From: Antedon mediterranea
Taxonomy: Eukaryota; Echinodermata; Crinoidea; Comatulida; Antedonidae
NCBI RefSeq assembly: GCF_964355755.1
Contig: NC_092673.1
Coordinates: 15,691,001-15,755,000 of the forward strand
Length of the DNA stretch: 64,000 nt
Direction of reading: 5' to 3'
Part shown: piece after piece, positions 1 through 64,000 of the stretch
Layout of the letters: each line of letters begins with the position of its first letter
How positions within the stretch are numbered: position 1 is the first letter of the stretch
The notes under the pieces: generated by a model
Database searches by the model: none
Told to the model about the DNA's origin: nothing
Seen by the model: the letters and a program-made list of their open reading frames with translations, nothing else
Made by a program: the position numbers and the translations under genes

Positions 1-448
1 ACTAAGAGTCGAGAAATCGTTATGATCGCGCACATGTATTCTAAAATGACGCTTGTATACAAATTGTAAGAATTTGTTTCTATAATACCCATTGTCATTC
101 TCGATATAATTAATCTAAATAAAAAATATACAAATATTTCTCTTGTTTTTTAAATTTCTTCATAAAAATGTCTCGATATATTATAGTTAATCTAAAAATA
201 TATATATAAATATTGTTTATTTATATTGTTCTTCACAAAATACAGTAGTATCAGTATTAATTATTAATCTGTTTAAAAATGGTTGAACAAGTCTTGCGTC
301 CATCTTGGTTGAGAACTCCATAAAGCTAGTCCGCCCTCTTCGGCATTTGGCTATTCTATCTCTATGTCCAGGTCAAAACATTATAAGTAATAATAATCTA
401 ATACATTAACTAACCACATGCCAAACAATTAAATGATGTTATAGTAAC

Positions 449-613
449 CTATACATGATTTCCTGATGAGTTTCCAATGGGATTATAACAATCAGGGCAT
501 TTCCCTAAGGAAATTTCCAGCAGTTTTATACTATGGCACATTGCATCATATACTGTACCAGCTTTCATTTTAACAATTGCTGTTCCTGTTGCTACCGTAA
601 TGGTTGGGTAAAT
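449..613 (-). CDS. Possible 3'-terminal coding exon of an unrecognised gene
   Basis: On the minus strand a TTACAG acceptor is followed by 54 sense codons and a TAG stop at 449-451. The peptide begins IYPTITVATG and contains VKMKAGTVYDAMCHS and a CPDC pair near its end. Codon use and amino-acid mix look like real coding sequence rather than random AT-rich frame, and the acceptor is preceded by a plausible tract. I do not recognise the family and found no convincing upstream exon between 614 and 2000, so it could be the last exon of a gene lying antisense to SH3BP2, or an orphaned exon or transposon fragment. Function unknown. Confidence 0.3.
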   Translation of the reverse strand: MYPTITVATGTAIVKMKAGTVYDAMCHSIKLLEISLGKCPDCYNPIGNSSGNHV

Positions 614-2006
614 CTGTAATTACATTTGCAAATAAAACAAATATAAATAGAGTTAATATGTTAAATAATGAGACTTGAGAGGAAAGTAATATTTATTTTG
701 TAACATAAATAATTGAATAATGACTTTCTGTTTGTGTAGGACTTAGTTGCATGTTATTATAAATGTTAAAATAAACTCTCTGTAAACTAAGGCCAAATAA
801 AAAAAAGTTACATATTCTCCCCATCAAATTTTTTAACCTTTGACTTTTTTTTTATTATAGACCAAAAAATTGTTATTTTTTATGTTATTTTATGTTATGT
901 TGTTCGATTTATATAGTGCTTATTTATTTTAAAGAAATGGTACAGTAAAAATGATTTTGTTTTTAGATTATTCAATTTACCATTAACACTAACCTACATG
1001 ATCACAAATGCCCAGTTAATATCATCATTTTTAGTTTTTCCATATTTTGACCAAATACCAAAAATGGTAATACTGTATCTAAATGAATTTTGTGTTTGTA
1101 GTATTCTGTAAATAATTAAATGTATAATTGTGTAACTTTATTTTATACTTTTATCACTTGAAACTTTTTTTAAAAAAAACCACATCCTGTAACCCATGAC
1201 ATTCACTTCCTTATTTGGCATATGGAAAGTACTACTTTATTTTTAGAAGCATTTCTAAATATTAATTTTAGTAACTTAGACTAGAGTAAATATTGTCGAT
1301 GGTTGCAGTGTAGAGTAGGTTTTTGATGAATAACAGCAGAATGCGTTATTATACAAATGACGTTCATACTTGAATTGGTTTCCTGTGTTCTTCCTTTGAA
1401 GTCATAAGTGTGGAAGTTATTGTCCAGTAATGCATTGATTAATCAGGAAAGATGAATTGTGTTGTTATCCTAATCATGCTTTGATTGCTACCACCAGTAT
1501 ACCTATAGGTGTTTTCTATTTGTGATTCCTCATAGACATGTGTGGATTTAAATACTAGTGACTTTTGGAATGTGTACTATTTGTCTTTAATTCAGTTGAC
1601 TGCCTTTTTTGCATGTGTATGGTTAAGTAAAGTGCAACGATCTTTAGTGATTGAAACTAAACAATCTATAGTCTGCCTTATTCTTTTGTTGGAATATAGT
1701 ACAAAACACTGTGGAACTACCTTTAGGAATGTGCCAAGACTCATACTGTAGTTGGAATATGTTTGAAAAACACTCTGGAACTTGCATTTAAATTGTGCCA
1801 AGTATTGTTGGAATATTGTACAAAACTCTTTGGAATTTCTTCTAGAATTGTGCCAAGAATTGTCGGAATTTAACACAAAACATTTGGAAACTTATCTTTA
1901 ACATCAAGTGAAGAATTGTTGGTACATTTAGTACCAACAATTTGTATAGAATTTTTTTATAAAATCTATTTGTTTTGAATACATAATAATACTTTGTTGT
2001 TTGATT
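614..2006. other. Spacer left of SH3BP2
   Basis: AT-rich sequence with no supported exon. It contains only a degenerate tandem repeat at 1686-1925. If the proposed SH3BP2 first exon is right, its promoter lies at the right end of this stretch, but I see no clear TATA box or other core element. Confidence 0.4.
1686..1925. repeat. Degenerate ~55 bp tandem repeat, four copies
   Basis: Four diverged units share the order TTGTTGGAATAT, then ACAAAACTC..TGGAA, then ATTGTGCCAAG. Spacing is about 52-62 bp. It ends about 80 bp before the proposed SH3BP2 start exon. Confidence 0.5.
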
Positions 2007-2043
2007 ATGGAGGATGCTAGTGACCAATGTTGTATATTGCCAA
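2007..2043 (+). CDS. SH3BP2: Proposed first coding exon of SH3BP2
   Basis: ATG with A at -3 and G at +4, then 12 codons (MEDASDQCCILP) and one extra base before a strong GTAAGT donor at 2044. The phase matches the exon at 3932, which needs one base from upstream. No other ATG-to-donor in that phase was found between here and 3932. Support is phase, donor and start context only; vertebrate N-termini are too variable to help. Confidence 0.42.
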
Positions 2044-5000
2044 GTAAGTCTCTCATAGTACTTTATACTTTTTTGTCATAATCGTAGACAATTTTACAGA
2101 TTAAAAATTAATAAATTCAACAAAAGGGTGCTGGAAGTCTAGTCTGGGATCCAGACGGAGTTTTTTCTTAATATTAGTAAAAATATAAATATTTTTGCAC
2201 ATATGGCGTTTCATACGTGTATTACTTGAGTTTGGATACTCCGTCTGGGGAAACACGCAAAAGTCACGTGGTTTGACACCAAGAATTCTTGGTGCATAGA
2301 TTATCCGGTTGACTAGTTTCAGCTGCATGCGATTGGCTACTCACTCGTACACTGTTTTAATATTCATGTTTCAGAATTTCAAAGACTCAACAACTAAGAA
2401 GGTACGCATGCGCTATGTTACGTTTAGACAATGTGTACTTGGGTACATTAATGAAAGTTTCTGAAGGCTAGAAATGATTTTATAACATTTGATGGGATTT
2501 TTCCCAAGAAAACTCGTCTTGCTTCTCCGCAAATCAAACATTGAATGGATCATTTAATATTACGCGGAGATAATTTGATTTAATTCCCACCCAGACCCTG
2601 TCCTGTTCTGTGTAGTGGTGTACAACTCCCTGGACTGGTGTAGCCCTGTCTGTTGTGTGTGAATCCTGTTGTGTGCCGGTGGTGGTATGTAGGCCTACCT
2701 TATTGGTGTTTTATTTGGCAGGTCATACGTGCGAGTTGAGTAGGACCTACGAAGGAGGCCTAGGCTAAGGACTAAACAATTTATAAACAAAACAACTTGG
2801 CAACACGATTTCATATTTCAACAGTCTCGATCGTACATTCAGCACTGTACGTACTCGATCTTTTTCATTTTGAAACAAAATGATCATTGGTTGATTTGAA
2901 ATCCATATTTACATACCGCCCGCCCCATATAGCCAAATGCGGTATGATAACCTACGTCATTCTTATTGGATGTTTGCGGTCTGCAAATCGATTTCTATAC
3001 GTGTTTCACAAGTCTGTATTTTCAGACAAAAATCGCGGTCGAAATAAAAACAAATAAATAAAAATAAAAAACAATACAGACTTGGAGCAAGTCTACTGGA
3101 AGTCATGCACCCGGAGGTATATATTATGACAAACTACAAGGCACTTAAAATACAACACTCAAGCTGCTACAATTTCACGATAATCACTTGCCTTATCATT
3201 TACAGTATTTCCTTGATTCGTATTACAAATCCAAAGGCAACTCACTAAAACAATGACAATGCTCTTGCTCTGTATACAAAAGCGTTAAATATTAATTCGA
3301 AATTTTGTTTTGAATACCACTTGATATTGTTTAGACAGATTTTATTACTTGCAATCTCCTTCCTGTACTGTGTAAATAGTTCTTGAAGGAAATTATACAG
3401 TAGGGAAATATTTAATGCACTTTGTATTGTTTATAGAGTAGTCCATGTGTTTTTTTAAACCACAACGTCATCGCAATGATTGCCATTATACAGTAAGGCC
3501 AGCCCTTCAGGCTTTAGTTGGGTAATTTGGTTTCATGGGAACAGGTATCACTTGATGAGTACTACCCAAATGTAAATATTTAAAGTCTAAACAGGCCCCT
3601 AGCAATTAAAAAATAATTACGGGCACAATACCATGTTAAGTTAATTACAGCAAATTTGGTATATTCTGTAAATCTTTTCCTTGAGGTATAAACACACATG
3701 ATTCACACATACTGTATCCTTAATGAAAACGCAATGTGTAGTTCAGTTTACTGGCCACCCACTGGTTTTAGCCCACCTTTTACTCCTTTCACTGTGCCTA
3801 GCAAACGATGCGAATGGTGTATTTAGTGACATTTTCATGCAAAGTGATCATGTGCTTTTATTGGCCTACCAGTTAAGAACTGTAATTTTGATCATGTTAT
3901 CACATTATAAATGTTATTATTTTGTTCGTAGGTGCTGAGGAATTGCTTAGCATAGATATTGATTTTAGTGGATTTTTATATAAAAGATCATCTGAACGAA
4001 AAACAGATAAAATAACATCAGTCATACAAAGCAAGTTAAGTTTCCCGTTTGCAAAATGGCAACTACGATATGTGATACTTTACAAGGATTGGTTGTATTA
4101 CTTCCAATCAGAGAAAAGCAAACGACCGAAAGGAGCGTTCTGTCTCAAAGGTTATCATAGGTATGAATCATATTTTTTCTAATCAGACTCTTTAGCGATA
4201 ATCAATATGTTGTAATCAATATTCAATCATTACATTTTCTTTCATAAGAACCATAATTTATAAATTTATCTTCTTTAATTTTTGATAATCATTTATCTTT
4301 TTGGGTATTAAAGGCATCAAAACTTAAAACGTGATTGATGGCTATATCACTATACAGCGTTATTGTCTGCCAACACTAATTCGGAAATGTTGGTTCCTTG
4401 TTGTGCGAAAAAGTCATAATTGTTTTTTAGAATATGACTATTGATAACAAATTACCTGTACCACCAACTATCAATCTTATAATATTTGTGATATTTCAGA
4501 GTGATGAGGGCTGAAGAGGCATCTACAACCGATCAACGTTATGCATTCAAAATAATGGGCCCATCCCATAATATGAGGACATACTTCTTTGGAGCAGCAT
4601 CAGAACGGGAAATGACGGTAGGTTCTCATGTTTTGTACCCAACATTCAACCCGGAAGTAGGGTTAATTTTGATTTGAAAGAACGAATATAGCAATTAAGG
4701 GCATACTGTACACTTTGTATAGCATAATAAAGAATACACAGATTCTCAATTTGTTTTTTTTTCCTCTAAGGTAAACAATATTATTAATAAAGATTATTGT
4801 TAAGACTGTAACCTAAACTATCTATTTTTAGCTTTTTTAATTATATTGTAAAAAAAATCAATGGTGTCTGCATTATACAGATCACCATCAGAGAATACTG
4901 CTGACGTACAGTGCTTATTTGTACCATGAACAGCAAAACAGGTACAATAATAGTGTATTGTCAATTATTTTCATTGTCATATTGTGACAACTGATGACAT

Positions 5001-8000
5001 ACTTTAGCTAATTCTGTACTGTATTGTCCATCCAATTCCTTATCTCTTCATTTGATGTAGTCATCCATCCATATCAATGCCCTCTGTATGTTTTGTTTAG
5101 TACGCTCTTCTATTTTAAAAATTGTATTCAACAAAATACACTCTCACAGTGTATTGGCTATTATATAACAGGAACAACATACCATGTGTATCGTCACCCC
5201 CCCCCCCCCCTCCATGTGAGAGAGAATTGTTTTGACATTAAGCAAAAGTCTGTACCACAAATAGCTAATATTAATACACTCAACAAACCTATACTGTATA
5301 CGTTTTCTCCGTTTATTTTTACTAGTAATAATCATGGTAAGTCTTGGATACACTACACTATGACTATAAAATTAAAAATACAAATTCTATTCTTATTAGT
5401 TATGGATGGCACACATCAGGGTTACTATGGAGAAGGCATTACACGGCAGTGCCAGAGACAGGTATGTAAGAATTGTGTACTATATGTGGGACTCCCACAC
5501 TGAACACATTTATAGATGTCTTTTGGGTGGTGAGCAACATAGATGGATGTAATTGCACTCAACGGAGAACCCACTATCAAAGTCTTCCACCCACCTTAAA
5601 GCTTATGTTAAAGACTCCTTCCCTACGTTTTTTAGATCTAATTTAAGATCACAAACTATATTTAATGTAAAAATAATACTATATGGTCCTATTGCGATAA
5701 CTTTTTTCGTCATTAAACGGTTAAAAATGTGAAAAATAAGTTGATTCTAATAATTATAGCGGCCCGCTATAAATCTAAAAATGCATTGCGTGCGGATTTA
5801 TATTTTTGTTTTTCTTCTGTAATTCACCCACTTTTCGATTGATCGTGAGGCCAAAACCAATGGAAGACTCCTAACTTTTCAGTGAAAATACCGGGTTTTC
5901 CCCAATCTGAGTCTGGCAAAAATAGAAAGACAATTAATGCAGCAACTATACAACTTCAGACTAGGTATATAGCTAGCGTTTGATGTTCGTACGTTACCGA
6001 TGTTTACCAGCTAGGCTTACAAAACTAAGCCTACAGTAGCTAGGCTAGGCCTGAAGACCGTCCACGAGAGGTCATTCGCCGCGAGCTACTGAGGTAGTGC
6101 ATTGTTTCTCACTTTTTATCATAATTTACAATAAAACGTACATTTAAGACAAGGAATGACCTGGTTTAATGTTTTTAAAGTAATATGTATTATTTTACAA
6201 AACGTCACAAATTGTAGGGAAGGGGTCTTTAAGGTCTCACCCAACATACCAACCAACCAAAGAAACCTCTGGATAACTAAAAGTACTGTTTTATCGCTTC
6301 CCACCAACCAATAACCTTTTTACACCCCACTCCTACACTTTAGCTACATATAATCTTTTACCCATTATTTGCAACCCAACCCGATGGATAAATATGAAAT
6401 CAAAAATGTTGAGAAGTAAATTTAATATAAAAACAAGAATAAAGAGATAAATGAATTGAAGTTAATTACTTTAAAAGCATTTAAAATTGTGCATTTTTAT
6501 TCTACACTTTATGATATAGATCATTACAGCTTCTAAAAAATTTAAAAGAAAAGAGCGACCGTGTATTCTCCCAAGTGTGTGAGCTAGATGAACAAAACAA
6601 TTTCCGAAGGGATTCAGTTAACAGTAGTGACAGTCAAAATGAACAAATTTATGATGAAATTGAGAAACAATTGCCTTTATATGACGATACAGAATGCCTG
6701 CCAGATATTGGTGAAAGACCGTTACCGAGGCCGCCAGCAGAATGGAGTCCTGACTCGGGTAATTCCAAACCAGGTATGTGTTTACAGATCACTATTGAGT
6801 TATGTTCATTCTCATATAAACTGTTATGTTAATATACCTGTTGTGTTATAAAGATAGGAATGAAAAGAGTAGTTTACCGAGAAATACCGAGGTGGTTTGG
6901 AGGATTTACAAAAGTGGTTGAAACAGTGTACCAAGGTGCTTGGGAGGGTGTACCAAGGTGGTTGTGAGGGTATTACAGAGGTGGTTGGGACAGTGTACCA
7001 AGGTGCTTGGGAGGGTGTACCAAGGTGGTTGTGAGGGTATTACAGAGGTGGTTGGGACAGTGTACCAAGGTGGTTGGGAGGCTGTACCAAGATGATTGGG
7101 AGTGTGTACCAAGGTGTGGTTGGGTATACCAAGGTCACCCACCTTGCCAAGGTGGTTGGGCGGGTGTACCGAGGTGGTTGGGAGGATATACCAAGCCCTC
7201 TTGTACATTAAATATTATTAAATTAGATAAACAATTCATGATGACAATGCAAAAATAAAATTCATATCCCAGAAAAGTGTGTGTGTGGGTGATTATGGCT
7301 TTTCCATTCATACTATAATTGTTTTGATAAACCCTTTATCTGTGACACTACAATGAATAATCAACCAGTGGTGGTGTTTCTGTGGTATTAAACATTTTGA
7401 AAATAAATGTCATTGTCTTGTTGTGCAATTTGAAAAAAAAAAAATTTGTCTAGTATTGTATTACAAACAACAAAGAAACTATTAATATTCTGTTATATAT
7501 ATATTTACCACAAATTTCCTCATACTTCAAAAACTCTAGCATTGTTAGGAAGTGTTTCAATTGAGCTACACCACACAAGTAGTTTATTGACATTTCGTTC
7601 AACAATACCATCAGTTTTTAAAATAATATACATAAATAAAATACTTTATTTAATTTATTAGTGCTTTTATTTTTTCTTGAAATTATACCAAATTGAAGTA
7701 CAGTAAGTAATTTGTTTTATAAATAAAAAAATTGTTTAGTTGAAATGCATGTTTTGTTTTACCTACTGTATAAGCAAGTAAAGTAAGAAAACCACTACCG
7801 GCACCACCTCCCCGACATGATGGCTATGTAGTAAATAAAGGTAACAGTTTAACAACAAGTTTGCTCACAATTTCTAGATTCTGCTATAGATTCAGTAGGT
7901 AGTTGCTGTAGTATTGCCGTCTTTGTCATCTTGGCTTCATTTTAGTGTTTAGATTGTTTATCTTTGTTTTGTTTTTATGGCTACCTTTAACTCACTGCCG

Positions 8001-11000
8001 TTTTTTTATTTATTTTCTTTATGTTTGGCCGTATGTGTAAAAGAAGAAACGCAAAATTTACCAAATTTATGCAAATCAAATTAATTAATCTATACACAAA
8101 ACATGTAACTTTTAACAAGTTTACCAAATACAGTATATAGATAATAATTGCAAAAGGCAACCACAATTCTTTGACCTCCATTTACAGTCAACTCTCCCAA
8201 TACCGGACTCTCTGAAAACCAGAAACTCTCCCAATACCAGACTTTTTTTGAGGACCAAAAGGTCCCAAATTTATATTTACCATTAAAAACACATTCCGAA
8301 TACCAGACTTTCCGGAAAACCAGACTTATTTGGCCGGCCCGGACAGTCCGGTATTGGGAGAGTTGACTGTATTTATATTATTTGACCTGACAAAGGACTT
8401 TTTCAAAATCTTGGCAAACTATGGATGTTATGTTTTCAATTGGTTTGATTTACTGATATCTATTTTTCTTTTTATAAACCTTTAAAGCTCTGTCTACACT
8501 ATCAAACTAGTTGACAAAAAATGTGATGTGCCCAAATATGGTAGTAATTATGACAGCATCCATATGTGGGCACATCAGATTTTGTTGTCACATAAAGTTT
8601 GATAGTGTAGACAGAGCTTAAGAATAATTGTATTCTCTTTTATTGTAAGTGACAGGGATATACATTTTTTTTAAGCTACATTTAATTTTTCAAGATTTTT
8701 TATTCAGTATACATAATACAAATGTAATTCTGAAAAATAAGAATATGTAATATGAAAAGCATAAATCAAAATTTATATATTAAAACATATTTTCATTTCT
8801 TAGGACTTCATGTATTTTATTTTTTCTATTTCATTCAAATCTTAATACACTAAAACCTCTCCCTTGGGACACCCCTAATTTATTCAGGGGACACTCATGA
8901 AACGATTGAGAGGAAATTTTAACATTTTGCAATATTTTACTTAATCAAATTATGCATTCTACCCGTTAATTGTTACTTTTTTTTGTTGAATATGCCATTT
9001 TAATGTCCCATTAATAGCCACTTCAAAGACCAAAAACTGGATTGAAAATAAAAATGTTTTTATCCTGAAAAAAACTGTAATTTAAAGCAAAAAAATAGTC
9101 AAATTGGCTGCCAGCCATGGGTTTTTGGTTGAATTTACCATTTATTAGTCTGTTTCTAAGTGAAAACATTTTTTGCTACGGAAGTGATTAACTTTATTAA
9201 AACTACTAAATAACATATTCAAAGTCTGATTTAATTAATCTTTATTTTTCATGTTTTTGGGGACAATACATCTTTAAAGATGAATTGTGGGGACAATACA
9301 TCTTTAAAGATGTATTGTCCCCCTGAAAAAATAATTCTTAAAACAAAATTTTGTTGAATATTCTATTTTAATGTAACGTAATAGTTATCCACTTTGACCA
9401 AAAATTGGGTCTAAAAAAAGTGTATTTACCTGAAAAAATGTAATTTAAAGCAAAAAATGGTCAAATTGGCTGCCAGCCAATGGATTTTTGGTTGATTTTA
9501 ACCATTTATTTTGACATTTTACAAGTGAAAACATTATTTTTTTTCGTTTTTTTTTCGACGGATGTGATTAACTTTATATTAACTACAAAATAAGGTATTC
9601 GAAGTCTGATTTAATTAATCTTCATTTTTCATGTTTTTGGGGGACAATACATCTTTAAATGTTTTGTATATTTTTACCTAATTGTCAAGTTCATCACAGT
9701 ATACTGTACATGATGCAATAAAGTGAATGAAATTGATATAATACTAATAGGGAGGTTTCGCAACCTTACGAATACGATAACGAAAACGGATACGTCACAC
9801 ATTTGTGAAACTTTTCGTAAAGCGTATTCGTGTTGACGAATATCACCAGTCATATTCGTAACTACAAAATGAGTATAGTTTTTGATCTATTTTGCACATT
9901 TTTCATTTGAATCAGGAATGATTCATGACTATAATATAATTATACCTTTATTGAAAGTAATTTACTAAAGTAATTTACTAAAATGCCAGGTCAATTTTGA
10001 TAAATAGCAGTTTTTAAAGTCTTCACTCGCTTTGATGTTACGCTAGGCCTAGGCAGCCAAGCACCAAGCAACACGTACCTGCGCTTCGCTCAAATTTACC
10101 ACAGTCATATTTTGGACGCGCCTCGATATTTCGTTGCCATGCGAAACAGATTTTTTTTATGGCTTACGAAAACGAATACGTGTGGGTGACGTATCCGTTG
10201 TCGTTATCGTATTCGTAAGGTTGTGAAACCTCCATATTGTCTCTATTCAGTCTAATATGAAGGTGTCCCCTTAATAGAGGTTCTACTGTATATTTTAGAA
10301 TTCTGCAATTTCTAACAATATATTTTTCCTAAAAAGATTGCCGTGCAAGATCTGATACCGTCACTCCGTATGTCAATAGCTCCCTCCATTCAGAAGAGCC
10401 CCTCAAACGTTTCAGATCCAAAAGAGGTGTCATGTTTTTCTCACCCCGGCTAAAGAGGCATATTCCCCTTACCCCACAGAGTGAGTCATGCATGAACTGC
10501 ATGATGATCATGACATGTTTGACTTGTTTGTGTTTTGAATCGTTTTGTCCGAGCATGACTGTGGTTTTGAAATGTGCTTGTGCTTTCTATGTGCTTTTGA
10601 TTCTTACTGCTTTTAATGTGTCATAGCCTTGCATTGCATATTATTACACACACCCTGGGTGTAAGCCCACTCTGGATGTACAATAAGCCCATCACATGAT
10701 AATATTAATCATACATTTTTCACAATAGATGTCAGAGTCCCTGAATCCATTTTACGTATTTTCATAAGATTGCCATTTATATCAAATACTAGTCCAAAAT
10801 TGCAATTTAAATGTTTTGCAGAAACCTCTATAAAGTTAGGTTGTTTAATTTAAGCCTAGCCCCAGTGGCGTAACAACTATTGAGCGCTCACTGGCTAAAC
10901 TCAGAGCTTACAGGGCCCCTGAACAAAGCCCAGAGGAAACTAAAGGCATTAAAATATGTCGAAAGAGGCTAAAAACGCCCAAGACCACTTAGGGTCCTTA

Positions 11001-14000
11001 CACCACTGTTTAGCATTGCTTAGCCCTCACCATAAGAAAACTCCATGAATAGTTGCAATTTATCTTTCCCATAACAATTGGAAACTGTAGTTCGATTACT
11101 GCAAAACAGCTGCAGGACAGGAAAATGCCACTGCCTAGACAATGCCACTATGTAAAGAAGCAACAGTCTCTACTATAATATTAATAAATATGTTTCAATA
11201 TGCAATGTTAATTTGTTTACAATTATCTGTTCTTTTAGTACCAATAGCAAGCAAGAGATTTTCAGCTGAACTTAGATCTAAATTTGGGATGAGATTTTCA
11301 AGTGAGTTTACAACCTACTGGGATTTATTTTTTTGCTAATTATTATTTTTTCTTTTTTACACGTGTCAATGTATGGGAAGAAAGGGCAGGAATGTGCATA
11401 TTTGTACCTAAGTTTGATTGGAGGATTGGAGATTACATTAGTTTTTGTAAATAATATGTCAGATGTTTGGTTATTACTGTGCATTTCTAACAGACTTGTT
11501 GCATGCTCAGTTGTGCCAGTTTACATGTACTTTCATAGTTATATAAAACAAAGGATGAATATTTTTTGTTAAAAGATGAAATCATTGATTCATAAAAATA
11601 TTCATTGCACTCAGTTCTCAGTATATGATTGTATATAATATAATGAATATTGCATTTATTTATGCATGATTTAAATCATAAAAACATTTTTATATGTCAA
11701 TGTCATGAATCACTACTGTTTTAAATTAAACTTTGATCTCTTTGCGCTTTGCTATATAAAGATTTTGAATTGTTGTAGAGTGGCCTGGTTGGTTGACCAA
11801 TTCCAGGTTTTATTCCATCCTATTTGGACAGAATGTCAACATAGGCACAACGCAAATGAGTTAACCAATCACAAGCGACAGTTCGGATGATCCATCCTAT
11901 CGTGATTAGTCAAATTACTTGTGTCGAATCCAAGTGAGAACAAAGTTTTAACCTCATTAGGTACTTGGTTTAAAAAGCATGGGTTTCCCATCTTGTTATT
12001 GTCGAATCATGTATTTGCTGCTGCATGGTGTGAGTAAAGATAACCTTTTTATTACTTTGTATACTTTAGCACTTGACAGTGATGATGATGATGAGGATGA
12101 AAATGGGTGTGTCCAGGATTATTTATCACCTACAACTGCTACTTGCCCTCAAAGGGTTAGTCTAACAACAGCACCTAAGCCTCAACCTAGACCTCCAAGA
12201 CGAAAATGTGATGAGGAACCAAAAAATAAGTTTACAAACCCTCATGGTCTTCGGTAAGTATCTTATATATAAGAATATACAGTACTATACTCCCTCCCCT
12301 CTCTATCTCTCTCTCTACTTAAATTCACTCACTGTATACCATAATAATTGTTAGTAGTGCAAAGCTTTGCACACTGAGTGAGTGTGGCCGAGCGGTTATG
12401 ACAGTGCAGGCCCGTAGCCAGTGGTTTTGGGGGGTTCGGGTGAACCCCTCTTTTACCAGCGAACCCCTCCTTGAAAAACAAAGGCCCCACTTCCAAAATT
12501 GTGCAATTAATTATCAATTATGGAATACCGTAGTGTACTGTCTCTGCATAACTCAGATTTTAGTAGGTACAAAATGTCTCTTTAAGCTGATTAAAACAAC
12601 CGAAATTGCTCTGAGAGCCAAAAGATTCCAGGGGCCTTCGGCCTCTGGAGCCCAACCGGGGGCCCTTGGCCCCCCAGCCTACAGTTACTCGCTGCGCTCG
12701 CAAAATAATTGGTGTCAAGAAAACCCCCCTCTGATGCATTCTGGCTACGGACCTGCAGTGCAACCGTAATCCATAACCATAACATCGGTAAGCGTTTGAG
12801 GCTCACTCGCATCATGCTTCTGGTGGTAGAACAAATCTTCTTGGATAAGGACTATAAACGTAGGTCCAGTGTGCACAAAATGTTTGTGTGCACTTTAATG
12901 AACTAGTACATCTTTTGAGATGAGTAGGGGGTTACCCCGGTGTAATAGCACACACATCCATTATGTGAAAAAAAATGTGGTATACCCATATATGGACACA
13001 ATGACATTATTACTACCATACAGTATGTGGGCACATTACACTTTTTTTTAATAATTTGATAGTGTAGACAGAGCAAAAAAGAAAAAAAAAATTTAATATA
13101 AGTAATCATTTTATAAATTTTTTTATGTGAGTTTATTACAAAAAAATTTCTACAATTTTATTTTTGTTAAGGCGAAGACCAGATGGAAACAGTTTTCGGG
13201 ACAAACATAGTGAAACGGTAATTGCACTTTAGTTTGTCTATTTATATGATTTTCCTTTCTCTTATTTTAACGTATAGCACATCCTCCCAACATACAAAAT
13301 ATGTAAGCAATACAGTAAACTATTCCAAAACTCAGATCCATCTAAAGTTAGTAGCGTTCTATGAAACATATATTGCTTTGTTTGCTATAGAGTGTGCAAA
13401 ACAGCTTAAATGGCTTATTGGTTGAAGACATGAGTGATTTATTTTTGTGAATTGGCTATAAATGAATACAAAAATGACATTTTTGTCTTTTAGCATATTG
13501 GTAAGAAACCCCCAGCTCCGCCGAAGAAACCTCAGATTTCACCAAAACCAAACATGACCAAACCAAGTTCAACATACAATAAGGTAAAAGACTAGACAAG
13601 TCAGATAATAAATTACTATTTGTTGTAATTATTAAATATTTTATGTTATAAAAGTGGAGCGTAGCTTGGTGGTTAACATGCTTGCCTTTCAATTCTAAGC
13701 CCGGTACAATCCTGACCTAGAGCAAGGGTTGTAACTCTTTCAACTCCACTCAAATGAGACTTGGTTTATAAGCATGATAAATTATTAAATAGTCAGGGGC
13801 GGATCTAGGATTTTGATAAAGAAGGGGTCGATATGGAAAAAATAATTGTCTATTTTTTTTCTAGACTCCCAGAGAGAGCATCTGAGGCGTTTTGGCCAGT
13901 CGATTCTTGTCATATAATTATCTGAATATACTGGGTTTTATAGACCATATTTTAAAATATATTAAAATATACAGAACTGTTTTTTTTTGCGCCTAAAGCC

Positions 14001-17000
14001 TTTTTTCCCGTCGCAAATTTTTACACATTTTGTACGCGATCGTTAATGGTTTCTTGGTTCTTTCGACGTTGCTGGGACACATGGACGTGAAGTTTTGCAA
14101 AGCCAAGGCCGGTCACGCGCGCAACCGGGCCCGTGTGAAAATTGAAAAAGTTACGGGTTTTGATGCTTCAACCCAGCCGGCCTAGGACATGTTTTCGCTG
14201 ATATTGTTACACTAAAGACAGACATTAAATTATATTGTTTTTATATTAAAATTTAGTTTTACTTACACTTGTTATTTTGAAATATCAGACTTTAAAACAT
14301 CATCGCGTTGTAAAAAATCATTGTCAGCGCGTCCGTATTTTTTCACAAACAATGATGACGTAATTTATGAACTATATGATTGGTCAGTCGGTTCTACCGA
14401 TCGTAACGTTAAAGTTTAACTTGGTTCAACTTTGAAAAAAAATTGAAGATTTTAAAGATTTTTAATGTTAATTTGTACTCCCTTTTCCTGTAAAATCGTA
14501 TGTAAATGGGTGCATAATATATATATATACAGTATATATATATATATATTACAAAAGGGGGAAACGGGGCTGCTGCTCGCTGTTAGATGCATATAAAATA
14601 AAAATATATTGAGTTGTATATCTAGAGGGGGTATTTATTTGATTATACATGTTACCATTATACACCCAAATAAAAACAAGAAATGCCTTAACACCCCCCC
14701 CCCCCCCCCCTAAACCCTTCAGAACATAAAATGCCCCAGGGAGTTAATTTGTAAAAATCAATACGGTAAATGGAAGTAAAATGAAATATTGCATTACTTA
14801 TTTACTTTTACATAAATTATTGTGGTTAGGTCTTGATTCACTGATCCCATTACTAATTGTACATTTCCACTGCAGGTTGGAGCCATTAGGGATATATTAC
14901 CAGATTCTGCAATATTTGAGGAAAGTGACAAGGTGAAAGCAGAAGAGTAAGTCATGTTTTAATTTTCCTGTTATTGTCCTGTCAATAATGATCAGGATGG
15001 ATGGACCAACCTCATTAAATATTGTTAAAATAAAAAACAAAAATTTAAAAATTCCAATGATTATATTGATTATGCATTATATCTGCATCACAAATTATCT
15101 GGCACTGAACCACCTTGTTCCTTTTGATATTCAAACACTGTAGTCTATTTCGAAAAGAAGCCTCTATCTTGAAAAGAAGCCCAGTAGGCTTGAATTTGGG
15201 ATGGGCTTTTTTTCAAGATTACTTTTGCAGACCAAAGAGGGGGTTCTCACCCAGATGGTCTTGCTTTCGAGGTTTTACGGTATTTTTGTTCAATATTGAG
15301 TATACTGTAGGCTACTCTAGCAGAGCGAGTACTATAACAGAATTACTGAATCTTTATGTCCGATTTTTTCAGAATGCTAAAAGGTCCGAAGTTTGAGGGA
15401 ATGTACTTGATAAGAAATAGTGCACAGGCAGGTCAAAAGGTATCATTTTATTTCCTCTTTAATTTGATTAAAATATAATTGTATAGCTTGTGACTCGCAG
15501 TCCCCAAAGAGTCCCTTCTGTCGAATAACAATTATTTTTCTGTCAGGAAACGAAGGGGAAACTTTTCTGAAAGATGAACTGGGTTTTAATTAATTTATTT
15601 GATTCAAATTTTTAGAAACACACTGTATACTATAAAACTGACTATAGGTATATATATCTTATTCTTCACTCCATGTATATATTGATGCTTTTGTTGTATC
15701 CAGTAGGGTGTTAATTGTTGCTTAAGCACCAACTCCTCTCTCATCTTTTATGTAAATAAACCTCTCTGCATCAGGCATCTCCAAATACTTATTTAATTAA
15801 AATTTAAATATCACATTTCTTTTTTCTTTTAAGGTTCTTATGGTCTACCATGGAAACGATAAATGCAAACATTATAAAATATTTGGAGATGGAGTAAGTT
15901 TTGTACAAAGTTATTTAACAAAGTGTTTGGTAGTCTGGTTAAAGAATTGGTGTAAGGTGGTAGTTAATTCCGGATTGCTTATCTTTATCACTGCTAAATG
16001 TAAACCAAATATTCTGTAACAAAAGTAAACAGCAACTTTTTTTGGATAACGATGATAACTAACTCTTCATTTAGGGTCAATCCAAATTGAATCATGTGTA
16101 CTTTAATTTATGTTAACAAATAAAATCAGTTTTTCAGTGTGTATGGTTTAAATATTAACACATTCTACAAACAGTAGAGAATCGTAATTATGGCTTTGTG
16201 GTGTATGTGGCTTCCATTCACTAGACTTTCCCTATCATGCTATTTTCCCATTTCATCTTGCATATCACTTCTGTAGATTACCAACTTCTCTTTGGACAAG
16301 ACACCAGTATTTAAATTCATGAACGATCTATTAGAACATTATTCATCTTCTGGTTTGCCAAACACAGCTCGTGTGCTAACTAAACCCTATCATGATTGAT
16401 GATGCTACTGCCCTCAATGTTTGGTTACTAGGGTAGGTTTTGCTTGCAGTTTCTATGCAACAATGGTTGATGTTTTATACTTATTAATATTTATCTTTCA
16501 TTGTTATTTTCAAGTTTTATTTAAAGATGTATTGTCCCCCAAAAACATGAAAAATGAAGATTAATTAAATCAGACTTTGAATATGTTATTTTGTAGTTTT
16601 AATAAAGTTAATCACCTCCATAGAAAAAAAATAAAAAAACAATGTTTTCACTTTAAAATGAAAAATAAATGGTTAAATTAAAATCCATTGGCTGGCAGCC
16701 AATTTGACAATTTTTTGCTTTAAATTACATTTTTTTCAGATAAATACTTTTTTTTTCTGATACAATTTTTGGTCAAAGTGGGATAACTATTATGTTACAT
16801 TAAAATTGAATATTCAACCAATTTATTTTAAAGATAAAATCGCCCTGAAAAAACTTTATTAATTTTTAAGTTGAAGGCAGAATTCATTTGGGCTTTAGCC
16901 TATTCTCATTCCTGGTTATTTTTTACATTGATGACCGAATAAATATTATTGTATGTCACTTTGACCAAAAATTGGATTAAAAAAAACAATTATTAAACTG

Positions 17001-17593
17001 AAAAAATGTATTTTAAAGCAAAACAAATTAGTCAAATCGGCTGCCAGCCAATCAGTTTAAACCATGTATTTTGTCTTTTTAAAATATAAATGATTATCTT
17101 TATTAAAAACTACAAAATGACCTGATTTTCTTAATCTTCATTTGGGGGACAATGCAAATACATTTTTTGTAATATTTAATGTATATAATATTTAATTACC
17201 TTTTTACTTATACATTTATTTACAAATTTCAGGAACCCTTTGAATGCCTATAACATAATAAACAACATTTATTTTCGCTGTCATACTAACATATTTTTTT
17301 AGTAGTAGTAGTACTAATAATTCTTTATTTATAGATTGCATTAATATTTGTTAACAGAACTAACATAATAATTGTTATGGTAACATAACATTTTAAAAAT
17401 ATAGTAATAATAATATTATTATTACCTACCATAATTGTAATGAATATTATTCTTATAATTGCAGTCATATTCTCTTGATGGGAAGTTAATGAAGTCTTCT
17501 ATGAAAGGCCTTCTTCAACACTTTATAACTCATTATTTACCTCCATCAGAGGGCATTAAATTGACAAGACCATTCCCTGGACCAACAAAATAA
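2007..17593 (+). CDS. SH3BP2: SH3 domain-binding protein 2 (3BP2) adaptor
   Basis: Cytoplasmic adaptor that in vertebrates links Syk/Src-type kinases, Vav, PLC-gamma and tankyrase in immune and bone cells. Coding exons, phases all consistent: 2007-2043, 3932-4160, 4500-4617, 5400-5461, 6520-6773, 7784-7840, 10337-10480, 11239-11301, 12070-12253, 13172-13217, 13494-13583, 14876-14946, 15373-15439, 15834-15893, then 16277-16399 or 17465-17593. Predicted 534 or 536 aa (human about 561). PH domain is roughly residues 20-145, with KWQLRYVILYKDWLYYF and the terminal helix tryptophan LWMAHI. The proline-rich middle holds RPLPRPP and KPLPAPPPR, likely SH3 ligands. The acidic exon at 12070 carries SDDDDEDE. 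SH2 starts near residue 453 with GMYLIRNS, whose Arg (about 466) is the phosphotyrosine contact. Identity is confident from domain order and the exon-10 motif RPDGNSFR; the first exon is tentative. Confidence 0.9.
6890..7195 (+). repeat. GT-rich minisatellite, ~22 bp units, in an SH3BP2 intron
   Basis: Repeats of the type GTGTACCAAGGTGGTTGGGAGG fill about 300 bp. Near 6927-7060 three variant units (22+22+23 bp) form a 67 bp higher-order block that occurs twice in a row; outer units are more diverged. Open frames here on both strands come from the repeat and are not genes. Confidence 0.85.
8185..8369. mobile_element. Tigger/pogo-like MITE
   Basis: A 185 bp element beginning CAGTCAACTCTCCCAATACC and ending with the reverse complement, flanked by TA on both sides (TA target duplication). 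The terminal words resemble Tigger/pogo ends. The interior repeats the word ATACCAGACTTT and has no coding capacity. Confidence 0.75.
8486..8619. mobile_element. Harbinger-like MITE, copy A
   Basis: Palindromic element with ends AGCTCTGTCTACACTATCAAA and its inverse, 134 bp, flanked by TAA on both sides. The 3 bp TWA target duplication is typical of PIF/Harbinger. The internal words GCCCAAATATGGTAGT and ATATGGGCACATCA recur in seven other copies in the window. Confidence 0.8.
9303..9659. mobile_element. TTTAAAGATGTATTGTCCCC-family MITE, complete copy
   Basis: About 357 bp with inverted ends TTAAAGATGTATTGTCCCCC and GGGGGACAATACATCTTTAA. The inside carries a run including GGCTGCCAGCCAAT and AGTCTGATTTAATTAATC shared with copies at about 8930-9277, 16520-16850, 16855-17155, 28596-28879, 56868-57030 and 63526-63715. 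Non-coding. Confidence 0.7.
9751..10233. mobile_element. 483 bp non-coding transposon with ~50 bp inverted ends
   Basis: It begins GGAGGTTTCGCAACCTTACG and ends with the near-exact inverse; the ends match over about 50 bp with two or three mismatches and include CGGATACGTCAC. The centre is unrelated AT-rich sequence with no frame. Superfamily not assigned. Confidence 0.75.
10863..11010. mobile_element. Possible hAT-like MITE
   Basis: The left end CAGTGGCGTAACAACTA and right end CTTACACCACTG are imperfect inverted repeats starting CAG and ending CTG. Interior about 120 bp, GC-richer than its surroundings. No target duplication established. Confidence 0.4.
12380..12900 (+). mobile_element. tRNA-derived SINE split by a later insertion
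   Basis: The left part contains TGTGGCCGAGCGGTTATGA, a good A box of tRNA-Ser/Leu type. About 395 bp further on is GTTTGAGGC, a passable B box, followed by a typical SINE body with GGACTATAAACGTAGGTCC. Removing the element at 12407-12755 brings the two boxes to roughly normal spacing. Confidence 0.6.
12407..12755. mobile_element. Inverted-repeat element nested in the SINE
   Basis: A 349 bp element starting CAGGCCCGTAGCCAG and ending CTGGCTACGGACCTG, flanked on both sides by CAGTG. Its interior contains a GC-rich run GGCCTTCGGCCTC..GGGGGCCCTTGGCCCCC. A related right end, GCTGGCTACGGGCCTG, occurs at about 41495-41511. Open frames inside are not genes. Confidence 0.7.
12940..13074. mobile_element. 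Harbinger-like MITE, copy B, left end decayed
   Basis: The right half is well kept (TATGTGGGCACATTACA, TTTGATAGTGTAGACAGAGC). The left inverted end is almost unrecognisable. Confidence 0.6.
13656..13790 (+). mobile_element. tRNA-derived SINE head
   Basis: GTAGCTTGGTGGTTAACATG matches a tRNA A box and is followed about 40 bp later by a B-box-like CCGGTACAATCCTG. An AT-rich tail ends near 13790. It lies in the SH3BP2 intron between 13584 and 14875. Confidence 0.5.
14517..14549. repeat. TA microsatellite
   Basis: An alternating TA tract interrupted once by CAG. Intronic, no other signal. Confidence 0.9.
14694..14710. repeat. Poly-C tract of 17 bases
   Basis: An uninterrupted run of C in an SH3BP2 intron; a shorter C run occurs at about 5200-5211. 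Run length may be uncertain. Confidence 0.9.
16277..16399 (+). CDS. SH3BP2: SH3BP2 alternative terminal exon A (distal SH2)
   Basis: A CTGTAG acceptor in phase 0 is followed by 40 codons and TGA. It begins ITNFSLDKTP, contains DLLEHY and ends KPYHD. This is the second half of the SH2 domain (strand D to the C-terminus) and joins the exon ending 15893 in frame. The LEHY motif is closer than exon B to the VEHY of vertebrate 3BP2. Its stop means it cannot simply be included upstream of exon B in one coding chain, so it must be an alternative last coding exon. A poly(A) site of its own is not obvious: the nearest AATAAA words lie inside MITE copies at about 16664 and 16938. Confidence 0.8.
   Translation: MTNFSLDKTPVFKFMNDLLEHYSSSGLPNTARVLTKPYHD
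16520..17155. mobile_element. Two adjacent TTTAAAGATG-family MITE copies
   Basis: One copy begins TTAAAGATGTATTGTCCCCC at 16521; a second, with its own GCTGCCAGCCAAT core, ends GGGGGACAATGC near 17155. They fill most of the intron between the two alternative SH2 exons. Their inner borders (about 16850) are eroded. Confidence 0.65.
17465..17593 (+). CDS. SH3BP2: SH3BP2 alternative terminal exon B (distal SH2)
   Basis: A TTGCAG acceptor in phase 0, 42 codons, then TAA. It begins SYSLDGKLMK, contains GLLQHFITHYLP and ends PFPGPTK. It aligns without gaps to exon A from SLD through LP, with 9 of 25 residues identical, so both are copies of one ancestral exon. Either gives a complete SH2 domain when joined to 15834-15893. 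Confidence 0.85.
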   Translation, partial: SYSLDGKLMKSSMKGLLQHFITHYLPPSEGIKLTRPFPGPTK

Positions 17594-19975
17594 CAAAACA
17601 TGATTGACATCAGAGGAGCTGCATTTTATTACGACATCATTGATATTGTGTAGCCTAGATCCTAGACACTAATTCTTTATGGCACACATGCCGTGTCATA
17701 ACTTTAATAGAAGTAACCATAGTTTCACAAGTTCAGTTGGTGCAGTTAATAGTGTTTGGATTTCTTGATTGTAAGGTTTAAATCCTTATAAGGAAAACAG
17801 GACAGGAAATGCTTGATGTAACCTGTGGTGGAATTCATTGTACAAAAACCATAAGCTATGTGACTTTTGAAAAGAAAACATTCTCCATTGCTATGATACG
17901 CTACGAAAATGAAGATGCACTCCATCACTATGAGATGTCAATTTACCTTGTTTTGTACAACCAACCATTTTAGAGTATATTTCAGCCGTTACAAGAACCC
18001 TTGAAATTGTTACCTTATTTTAAAAGTAAAAACGCTAAGTGTGTATATGTACTATATACATAATAATTACTACTGTACTTAAATTTGCGAGTCAACTTCA
18101 AGATTGGGAAGACAGAAATATAACATATATATTACAATTTATTTTTACATATTGTTGCTGTTGTGAATTTCTAAAAACTAATACAAATATGTAACAGAAG
18201 CAAATTTATAAAGATTTTGCTATGGTTTTCAGCAAGACAGACACCTACTGTATATACATCTGAATCGTGTTCGTTAATAATCACACAAAAAGTTATATCC
18301 CTTGACCAACAGCTAAATGCTTTATCCAGTGGACAAGACTATGGGAGTAACACATTTTTTGTAACTATTGTAGCAATATTCTCTTTATGCCACATGATAA
18401 TCAAATTTGCATAAATACTATGAAGAAATCTTGCATTTTGACTTCAGACTGAACCAGTTGATCTTCCAACCACATACACATGTGTTAGCGTTGACCGCCT
18501 TTGTTGGGTTACACAATTATATTTCAAATCATTTTGTTTTTACTAATTTTTAATAATACACATTATTTGTAAATATTCTGTACTGTATATTTCTAAATAG
18601 TTTGTTTCTGCTAATTTGCAATTTGATATTCAAAATTTCCAATTCTATCTCGTCAGGTGTTTTGTAACTTGAATTTAATGATGGTTCTTGTGGAACAAGC
18701 AACTTTTAAGTCGATTAAAACTATACTAATTAACCAAGAAATTTAACAGATTGCATTTTAAAGATACATATTGGTTTCTAACAGTGGACTTTGTAAATAA
18801 ATATATGGAAGATACTATTTGATAACATTCAATGTAAAGCAATATATACTGCACGAAACTGGTGAAAATTCAGACAACATTGGAGTGTTGATAATTCTGT
18901 TAGGATTTTAATTATATAGGTCTAAAAATGTTTTATAAACAAGTGGAATTGATGCACCCGATTTTCTTTACTGTATCTCCACATATGTAATTTTATGTGC
19001 AGTATCATAGGTACATTCTATAATACAGTGTCACATATGTATCACATGTGACACCTGAATGGTAAATGCTTTACTTACGGCGTCACATGTGATACTGTAT
19101 GACCATGTATTATACAATTTGCGTATGATACTGGACAAATTAAAGATACAGTACCGAGAATTGTCTAGCTGATGACACAAAATACAATCTTAAAATAAAA
19201 TTTTAATAAAATGTTAAGTTGAAACCAAAACATAAAAAAGTTATATCGAAAGGGGAGATATAGAGATAACTAACAAACAAAATAATATCATGTGCAATAA
19301 ATAATAAATACTTTTTTAATGGTACTTTATTTCGCTAAATATGCTGTGAACTTTACTCGAAATTATACATAATGTAAGATGTTTTCGATTTTTTTTTACA
19401 TGGGCCTTTCAATGATTTGTTCAAAGTTGCTTTTAACAAATATATTAAAGGTTTGCTATATCGGTGGTAAGTCTTTCTTTATAATAATAATTTATTTAAA
19501 AAACTACACTTTTTGAAACAGCGGGACGTGTTCAGTGTAATTAAAGTAAAAGTATACATTTCGCCTTTTTTTTCCATTTACATTTTTATTTGATTTCCCT
19601 TTCTTGGGTCTTCGATACAACGCAAGTGAATTGACCAATTAAAGCGTCGCGAATGGTCAAATTGCGTTTGCGTCCAAACCTGTCCCGTTTTTCAACGAAA
19701 CGAACGATGTTGTAGTTTTGTTAAATAATGTAAAAGTGTTATAAACATTCACACAAGAAGTCCGTAAAGAACTTTATTGCATATATCGTGTTGTGAATTA
19801 TACGTAAATATGCCGTCTTACATAAATGTCTGCACGTAGTTATATTGCCATGTATAATTATATATAAATATATATGTGTGTGTATAGTATATATATAATG
19901 TTCAATGTCTGAAACGTGTTGTACATTTGAGCCGAGTTACAATTGTAATAAAAATTCAATTTGAAAGTATGTGTG
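17594..19975 (+). other. SH3BP2: Probable SH3BP2 3' untranslated region
   Basis: About 2.4 kb with no coding exon follows the exon B stop. AATAAA signals are at 18796-18801, 19296-19301 and 19947-19952; the last is followed by a GT-rich stretch (TATGTGTGC), a good cleavage context. An imperfect palindrome with GTATCACATGTGACAC lies at about 19037-19098. Confidence 0.5.
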
Positions 19976-20088
19976 CTTTGTTAACATATCTTAACTAGGC
20001 CTAGTGTCGGTGAATGGATGGGATTCAACCTTTTTTTTTAATCCGTGACTTAAAAAATAACAATTACAGATAGATACGCTTTATGCCT

Positions 20089-20434
20089 AAAGCGTGGTTC
20101 CCACTAGAGACGCAACGCAAGGACGTAAGCGCAACGCAATCGAGTTGACCAATGACAAGCCACTGTTCGAATAATCCATCGCTTGTGATTGGTCAAATCA
20201 CTTACGTTGCGTTACGTTCTTGCGTTGCGTCGCTAGTGGGAACCAAGCTTAAAGCGTGGTTCCCACTAGAACGTAACGCAAGGACGTAAACGCAACGCAA
20301 GCGTTTTAACCAATGACAAGCGAAGTTAAATAGACAGTTAGCAATTACAAGCGAATAAGCCATCGCTTGTGATTGGTCAAATCGTAACGTTGCGTTACGT
20401 TCTTGCGTTGCGTCGCTAGTGGGAACCAAGCTTA
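20089..20434. mobile_element. Tandem pair of CCAAT-box MITEs
   Basis: Two elements (20089-20250 and 20250-20434) share ends AAAGCGTGGTTCCCACTAG and CTAGTGGGAACCAAGCTT with ACGCAACGCAAG just inside. Each carries TTGACCAATGACAAGC and the inverse GTGATTGGTCAAAT, i.e. paired CCAAT boxes. Related, more diverged pieces lie at about 11800-11930, 19614-19680, 20497-20620, 24785-24870, 33930-34213, 45559-45662 and 63110-63190. Non-coding. Confidence 0.75.
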
Positions 20435-20776
20435 ACAGAAGGCTTGATAACGTAAAAATAAGTACAGTAAAATTCACTGATAATTACACAAGACGCAGAT
20501 ATAGACACTACGACGTGGACGCAACAACGCAAGTGAAATTCTTACCAATCACAAGCGACAGTTCGGGTGGTCCATCGCGCCGTGATTGGTCAAATTACTG
20601 GCGTGCTTGCTCTGCGTCCAAGAATGATTTTCACTTTTTAACTAATCATTTCGGTACTACTTCTTAAATGCTGTCTGAAAAAAAGACAAATCAGAATCGA
20701 AAGCTTTTAATAATGGTTACCCTGAAAATATTTAGCAATGATATAAAAAAGAATGTAAAAAGCGATCTAAAATAGA

Positions 20777-20849
20777 AGCCCCTAGTGAGATTTGAACTCA
20801 CGACCCCTGGTTTACAAGACCAGTGCTCTAACCCCTGAGCTATAGAGGC
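20777..20849 (-). tRNA. tRNA-Thr (anticodon TGT), copy 1
   Basis: Read on the minus strand: acceptor GCCTCTA pairs with TAGGGGC (one G-U), D-arm region TAGCTCAGGGGTTAGAGC (A box), anticodon loop CTTGTAA with anticodon TGT, T arm with GTTCAAATC (B box). Discriminator base T. No intron. A TTTT run lies just downstream on the minus strand as a Pol III terminator. Confidence 0.93.
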
Positions 20850-21000
20850 AGTTTATAAGGTAACTGCATAGGGTTTTTTTACATATATTTTTATGATGTC
20901 TGAAAAAAGACAAATCAGAATCGAAAGCTTTTAATAATGGTTACCCTGAAAATATTTAGCAATGATATAAAAAAGAATGTAAAAAGCGATCTAAAATAGA

Positions 21001-21073
21001 AGCCCCTAGTGAGATTTGAACTCACGACCCCTGGTTTACAAGACCAGTGCTCTAACCCCTGAGCTATAGAGGC
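21001..21073 (-). tRNA. tRNA-Thr (anticodon TGT), copy 2
   Basis: Sequence identical to copy 1 over the mature gene, with the same anticodon and the same downstream TTTT on the minus strand. Its 5' flank differs from copies 1 and 3. Confidence 0.93.
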
Positions 21074-21334
21074 AGTTAATAAAGTAATTGTATAGGGGCT
21101 TTTTCACACATATACAATATTTTATGTCATGTTTTAACTAAATCATGTCCCTGTAAATCTGGATTGTCTTAGCAAACAAATATGAAAATTGTAGAACTGT
21201 ACAATCATTTTGGTACTAGTTCTTAAATGCTGTCTGAAAAAAGACAAATCAGAATCGAAAGCTTTTAATAATGGTTACCCTGAAAATATTTAGCAATGAT
21301 ATAAAAAAGAATGTAAACAGCGATCTAAAATAGA

Positions 21335-21407
21335 AGCCCCTAGTGAGATTTGAACTCACGACCCCTGGTTTACAAGACCAGTGCTCTAACCCCTGAGCTA
21401 TAGAGGC
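21335..21407 (-). tRNA. tRNA-Thr (anticodon TGT), copy 3
   Basis: Mature sequence identical to copies 1 and 2; both flanks match copy 1 closely. Internal A and B boxes and the terminator are intact. Confidence 0.93.
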
Positions 21408-21534
21408 AGTTTATAAGGTAACTGCATAGGGTTTTTTTACATATATTTTTATGATGTCACAAAAATATATTGATTAGGATGGTTTCAAATGCATATTCTG
21501 GCCAATTTTGACTAAGATCTTCAAATTGCTATCG

Positions 21535-24500
21535 TAATGCCGTAGACGGTACAGCCAGCGTCGAGCACCGGTGGAAGGACTACTACTATTCCACCCTATC
21601 TTGATTAGTAGTCGCTACCCCTACTGACAACACGCCCTGCCAGCGCGTCAGTATATGGCAAAAAACCCACATAACAAATATGGAGAAAGTTTATATAGGA
21701 GGCCGTAGAGCCCATGGCCATAACGGGCGCAACATTAGTTGCAATTCGACCAGTAAAAGTATTGAAGGAGCTTCTTCTTCGTATGATGTTTTGCAGTCAA
21801 AGCCTTCGGGAAGCTGTAAAATGGATGAATGTAATAAATCTGGTCACAACGGGAAAACTGTGCACTTATAATGTCAGAACTTTGAGAAACAAGGAAAATA
21901 TCGAAAGCCTATTAGAGGAACTAGATGGATTCAAATGGGATGTTATTGGGCTAGCAGAAACCAAGATACATGGTGAAGGATTAACTGAACTTGAGGGAGG
22001 TGTATGGCTTTACAACAGGGGAAAAACAGAACAGGACAAAAATGCAAAAGGAATTGGATTCCTGATTCATACGAAATTTAAGGACTATGTCAAAGAAGTA
22101 AAAAGTGTCTCTAATAGGGTAGCATACATGATGGTACAACTAACAGGAAAAACTGAAATGTGCATCATACAAGTTTATGCTCCCACAAGTGATTATGATG
22201 ATGCAGTGGTAGAGGAATTGTATGAAGACATCAACAAGATCATGACAGATTTTCCAAGTACATATACAATACTAATGGAGGATTTCAACGCTAAAATTGG
22301 ACAAAGAGAAGAGGGGGAAGAAAACATAATGGGAACATTTGGATTAGGAGAAAGGAACAAGAGAGGAGTTAGAATGGTAGAATTTGCAATGGAACACAAC
22401 CTAAATGTGGCCAATACGTATTTCAAAAAACACAAGACTAGGTACTGGACTTGGGAGAGTCCCAACAGAAAACACAAAAACCAGATTGACTACATACTAA
22501 GCAACCAGCGGGGAATAATTCAGAATTGTGAAGTAATAACCAGTGTAGATATTGCAAGTGACCATAGAATGGTCAGGGCAACTCTCAAAATCAACAAAAG
22601 ACTAGCCAGGCTGAAGTTTATCCAAAATAAAAAGAAGAGAAGAATTAACATCATGAAGTTGAAAGAGAATAGAGAGGAATTTCAACTAAAAATAAAAAAC
22701 TGCTTCGCAGGGTTGGAGTTGGAAGAGTCGAATATTGATGAGCAATGTAATATGGTGACAACCATTATGTTAGAAGAAGCCAGAGCTGTAGCTCCAGCAG
22801 AAAAAATAAAGGTCCAAAGATCGGAGGAGGATAAAGAAATAGAGGAGTTAGATCAAAGAAGGAAAGAACTTAGATTAAAAGAAACAATGTCTGTACATGA
22901 AAAGGTGGAATATGCCGAAGTAGTGAAAATAGTGAAGAAGAAGCGCAGACAAAGAAAGAGGCGGAGAACTGATAAATTCATCTTAGAATCACTGGAAAGA
23001 GGAAGGGGGCCAAAGACAGTACAAAAAAAAAGCAATGCAAAAAATCTAGAATGAGTAAACTAAAGAAAAAAGATGGAACTGAAACTTCAAAGAGATCTGA
23101 ACTGCTAGATATTTGTGCAGATTTCTACCAAGATCTCTACAAATCATCAACCCAACAGTCTGAACATATAAACATTTCATCAAGAAATACAGATATACCA
23201 CCGATACTGGAAAAAGAAGTGGAGGAAGCATTAAAGAGCATGAAGGATGATAAAGCACCAGGAAACGATGAACTTACAAGCGACATCATCAAGCAAGGAG
23301 GGGAGGAGATAATCCAACAGCTAATAAAACTTTTCAACCAAATCTTAGTGATACAGAAGATACCAAGAGCATGGAAAGAAGCCAAGATCATTCTTTTGTT
23401 CAAGAAAGGGGACAAAGCAGATGTTAGAAACTACCGTCCCATTAGCCTCTTGTCTCATCTGTACAAAATCTTCACTAAAATAATCCATAACAGAATAAGA
23501 GATGTTTTAGACAACAACCAACCTAGAGAACAAGCAGGTTTCAGAGCAGGGTACTCGACAATAGATCATCTACAAGCAATAAACCAGCTAATTTAAAAGG
23601 CAAGTGAATACCAACTCAAACTCTGTCTTGGCTTTGTGGATTACCAAAAGGCATTCGATTCTATTGATCATTTGGATATGTTTGAGGCGCTCCGAAAAAT
23701 AAATGTTGATGAAGGTTACGTCAGAATCATAGAAGATATCTACACTGATGCAATAGCCAGAATCCATATTGATAATGATATATCAAGAGAGGTTCATATA
23801 CAGAGGGGGGTACGACAAGGTGATACTCTGTCCCCAAAGATATTCACAGCAACCATCGAAGAAGTATTCAAAAAGGCTCAGCTTAATGGAGGTATAACTA
23901 TTGATGGAGAAATGCTTACAGACCTCCGTTTTGCGGATGACGTGGCATTGATTTCAACATCAGTTGCAGATATGAAAAACCAACTCTCAAGTCTGAATAA
24001 GGAGAATAAATCAATCGGACTAACTATGCACAAAGACAAAACAAAATACATGACTAACTTTGACACACAGGAAGACATTGAAATAGAGGGCCGGAAACTA
24101 GAAAAAGTGGAAGAATATAAAGATCTAGGACAAACACTGAAAATGGAAGACACCACGAAGGAAGAAGTTCTGTTAAGAATAAAAGCAGGATGGATGAATT
24201 TTGGCAGACACAAACACATGTTGACTGACAAAAGTATACCAATGTCACTGAGAAAGAAATTATTTAACCAATGTGTGCTATCAAGTATGACATATGGTTC
24301 AGAGACATGGGCAATAACAAAGGAACTTGAACAGAAACTTACAACTACTCAAAGAGCAATGGAAAGGAAGATGATGAACTTATCGCTTCGAGACAGTGTA
24401 AATCATACAATCATAAGAAAAAAGACAGGTGTTACAGATATAATGGAGAAAGTAAGACAATCAAAATGGAGATGGGCTGGGCATGTGGCGAGATTTCAAG

Positions 24501-24710
24501 ATAATAGATGGACATACAGATTAACAGAATGGCAACCAAGGGTAGGAAAGAGTAAAAGAGGAAGACAAAAAAGAAGGTGGAGAGATGATCTAACAACATA
24601 CATTGAACGGCTGCATGGACTAGGACAGCAAGAATTAGACAGAAATGGAAATGTTATGAGGAGGGCTTCATTCAACAATGGATGAACTAATGCCTAGATA
24701 GATAGATAGA
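21535..24710 (+). mobile_element. RTE-type non-LTR retrotransposon, nearly full length
   Basis: About 3.2 kb, a usual RTE length. A GC-richer 5' leader (about 21535-21713) is followed by an AP-like endonuclease, reverse transcriptase and a C-terminal tail containing KWRWAGHVAR and WRDDL as in RTE elements. The 3' UTR is only a few bases and ends in a TAGA microsatellite (about 24693-24710), another RTE trait. The insertion lies just downstream of the tRNA cluster. Frames are broken, see the coding entry. Confidence 0.88.
21714..24685 (+). pseudogene. RTE endonuclease-reverse transcriptase ORF, interrupted
   Basis: Endonuclease part 21714-23054: YNVRTLRN, LAETK, DFNAKIG and SDHRMV mark the fold; the usual Gly before DFN is Glu here. 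Reverse transcriptase part 23051-24685: NYRPISLL, QAGFRAGYST, RQGDTLSP and the catalytic FADD. A frameshift separates the two parts near an A run at about 23022-23030, and one in-frame TAA at 23594-23596 splits the RT after the QAGFR motif. A further frame change near the N-terminus is possible because a start at 21680 is in another frame. The element cannot make an intact protein as given; the lesions are few, so insertion may be fairly recent. Confidence 0.85.
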
Positions 24711-26783
24711 AATGCATATTGGTAGCTGAGTGGTTAATTAATATCCGATTCACATTGTTTGCAACACCTCATTACCTTTTACTTGGCTGTTGAATCGCGT
24801 CGTGATTGATGGTCAAATTACTTGCGTTACGCTTTTTTGCGTTTGGGGCAGAGTGGGTGAACCAAACTTGCATAGAGCAAATGTCTGAATGACAAAATGG
24901 AAACGCGATGTTTTTCGGGAATGTAACGATAAGCGGTACTAGCGGAAAACAGCAATATTACTATAAACTATCTTTTTTTTCTTATGACCATTTACGGCCT
25001 ACACAAAACGCGGAGAGGTAATACCTGCCCAGGATACATATTCTACATGGGAGACAAGCACGCGATTTTCCACTTACCGTTTTTGATGGAGTTACACACG
25101 TAAAGAAGTAAGTATAGGCCTACCGGTACTTTCATTTCAGCAGATTATCGGGACACCTTCGGGAGCCAACAATTTTCTCAATCAAGATTGGACATAAGTT
25201 ACATGTTTACATTTTTTTTTCATGGGAAAGTATCCGGGGGTGTCCTAAAAACTGGAATCACAAGATTATAGTTTTTACTAGGAATATGGGTCATGATGCG
25301 TATTGTTCTTCTGTGAAGCAAGTTCTATGTGTTAGGTGAATGGTGGATGTGGTCTCGCCAAACAACAAAACTTATAGTATCCTGTTTACGTCAATAGGGA
25401 GAAAATACAATGTACACTATAATGTTTATACAACATCTACTTATTTTTGTTGTTAATCCGGGTTTCTTTATACATCACGCTGTGTGCAACCGTATAAACA
25501 TGACTATAATAACAATATCTGATTCTTTCAACTACCGGGTAATATTGAATAAACCTCGGAAGTTACTTAATAACAGTAGGCCTACACACTATTTCCACGT
25601 AATAACTCACTATTTGCCATATCTTCATTCAGGGAACAGTAGGAAACAGGTCCTCTTAAATACCAAGCCCTATCAATTATAACCAAGCCTACCATTATAA
25701 AGTGTAAATTATACCAAATAGGATATGTTTAGAGTGTTCATTAAAAAAAAATCATACTTTTGAGGCGATTTTGGTGTAAAAAAATGTTCAGGCTCGAGAA
25801 TGTACAATGCGTCAGAAATGGCGTGTATTGCGTCAACTAGCTAGTATGTTTGCGTCGACATATGACGGCAAATGCAATGTGGACGCGATTATTAAAACAT
25901 AAATTTTCAACATATTTAACTACAAAATCGCTCTAACAATGTTAACTTTATTGATAAAATACAATTAACACTCTAAATAGATCCTATTTTGTATGATTTA
26001 CACTTTATACTCGTAGGAATTGGTTATAAATTGATGGGGCTTGGTAGGACTTGGTCGGTTGGGCTTAGTATTGAGGAGGACCCTATTCAACACCATTGGA
26101 ACCCAAGTTTCTTTATAGTATCCTCTGATAGAGGATACCATATTAATCGCGGATTGGCTGTAAATGTTAAAACATGTTGCCTATAATGGGAGTGTCTAAA
26201 AAAGTGTGTCAAGGAGGGGTTCTACTATACCCACATGGTTTTATATTGAGTAGTCTACATGTGCATGAAGGAGATGCCTTAAATAAGAGTGTCCCTTTAA
26301 TAGAAATGTTCTCTTTTGCTGTATGTTAATACATGTTATTTTCCGTTCCGTTTTGCATCCAAGTGTCACCTCCTTGGTGTCTCCTGAATAGGGTGTTCCA
26401 AAGAAGAGTTCGAATGTATTATAATGATCCATATGTTTTTATAGACGATGTAAGATCTCCCCTCCCCCACCCCTTCTTTTTGTGAACTTTTCAGATCAAT
26501 CCGGCTTTTCCGTCACAGTCTTCCGATTTAAAAATCAAATTATATGGAGCAATTGTTTAAAGTGTATTTGCATACACTTGAGCCTAGTGTGAATGGATAG
26601 GACAATGCCAAGTATGCATGCAATGAATAATAAATAAGTGAATAACGCGTTGTACAACTTGGCCACACTTGTCATTTATCCCGTTGTTTCTCCGAAGGCC
26701 ACGAGCTGCCCATAAGTGGATCAATCGTAGTAAGTTGGTTCCTGCAAACGGACTCCCATAGCTCTCTTCTTAATCACATAAGA
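24711..26783. other. Spacer between the LINE and the SOD-repeat gene
   Basis: No coding exon seen. It holds a CCAAT-MITE remnant (about 24785-24870), a GC-richer stretch with ACACAAAACGCGGAG at about 25003-25018 whose inverse recurs at about 27655-27672, the inverted-repeat element at 25696-26009, and pogo-like words (GTGTCCCTTTAATAGAA) near 26290. Confidence 0.5.
25696..26009. mobile_element. 314 bp inverted-repeat element
   Basis: The left end TATAAAGTGTAAATTATACC and right end are imperfect inverted repeats over about 45 bp, including TTTAGAGTGTT and its inverse. No coding capacity. Confidence 0.6.
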
Positions 26784-26808
26784 ATGGCTTTATATCCAGC
26801 AGCAATAT
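26784..26808 (+). CDS. Proposed first coding exon of the SOD-repeat gene
   Basis: ATG in strong context (A at -3, G at +4), eight codons MALYPAAI plus one base, then a GTAAGT donor. The one-base phase matches the next exon at 31082, and the join gives MALYPAAICFLVAILVIGVH, a textbook signal peptide. The intron is 4.3 kb. Confidence 0.65.
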
Positions 26809-29800
26809 GTAAGTTATTATTATTTAAACAGTGTATTCGTAAGATATGAAGGAACGTTTTTGTTGGCATTATGCCTTTATTGCTAACCGATTTATCTGGA
26901 TTTTTTTTTTAATGGCTGTTATTTGTCCAGCATGAATTGAGTGCACTCACTAAGATATACCACCCTAATCCGATCACGAATTAATGATAAAAATGTACAC
27001 GATGTTTAACGTATTTTAAACTTAAATAATATGATTGTGTCTACCTAGAATACGGTAGCCCTTCTACAGTCATTCATTAGTAATACTGCTGTACTACTAT
27101 TAATATACCGTGTCAGGGGCCGTTTCATTTTGTTATGTGCACAATATTTCAATTATGACAGAACCGTAGTGCATTTTAATTCGTATTGAAAATGATTCCA
27201 CGAAAAACTATCAATTATTTTTTTGTAAATACATATCATTTAAAATATACAGTACGTATTTCGACTTTTATTATTCCATTTTACCATTAAAACGGAAATA
27301 CAGATAATGATAAAATGTTATTGTCAGTATAAGTAGATCACATCTATACGCCAAGACGACGAAGCAACGTTGATATATATATATATATACTATCGTTTGG
27401 TCATATCTTCAAATGCAGTGCTGACTAATATCCATTCTGAAATTGTAGAGTTTGAAGAAGCTTTCACAACGCCGATAGGTTTGTACGCATGAGCAGATCA
27501 ACAATATGTAACTTCGTAGTTTTTTTGTGTTGCACAGTCCCTTAAGTATTTGGCGAATCTATTCGCGGTAACGGTAAGCGGAAAAGCGGGTAGTTTCCCA
27601 TGTAGAATCTGTATCTAGTATAGACTGAGCGGGTTTCTGCTCAACCGCCCGTCCGCTCCGCGTTTTGTGTAAATTGAATCATAAGAATTACACATGATTC
27701 TATATTTGTTGTTGTTTGCTTACCACTTATCGCTCGTCTGTGTAAATTGGCCTTAAGTCGGAGCATCCTGTGATAGTTGCGCATGAACTAAAAGTGTACG
27801 GTATATATATGCTAGTGGAACCCAGCCCAGATCGCTATCGAGTAACAACATTGTGTAGGTGTTTCTCGAACCAAATATAGGTCAATGTATATGTTACTAT
27901 ACCTACCATGATAACTTTTGCCATTATTTATATAATTAGAACCGACAAACACAGTTTTTTTTAATAGCTTTTATTTCCGGGAAGATTATGTTCATTCACA
28001 GCTAAATCATGGAGGTTATATCTTAATCATCATCATCATCATCATGGAAATCATGGTTGATTCAACAACATATTTACCCTTTACATTCTATTGAATCATT
28101 ATAATAACCAAAAACCTCAAAAATAGATATTTTCAGGTTGATTGTACTGTAATAATTCCACTAAATATTTATATTCACACGTTTGTGATGCATATGGTTT
28201 ACTAATGGTTATGAATTTTTAGAGCGCAGAAAAAACATCTCTCGAAGCGCTCATGAAGACAAGTGTAAAAAAAATAAAGAAAAGGGCGAAGTGTAATTTC
28301 ATATATCGGCATCCAATCCAAATGAGAATACGTCACAAATTCAATTCTTAATATCCACATTCTAGAAAAAGTCAATTGATATTAAAACAAACCATAATTT
28401 ATTAGGAGAAAGTAAAGTAGGCTTTCGCTTACTCCGTCAAAAACGACTACAAACATAAATAGAAAGTAGTTTAATAGCTTTTTCAACATTTTGTAAAAAT
28501 AGTAAGAGGTTAAACGGAACAGGTGTGTTTTGCAATATCCTTTATTACAGCTATGAACCGTTCAGATCATTATCAGCCATGCATTGGTATTACCATTAAA
28601 GATGTATTGTCTCCCGAAAACATGACAAATAAGGGATTAATAAATCAGACTTTGAATATGTTATTTTGTAGTTTTAATAAAGTTAATCACTTCCGTAGAA
28701 AAAAAACCCGAAAACAAATAATGTTTTCACTTACATTCCAAAATGAAAAAAAATAAATGGTTAGCCTAAATTTAACCAAAAATCCATTGGCTGGCAGCCA
28801 ATTTGACCATTGTTTTGCTTCATATTACAGTTTCTTCAGGTAAATAATAAGGAATTATTCAGGGGGACAATACATCTATGATTTTAATTCCGTTTTTAAT
28901 TTGACCTCTTATTAAAATATTTAGAACAAATTGTAATATTTGACCTCTTCATAAATGATTTCCCTTCAAACAAAATCTTCGGTTTACCTTTTCTGTACGC
29001 GTGGAACCTTGATCAACTGCGCAAGCTCGGAGAAAACAATAAGTCACTCCTCCCCAACGTAAATCGTTACAAATTCACAACAGATTTACCAGTACGGAAC
29101 ACTTACGCTGTGAGTCACACACAATCAAGTTATGAAGTTAGCTCCCTGGGTTTAGACAGGAACCGTGGTATTAATTCACTGACATTATATGGAATTCCCG
29201 TTGTTGTGGTAATATATTTCGTTTGATATGGATTTCATTTACAGACCTTGTGAGTACTGATTTACTTGTCGATTAAACTTGTTAGGCAAATAATATTTTT
29301 GTTTGATCTGTTCTACTCAACCAGAGACCTCGTTTTAATAAGGCTAATATGGAACGTCGCGTAACGTTTGATTTATATTAAACATCTCGTTTCCATTGTA
29401 ATTGTTTGATTTATGTCGCCACAGGGGATCGATGGATACCTCGAAGAAACACATGAAGCGGTCTGCCGACTTTTTAATGTACACATACTTGCGTAAACTT
29501 CAATTTAAAAAGTTAGACAAAAGTTTGCGTATCGTATTTCACTGATTAGTTTGTTACGTATTGATTTTACAAAGACCTACTTTTTGAGTCGCACAGTAGT
29601 TGATACTCGCGTACTACGTCTAGCAATATTGACAACTTTATTCTTATTCAGAGATAATTCTATAAGTGTATCCACAGGGGCTAGGTTCTTTTCAAGGGTA
29701 ACCGTTCTGAATGGTGACTTTATTTGTACTTTGGTCGCGTGTTACCTATGCTTGTTTGCGTTTAACCGTGCATATTGACAATTCAACCCCCATTGAGTTG

Positions 29801-32800
29801 TTGGCAATGATCTAAATTCCGCTAAGGACCTCGCTAAACCCACGTGTGTGGTGTTACAAAAGTATCAAGATACCAACACTGAAAATAGATATATTATCTC
29901 GTGTAGGCTACGTACGTTACCATAGTTGCAGGGAAGGAAACAAAACATTAGGAATGCATGAACTTGTAATTAAATTTTAGTCAAACAAAAACAAACTAGA
30001 GTTCGATACAATCTACTATTCTTAAAGTGTGATCGTATAAAACAATAGCTTCATATAAACGTTCTTTTAAAAGTGCACAATAACCTAATGAAACGCGTGT
30101 TTTCGGCGCCATACAGTACTAGACCACCAAGTTCAGACTCTTATTTCTAAATATAAAGCTTGTCCTCTGTAACACCACGACGATGCAGTTAACTTTGTTT
30201 TGTACCACTGACGACGATAATATTCCAAATATGTTTTAAGGGTGTATATTATATAAAATGAGTGGACTAATATCAAATATTGCTACCAAACGACTCGGTA
30301 ACATTAAATTATAGCTCCCATGGTATCACAGTAGGTGAACACTTTTCATACCAACATGGAAATAAAGAATTTAATCACCAGTACGATTAATCAATTACTT
30401 AGGCCTCCTACCTGTTGCTTTTGCTATTGTATTTGCCCACTTTATCCGTTTGATTTGATAGACTAAGGTTGTGTTTATGAACATTTAAAGTATCTGGATA
30501 TGCCAGAGGTCTCTCCTGACAAGGCTAAATCAAAATTCTCCCTACCGTTTACAGACTTCTAGTTATCCGGCTGGCTACTCATGGCCTTATTTTCAGCCTG
30601 ATTTGCATGATTATCTCATAAAATACATTGTTTAATCCAGCAAGGTCGCCTTCAACTCCCCTGAGGACAAGCCAACCCTCCAAATTTGCCGGGCTGAGGT
30701 TGGTCCGGATAACCCAGGTGGTAGTACTCAAAAAAGCCATTAAGGGTCGTTAAGGCATGATTAATGACCCCAAAAGATGACAAGTTATCCGGATACTTGC
30801 TGTTCATAAACGGGCCCTAATACTGTATATCATAAAGTGTTGTTTTCGATTTGATGGTCTGCAGAACAAGACCTTGTTGTTTCCGCCTACTCCTCCATTC
30901 AGTCTATGCTTAAAGCTACGTTCATACATGGTTAACACTAATGATTTAGTTCAGACAGAACGTGCACGTGTATCAAACGTGGCACAGTCGGAGTGTCTTC
31001 TCCGGCTACATGACAGGTTCTCGGCTCATCGTGAACATTTTTAAAACTGTATAGGCCTAACTTTTAAATTGTATTTTTCAGGTTTTCTTGTGGCAATATT
31101 AGTTATAGGGGTGCATTCAGAGGTTGCAACGTTCAACATGGGTGGTGTAACCGGCAATATAACGTTTACATCGATTAACGGCGGTGTTTATACCATAGTC
31201 ACAGCACTATCAGGACTTGCAGGTACTTATTCTTGGGGAGTACACCAATTTCCAATGTTTTACAACATAAAATCGCCGTGTTCAGCAGTTGGTAACGTTG
31301 TACACAGCTTCTCCGACGAGTCTGGTACATTATTATCATCCGTGACAAATCAACCACTAACCAGCACCTTAAATGAACCGATTGTCGACCGATCTCTTGT
31401 TTTGTCATCTACCACCAGTGGTGATCGAATTTGCGCGCACATTCATCGTGACACATCAGACGTCATGACAGCGGTGGCCAAGTTCCAAGAGCCATTTGCA
31501 GGTACGATAATGCTCCGACAAGACGCAAGCGATAGTACAGCAATTACGACAGTGTTTGTCGATCTATACGATACGGTAATGCCAATCGAAGCTGCAACGT
31601 ATAATTGGAGAGTAGCAGAATTCACCGGTGATGTAGATTTTGATATGTCTCCTGAAATGATATGCAATCAAGTTATATCAAGTGAACCATATAATCCAAC
31701 AAATAAAGATGCATGTAATCAAACCAATCTATCTAATTGTTCCATCGGCGATTTAACTGGAAAGTTTAATGCCCTGACCGTTCAACCAATTCATTCGATT
31801 GAAAAGCAGTTCTTTGACGACACTAATCTTCCACTTTCTGGTAGTAATTCGGTTATACAACAGATTCTAGTCTTGGAGAATGGAAACGCCAGGTCGTGTG
31901 CTTATATAAGAACACTCTTGAGTAAACAAGTAACTACTTTTATAGATGCAGACAATGTACAAGGACTCTTTAATTTTCGACAAAACTCTCCATTAGATTA
32001 TACACGTGTTGACATTCATTTGAATAATATGCAAAATTTAGCAGGTGGTTACCACATCCATGAATTTCCGGTTCCACAGCGATTTAGCGCTGAAGATCAG
32101 ATTTGCAGTGGGGATTCAGTGTCTGGTCACTTCAACCCATACAATGTAGAAGTGGGTAGCACATACCCCGCACCCACCACTGCAACACTAGACATGTACG
32201 AATTGGGCGATCTCAGCGGAAAATATGGTGATTTTGTTGGTCTTGATAGTGTTAATGAAACTTACATGGATTGGAATCTGCCACTGTTTGGAAGAAATAG
32301 TGTCATAGGCCGATCAATCGTTATTCACTTTTCTGCAGACGGGGCCCGATGGGTTTGCAGTACAATTGGCTATCCAGGAGAGGTAAAGACTGTATACGGA
32401 CAATTCCAGACGCCTGTTGTTGGAAGTATAATATTCAGGCAAATGGCAGACGATCCATTGTCCGATACGTCTGTGTTCATTGATGTCGCATATGGGAATG
32501 GTTCTCCGGCAACGCATGATCACAACTGGCATGTACATATTGCAAAGGTTGGCGGTGACATGATATCTGATACAGGAGTTTGCAAGAGCTGCGAAGGGCA
32601 TGCCAACCCGTTCAATGTTTACCTGGATGAATATTCAAATTGTAATCCAAACTACCCAATGAGATGTGAAGTTGGTGACTTGGCAGGTAAACATGGACGG
32701 ATCACTATTGCAGATTCTATGAACACAAAAGAAGGAAGGTTTTTTGCCACCGATGTACAACTACCTCTGTCAGGCTTTGGATCAATTGATGCAATGAGTA

Positions 32801-35800
32801 TGGTAATACATACCCCCGATGCTGGAGCTCCACGATTTGCCTGTACTGATATACACGCGCTTGAACCTAAAGTTATCTGCACCAGTATGTGGACAGACGG
32901 GCCTGCAACTGGTGAAATGCGTTTTACGCAGGAATCTCTTTACGATAGGACTACTTCAGAAATCCGTATGGAAAACCTGGGAATGGAAGCAGGAGGATAT
33001 CATGTTCATCTTCTACCAGTACCAATGGAAGCAGACTCTCCATGTAGCCCCGCATCGGTCCAAGGTCATTTCAATCCGTTTAACTCCGTTATACCCACAA
33101 ATGGCACTGATGACATGTTCGAAGTTGGAGATTTAAGTAGTAAATACGACTCATTTGCTGGAAAAGAAACATTTGATAGAGTGTACCATGATTCAAATCT
33201 ATATTTATTTGGGCCTCAAAGCATTGTGGGGCGATCCATTGTGATCCACAGGGATGACGAGACCGCTTCCCGATGGATGTGTTCGTCACTGGAGCAGAAA
33301 CTACCAGCCGGTGCTTTTCAAATTGAAGTGGAGTCAAAAATCAATAGTAACACGTATTCAGGCTACATAAAAATGGTGAGTTAAGGATTATTTATCCTAA
33401 AATTAAATTATAAATACATAACTAGTTCTAGATTTAACAAGAACCAGTATTTTGATTCTGAAATAGCTTTTAAGATTTCGTATAGGAGGCCATAAGGACT
33501 GTAAGGATCGACAACATCCGAGCATGAAAGACATTTACTGGTACATAATGACTTGTTGATTTATCTTATCATCGTTCGTTCATCGTAAAAAGTAAACCAA
33601 ATGTCGGAGTACACCAAACTAGCTCTATTTCGTATATGGTAGAATATCTATATTAAACGATGCTTTGAAATAACAAAGAGTGAGAGCAATGACAGCCTAT
33701 TCAAGAGCATGATGACATATCACATGCTGTTATAAATGTATAAAGTTAATATTAACTAAAACCGTGCTCCCTGTATAAACACTGCATGAACCTAATAATT
33801 TATTGCGATCAAGCTTCTTTCTCATCGATAGGAGCATTTCACTTTTGTATATAGATAATCATTACAATGTAAATGACATAGGCTTACTATTATTCAAAGT
33901 TATCGTCACAAATAACATAAAATCCTGTGTCTAGTTCTCCACTAGGACGCAACGCAACTATGGACGTAAGCGGAACTTAAACTTGGGTTTCCCACAAGGA
34001 TGCAACGCAAGCGAGTTGATCAATGACAGGCGACAGTTCAATTCATTGCTTGTGATTTGTTATATCCCTTACGTTGCGTTACGTCCAGTGAGAACCACGC
34101 TTAAGTAATGGGTTATTCGAACAACCGCTTGTCATTGGTCGTCAACTCGCTTGCGTTGCGCGTGAGTCGCGCGTGAGTCATTGCTTTGTGAGTCCTAGTG
34201 GGAACCAAGCTTTAGGGATGGAGTATGTTCCACATTCTGTATTCACGGCTGCCAAACCATTATTAGAATAATACAGTTGGTTTATATATTATGTTGAAAT
34301 ACCTAATAACCAGATACTGATCTATCAATTAAATAATGTAAACATATTTCTTTTAAATTCTGACTGCTGTGTATTGTATGTAAACATTTAAATGCCCTCC
34401 TGACGGCAAGCAAGAACATTAACATAAACAGGCTGTGGGGGTTATTTAAGGATCCATATGTTGAAAGTTAAGTTTGCATCTGGGTTAAAATAATCACTTA
34501 AAAATAATCCATATGGCAGAAAGTGCATACATTGTATACCAGTGTGTGGTAGGATTATCTAATTTTAACAATATTGAATAGTTTATTGTGCCAGATTTTG
34601 TTAGTTACTTTTTATAGTTATAAACTAATTCTTTCTATAGAAACTGAATATTGCTTTAATAAAGAAAATACTTTGGTAGTGCTAAAATTAGTTCATCTGA
34701 TTGTTTGCAGTGGTATCAATCTACCATTTACATTTCCCAATTTCCCTGTAACTAGCCCTTTGAAACACCGGAGGTAAAAATTCAATATTTGTACACAATG
34801 GGTTAGCTACTATTGCTTCATTGAAGCTGTTTACTGCGTCAAATATACTAATAACAATTATAAATATGTGCTACAAACCTTTATATATCAGGCATGAAAT
34901 CTGTCACGAATGTCTAGATGTCGATGAATAGGCCAGTTATCTTAATAATCACAATCATGAATAGTACATTCATCATTCTACTTTTCAATCTGCAGTATAC
35001 ATTCAACTCTCCCATACCAGATTATCCCCTCACAATACTTGTATTGAGTATCAAAAGGATCAAAATTTCTTTTAAATTTAATTAAATACCAGTGGCTATA
35101 TTCACCAATCACACTTAAATATTAAGTATTCCACTTAACTCAATAAATATTTTAGTATTTCCCTTCAAAATTTTATTCACTTAGATAGGAGATTTTTTTA
35201 ATTTCAAGAGTCAGTCTTTTCCGTATACGGCCACATACTTTCTGCAAAACAGACACACAGACCAGCCCAAAGGTGTCCAGTATTTGGAAAATTGACTATT
35301 ATTAATAAGTGGTTGTATGTGTTGCTATGCACATATCTGTACACATGGGGTATCAAAATGACTGAAAATGTACAGGAAAGATTTGAAACTACAAAACCTG
35401 CCTGTGCATCTTTCCCAGTACTGTATAATTGTATGTGTAGGGGATTGTTTACAATTTTAATAGATACTTACTACCATCACCAAAAGCCAATTTTATAGGC
35501 CTATGAACTAGGAAGTCCTTTGTTGTAATATCATCCATATTTTAACAGTATTTTAACATTTGGCCTATTAACTCTATTTTAACATTCCATTTTAACTTCC
35601 ATTTTAATTGGACCAATACAATTTCTTGAATCTTGAAATCTTGTTCATGTACAGTAATGTAATATTTTTATATTGGCCTATTAACTCTATTTTAACATTC
35701 CATTTTAACTTCCATTTTAATTGGACCAATACAATTTCTTGAATCTTGAAATCTTGTTCATGTACAGTAATGTAATATTTTTATATTTAGCTTTAACATT

Positions 35801-38800
35801 CAATTAAAGATGTTATCTCAGGAAGAATTTGATTGTGCAGTGGTTTTGTATTTTTAAAATTTGCATGTGTGTTTGAAGGGATTAATTGTTTTAATGTTTG
35901 AGGGGACTCCACAGGATGTAATTAGAGGGTTGTCCCTGGTACCATACAAAATGTTTTGTTTTTTTTATCTTGTTTTTGTACTTGTATGGTATCAAAATAA
36001 ATGAATATTTTCTTTTTTTAGTCACAAGTTCACTATGGGACTGGATTGCTAAGTGATACAACAATTGAACTGTCTTTAGCACCTATTGGAGACTATGTGG
36101 AGGTGAGTCTCAAAGTCTATAGGTTTTGTCTTTTTTATGTTCCAATTTGTTTTTTGTATTATACGTATGAAACGCCATATGTGCCAAAATATTTATCTTT
36201 TTACTAATATAAAGTCAAAACACAGTCTAGAACCTATATTAGTAGTAAACGTGTTGAAATATCATAAATTTTGACAAGTTTAACAAGATAGCAAAATAAT
36301 TAATTGAAAAACGATATGCAGACTGTGAAAGACACGGGTATAGAATGTTTTGTTTTCGCTTACGATTCCAGTCACAAGTTTGACTAAACTTTCTCCTCTT
36401 TAAAAACTTGTTAAATTGAAAGTTCCAATTATCAAACAAATACAATGATAAGAACTTCATTCAAACTATATTGTAATAAAACAAAATAAAGAATGTTATT
36501 ACGGATATTAAATAAATTGGATTTAAGGAAAAAATTATTTTAAAAATATTTATTTATGTACTGATGTACTATACTTGTTTTTTTATTATCGTGGTTGAAT
36601 AACTATTAAAAAATGCCAATTTGAACTTGGGTTCTAATGAACTGTAAACATTTGGTCATACAGTTAACACTATCATTGGTGGCATTCCGTCTCCAATAAT
36701 GTAAATTTAAATTTATTACAAAAAAGAGACTTTGTGAAGAAATAGCCTGAATTACCAGTGATAAATGATTTGAATGAACATTGATATCATGCCAATCAAT
36801 GGATTAGAGGGATTAGAGATACCTTTATAGATTAAATTGGATTAAGGAAAAATAATAAAATACAAAAGTATAATAAACCATGCCTCCCATGAATAAACCT
36901 TGATAAACCAAAATGGTATTAAAGTATATTATGTTTGAAGTAGAATTAAACAAGTGCTTCAAAGCATTGTAGGCCCTGGACGGACGGACAGACAGACAGA
37001 CAATATGTTACTGTATGAAGTAGGATAAATACACACACACACATTGGATACTATCCAAAAATAGTGCATCACGTACACATAAGTGATTTATATGTTGTGG
37101 CCCAATAGGACACCTACTGTAGCTTCCATATTTTTATTAAAACTGTTTATACTTGGATGTATTAATCAAGTTTCAAGTTTATTGTTTCACACAATACAAT
37201 ACAATAGAACAGTAACATAAATTAATAAAAACAATTGTGTGAGGAGGACGCATTAAGCCAAGGCTTTAAGTTTGGTCCTCCAGATAATTAATATATTTAA
37301 TTATTTAATTTAAGTGAGAGAACAAAAATAAACTTCTTTCTTTCGTCAAATTGACAAATAAAATTAAACAAAAGGCACAAAAAAGAAAAAAAAAACAGTC
37401 TTAAGGCAATTGTGAATTACTAATGTTCTAAATAGTTTGAAATAAGTGTTTGTTTGTATTTTGTTTTAAATGTATTTATGATGGTTATTGCTTTTAGATT
37501 GAGCGGTAAGTTGTTCCATATATACGGTCCATTGTAAATAAAAGATGTTCTAAGTAATATGGTATGCTTTTCGTATATCAGATTTTTTGCAGTTGAAGAT
37601 CTGGTGTTGTAAGAATGATTAAAATTTTGAAAATAGGAGTAAAATTGAGTTGGTAATTTATTATGATTTAGGCGGAACATGAATAAAGCTGTTTGGAGTT
37701 TATTTATATAAAATATATTTAAAGTAATTAATAGCTTAAGCAAAAGAAAAATAGTATGTTTCTTCTACACTAGAGTGCCAAGGGAGTGGATTTTTTTTTT
37801 TCAAATAAACAAATTTTCCCCATATTTCTTAAATTTTAAAATAAAAAAAACATTTCTCCATAATTTTTTGTTTGTCTTTTGTATTTTATTTGCATGTATA
37901 CAATCCATACTAAATGCTACACTAATGGATATAATTTAAAGAAAAACCAAAACACTTGAAAAATGTTAAAATCCACATAGTTTATTCTAATAAACCTGTT
38001 GCTTCACAACCCTACAAACACAAAGTCCATCCAGACATTGCATCAAGCTTCCCTTTAATAGCTAGTAATATATTAATACAGTATCTGTTTTTATTTACAG
38101 GACACCGAAATCGCCTGGCAAATAATATCCAATTACGGCTTTGATAAATGTGTGAAAAATTCCGACAACAGTGACAAAACCTACAACCCATATGTTGTTG
38201 ACGATTCCAAGGTAAAGATTTTCAATTTCCTATTGTTTAAAATGACAGATGTAAGTACACAATGAATAAAGAAAATAGACAATTAAGGATAGATTGTATT
38301 TAAGGGTGCTTAAAAACTGGCTATTGAGGACCCTTATATGGCCTTGTTAAATATTTGTTTAGAATGGTGTCGCAAATAAAATAGTTTCTCACGTTTCTTT
38401 CTTGTGATTATCAAAAACGTGAAAAGGTATGATGGCGTCAATTTGAAAAGAAACAACATGGTTAATAACTTTAGATCTTAAGCGTCCTCTAATATTGAAT
38501 GTCACTTTGTCTGAAAATATGTTAATTTGTGAGAACATTATGATGCATTGTTTGACAGCTATCAAACTGGGGGAAATTTGTTCCGGAAGTTTAGTTTTTA
38601 TTTTTTGGGGATAAAAATACCGATGAATCACAAGTCTGCTTTGTACTCATTTTCTGTTATTTTTTAATAGTAATTATTCATCAGCAGTAGAATAATTGGT
38701 TAATATTTACAAAAGGGAATTGAAAGTAAATATGGATTATCATTAATATAAAGGTGCCCTTATGTTGATATGGAACTCAATTCAACGCAACTGTATCGAC

Positions 38801-41800
38801 ATAAGCGCTCCAAGCAACTGAACGCAACTGACCGGCACAACAAAATGTCAACATAGCTTGCTTTTAGTTGCCAATGTTTTTTCACAACTGAATACCTCAA
38901 ATCAGTCGAGCATGCGACCAGTAGGGATCCGTTTGATTTTATTGTAAAAAGCGCTCGCGCATACTGGTTCTATAAAACTATGAATCGAGTCATGTGCAGC
39001 GTATGGTAACCACGACTAGTTACAATCAGTTTCAATGTCAACATAAAGTGCTTGCACACTAATTCCTATGAGTTGAGTTGAGTTCCGTATCGACATAAGG
39101 GCCCCTTAATAGTTTTGGATTGGAACTGGTAGAAGAATGTCTGGGGTTTCTACTGAACTTTGCTTCCCAAACTCCACTGCTCCACCTCATAGTAGTATTA
39201 ATTTGAATCATTGAACACAAAAATAATGACTGTTAATGTTTGGAAATTACCACATGTATGCACATTTTTATTTGGGTAGAATTTTGTAGATTTTCTCGTT
39301 GCTACAATTAGCAAATTCTACCACCACACCCTCCTTATCAAAATATAAAAAGTGGCTATAAAGCTCTGTCTACACTATCAAACTACAGTAGTAAGTTTGA
39401 CAAAAAAAGTATGAAATGCCCAAATATGGTAGTGGTATGCCCAAATATGGTAGTGGTATGCCTAAATATGGTAGTGGTATGCCTAAATATGGTAGAGATT
39501 TTTTTTGGAAGAACCTCATACCATCTGGCCAATATGTTCCCATTTATCCTCCCAACCCCAATTGTTTTGCCTGTATACCATAAGTTGAGTTCACACAACG
39601 GTGAAAAAATACATTAATATGAATATATATTTTGCAAACAAATTGTTATGATTGACATGGCCAGCAGATCAACCCATATGGCTTTATGCTTGAACAAATA
39701 GCAAATTGATGATGATTGATTGTTAGAAAATTCCCAATAGAATAATTTAACCTGTAAATTTGTTTTGTACAGGCTGATGGCACTGGTATTTCAATTGAAA
39801 TTCATACTATACAAATATTACAGTGTGAAATATAAAAATAGAAAATAAAAAACATTAAATAAGTGTCAGATTGGTATGGTAACTAGTGGCTTTCACTCTT
39901 TGATTAAATCTGGTTATTATATCGAATAGTTTAAAAACTGACCACTGATATAAAATGGTCTTTGCAAAAACCATTGCTTAATTTGTGTAATCAAATGCTT
40001 ATAGAAATGAAGTATTGATGCAAAATTTTGAATAAATTTAGTTCATGCGCATAAATTAAACCAATTTAATCGTACCCATATCAAACTACATTTATCCTCA
40101 TTTAAATATAATCATCCTTCATCATACCTAGTAGCTGCCATTGTCAATAAACAATTCCTTCATTAGAATTGTTTGATCTTATCTTTTTATGATAATCATC
40201 TGAATTATTTACTCTTGAGAAATGTTTTGTCTCATTAATCATGACAATCATTAATGAACTCATTAATGTATTATTAATGTTTTTATTTGACTTGTAGGAA
40301 AGTTATAATACAGAGTGTGGGCTATCTAGCCACGTCCGGTGTACAGTAGGAGACTTAACACGTAAACATGGATATTTCAGCACCACGTTGAAACGTGCTA
40401 TCTTTAATGATGTCAACTTGGACCTGTCGGGACGAGCTGCAGGTTAGTGGTCAATATATATAATTAATTAAAACTTGGACAAAGAAAAAGTGAGTAGGAG
40501 TGAAGTATCAAGGATCTAAGGAGGTTGGAAAAAGAGGTCCAAGAGTTACCTTGGTTAAGAAGTGGAGATTCCTTGAACAGACCACTTTATCCACTCAATT
40601 GCATAATCTAGACTCTAATTAACAAAAAATATGGTAATATGAAAATATTCACTATTCATACAGTACAATGAAAATATATAATCGATTTTAGTTTCTTTAG
40701 TATTTCAAACCAAAAAAAAATCTATTTTCAGGAATTATATTTGGAATTAAAGAGGCATGTTTGGGTTGTGGTTGAGGTGTAACCTTGGGGGTCATAGTGA
40801 ACCTGCTGTGTACCCTTCTCCTCTCCCCTAAACCACTCTGTCTCTGTAGGCCTATAGCATACTGTGAACATGTGTCGGCATACTGTCTAGTACACATTTC
40901 ACTTGAATATGAATACCATTGAGAAATTCCACCTGTGTTTTTAATATTTTACCTTAAACAAATCCATCAAAATCTCACAAGAACTTTGATCCGTTCTAAG
41001 CAATCATGGTGTTGCAAATTATACTATAATCTAAAACCCAACATTGTGTCATTTAAAGTTAAAAAGAAAAATACCTTTTCTTAAACCCTAGAGATTGTAA
41101 TGCAGGTTTTTCCAATCCAGTTCATTATGTTGCATAGAGAGTTGTCTGAAATTCATTTACCTAACCTTTTCTGTATTTAATTTTTTTAAATAGTTAAAAT
41201 GAAGTTAAGGAAAAAAATTGACACAAGCGAGTGTATCAAATTTTGATTGACTTTAATGATGAAATATGCATTAAAAATCATAAAATAAACATATATTTAA
41301 GATCACATCTGCTGACTAACATTGTGTAGTTTAATTTCCAATGTAGGACCAGCATAAATATCGAGGCTGTAGCAAGAAAAAAAAATGAGGCAAAGATGCT
41401 TTGAACATAATTATTAATATAAAATATGATATGAAATTGGGATGAATAGTGAAAATTCAAAATTTCAGATGACGCAATCACCTCGTTTGCCTCATGCTGG
41501 CTACGGGCCTGATTATTGTTCACTAAACTAGATCAAGTTAAGGTTCAAATTGAGTAATGACAACATTTCTAATCTCAATTCTAATGTATTACATGATTTG
41601 TATAATTTGTTGGAGACTATTAATTTTTTCTTTCAGTAATTGGACATGACCTATACCTAACTGATGCAAGCAATAATAACATTTACTGTGGAATACTGGA
41701 GCCTACTTACACAAGCGGAAAGCTAACTTCACTAACCTTTCCTCAAAAGGACATAAAATTTGATGAGTAAGCAAAATACTATTCTTGAAAAGGTTACCAG

Positions 41801-42866
41801 ACCGTAGAAATGTGTTACACGTAGAGTACATTAGAGATTGATAAAAAGTACTAGGCCTAGGTTTGATGAACCTTTGTTGTAATATTGAAATTGATTTTTC
41901 TACTTAAAGGTACGATTTCCGAAAAACAATATCCGATAATATTGCTTCGCTTGAAATGTGGCAAATCGTAGCAACCATTGAACCAGTACGTGCCGAGCGA
42001 GAAGATTGCATTACCGTACAGTTCTGGATTCTAGGTATTATCATACTTTCATACTATCATAAATTTTGAAAATCCTGGTATAAATTGGCCAAGGTGAATT
42101 TTGCATGTTTTAACTGACCTGGGAATTATTATTATTTTTTTGTTGGACAGTTTTAGACAATTGTATCTACATCAGCCTATTTTTCAAGAAATAAGCACTT
42201 TATGAACTGCAGGAATAATTACTTTGGCTTAAGCAATGGGAAAGCAAGTCGCATCTTTCCTGGGGGATATATTTATGCCCAAATTTGGAGTATTTTTTTT
42301 ATATAAAATGATCTACTACAAATTGGTAATTTTAGATAACTTATTCCTCCATGGATAATATGACATGTGGTATGTTTACATTAATAATTGATAGCTGGGG
42401 CAAGTTGTCTATTAAGGCAGGTCTCATTTGTATCAAATGCTTGGCATAAAGTTGATCATTTTGAACTTAACCTTCGACAGTAACGCAAATCAATTCAACA
42501 TTGCAACTTGCTTATGCGAACCCAGCCATCTTCCAATACTCGTTAATCTATTGGACTCTAACCCTTTCCAGATTAAGCAATCTTTTGCATTAATGACAAA
42601 ATACTTCATTTTAAATTCAACTTTCAGGAGAAAATCGTGAACAAATAGTGAGAGATATCAATGATGCGGAATATGAAGTTGGTTTGGGAAAATACTCGCA
42701 GACGGATATTTGTAATTCAGGTACAGGTCACCCTACTTTCTCCGATATTGTTTGTTTTTTCTTTCACCTGTTTGAGGAAACGGACCATAAATATGGCGAC
42801 CCCGATTGTAATTTTCACCATGGCGTTCTACCCTATCTACACAAAATATTTAATACAGAAACTTAA
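26784..42866 (+). CDS. Secreted copper-only SOD-repeat protein, six SOD-like domains
   Basis: Exons 26784-26808, 31082-33375, 36022-36102, 38101-38211, 40298-40442, 41637-41766, 41910-42034, 42628-42866, total 3150 nt, 1049 aa. N-terminal signal peptide (about residues 1-22). Six Cu/Zn-SOD-like repeats start near residues 23, 136, 291, 442, 605 and 748. Repeats 3-5 keep all four copper ligands: HxH (333/335, 492/494, 649/651), the His of GHxNP (358, 515, 671) and VIH (424, 585, 731), plus the active-site-type Arg (431, 593, 739). Zinc-site histidines are replaced (ELGDL/EVGDL) and the electrostatic loop is missing, as in the copper-only SOD-repeat protein (CSRP) class. Repeats 1, 2 and 6 lack most ligands. 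Likely extracellular; whether it dismutates superoxide or only binds copper is unknown. Introns are large and full of MITEs. Confidence 0.85.
28596..28879. mobile_element. TTTAAAGATG-family MITE copy
   Basis: About 284 bp, ends TTAAAGATGTATTGTC and GGGGGACAATACATCT, with the GGCTGGCAGCCAATTTG core. It lies in the first intron of the SOD-repeat gene. Confidence 0.7.
30464..30820. mobile_element. Inverted-repeat element ending GTTCATAAACGGGCCC
   Basis: The left end GTTGTGTTTATGAACATTTA and the right end GTTCATAAACGGGCCCTAA, with matching inner words TATCTGGATA/TATCCGGATA, form diverged inverted repeats around about 280 bp of non-coding sequence. Confidence 0.55.
31082..33375 (+). CDS. Large exon encoding SOD-like repeats 1-5
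   Basis: A 2294 bp exon, open throughout, from a TTTTTCAG acceptor to a GTGAGT donor at 33376. It carries the end of the signal peptide and five tandem SOD-like domains of about 115-160 residues. Repeat 1 retains only GVHQFP of the HxH strand; repeat 2 has WRVAEF there and no ligands; repeats 3-5 are ligand-complete. The sixth repeat is split over five smaller exons, so the five-repeat block may have grown by duplication within, or intron loss from, an ancestral gene. Confidence 0.92.
33930..34213. mobile_element. CCAAT-box MITE remnants, two overlapping copies
   Basis: CACTAGGACGCAACGCAAC at the left and GTGGGAACCAAGCTTTA at the right, with internal GCGTTACGTCC..GAACCACGCTTAA marking a junction between two copies. 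CCAAT-type words (TGATTTGTTATAT, CATTGGTCGTCAA) are partly decayed. Confidence 0.55.
35561..35786. repeat. 113 bp tandem duplication
   Basis: Two head-to-tail copies, virtually identical, from TGGCCTATTAACTC to AATGTAATATTTTTATA. It lies in an intron of the SOD-repeat gene and is probably recent. Confidence 0.9.
37174..37743 (-). mobile_element. 3' end of a CR1/L2-like LINE
   Basis: On the minus strand, 37743-37420 encodes about 107 aa with NHSYNTRSS and YIWNNLP, typical of the extreme C-terminus of CR1/L2-type reverse transcriptase proteins. It is followed by a short 3' UTR with ACAATAAACTTGAAACTTG. The catalytic RT part is missing, the usual 5' truncation. Confidence 0.65.
38751..39107. 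mobile_element. 357 bp inverted-repeat element
   Basis: Left end AAGGTGCCCTTATGTTGATA; the right end is the inverse with a few changes, including GGAACTCAA..TTGAGTTCC about 25 bp in. Non-coding interior. It sits in the intron after the exon ending 38211. Confidence 0.7.
39361..39499. mobile_element. Harbinger-like MITE, copy C, with internal 21 bp array
   Basis: The left inverted end AAGCTCTGTCTACACTATCA is intact, but the right half is gone. The usual single word ATGCCCAAATATGGTAGTGG is expanded into four tandem 21 bp units at 39416-39499. Confidence 0.8.
42628..42866 (+). CDS. Terminal exon of the SOD-repeat gene
   Basis: CTTTCAG acceptor in the right phase; the frame runs ENREQIVRDINDAEYEVGLG to NTET then TAA at 42864-42866. 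After about residue DICNSG the frame looks poor, whereas the +1 frame over the same DNA (to a TGA at 42874-42876) reads a hydrophobic stretch containing LLSPILFVFSFTC followed by LRKR. The annotated C-terminus is therefore uncertain. Confidence 0.6.
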
Positions 42867-42883
42867 AATGACATGAAGACAAA

Positions 42884-42889
42884 AATAAA
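42884..42889 (+). terminator. Poly(A) signal of the SOD-repeat gene
   Basis: AATAAA 18 bp after the stop codon, followed by TTGTTTTGTTCG about 20 bp on, a reasonable downstream element. The 3' UTR would be very short. Confidence 0.6.
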
Positions 42890-43560
42890 GATTAGATTAA
42901 AACACTGTTGTTTTGTTCGATTATTTTTATCTAATTCTCATATAGAAATAAAGAAGTGGGTCTTTTTAAAATTAGAAAGTGAAAGAGGACTAGAGAATGC
43001 AATAAATAAATACTGAATTCTGAAAATATAAATGAACCATAAACTAAATATTTTGCCATTTGAATCGCAAATCACTTGCACTTTCATACTTCCTGCATCG
43101 TCAATATTAATTTTCTTTTAATGTTTTTTTTTATCAATTTTGATGCAGGCAAGTGAAAATGTTTTAACCCGTCTTGTTTATGTAAACTAACAAATAATAT
43201 CTGAAAATTAACATTTTTGTATTGTTTTTTCTTTTTTTCAGCATTTTGTACTGTGTCATCTTTGTTCTCAATCATCATGCTAATTTTCTCATCAATCATC
43301 TTAAAAAATCCTTAAAACATACCAATAATTACTAATTTATTAAAACATTTTTTAACAGACTGTACAAGCAATAATCAGGATAAAATAGTGCCTTTGTTCA
43401 CAGGTTATGGTGAACACCAAAAACAATTTTATTTTTGCTGTTAAATTGGCAAATTGGTTAAATAATTTATTTTGTATCGTGACTGTCCTTGGTATAACGT
43501 CTGAATATTGTAAATAAGTGAGGCGTTTGAACGTACTGTATGGCAACCATAGAGGTATAA

Positions 43561-43680
43561 AGCACTGTCTACACCCTCAAACTGGTTTTACAAAAAACAT
43601 GTGATATGATGTCATCATGTACATATATGGGCACATCACATTTTGTTGTCACATTTAAGTTTGATAGTGTAGGCAGAACT
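43561..43680. mobile_element. Harbinger-like MITE, copy D
   Basis: 120 bp, ends AGCACTGTCTACACCCTCAAA and TTTGATAGTGTAGGCAGAACT, with the ATATATGGGCACATCACA core. Confidence 0.7.
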
Positions 43681-45294
43681 TTATACCACTAGAGAGCCAA
43701 CACAATCACAGTTCAAAAAGAAAGAGACCATTTAATATTGAAGCATACTGAATCGGCCAATCAAATATGCCCGTTTGAAATTGCACCCACTACTCAGTCC
43801 AAGAAATAGGCTCGCCAGTGTAGCATAGCAAAAAAGATACAAAACTACCTTTGCTATATATTTAAAATTTTCCCTGCAGTCACGCTCAACTGATTTTATC
43901 GAGCAGAACATTTACTATAAACAAAATTATTACCGTAATTAATTTTCATAACAATGGAATAAATTTGACAAAAATATGTGTTCTGATACATACAGTGGTT
44001 CTGAATAATTTTTGTAATCAATATTTTTATATACTAATATTGTTGAACTGATATGGTGGTCATTTTGTAGTCTCTTCCATGTTTGCATCAGTCCCCTAGT
44101 AATGGTGGCAATATGTACTGGCATTGTGGCAACACATCTTATTGTATACTGTACTTAGTGTATTGATTATGTGTACCATAAATTTGTTTAATTTTCATAC
44201 AAACTGAGCGATAGTTCTTGGAGGGGATTCTGAGGTGGGTAATATTATCTATAAAAATTGGTATGCACAGTGAAAAAAAAAAATTAAAATTAATTTAATT
44301 TGAGTGCATATTTTTCCTTCTATCAGATTCAGCCTTATGACTGTATTGCTACAAATTGTATCTAACCTGCCTGCACAAACATTCCATCAAACTGTACATT
44401 AGGATTTGTTAATATTTTTAATGTTTCTTGAACAATTATTAAATATAAAGTACTTTAGCCTCAAATTCTAGAAATAAGAGATTAAATGCCTACAGGATAC
44501 AATAATATCTTGCTAGTATATTATGTCTCAGCTGCAGGGAAGTCATTTTGCTGGAGTAATTAAAAACACTAATTCAAATTAAGTGGGAAAATGTTCGCAT
44601 TACTCGGCTATTCAGAATATTATGATTGGACGGATGTAGGTGTACTAAAGTTGGTTTTATGGATAGATGGTGTAAAAAGATCATCTTAACCTGAAATCAT
44701 TCATAAAATCGTGCCTTAAGCCTGACTTGGCCTCAAATGTTTGCATCATCAAACAATTCGTAAGGGCATAATCTATAATGAAAATACAATTAAATGGTTA
44801 TCGCTGATGATATTCATAAAACTTCTTTCACTCGTATTACGAATCGCGTTAAATTAGATTCTGACTAACCTAAATCTTGCACTACATTGTACAAATATAA
44901 CAATTAGGTAAATAAATAAAAAGAATGTTATTTATTTTTAATAACAATCCATCTGGATAAAATTATTACTAAAAAATTATTTAGATTTTAGAATAATTCA
45001 TGCACAGGGTCATTGGCACATGTAAAATGAGACACAGTAGAAAAATAAATACACAGAAAAAATGATGAAATGAGAAAATTAGCATGGCAAGTGTGGCAAC
45101 AGATGGATAAAAGAAGAATTATTGTTAGAGCGAACGACAATGGAAAGTATTTTACTCGCCTACACAGTTATTTTGATGGTGGTAGTGCATTCACCTTTCA
45201 AGTGGAGATTTAATTTTGTTTAAAGTTACTCAGGTGTACATAATACATTATAAATTTTGTTTCTTTTTTGTTGCAATATGTACTACTACTCTAA

Positions 45295-45440
45295 AGCTCT
45301 GTCTACACTATCAAACTAGTTTGACAATAACAAAATGATGTGCCCAAATATGGTAGTGATATGACATCATTGTGTTCATACAGTATTATGGGCACATCAT
45401 ATTTGTTTGTCACATAAAGTTTGATAGTGTAGATGGAGCT
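45295..45440. mobile_element. Harbinger-like MITE, copy E
   Basis: 146 bp, both inverted ends nearly intact (AGCTCTGTCTACACTATC; GATAGTGTAGATGGAGCT), flanked by TAA on both sides. Confidence 0.8.
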
Positions 45441-45558
45441 TAATAAAAAAAGTCTTGTAATTATATAACTAACATTAAATTCAATCCAAGAAAATCTCCA
45501 TATTTATCATTCTTTCTACCTATCTTCTGAATATATATTTTGACAGTTAACGTTCATA

Positions 45559-45662
45559 AAAAAGCGTGGTTCTCTGGGACAAAATTTGACCAATTGCAAT
45601 TAAAAGATAAAAAAAACTCATTACGTTGTTGCGTTAAAGTATCCAATTGGGAACCAAGCTTA
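45559..45662. mobile_element. Short CCAAT-box MITE
   Basis: About 104 bp, left AAAAGCGTGGTTC, right TTGGGAACCAAGCTT, with TTTGACCAATTG inside. An internally deleted member of the family. Confidence 0.55.
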
Positions 45663-47339
45663 ACTGATTACTTGACTAAAACATCATCCTTTATAATTGT
45701 AGTGAAAGTAGGTGCTGGTAAAGGTCAAAGGTCAATTCATAACCCATTTTGAAATTGGTTTTGAAAAGGTTTTATTATATTTGTAAAAATTAAAGTTTAT
45801 TAATATTTTTATTTAAATGTTTACAAGTTTCTTTACAAATAAAATCATGTAAAGCACAGACTGTTGAGTTATTCGTTTAAATCATTTACATTCTTGTTGT
45901 TGTGGCAAAACCCAAATATAATTTATTAGTATATATTTTTAGGTTAATTTGAGTTGTGGGAACCTTGCAGCGAGGTTTGCTGTAAGCAATGTCTTTAAAC
46001 ACCAACACTGCTCTCATATTTTGACAATTAATATGAGGTGTAAATACTGAAATGTAATTTATTAGCAGTATTGAATTTGTTCCGTTTGGGAAATGACCGG
46101 ACACCGATCTAGTTTTTTTATTTACACTGTTGTTGAAAATGTATGAAGAATGAAAAACAAATAAGGAAATGCTTGAAAAAAAATCTCAATGCACTGTAAA
46201 AGTACACTTAGCATTTAATGCAGTCTGTAAGATTCGGAAACATAGTATGAAATGAAATTGCTTTGTGCAGAACATAGTTCAGACTCTTAACAAACGCTTT
46301 TGATACAAAATGATGTCGCAGATTAGCAGAAGATCCGTCCATTATTTTGGTTGGAGGTAAAATTGTTGGTGCATGAATTTCATATAATAGCATAAAGAAT
46401 AAAAGTCGATGTTGTAAGATTATTATTTTATTCCATTCAGTAAAGACAATACAAACATAACAAAAGCTGTCAAAGGGTGTGCCTCTCCAACTCCAAAATT
46501 CATACAGATATGCACTAAAAACTAATTATTGTATTCCACTATAAAAGAAAAAAAAATGTGGCTTCCACTAATATTTTATTGGTACAGAGCTATGGAATTG
46601 TGCACTGCATATACGATACGAAAGCATATCTCTGTAGGTCTGTACAGGCCCTAAGTTCTAATTTGCCAACTATAGGTCTGAACTAGGGAAGAGTAATGTA
46701 ATTTTACTCTTCCCTGATCTGAACAGACCTCAAGCCCTAATTAGGCCAACTGTTAGAGCACAAACATTTTAACTCATTTGATCATAATACTTTAAAGTAA
46801 ATATTATCTTGTGTATAAAAACAAATTTAGAAAAACAAATTTGGAAAAAAAATAGTGTAATTTCATTCTTTATATATATAACTGGATTTGTAACAGAAAG
46901 ATTTGCCTTTTATAGTAAATCATGTTTGTTGTGCATACATCTTATTTCATCCACCACTTCCATCAATCTGTTCACTACACGGTGGAATGGCCAAACTGTA
47001 GTTTGATTCTTCAAGGATGTATCATTTTTTTTAGTGTTTAGATATTGAGAGGGTTATAAAATTTGACAGAGTTCATCTGATTTGATCTTGTTTACATGAT
47101 CGAGATCAAAACCAGGATTTCAAAAATTTCAACAGCAGCGAGTAAATAAAGTCAAGGACACTAAACTAAGCCAAGCGAAAGAAAATCGTTCACTTATTTG
47201 TGAACAACAAAGGCTTAAATGGTAAGATTTTCAGCAGGTAAACAGGTAAATACAGTCGTGTCGTCTTCTAAAGTACAAAGAACTCTTGTATATATAATAT
47301 TTTGATGAACAAAGCAAATAAATTCATAATTTTCAGTCT

Positions 47340-47345
47340 TTTATT
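47340..47345 (-). terminator. UBOX5: Poly(A) signal of UBOX5
   Basis: AATAAA on the minus strand, about 83 bp beyond the UBOX5 stop codon. Confidence 0.55.
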
Positions 47346-47427
47346 GAGTTTCAAATTGTTTAAGGGGTCTATGATTGACAAACCAGTTGATTATTAGTTT
47401 ATTTTGGATATTGTCAAGAATCAATAA

Positions 47428-50400
47428 TCAGCTTAGGTTAGCTCTAACAATATCAAAGTTATTGAATGCTAACCCACATTCAGTACATGCATCATTACCT
47501 CGGTCTGTCACACATTGTCTGCACATAAGGTGGTGACAGGGAAGACGATAAAACACAACATTTCTAGTAGTAGGTTCTGAATGGCAGGACACGCAAAAAT
47601 GGATAGCTGCTTCTGTAAAAATAAATAATAAATGAATATTAAATAAATTTATTCATATTTAGCAATGTTTTAATTATTACCATTTTTGTATTGCATACAA
47701 TTATTAGATTACTGAGGCACAATTGACACATGTTGGTTTTATTATGTCCTGCCCCATAAAACACGAATATGTTTAGAGAACACTAATTTTTATGCCAAAA
47801 TGTACGGATTGTTGTCCCAAAAGTTACTTGTAAGAATAATTGAATTTCTTATTGATCTTGAATGGAAGCCTAGACATTTCAACATTCAACAATTTGTCTG
47901 CAAGCAATACTATAAAATCTTATCCTAAAGAAGAACTTTAAAAATCCCAAACCCAATATTAATTCCCATCACAGGGTTCTGAATTCTGATAGGTTAATTA
48001 AATCAATGAAAACATCATTAAACATTCCGGTCTTGTCTTTTTTGTATCCTCATAATCTGTACAGGATCTACTCGGTACCTGATTGAAATATACAAACAAA
48101 TCGTACGTTTATCATATTTATTTGAGTACATGTGCCGCTTTGAATAAACTCCCTCTCCCTACCACTATAGAACATCATTTTGAATAAACGCCCCTCCTCC
48201 CTCTAAAAAATTCCCACGGGCCCTTATTTATTCCCTCGAATAAACGATTCGCCACATGCAACACAATACTGTATTACAACACATTTTTATTTGTAGTAGA
48301 ATTCATTGATCTACAATTTATCATAATTAAATTATCTTGATAACATTTTTACTATATTTTATAACTTCTCGATATCAATTGTGTTGTATTTGTTTATATC
48401 TGGGGGTATTTATTTCATTATACATGTGTTACCATATTAAACCCAAAAAAATAAATTCCTCCCCTGAATAAATGCCTCCCTAAAAACCGTCCTGAACAAT
48501 AAATGCCCCGGGGCATTTATTCGAATAAATATAATAGGTTTTTATAACAAGTAGTAATGCGAACCAGAAAAATTTAAGTACAATTTCTAATTCACCCAGC
48601 ATACTAGCTACTAACTACCTGTTAAGTTTTCCAATCAAAACATTGCAAGGAAGGCAAGGTTATAGTACCTATGAGTTCCTTTAGGCTCTATTGCACCTGT
48701 GTTTGATCAAAGGATGTACAATGGACAAATATTTGCTTTAAACTGATATTGTAAGAACGGAAGCCTGCTGAGCGATAGATTCTTATTTCCTGACCTGGGG
48801 TCATGTTTCTTTCCCAGATTCTAGTCTTTAATTCCAGACACTAATTTCAAATAAATACACATTTTTTTGGTTACATTGTTAGATAATGATATTTGTCTAC
48901 ACTGTCAAACTAGTTTGACCAAAAAGTTTGATGTACCATGCCCAAATATGATACTGATATTCCCAAATACGGTAGTAAAATTACATCATCATGTCCATAT
49001 ATGGGCACATCTCATTTTTTGTCACATAAAAAGACAGAGCCTTACATTACCTGTACAATTTGGAATATTAACTTGTCTGTAGTTTGGTCTTGCTGCTTCG
49101 ATATTTTTCATTGCTTCCTCCAAACTATCTGCTAGCTTTTGTTCATGGGTAGTACTAGTAGCTAACAAAAGAAAAACAAACAACTATATAAACATTACAA
49201 TTAATTAAGGGTGGATTAAGGAAGTCAAGATTTCTTGCCATAAATGTCAGGAGGTGTTTTTCTGAATGAACACAACATCGAAACAGTACTGGGTGCGTCC
49301 AACGAGCGTTCAAGTCATCCATATGGGAAGTACTGAAGAAGTCAATCTATGGCGACTTTTTTTTTAGTTGAATAATAGAAGTTTTGAATATTTATTTTTT
49401 GTTTTGTTTTGATTTGTTAAAAATGTTAATGTACATTATAATTTTCTATAGATTAAATTGATCGATAACTGAGGACTACAAAAAACACAAGCGAATAATA
49501 ATATCACTGGTTGCCTACATATTCATGCAAACAAACCAAATATATTTCTTAACTTTATTTACCTGTTTGTGTTTTACTGATTTTGTTTTTAGAAATGTGT
49601 TCATCTATTGCTTTGCAGTTTCTTTGTATAGCCATGGGTTGTACATTTGCAGACACAGCCCTGTAAGTATGCTTGTCTAGTCTACCTGAACTTGAGCTTG
49701 CAATACCATTCTCAATTTTTAATCTCTTTGGTTTACTTTCTAAAAGTGACTGACATTTTCCATTTGATATTGTATCAACTTTGTTTTTGCTCCTTGTAAT
49801 TTTAGAAACATTTGCTTCAATGTTTGTCTTTAACCTACCAGAGGTTCGCGGAACTGTATCAAATTCCTTACCGGCTGTTAACAGAAACTTATCAATACGA
49901 GTTTTAAGTCCTGCATTAGGTATTGGCTTAGAAGTACTTGAGAAAGGAACACCAGTGAAAGGGTCAGCTTTTGCCCGACCCCACTGAGCATTAGATATTT
50001 CAAAGCGATCCAAGGTTGACTGGTCAACAGTGTAACCAGAAGGAAGTAGAACAGGTAGTGCCATGACCTCAAATGTAATGGGGTCAATGAACTCTTCAGG
50101 GCATTTTGCTTCACTTATTTTTTCAGGTTTACTTGCAAATGAAACACAGTCAGTGGAGTCTTTAAGTACCTCCTTCTTTTTCGGAAGTTCTTTTGGTAGT
50201 TTTAAACTTGTAAAAATTGTTATGATTGAATTAAGTACAGTTTGGTTGTTTGAGAAGGAAGGTTGCCCCCAAACTTCAAGCTTTCTTAAACACGGCACTG
50301 TTGCACCAAAAACACGAACAATTCGTATGGTCATGTGACTGACATCTGTTAATGCCTTGCTTCGATGATGATGTAATTGTCTTGTAATTATGTTGTCTTC

Positions 50401-50867
50401 ATGGTTTGCAAGGTTGCCGGAGAAATCGTTGAACGGTTTCCTGGCATTGAATTTCTTATTTTCAAAATAGAATAATTTTATATCTGGATTCTGAGAAAAT
50501 CCTTTACCGACTAACACCTGTGAATCATATGAAGTTACTATTGAACCTTCATCTGCACGACTGTCACGGTTCAATGATCTTTTGTTACTTGGAACAGACT
50601 TGGTATATATTTCAAAAGAAGATGAGCATTGCCTGCCAACAGAGGGTGCTATAACTACACTATAAACTGAAATGTTGCAAACAAATTCCAGAGTAATAGA
50701 TAATGGAGGTTTCATGAAACTTTCAGCCATAAATCCTTGGTTAAATTTTCTAAAATCTGGACTTATCAAATTACTGATTTCATATCCATCAGCAGAAACA
50801 GTTGACGTTTTTATTTTTGGTTTGTACATGGGAAGGCAGAAATTGATGGCCATTCTTGCTTTAAAAC
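47428..50867 (-). CDS. UBOX5: U-box domain-containing protein 5 (RNF37), E3 ubiquitin ligase
   Basis: Ubiquitin ligase, nuclear in mammals, acting with E2 enzymes. Exons on the minus strand: 50867-49563 (ATG at 50853-50851, 14 nt of leader after a splice acceptor), 49161-49051, 47612-47428; coding total 1587 nt, 528 aa (human 541). The N-terminus MAINFCLPMYKPKI with SADGYEISNLIS and the block RKLEVWGQP match the family. The U-box is about 251-325 (CPEEFIDPIT, LPSGYTVDQSTLD, DPFTGVPF). A C-terminal RING follows about residue 474: C-x2-C, C-x-H-x2-C-x2-C and CTEC. The basic Ser-rich link 340-430 probably holds the nuclear signal. Exon phases agree at both junctions. The upstream 5' UTR exon(s) were not located. 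It is divergent from IDUA. Confidence 0.93.
48890..49042. mobile_element. Harbinger-like MITE, copy F, abutting a UBOX5 splice donor
   Basis: A diverged copy with TTTGTCTACACTGTCAAAC at the left and AAAGACAGAGCC at the right. Its right edge lies only about 7 bp from the GT donor (plus positions 49049-49050) of UBOX5 coding exon 2, on the intron side. Confidence 0.7.
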
Positions 50868-52222
50868 CTAAAAAAAAAACACTATTATTATTAAGTAACG
50901 TTGTTTGTTGAACATCTTAATTAATTTAATATAATCTTTTTATTAATATTAATAAAACTGTGATAAAAAAATTACAGTATCCAGCCTGTAGCAATCATAA
51001 TATAAAATAAAATTAGGCCTAGGCCTAGCCTAAACATAGCCTAGCTAGGCCTAAAAAAACATACATTTTAGTGCTTTATTTTATTTATTTATTTTATTTA
51101 GACTCTAAGGCTAGCATAGGCTAGTAGTAGGTAGGGCCTGAGTGAGAGGCTAGATGAGGGGATTGCCGACTGAGGAGTGAGAGGCCTCTAAAAAAGGCTA
51201 GAAAGTAGGCCTCTGAATGCCTGCCCTAGCATACTGTAGCTAGTAGTCTCTAGTATAGTAGTAGTAGGCCCTCTAGGCCCTAACTAGCTAGGCCTAGCCT
51301 AGGCCTGGGCTAGTTGTAGGCATAGCCTACCCTAGCTAGTTAGTAGTAGCAAGGTAGTAGTAGTACTAGGCCTATTCTGAAATATAAAGTTGAAATTGTA
51401 TTACCAAACAATTGCTTAACTAAAAGCAGGCCTAGCTAGCTAGGCCGCCCGCCTCACTCTTTTTGCTCATCAATCACGACTATAATTATGATTATTCGAC
51501 TGCTCTATTTTGAGGAGACTAGCTCTTCGGTGTTCACTGCACTGTGTGTACAGTGGATCTTTTTTGTTTCCACGCTCTCGACCACCACCAATCGAACATA
51601 ATTACTGCTTGTAAAAGATGATTGAGGGCGCTAATTTAAAAAAAACAAAAAGTTAATAACATTTCTACATTTTTTTCGTTTGTTTTCTATTGATTTTTTA
51701 CGTAATTATTCAATTTTAGTTATCCGGACTAGGTAAGTATAATGTTATATTATATTGTGTCGCCTACCATTGCCTTCTTCCCGTCATTACTAAATATATG
51801 GCTCTTTTTTTCTAGGATCTAGCCTAGGCCTAGGCTAGGCAGGCCTAAAAGGCTTGGCTAGTCTTCTTCTATAGGCTAGGCCTAGCCATGGCGTTAGCTA
51901 ACGCCTAGCTAGCTAGATAGGCCTAGCTAGTAGGAGGTCCTAACACTAGGTTTGGAAAAGTTAAGCATGTAATTAGCACGAATTTCGGATGATTTAACCC
52001 CGAGAAGATTCGGCCCACTTTTGGGCCAAACAAAGACCCACTTTTTAGAAGTTTAGTCTTTGTTGAGTCAAAACGTCACCAAACCAATGATTGTTAATAT
52101 TAATTTAATATAGCCTACATTTTTGTGGTATAGGCCTAGGCCTACTTTACTAAATACTATATATAGTCTATAGTATAGTATTTTTCAAGTTTTTAGGTGC
52201 ATACCTTTCGCTTTTAAGAAAG
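50868..52222. promoter_or_regulatory. Divergent promoter region UBOX5 / IDUA
   Basis: Between the UBOX5 start exon (minus) and the first IDUA-side exon (plus). It contains dense AGGCCTAG, GCTAGGCC and TAGTAG words at about 51003-51060, 51110-51380, 51425-51450 and 51820-51935, and no supported coding exon. A UBOX5 5' UTR exon should lie in it. A shared bidirectional promoter is inferred from orientation only. Confidence 0.4.
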
Positions 52223-52337
52223 ATGTCGATGTCAAATGGAGCGACAAAACTCGAAAAGACAAACAAAACCACTGGGAATTACTACTTAAAACCACAAAAC
52301 CTTTTGGACTTAACATTAGAAACATACTCCCAGATCG
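52223..52337 (+). CDS. Candidate exon upstream of IDUA (uORF or separate gene)
   Basis: ATG at 52223, 38 open codons (MSMSNGATKLEKTNKTTGNY, then LKPQNLLDLTLETYSQI) and one base before a GGTAAAA donor at 52338. Composition looks coding. The next acceptor, TTTTTAG at 52645, lies just before the IDUA start codon; the splice would extend this frame across the IDUA ATG in a different frame, stopping at 52721-52723 (about 64 aa). It may be the 5' leader exon of IDUA with an overlapping uORF, or the first exon of an unrelated unrecognised gene. Confidence 0.35.
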
Positions 52338-52668
52338 GTAAAATTATTCCTTTGACTACCTAAATTTAAGTTTCAATATTAACCAGCATTTGAGTTGTTT
52401 TTCAGTTAAATTAAAGACTTCTTACAGGTTAGACCGCAATATATGGTCTATAGTATAGACTACTTGCTATGTCACAAATTATAGCCAGCTAAAGTGCTAA
52501 GACTGTTTATAGCCCCATGACGTTTTATTCTGAATATTGATTAACTTTATATTACTTGTAATTCTAACTTTACAAATCTTGTCTCCATTTTTTTCCCCAC
52601 TCATGTTTAAATTAACTTGACAATTTATTTAATTTTACCTTTTTAGATGGTGAGCTCTGTTCATCAAA

Positions 52669-55600
52669 ATGTCATATTTTAACACAGTTTGCATGTGTTG
52701 TTTATTGCTTGGTTCAGTATTAGCCGACAACTATGTATTTGAAGTAGACAGTAGTACAGTTGTAGCGAACATGGATCATTTCTGGGAGAGCACTGGTTTT
52801 TGGTAAGGTTGACACATCTTCAAAATGGCTACCTTATTTTAATCATACAAAGCTATACTAGATAAATGCTATTCAAGCAAACAAAAGGAGAGTTGCCAAC
52901 TGGGTGGCAATTCTTTGAATGGTATTGACGGTTGGAAGGTCTAAGGGTACTGTATGTTCAGACTCACGCAAAACGTACGGTAATCCGTTAAATGTTAAGG
53001 TGTTCAAACACAACGATCAATATTTCAATGCCTTGTATTTAAAGCAGGTAGAACTATGTACGTTCATGGCAAACTGCCTTAGCTTTCTAACGCTAATCTG
53101 TGGCATAGTTCAGACACAAAAATATGTACGCCACTTACTGTACATAACGCTACAGTACCTTAACTGCATGAGTCTGAACATACCCTAAGAAGCTTTAGGT
53201 TTGGTAGAGATCTCAAGATTTGAATTGCTATATGAAGTAAAATGTTTATTTTATTTGTTTAATTTTCAGCCCTCCAGATCCGCACCAGGATGGGTTTAAA
53301 TATATGCTGAGCAATGATGAAAAACAAAACTTAGCTTACATTGGCTCTACACCTCAAGCTGGTATAAAACAAGTACGAATACATTGGCTTCTAGACTTAG
53401 TAACTGTTAAGTAAGTGATTGAAATGACTTTGTCAATAGAACCCCTATTAAAATCGGTGTTTCTTTGTAAACAAATCCAAGTTTCACGGACATATCAACC
53501 AAATCTTTAGTCGTATGTTTATCATTCAAATCTTTCATGTTTATTGAAAGTTGATTTACTTTTAAGCTATCATAAATACATTTTCCCAACAAAATCATAG
53601 CATTTATGTATTTTACTGGTGTGTCTTCAAATTTAGAAAGCTTTGCGAATTGTTCTTGTTTGTTGAACTGATTTAAAATGTTACGAAATATTTCTTTAAA
53701 AAGTTCAGCTTTATCTTTAGGAATGCTTTGCCTGTCTTGCCGTAGCAAACAGATTGAAAAAAGCAGCATTGGATTTTTGCACATTGAATATACGTCTTCA
53801 TGTTTACGTGTTCGCGAAGACCCATTGCCTATGAAAATATCTAATTCCTTTCTAAGGGATTTTCCCAATTCTGGTTTTCAAAATACTCAAAATGTTTGTC
53901 AATATACTTTCCTATGCTCTCGTTATTAAATCCCTTAACCCTTACATGTACGTCACTCTCTTTTACAAATTCATCTATGTTTTCAGATCGTGAAGTAAGT
54001 ATCACAGTACTGTTTTTTAAGTTGTTCTTTTTGAACAGACTAATTACGCTTGGATTATTAAATCTTAATTCATCTAACCCATCTAGTAGCAGTACAACTT
54101 TATCGTCATTTTTCTTAATGAATTTCTTAATTAACCGTGGGTCCTCTGGGAGATCTGTATCTAAATTAAAATCTGTCATATCAATTTGCTTTACAATTTG
54201 ATCGAAAATGTTGTCATCCTTTTCTAAATCCCTTACACTTAAAAGAAATATAATTTTACCTTCAAATAATTTAATTGATTGAGTAGCCGTAGCCCAGTTG
54301 TATGATAAATGCCTTAATATGGTAGTTTTACCTATCCCACCCTCGCCATCTATAAGAGCTCTGCATCCAGGTGTGGATTTGATAACATCTACCACTTCTG
54401 TTAATGTTGTTGGTTTGCAGTCTTCATTCTTGTCACCTTCTTTCAGTAGTTCCAAATCAGTGAACATCTGCGAAATGTCAACTGTGTATCTACCACGCAT
54501 TGTTGCTGGTGTAAATTTACTGGCCTACAGTAGATGCACAATTTCTTTTGTCTTTGAAGCAGATATTCTTCAATCTTGTCTAGATGCGAAGAGAAATGGC
54601 AAAAACAACATTTAGTAAAATAAATGTATTTTATTTAATAAGGGCCTTGCAATTTCTAGTACTGTAATACAATAAAGTATTAAATAAGTAAGTAAACCAA
54701 GAGGGACCGGCGAGAAACATAATTTATTATCAATCAGAAATAAAACTCGGTTAAACGACTGATGGTCAATGTAGAGCAATCCACAGTTTATGTTAAAACT
54801 TCCAGCTGTCTTACATTAGCTATGAGGCAATTTTTTTTACTCTAATAAGCTGTTGATGTTTCAATATTAGTAGCTAGCTGGAGGTTTTTACTAAAAGCAT
54901 GTATTCATTTGTTGTAGGTGAAATAAAAAGTGAGTTGTACAGTAGTATAACAAAATAATATTTTTCAGGCATCTCAGTACAACTTTTGTTCTTAATACGA
55001 AAGCAATAACAAATAACAGAAATAATAGAAATTGCGTTCAAAGTGATAGTTTTGACAATTAAATTTAATTTTAAAATGTAAATAAATTTGCTTTTATTCA
55101 AAATTGAAATATTGCACTCGTGTTCGAATTACTTTAATTTAAAACCTTGCCATTTATCCTAAATTAAAATTAACTGGTAATTATCGTGGAGCTGATGTTG
55201 TAAACACACGTTTGCAATATTAAATGTAATTGATTTTACGTATTCTATTCTTTGGTCTTTCGTGAAAGAGTTAAATGATACACGCCCAGGGTGTGACGTT
55301 TTTTTTAATTATTTTTAAATACCATGCATGTATGTTATTAGGTTAAAAGGCTATTTGTTCGTAAGAATTCACAATTCTCTACGTCATAATCACATTCATT
55401 TATGATTGTCCACAATTTTATGGCAAATGCCATGATACAATTTGTGCATTTATAGGCCTTTATGCTGTATCCATGAAAATAAAAGGGATTATAGAGGGCG
55501 GCATACATAATATATCATTAATCAGAATGAAATTTTAACCATGTTATTTGAACTAAGATGATTATAAGTACAGTACATATTGGCGTGAAATAGTACGGTG

Positions 55601-58600
55601 AATTACTATTTTTTAATTTGATTACAAAATCTCATTATTTTATGAAGACATTTTATTTTCAAATTAATTATAATTAAATGAGTAAAATTAAAGTACGATT
55701 ATTCATTCAATCTTTTATTTCGGAATCTCTGGTCCATAGAAAGTAAAATTAAATATACATTAATATAAACAAGACCGTACTTATTACTCATCTCATGTTT
55801 TTAATGCATTAAGAATGTTTGATTTGTTACAGAAATGTAGTATGAAGCCAAATATTCACTTTCAAATTTTCTCTTGTATATATCATTGTTGGTTATTTTT
55901 TTGCCAGTATCAGAGGTTACAAGACCATCTATTGTAAGTCGGTACTATAATACCCATATGGGAGGAGTTGACTTAATTGATGCTTGCATTGCCAGATACA
56001 AATATCACATCATTTCAAAGCGTTGGTATCTGTATTTGTTTTGGCAAGGTGTGTACATCGCCCTTGTGAATGCTTGGCTTCTATATCGCCAGGAATGCAA
56101 AGAAGTAGGCGTTGCAAAGAACTCAATTTTGAATCAAAGGAAGTTTCAAGCAATAGTTGCACAAACACTCATTCAAATAAACACTAAAAAACCAGGCAGA
56201 CCATCAACTCCAGTTGCAGCTAATATTCAACCTGTAAAGCGTCAACAAAAACGCCCACTTGCAAATGACGATGTAAGGTTGGATGAGGTTGCCCATTGGC
56301 CACTAAAAGATGAAAAACGCCGTCGTTGTGCTATCTGTAAAGTCAACAAGACAGATACAACATGTGAAAAATGCAAAGTAGCTCTTTGCTTTACAGAGAA
56401 GAGGAATTGCTTTAGAGAATACCACAAAAATAGACTTTTCATAATTGTATCAATACAATTATAACAATAGAACAATCACAATTTTTGTTTATTAATGAGA
56501 ATTTGGATGTGTGAAATTGTAAATAGCATAACAAATCTTTTTACTGAAGCTTATGATGTGATTTTCTGATCTTTTTTTGGAAATGTCAATAAATATTTTG
56601 CTGTTTAAAAAAATGATTTTTTTGTCTATTATAACCCATTGGGACATATATGACCTATTACCCAAAACAGGGTCAAAGGTCAAAAGGGCTCAAATTAACA
56701 TATGGAACTGATTCATGTATGTGTAATAAGTAATAAAAACCTGGTGAATATTTTTTATTAACAATAAAATTATATTTGGGCCTTGATGGGTTAAGGGAGC
56801 ACTACATGACCTACAAATAAGTGTCCCCTTAATAGAAGTACATCCTAAATAGCGATGAGCCATAGTGTTAAAGATATATTGCCCCCTTGAATTTTTTTTT
56901 TATGTTTTTGTATGCCATTTTAATGTCACATAATAGTTCAAATTGACCAAAACCAAAAATTGGATAAAAAAATAGTCCAGGTGACTGGAAGTCAATGGGC
57001 TTTTGGTTGAATTATAACAATTTTTTCTACGAATTTGATTCTCCTTAATTTATTTCATAACACCTTTTCAAATTACTGTCGTTTGGTAATTTTTAATAGC
57101 ACCCTCTATTGAATCGATTGATGCGATGGAAATATATTACACTACAAATTAAATCTGATCTGAACAGGAACTTTTATAGTAGAGAGCCCTCTATTGTTTA
57201 AAAGTAACAATTCACATTTTTCTCGTAGGCATACTTTTTTTTTTCTTTTTGTGGCTGGCATGCACAATTTTTATTCAATTTCATTTATTAATATCATGTA
57301 TCTGATGCATAATAAAATGATTTTACATAATAAATACATAATTATAATCATTTACTTATTTATTGACACTATTCATAATAATTTTTAAATTTTAAATGTT
57401 TTAAGAAAAAGTATAGAAGTTTAAAAAGATAGGCATCAACAAATATAAATACAGACATACTTTGAACACATACTTTTTATATATTCAACATCAGGTTATC
57501 ATATTAATGTAATGTTTCCCATTATTATACCTTTTTAATTAACAATGAGTTCAGCAAAGTTAATGTGCCCCAAAATGATTAGAAATAAGTTTTGCTTGAG
57601 TTAATATTAACTCAAGCAAAACTTATTTCTAATCATTTTGGGGCACATTAACTTTGCTGAACTCAGCAAATAGTGGTGATATGAGTTACATATGCTAATC
57701 AAATTAGAAATTTATGTTATAAGGCAAGAGGTCATAACATTAAATGTTATGACCTCTTGCCTTATAACATAAATTTCTAATTTGATTAGCATATGTAACT
57801 CATATCACCACTATTCAGTTTGTACTATGAAACATTATGAATATAATGTTTCCATTTGAAATATTATATTTTTATTATTATACTGTATAAAGAAACTATA
57901 TTTTATAGGTTCATAAAGAGCACAGCCCAGTATAATTTTACTCATCTAGACAATTTAATAGATGTTTTATGGCAGAATGACCTTCGACCTGGATTTGAGT
58001 TAATGGGAAACCCATCAAATGTTTATAATGACTTTGAGAACAAGACTCAAGTATACATGTGGAAGGACTTGGTACAAACTCTTGCAAAACGTTATATAGG
58101 TAACATTTATGTAATGTAACAAGTAAGAAGAAATAGATGGGTGGAAGTAACAATAGATAAAATGTGAAAGGACAATATATTTATTTATTTGTTGACCATT
58201 GCACCTTTGAATCGGTGCCTCTCACAATATGCAGTGCGGTCTAAGAAACAACACAGAGCAGAACATATTGAAAAATAAAAAGACATGACTAAACTAAATT
58301 ATAACTAAAACTATGGAAAACTCAATAGATTATAGATAAAGAAATAGATGACACTCTACAATATACATACCAGTCCTACTAAACACCACACCCATTATAC
58401 AGTGCACACAAATATATACATACGCCCGTATTCTTAAACCGGACTTTAGTCGTAGTTCGAGCTAAAACTAAAAAAAATACGTCACTTTAATTCATAAACC
58501 GAACTTCAACTAAATCACCGACTAATTCAGGCCAACCTCGACTAAATCGAGACGGATTTTCATCGATTTTTTTAGTCCTGGAGGGGGCAGGCTAAATGGT

Positions 58601-61600
58601 CGACTAAATGGTTTTTAAACGATGTTTATGAAAAACGTAACAGTCATTGAGTTGTTATATTGGCCAGATATTGAAGAATGAAATATCTATTTTTATATTA
58701 GCTTAATTAAATATACATTGGTATATGTTATAATAATGAAAATCATCTTTATTTACAACTGTATACAAATTACATTATTTTCTTTGGGCAAGTCCGACTT
58801 GATCTACGTCATGCCATAGCGACAATGGCAGATGCGGCAATTCACCACGCGATGGAATGTTTAGGGGGCCTAGCGCTTTCTTGTCACGCTATGAAGTGCG
58901 TGGTTCGTCGCGATCATACTTTGTTGGAGGCCTAGAAAATATGAAAGTTACCGTACCGCCATGGTTCCTAAATATATTTTGAAGATTTTGTTTGTTGTTA
59001 ATCAAAAGTACTTCACTGTTAAATTAATACTGATCTTGTTCTAATAATTAACGATTAAAATTATTTTTCATGTATAGTCCTGATGCGTAAAAAGTGTTGT
59101 AAGAAAATGGAAAGTGATATCAATGCGCAAAATTTCGTCTGCTCCTCAAATACTCTCTTGTCATTGGCCAATGTATAGCCTTTGTTACCCAGACGTGTGC
59201 AACTCGACTAAAAGCTCGACTTCATTAAGTCGAACTGCAAACTTCGACTACTTTGTTTTTGAATCGAATTTGAAGTAATAGCTCGAACTACGACTTTTTC
59301 AAGTCGAACTTCGAACTACGACTAAAGTCCGGTTTAAGAATACGGGCGATAGTATTGAAAATCTAAGTTAGGATGCCATGCACTTTTAGTACTCCAGAGG
59401 GAAATATTTAGATGGTTAGGTTCAGACGTTATATCAGGAAATCTCACTCTTCCCATTTATATTTAGGAGTGGGTGATATTGTTTGTATAATATGATAACA
59501 CAAATTTATTTGTTTTATTCTCAGATATTTATGGTTTAGGTTATGTTCAAAACTGGAATTTTGAGACTTGGAATGAGCCTGATCACAAAGATTTTGACGG
59601 CCTAAATATCACATTTCAAGGTAACAATCTTATAAACAAAGTAAGATGTCTGATGAAAAATACAGAGTTTGATATATGAAGTGATATGATGAGTTGAACC
59701 AATAGTTCCTCAATCATTGTTCTTGTTTAACAAATAATTAGAAAACAATAAATTTAAAAAATGGATAACCAACTGGAAAACAAGGAAAAAATGTTACATG
59801 ATTAATTTTTTCTAAGCAGCTTTTTGTCTAGACTGGATTTCATCAAAATAAAAAACAAATCCCATAAATGCATAAGAATGCCTTTTCAATTTAAAATTGT
59901 TTATCTCTATCCATTAGAATCCCTAACCTAAGATATGATTACCCAAGATTGCACACCATGGCAATAAAATGTTCTATAAGAAGATTATAGGCTATCATGT
60001 TACTAATACAAGGCCATATTTTAATGTAATAATTATGGATGATTCCCATCATATTCTTAGTTCAAGAGACATTTTTATTTTTGTTGTTGCATTGAACTTA
60101 CATTGAACTTAATTTCAAGATCAATTCGGTGGTGTTTTTTTTTTAGGATATCGCGATGTTTATGAGCAAATATAATGTTTGAACTTTTAATAACCTTGGT
60201 TGCTTCCTACCGCGCTCAGCCTTTCGGCATAATTCTCATCATGTGTACACTATTAATTTTTCGAGAAATGAAAAGTTTCCTTCATTGGGCGATGCAAGCA
60301 GATTATCTGATTGGCCAGATCATTATGCATCATGTTTAATTGATTTATAATTGTGGGAATCGTTTATACTGTACTAAATTTACGCTGACTGACCTGGGTA
60401 AAAATATTATGTACCTTTTTTCATATTGTATTTAAATGTGTTTGTCTAGAATCAAATTTTAATATTATATTAATAATCTAAATGTATTGTTAGTTTGTTC
60501 TGTACAGTATGTAAATTTGTTATTTTTAGAAATTTACATCTTTAATATTTAATGAACTTTTAAATGGAATTTTATAGTTTTATATCAGAATGAAATTTGG
60601 TGCAATTCAGATTGTTCTGCAATGCCACTTATTTTTTTTATTAAACCAGAATTGAATTGAAAAAAAAAACCGTTTGAACTCATCCATTTATTTCGGACTT
60701 CATATCCATAGAATAAACAAAATTAACAAAAGTTTCTCAATATCAATGGTCAACAAAACAAAACAGTTATTATCGTGTTTTATAACACACCTGACTGTAT
60801 TCTTGGAATGTGATTGATCAATTACACCTCGCATGCTTTTTGAAAAAATTTGGGAATTTTTGCCAGTCGGTCCTCACAGAATCAGCTGCCCAATGTCCCA
60901 TGGCAACCAACAATTGACACTGGGCAGCTAAATTTAAAAAGACCTGTTGCGACAGGGAACCGTAATAAAATCCCAAAAAAATATACTCCTTACAACTAAG
61001 AGGAAAATAAAAAAAAGAGAGGACAACCAAATTGTAGACCTTTAGTTGGCAATTCATTTTTTTTTCCAAGAGTACTGTTTAGATTTTGGATAATCAAGCA
61101 TACTAGTTATCAATAACAGACATTATATAAAAAATAATTATGAATAAATTGAAATTATCAAACAAGAATCTTGCCAAAATAAGGAAATAAGTATAAATAT
61201 TCACTTTAATGTTCATTTATTATAACTATAGCTAATAGCTAAATCCTTTATGTATATTTAAAAATAATTTAGCTGAAATTAGGACTCGTTATTACTCTCT
61301 ACTAACGAGTCTAAATTACTATTGCATAATATCTTGATCTGTTTGACGTTTTGCCAATTTATTTTATATCCTGTTGATTTGTTCATGAATCTTTGTTCGA
61401 TTTCGAGCGCCGATATTTTGACAATCAGCTTAATTTTCAGTCATCATCACTCTTCTCGTAGTTACTCTTCCGTAAAGATTACTGTTATCACTTCATATTA
61501 AATACTGTATGTATTAAATAACTTTTAATTTGTATTTTGTCGGTAAGAGTCAGAGATCTGACTATTAATCATTTTGTTTCATGTACCTGTACTACTCTCT

Positions 61601-63510
61601 GTACTTTATTCTTGAAGTTATGCTTAAACAAATTATTTAAAATATTTATGGAGCCAATTTTGATGAAAATATAAAAGGTCAATTTGACATCCATTGGGTC
61701 ATTGGAATTATATAAAAAATGATTTGTATTATAAACATTTGAGATTACTATATTTTGGTACCAAAGAATATGAAACATTTAAAATTAATAAATTATATTA
61801 TTATTAATCAACCTTTACAAAATCCATTTGAATATTTAAATATTATTAATTATTTTTATTATTGAATAATGTGTCAATGTTTTTTTTTCTCTTTTTGCAT
61901 AAAGCCTGCTTCAGTGTTTTTGTATTAGACTGCCCTCTTGCTGGAGACACATTCAACATTATAATTCTGTTTTATTATAAATTAATCTTTCTTAGTGTTT
62001 TTATCATGCCATAAATATTGTCCATTTCAATATTGTCTAATTTCATTTTAAAGGCTACATTTTCAATTTGATTTAATTTTATGATTTGAAGAAAACCGTG
62101 TCAATTGTTTAGCTACAGCTTGCTAATTCATAATATACTTCTGTATTTAATGTCAATTTTTGCAGTGGATGTGATCAGTATTTTTCTATCAGCAATTTGG
62201 ATTATACGCTTCATAATAGTTTGAGCATTAATATCAAATAAAAAAATAGTTCATGAATTCACATCACATGTTAGGTTGTAGCTAATTACATTGGCTGTTT
62301 CATAATTATTCATGTAAGAAAATAATGTTCTAATTATATTCATGGGTGAACTATGTATAGCTGGAGTTATCATACAACAATGAATCACATTAAACAATGG
62401 TAAATACATGAAAAGATATTAATATTATTTATTAAAATCCAAGACACCTGTTACAAAAGAGAATGCATCGTTTTTAATAATGCTATTCATTTCTTTATTA
62501 GCGTTGTCATTAGAACTAAAGATACTACGTTTAGACACCTGTTTTTACAACATGCTTATGGGCACACACAATTCAAAGAATTTGTTTTGTTAAATGTACA
62601 CTAAGTGTATACTGTTTTCACCTGTCTTTGTTCAGTATCTTTCAACATATATAAGCTCTGTCTACACTATCAAACTAGTTTCACATGGAAGTTTGATGTG
62701 ATGATATACCCAAATATGGTAGTGATATGACATCATCATGTTCATATATGGGCACATCACATTTTTTTGTCAAATAAAGTTTGATAGTGTAGACAGAGCT
62801 TTATAGATTTATTAAAATCCAAGGCACAAAGGCACCTGTTACATATATCTGCTAATGTTTTCACCTGTCTTTGTTCAGTATCTTTCAACATATATCTGCT
62901 AATGTTAAGCTCTGTCTACACTATCAAACTACTGTAGTTTCACATGGAAGTTTGATGTGATGATATACCCAAATATGGTAGTGATATGACATCATCATGT
63001 TCATACAGTATATGGGCACATCACATTTTGTAGTCAAATAAAGTTTGATAGTGCAGACACAGAGCTTTATAGATTTAGATTGAAAAAACTTATTGTCATA
63101 TAATATCAAACTTGGTTCCCACTAGGACTTAATGCAAGAACATAATTGCAGCGCAATTTAATTGACCAATCGTAACATAACGTAGTAATCCATAGATATA
63201 ATTGTGAATTACTAATTATAGAAATTTATAATTTGTATGTATCATAAGATACAGAATTTGTTAATTTAAAGTTTTATTATTATTTCATTCTTTTTCATAA
63301 TTTGTAGGTTTTATGAATTATTATGATGCATGTTCAGAGGGTTTAAAGATGGCTGACCCATCGCTGATATTTGGTGGTCCCGGCGCAGCCTGTCGAGATG
63401 AGTCGTTTTCAAAGATCTGCTGGGGGTTACTTGATCATTGTGATAATGGTACTAATTACTTCACTGGAGAAACTGGTGTCAGACTTGATTTTATCTCTTT
63501 CCATCACAAG
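52669..63510 (+). CDS. IDUA: Alpha-L-iduronidase, first five coding exons (partial)
   Basis: Lysosomal glycoside hydrolase (GH39) that removes terminal alpha-L-iduronate from dermatan and heparan sulfate. Exons 52669-52802, 53270-53410, 57909-58099, 59525-59620, 63308-63510 give 255 codons in one frame; the gene continues past the window. Signal peptide about 1-20 ([20 protein letters not shown]). Family blocks: [11 protein letters not shown] (last residues across the splice), [34 protein letters not shown] with the catalytic acid/base Glu at about residue 173 (human Glu182), [31 protein letters not shown]. The catalytic nucleophile lies beyond the window. A start at ATG 52646 is out of frame, so 52669 (A at -3) is chosen. 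Intron 2 holds an NLR fragment, a piggyBac remnant and palindromes. Confidence 0.95.
53407..54579 (-). pseudogene. NLR-type NACHT exon, frameshifted, antisense in an IDUA intron
   Basis: On the minus strand a TCTCTTCGCATCTAG acceptor precedes codons [14 protein letters not shown]; the frame then shifts near 54520-54545 and continues as [20 protein letters not shown]. The NACHT NTPase core follows: Walker [10 protein letters not shown], Walker [12 protein letters not shown], then [12 protein letters not shown] second frameshift at about 53841-53880 moves to the frame of [10 protein letters not shown].. with the conserved [11 protein letters not shown] winged-helix-type segment, ending at 53407. 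No N-terminal adaptor domain and no leucine-rich repeats are present nearby. NACHT NLRs sense cytosolic danger signals and are greatly expanded in some invertebrate deuterostomes. This is a truncated, broken copy; its end touches the donor of IDUA exon 2. Confidence 0.8.
55874..56794 (+). mobile_element. 5'-truncated piggyBac transposon with transposase C-terminus
   Basis: The frame from about 55908 (after a TTGCCAG acceptor-like site) to 56464 encodes the end of a DDE_Tnp_1_7 transposase: [17 protein letters not shown], the [11 protein letters not shown] segment, then a Cys-rich C-terminal finger beginning [11 protein letters not shown] with CEKCK. The 3' end of the element is intact: ...GGGCCTTGATGGG then TTAA at 56791-56794, the piggyBac target site. 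The 5' end and catalytic Asp residues are missing, so it is inactive. The frame reads into nearby sequence without lesions. Confidence 0.8.
56868..57030. mobile_element. TTTAAAGATG-family MITE fragment
   Basis: The left end TTAAAGATATATTGCCCCC and part of the interior remain; the right half is lost. It begins about 75 bp after the piggyBac end. Confidence 0.5.
57546..57665. repeat. Perfect 120 bp palindrome
   Basis: Two 60 bp arms with no spacer, centred between 57605 and 57606 (TTAAT/ATTAA). The arm starts TGAGTTCAGCAAAGTTAATG. No mismatch was found by reading both arms. In IDUA intron 2. Confidence 0.95.
57669..57815. repeat. Perfect 147 bp palindrome
   Basis: Two 73 bp arms around a single central base at 57742; the arm starts AATAGTGGTGATATGAGTTA. 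No mismatch found. It begins three bases after the previous palindrome, and a small third one (AAACATTAT..ATAATGTTT) lies at about 57830-57851. IDUA exon 3 begins less than 100 bp further on. Confidence 0.95.
58423..59348. mobile_element. 926 bp inverted-repeat element in IDUA intron 3
   Basis: Left end CGCCCGTATTCTTAAACCGG with GACTTTAGTCGTAGTTCGA; the right end is its inverse over about 40 bp. Next to the ends, words like TCGACTAAA and TTCGACT repeat many times in both orientations. No transposase frame; superfamily not assigned. Confidence 0.75.
59621..62640. other. Most of IDUA intron 4
   Basis: AT-rich intron with no exon, RNA gene or assigned element. A short hairpin GACTCGTTA..TAACGAGTC lies near 61282-61310. 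A minus-strand frame at 60818-61069 has no supporting feature. Confidence 0.4.
62655..63066. mobile_element. Harbinger-like MITE, copies G and H, in a tandem duplication
   Basis: Copies at 62655-62800 and 62908-63066 share both ends (AGCTCTGTCTACACTATCAAA) and the variant interior TTTCACATGGAAGTTTGATG, which no other copy has. The preceding sequence TTTTCACCTGTCTTTGTTCA is also repeated, so the whole block (about 250 bp) was duplicated in tandem. Copy H is flanked by TTA on both sides. Confidence 0.8.
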
Positions 63511-63525
63511 GTAAAAGTTTATTGT

Positions 63526-63715
63526 TTAAAGATGTATTTTGCCCCAAAAACATAAAAATTGTTAATATTATACTTTGAATAGGCCATTCTATAGTTTTGA
63601 TCAAGTTAATCACTTCCATAAAAAAATGTTTTTACTTATAAAAAGACAAATAAAAATGTATTGGCTTGCAGCCAGAATTAGACAATTTTTTTTATACTAT
63701 TTTCATATCTGAATA
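63526..63715. mobile_element. TTTAAAGATG-family MITE fragment beside the IDUA exon 5 donor
   Basis: It begins TTAAAGATGTATTTTGCCCC about 15 bp after the donor of the exon ending 63510; the interior keeps GGCTTGCAGCCAGAATT; the right end is lost. Confidence 0.55.
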
Positions 63716-64000
63716 ATGTAACAAGTTGCAACCAGGTTGCATAGTGTGAATACAATGGAAAGTCTCCCAAGATTTTACATCGGTAAAAAACACAACGATG
63801 AAAGGTCTGTTTTTGATCTGCGATATCCTAGTCTGTTACTACATGTGAACGTGTATTGTCCTTGTATTAATCTGACTAATCATAATAATTAAATAGTGCA
63901 CAACTATGCTTTCTTTTGAGAACAAGGTTCGCATAAATGTGTGTGAAAACCTGTAATACGTTGGGAGGTAAAATCTAGACATCTTTAATACAAGTTTAAA
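63716..64000. other. IDUA: IDUA intron 5, left part
   Basis: Intron sequence up to the window edge. I see no exon or element in it. Confidence 0.5.

Follow-up and report, generated by a model that had tools for sequence, protein, structure and literature searches.

A tandem-duplicated distal SH2 exon in an SH3BP2-like gene of Antedon mediterranea may provide two alternative SH2 forms

Introduction

Can a gene supply an adaptor protein with two phosphopeptide preferences by exchanging only half of its SH2 domain? SH2 specificity normally changes through gene duplication. The question is raised by a locus of the crinoid Antedon mediterranea at which two neighbouring exons, here called A and B, both appear to encode the distal half of one SH2 domain. 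All positions given below, unless stated otherwise, are those of the window, i.e., the whole 64,000-nucleotide stretch of genomic DNA that was analysed. From its sequence, the reading that we favour, with a probability of about 0.65, is that the distal SH2 exon was duplicated in tandem and that neither copy has since lost its function, A or B being chosen by splicing as alternatives.

An SH3BP2-like gene with a C-terminal SH2 domain

The gene lies on the forward strand, covers ~3.9-19 kb of the window and encodes a PH domain, proline-rich stretches, the motif RRRPDGNS and an SH2 domain. Three exons with splice sites (3932-4160, 4500-4617 and ~5400-5461, the borders of the last being approximate) supply the PH domain, which is matched by Pfam (E 6.4e-17 for the spliced translation) and by PH-domain structures in the PDB. 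The proline-rich stretches are exemplified by KKPPAPPKKPQ at 13494-13583. The segment RRRPDGNSFR at 12252-13193 is interrupted by an intron, with its first Arg codon split and begun at 12252-12253, and RRRPDGNS is completed by an exon at 13172..13217, recognized from its sequence and splice sites. Passages of two papers give the tankyrase motif of human SH3BP2 as RSPPDGQS, where cherubism mutations fall (PMC9688111; PMC3359958). RRRPDGNS appears to be the counterpart of this motif, and the tankyrase-type pattern RxxPDG appears to have been kept.

Three exons on the forward strand encode the proximal half of the SH2 domain. The exon leading into the domain (14876..14946, VGAIRDILPDSAIFEESDKVKAEE) is bounded by splice sites and contains the start of the Pfam SH2 match of this half. 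It is followed by an exon at 15373..15439 (MYLIRNS), which lies within the same match and bears the phosphotyrosine-binding Arg, and by an exon at 15834..15893 (VLMVYHGNDKCKHYKIFGDG), which ends at a phase-0 donor (15893/15894, GGA/gtaagt). The FLVR-type Arg in beta-B (YLIRNS in 15373-15439) is common to the A and B forms, as the sequence-only reading had proposed for the entire upstream half. When the shared half is joined to exon B, the top match in the PDB is the SH2 domain of human 3BP2 (PDB identifier 2cr4) with an E-value of 1.6e-10. When it is joined to exon A, Grb2 comes first, SYK is also found and 3BP2 is matched at E 2.9e-7, a score to which the shared half contributes. Since the PH domain, the proline-rich stretches, RRRPDGNS and an SH2 domain with 3BP2 as the best match of its B form occur together, the gene is best read as the SH3BP2 orthologue of A. 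mediterranea, and these features bear out the identity that had been assigned to it earlier.

Two homologous exons encoding the distal SH2 half

The coding part of exon A (16277..16399, forward strand) follows the acceptor ...cttctgtag and consists of 40 codons and a TGA stop, with the translation ITNFSLDKTPVFKFMNDLLEHYSSSGLPNTARVLTKPYHD. The coding part of exon B (17465..17593, forward strand), which encodes a 3BP2-like distal half, follows the acceptor ...ataattgcag and consists of 42 codons and a TAA stop, with the translation SYSLDGKLMKSSMKGLLQHFITHYLPPSEGIKLTRPFPGPTK. Both acceptors score on par with the other acceptors of the gene. The main 3' UTR presumably follows the stop of exon B, the first AATAAA beyond which, at 18796..18801 on the forward strand, is a candidate poly(A) signal identified by pattern only. 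Two phase-0 exons, each with a good acceptor and a stop of its own, were thus described correctly in the sequence-only reading as to coordinates, phase and stops, and its ungapped alignment of the two from SLD to LP, with 9 identical residues in 25, was reproduced.

The homology of A and B over the distal SH2 half, which had also been claimed, was assessed by profile and pairwise comparisons. The shared half alone scores 30.5 bits (E 4e-7) against the Pfam SH2 family (PF00017), which already exceeds the curated cut-off of 21 bits, and the score is 38.9 bits with A and 33.9 bits with B. A home-made SH2 profile, built from the SH2 domains of the A. mediterranea genome together with Grb2 and 3BP2, gives 31.4 bits for the shared half, 46.0 with A and 35.8 with B. 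Exon A was equalled in this profile by none of the decoy tails (0/6,000 shuffled and 0/1,345 intronic, the latter drawn from the open frames of the window), whereas exon B was equalled by 78 of the 7,345; the case for B therefore rests on its match to 3BP2 (2cr4, E 1.6e-10). Both exons resemble the tail of the human 3BP2 SH2 domain beyond chance, with Z scores of 7.0 for A and 11.0 for B, neither of which was equalled in 5,000 shuffles. The score between A and B is 48, which was equalled by 0-1 of 5,000 shuffles, depending on the exon shuffled. These decoy counts and Z scores indicate that A is distinctive in generic SH2 features and B in 3BP2 features, and that each shares ancestry with the 3BP2 tail. 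Codon usage sets neither A nor B apart from background stop-free runs; it is uninformative as a test of coding because B, which is almost certainly coding, also fails it.

Each of the two exons is single-copy in the genome. Genome-wide searches found neither a close relative of exon A elsewhere, as a possible source, nor a retrocopy of the SH2 part. These results bear on the idea that A is not a duplicate of B but an exon shuffled into the locus from a different SH2 gene, in which case it may still be a working alternative. The pairwise scores of A, 49 against the SH2 gene L004, 48 against B and 46 against 3BP2, lend this idea some support. However, the best genome match of the A-form SH2 domain outside the gene has an E-value of only 0.24, A matches B in place and phase, and its alignment to 3BP2 needs just one gap, of one residue, close to the end of A. 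A local duplication is simpler, and we consider an origin by shuffling very improbable.

Age and origin of the duplication

Seven of the nine residues identical between A and B are encoded by different codons, and the two exons agree at 13/25 first, 13/25 second and 10/25 third codon positions. The different codons behind these seven identities indicate that the duplication is old and has been held to a protein-level pattern. In the alignment, the residues of 3BP2 that are retained differ between the copies, A having kept F and EHY, and B having kept G and the TH before LP, and such different subsets fit two descendants of one 3BP2 exon.

An old duplication might also have left exon A as a recently dead copy, i.e., one that was long a working alternative exon and is now unused. 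A repeat-family insertion lies 120 nt downstream of A, and in a simulation of neutral decay that started from A itself, 76% of the copies were still open after 0.1 substitutions per site, so that a loss of A within approximately the last 0.1 substitutions per site is compatible with its sequence. On the other hand, the frame of A is fully open, its acceptor and donor are good and its fit to the generic SH2 profile exceeds that of B; fewer than 3% of the simulated copies keep their SH2 fit after 0.2 substitutions per site, which is a rough bound given that the start was A. A recent death of exon A thus seems unlikely to us, and we continue with the reading in which both copies are in use.

Division of the SH2 domain by the exon boundary

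The shared exons supply the FLVR-type Arg (YLIRNS) and the D strand, and the phosphotyrosine pocket lies in the shared half. The exchanged exons supply the EF loop, alpha-B, the BG loop and beta-G, elements to which a review assigns the SH2 specificity pocket (PMC7530234). With the pocket in the shared half and the EF and BG loops in the swapped half, the exon boundary separates a phosphotyrosine half from a specificity half. A and B differ in each of the compared regions, whose borders were set by alignment and not by structure: the EF region reads DKTPVF in A and DGKLMK in B, the end of alpha-B reads EHY in A and QHF in B, and the BG region reads SSSGLPNTARV in A and ITHYLPPSEGIK in B. It is plausible from these differences that the two forms prefer different phosphopeptides. 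The F strand of an SH2 domain usually begins with Phe. In exon B this position is taken by Lys, and one of the two forms might therefore bind weakly.

Possible use of exon A in the mRNA

In the sequence-only reading, A and B were mutually exclusive terminal exons. The part of this claim that concerns homologous neighbours of the same phase with splice sites of their own stands; the terminal position of A is called into question by a donor and by the placement of the poly(A) signals. The donor (16432/16433, TAGG/gtaggt), 33 nt past the stop of A, would end a possible non-coding 3' part of the exon at 16400..16432 on the forward strand. When ranked with a matrix made from the gene's own donors, it is among the top 10 of the 3,605 GTs of the window and on par with the real donors of the gene, and only 0.011 donors as good are expected by chance in 70 nt.

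The interval from A to B contains a repeat (16520..17157) composed of a 310-bp MITE-like element followed by an older inverted copy, and all AATAAA/ATTAAA signals between the two exons, except the one at 17257, are inside it. The left 310 bp of the repeat are ~90% identical to many copies on large contigs, and the family is characterized by a length of ~310 bp and 20-nt terminal inverted repeats (consensus TTAAAGATGTATTGTCCCCC). We also note that the family has many copies at 88-91% identity, a first look having yielded ~4,000 candidates, and that the repeat at 16520-17157, in which the element is joined to the older inverted copy, is 71% self-complementary.

Because of the strong donor at 16432 and the confinement of nearly all poly(A) signals to the repeat, it is at least as likely that A is a cassette (16277-16432) spliced to B as that it ends the transcript at a poly(A) site of its own. 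The donor would let one transcript contain both exons, B being left untranslated, and as a stop-bearing cassette A would exclude B in translation but not necessarily in RNA.

Alternative exons with stops are often regulatory, and exon A carries a stop, which allows the view that its use mainly reduces the amount of the B form, or that it gives an ill-folded SH2 domain, in either case without a second specificity. Yet a stop less than 50-55 nt before a junction usually escapes nonsense-mediated decay, as known mainly from mammals, and the stop of A is 33 nt before the candidate junction, inside this zone. Being within 50 nt of the junction, it need not lead to mRNA decay. Moreover, a random stop-bearing exon would not be expected to resemble SH2 domains and 3BP2, and we regard a purely regulatory or ill-folded product of A as decidedly improbable.

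We therefore return to two working SH2 forms, for which the following scheme is proposed. The distal SH2 exon of SH3BP2 would have been duplicated in tandem long ago. The constant upstream exons would provide the phosphotyrosine pocket, and the lining of the specificity pocket, formed by the EF loop, alpha-B, the BG loop and beta-G, would come from either A or B. When A is included, the protein would end in A, and when A is skipped, it would end in B. In the first case, A would most likely be the cassette 16277-16432 with its own stop, spliced to B, and B would serve as 3' UTR; in the other possible form of the RNA, A would be a composite terminal exon polyadenylated at a site of its own. We infer that both exons are expressed, that both SH2 forms fold and that their choice of phosphopeptide differs. 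The most specific version, in which a constant pocket half is combined with a spliced specificity half by means of a stop-bearing cassette that relegates B to the 3' UTR, one gene thereby reaching two sets of phosphoproteins, is tentative, and we would put its chances somewhat short of even.

Comparison with known systems

Like the Antedon gene, vertebrate SH3BP2/3BP2 (human SH2 domain, PDB identifier 2cr4) combines a PH domain, proline-rich stretches, RxxPDG and a C-terminal SH2 domain, and exon B corresponds to its tail; the second, diverged distal-SH2 exon sets the Antedon gene apart. Splice variants of human SH3BP2 exist, their relevance being unknown, and the passages considered in the review that mentions them describe no second SH2 half (PMC3359958). 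For invertebrate SH3BP2, nothing relevant was found in the open-access literature.

Substitution of tandem duplicated exons at C-termini accounts for 77 of 236 human events (PMC9741552), tropomyosin is a further example, and clusters of terminal exons are known in flies, e.g., in Drosophila pip (PMC9013439). As in these systems, the Antedon exons are homologous, one of them would be chosen, and the resulting proteins would be the same except for one homologous region. In contrast to them, the cut lies inside an SH2 domain, between its phosphotyrosine and specificity halves, and A is possibly a cassette. Tandem duplicated, mutually exclusive exons are also found in an SH2-containing signalling protein, FYN, where they give FynT and FynB and adjoin the SH2 domain (PMC9741552), but the FYN exons cover the SH2-kinase linker and the start of the kinase and not the SH2 binding surface. 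No exchange of half an SH2 domain by exon choice was found described in the open-access literature, a scope that leaves out most subscription journals. Thus, while tandem duplicated C-terminal exons are already known, the half-SH2 swap looks new. If true, it would amount to a natural domain-swap experiment on the role of the EF and BG loops in binding, with the phosphotyrosine pocket held constant, and an adaptor linked to cherubism in human would use two sets of partners from one gene.

Other features of the window and genome

An intron of the gene contains a minisatellite-like tandem repeat (6870-7215), in which a translation of the type VYQGGWEGVPRWLG is repeated in all three frames. Downstream of the gene, at 20095-20435, two near-identical palindrome-like stretches stand side by side (gcgtggttcccactag...aacgcaaggacgtaa...cgcaacgcaa) and probably represent another mobile-element family. 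Elsewhere in the genome, the SH2 exon of L004 (G000:C5:19095059-19095292) and a further SH2 exon (G000:C5:19081956-19082153) lie on one strand, 13 kb apart, and together they perhaps belong to a Shark/HTK16-like kinase that carries a pair of SH2 domains.
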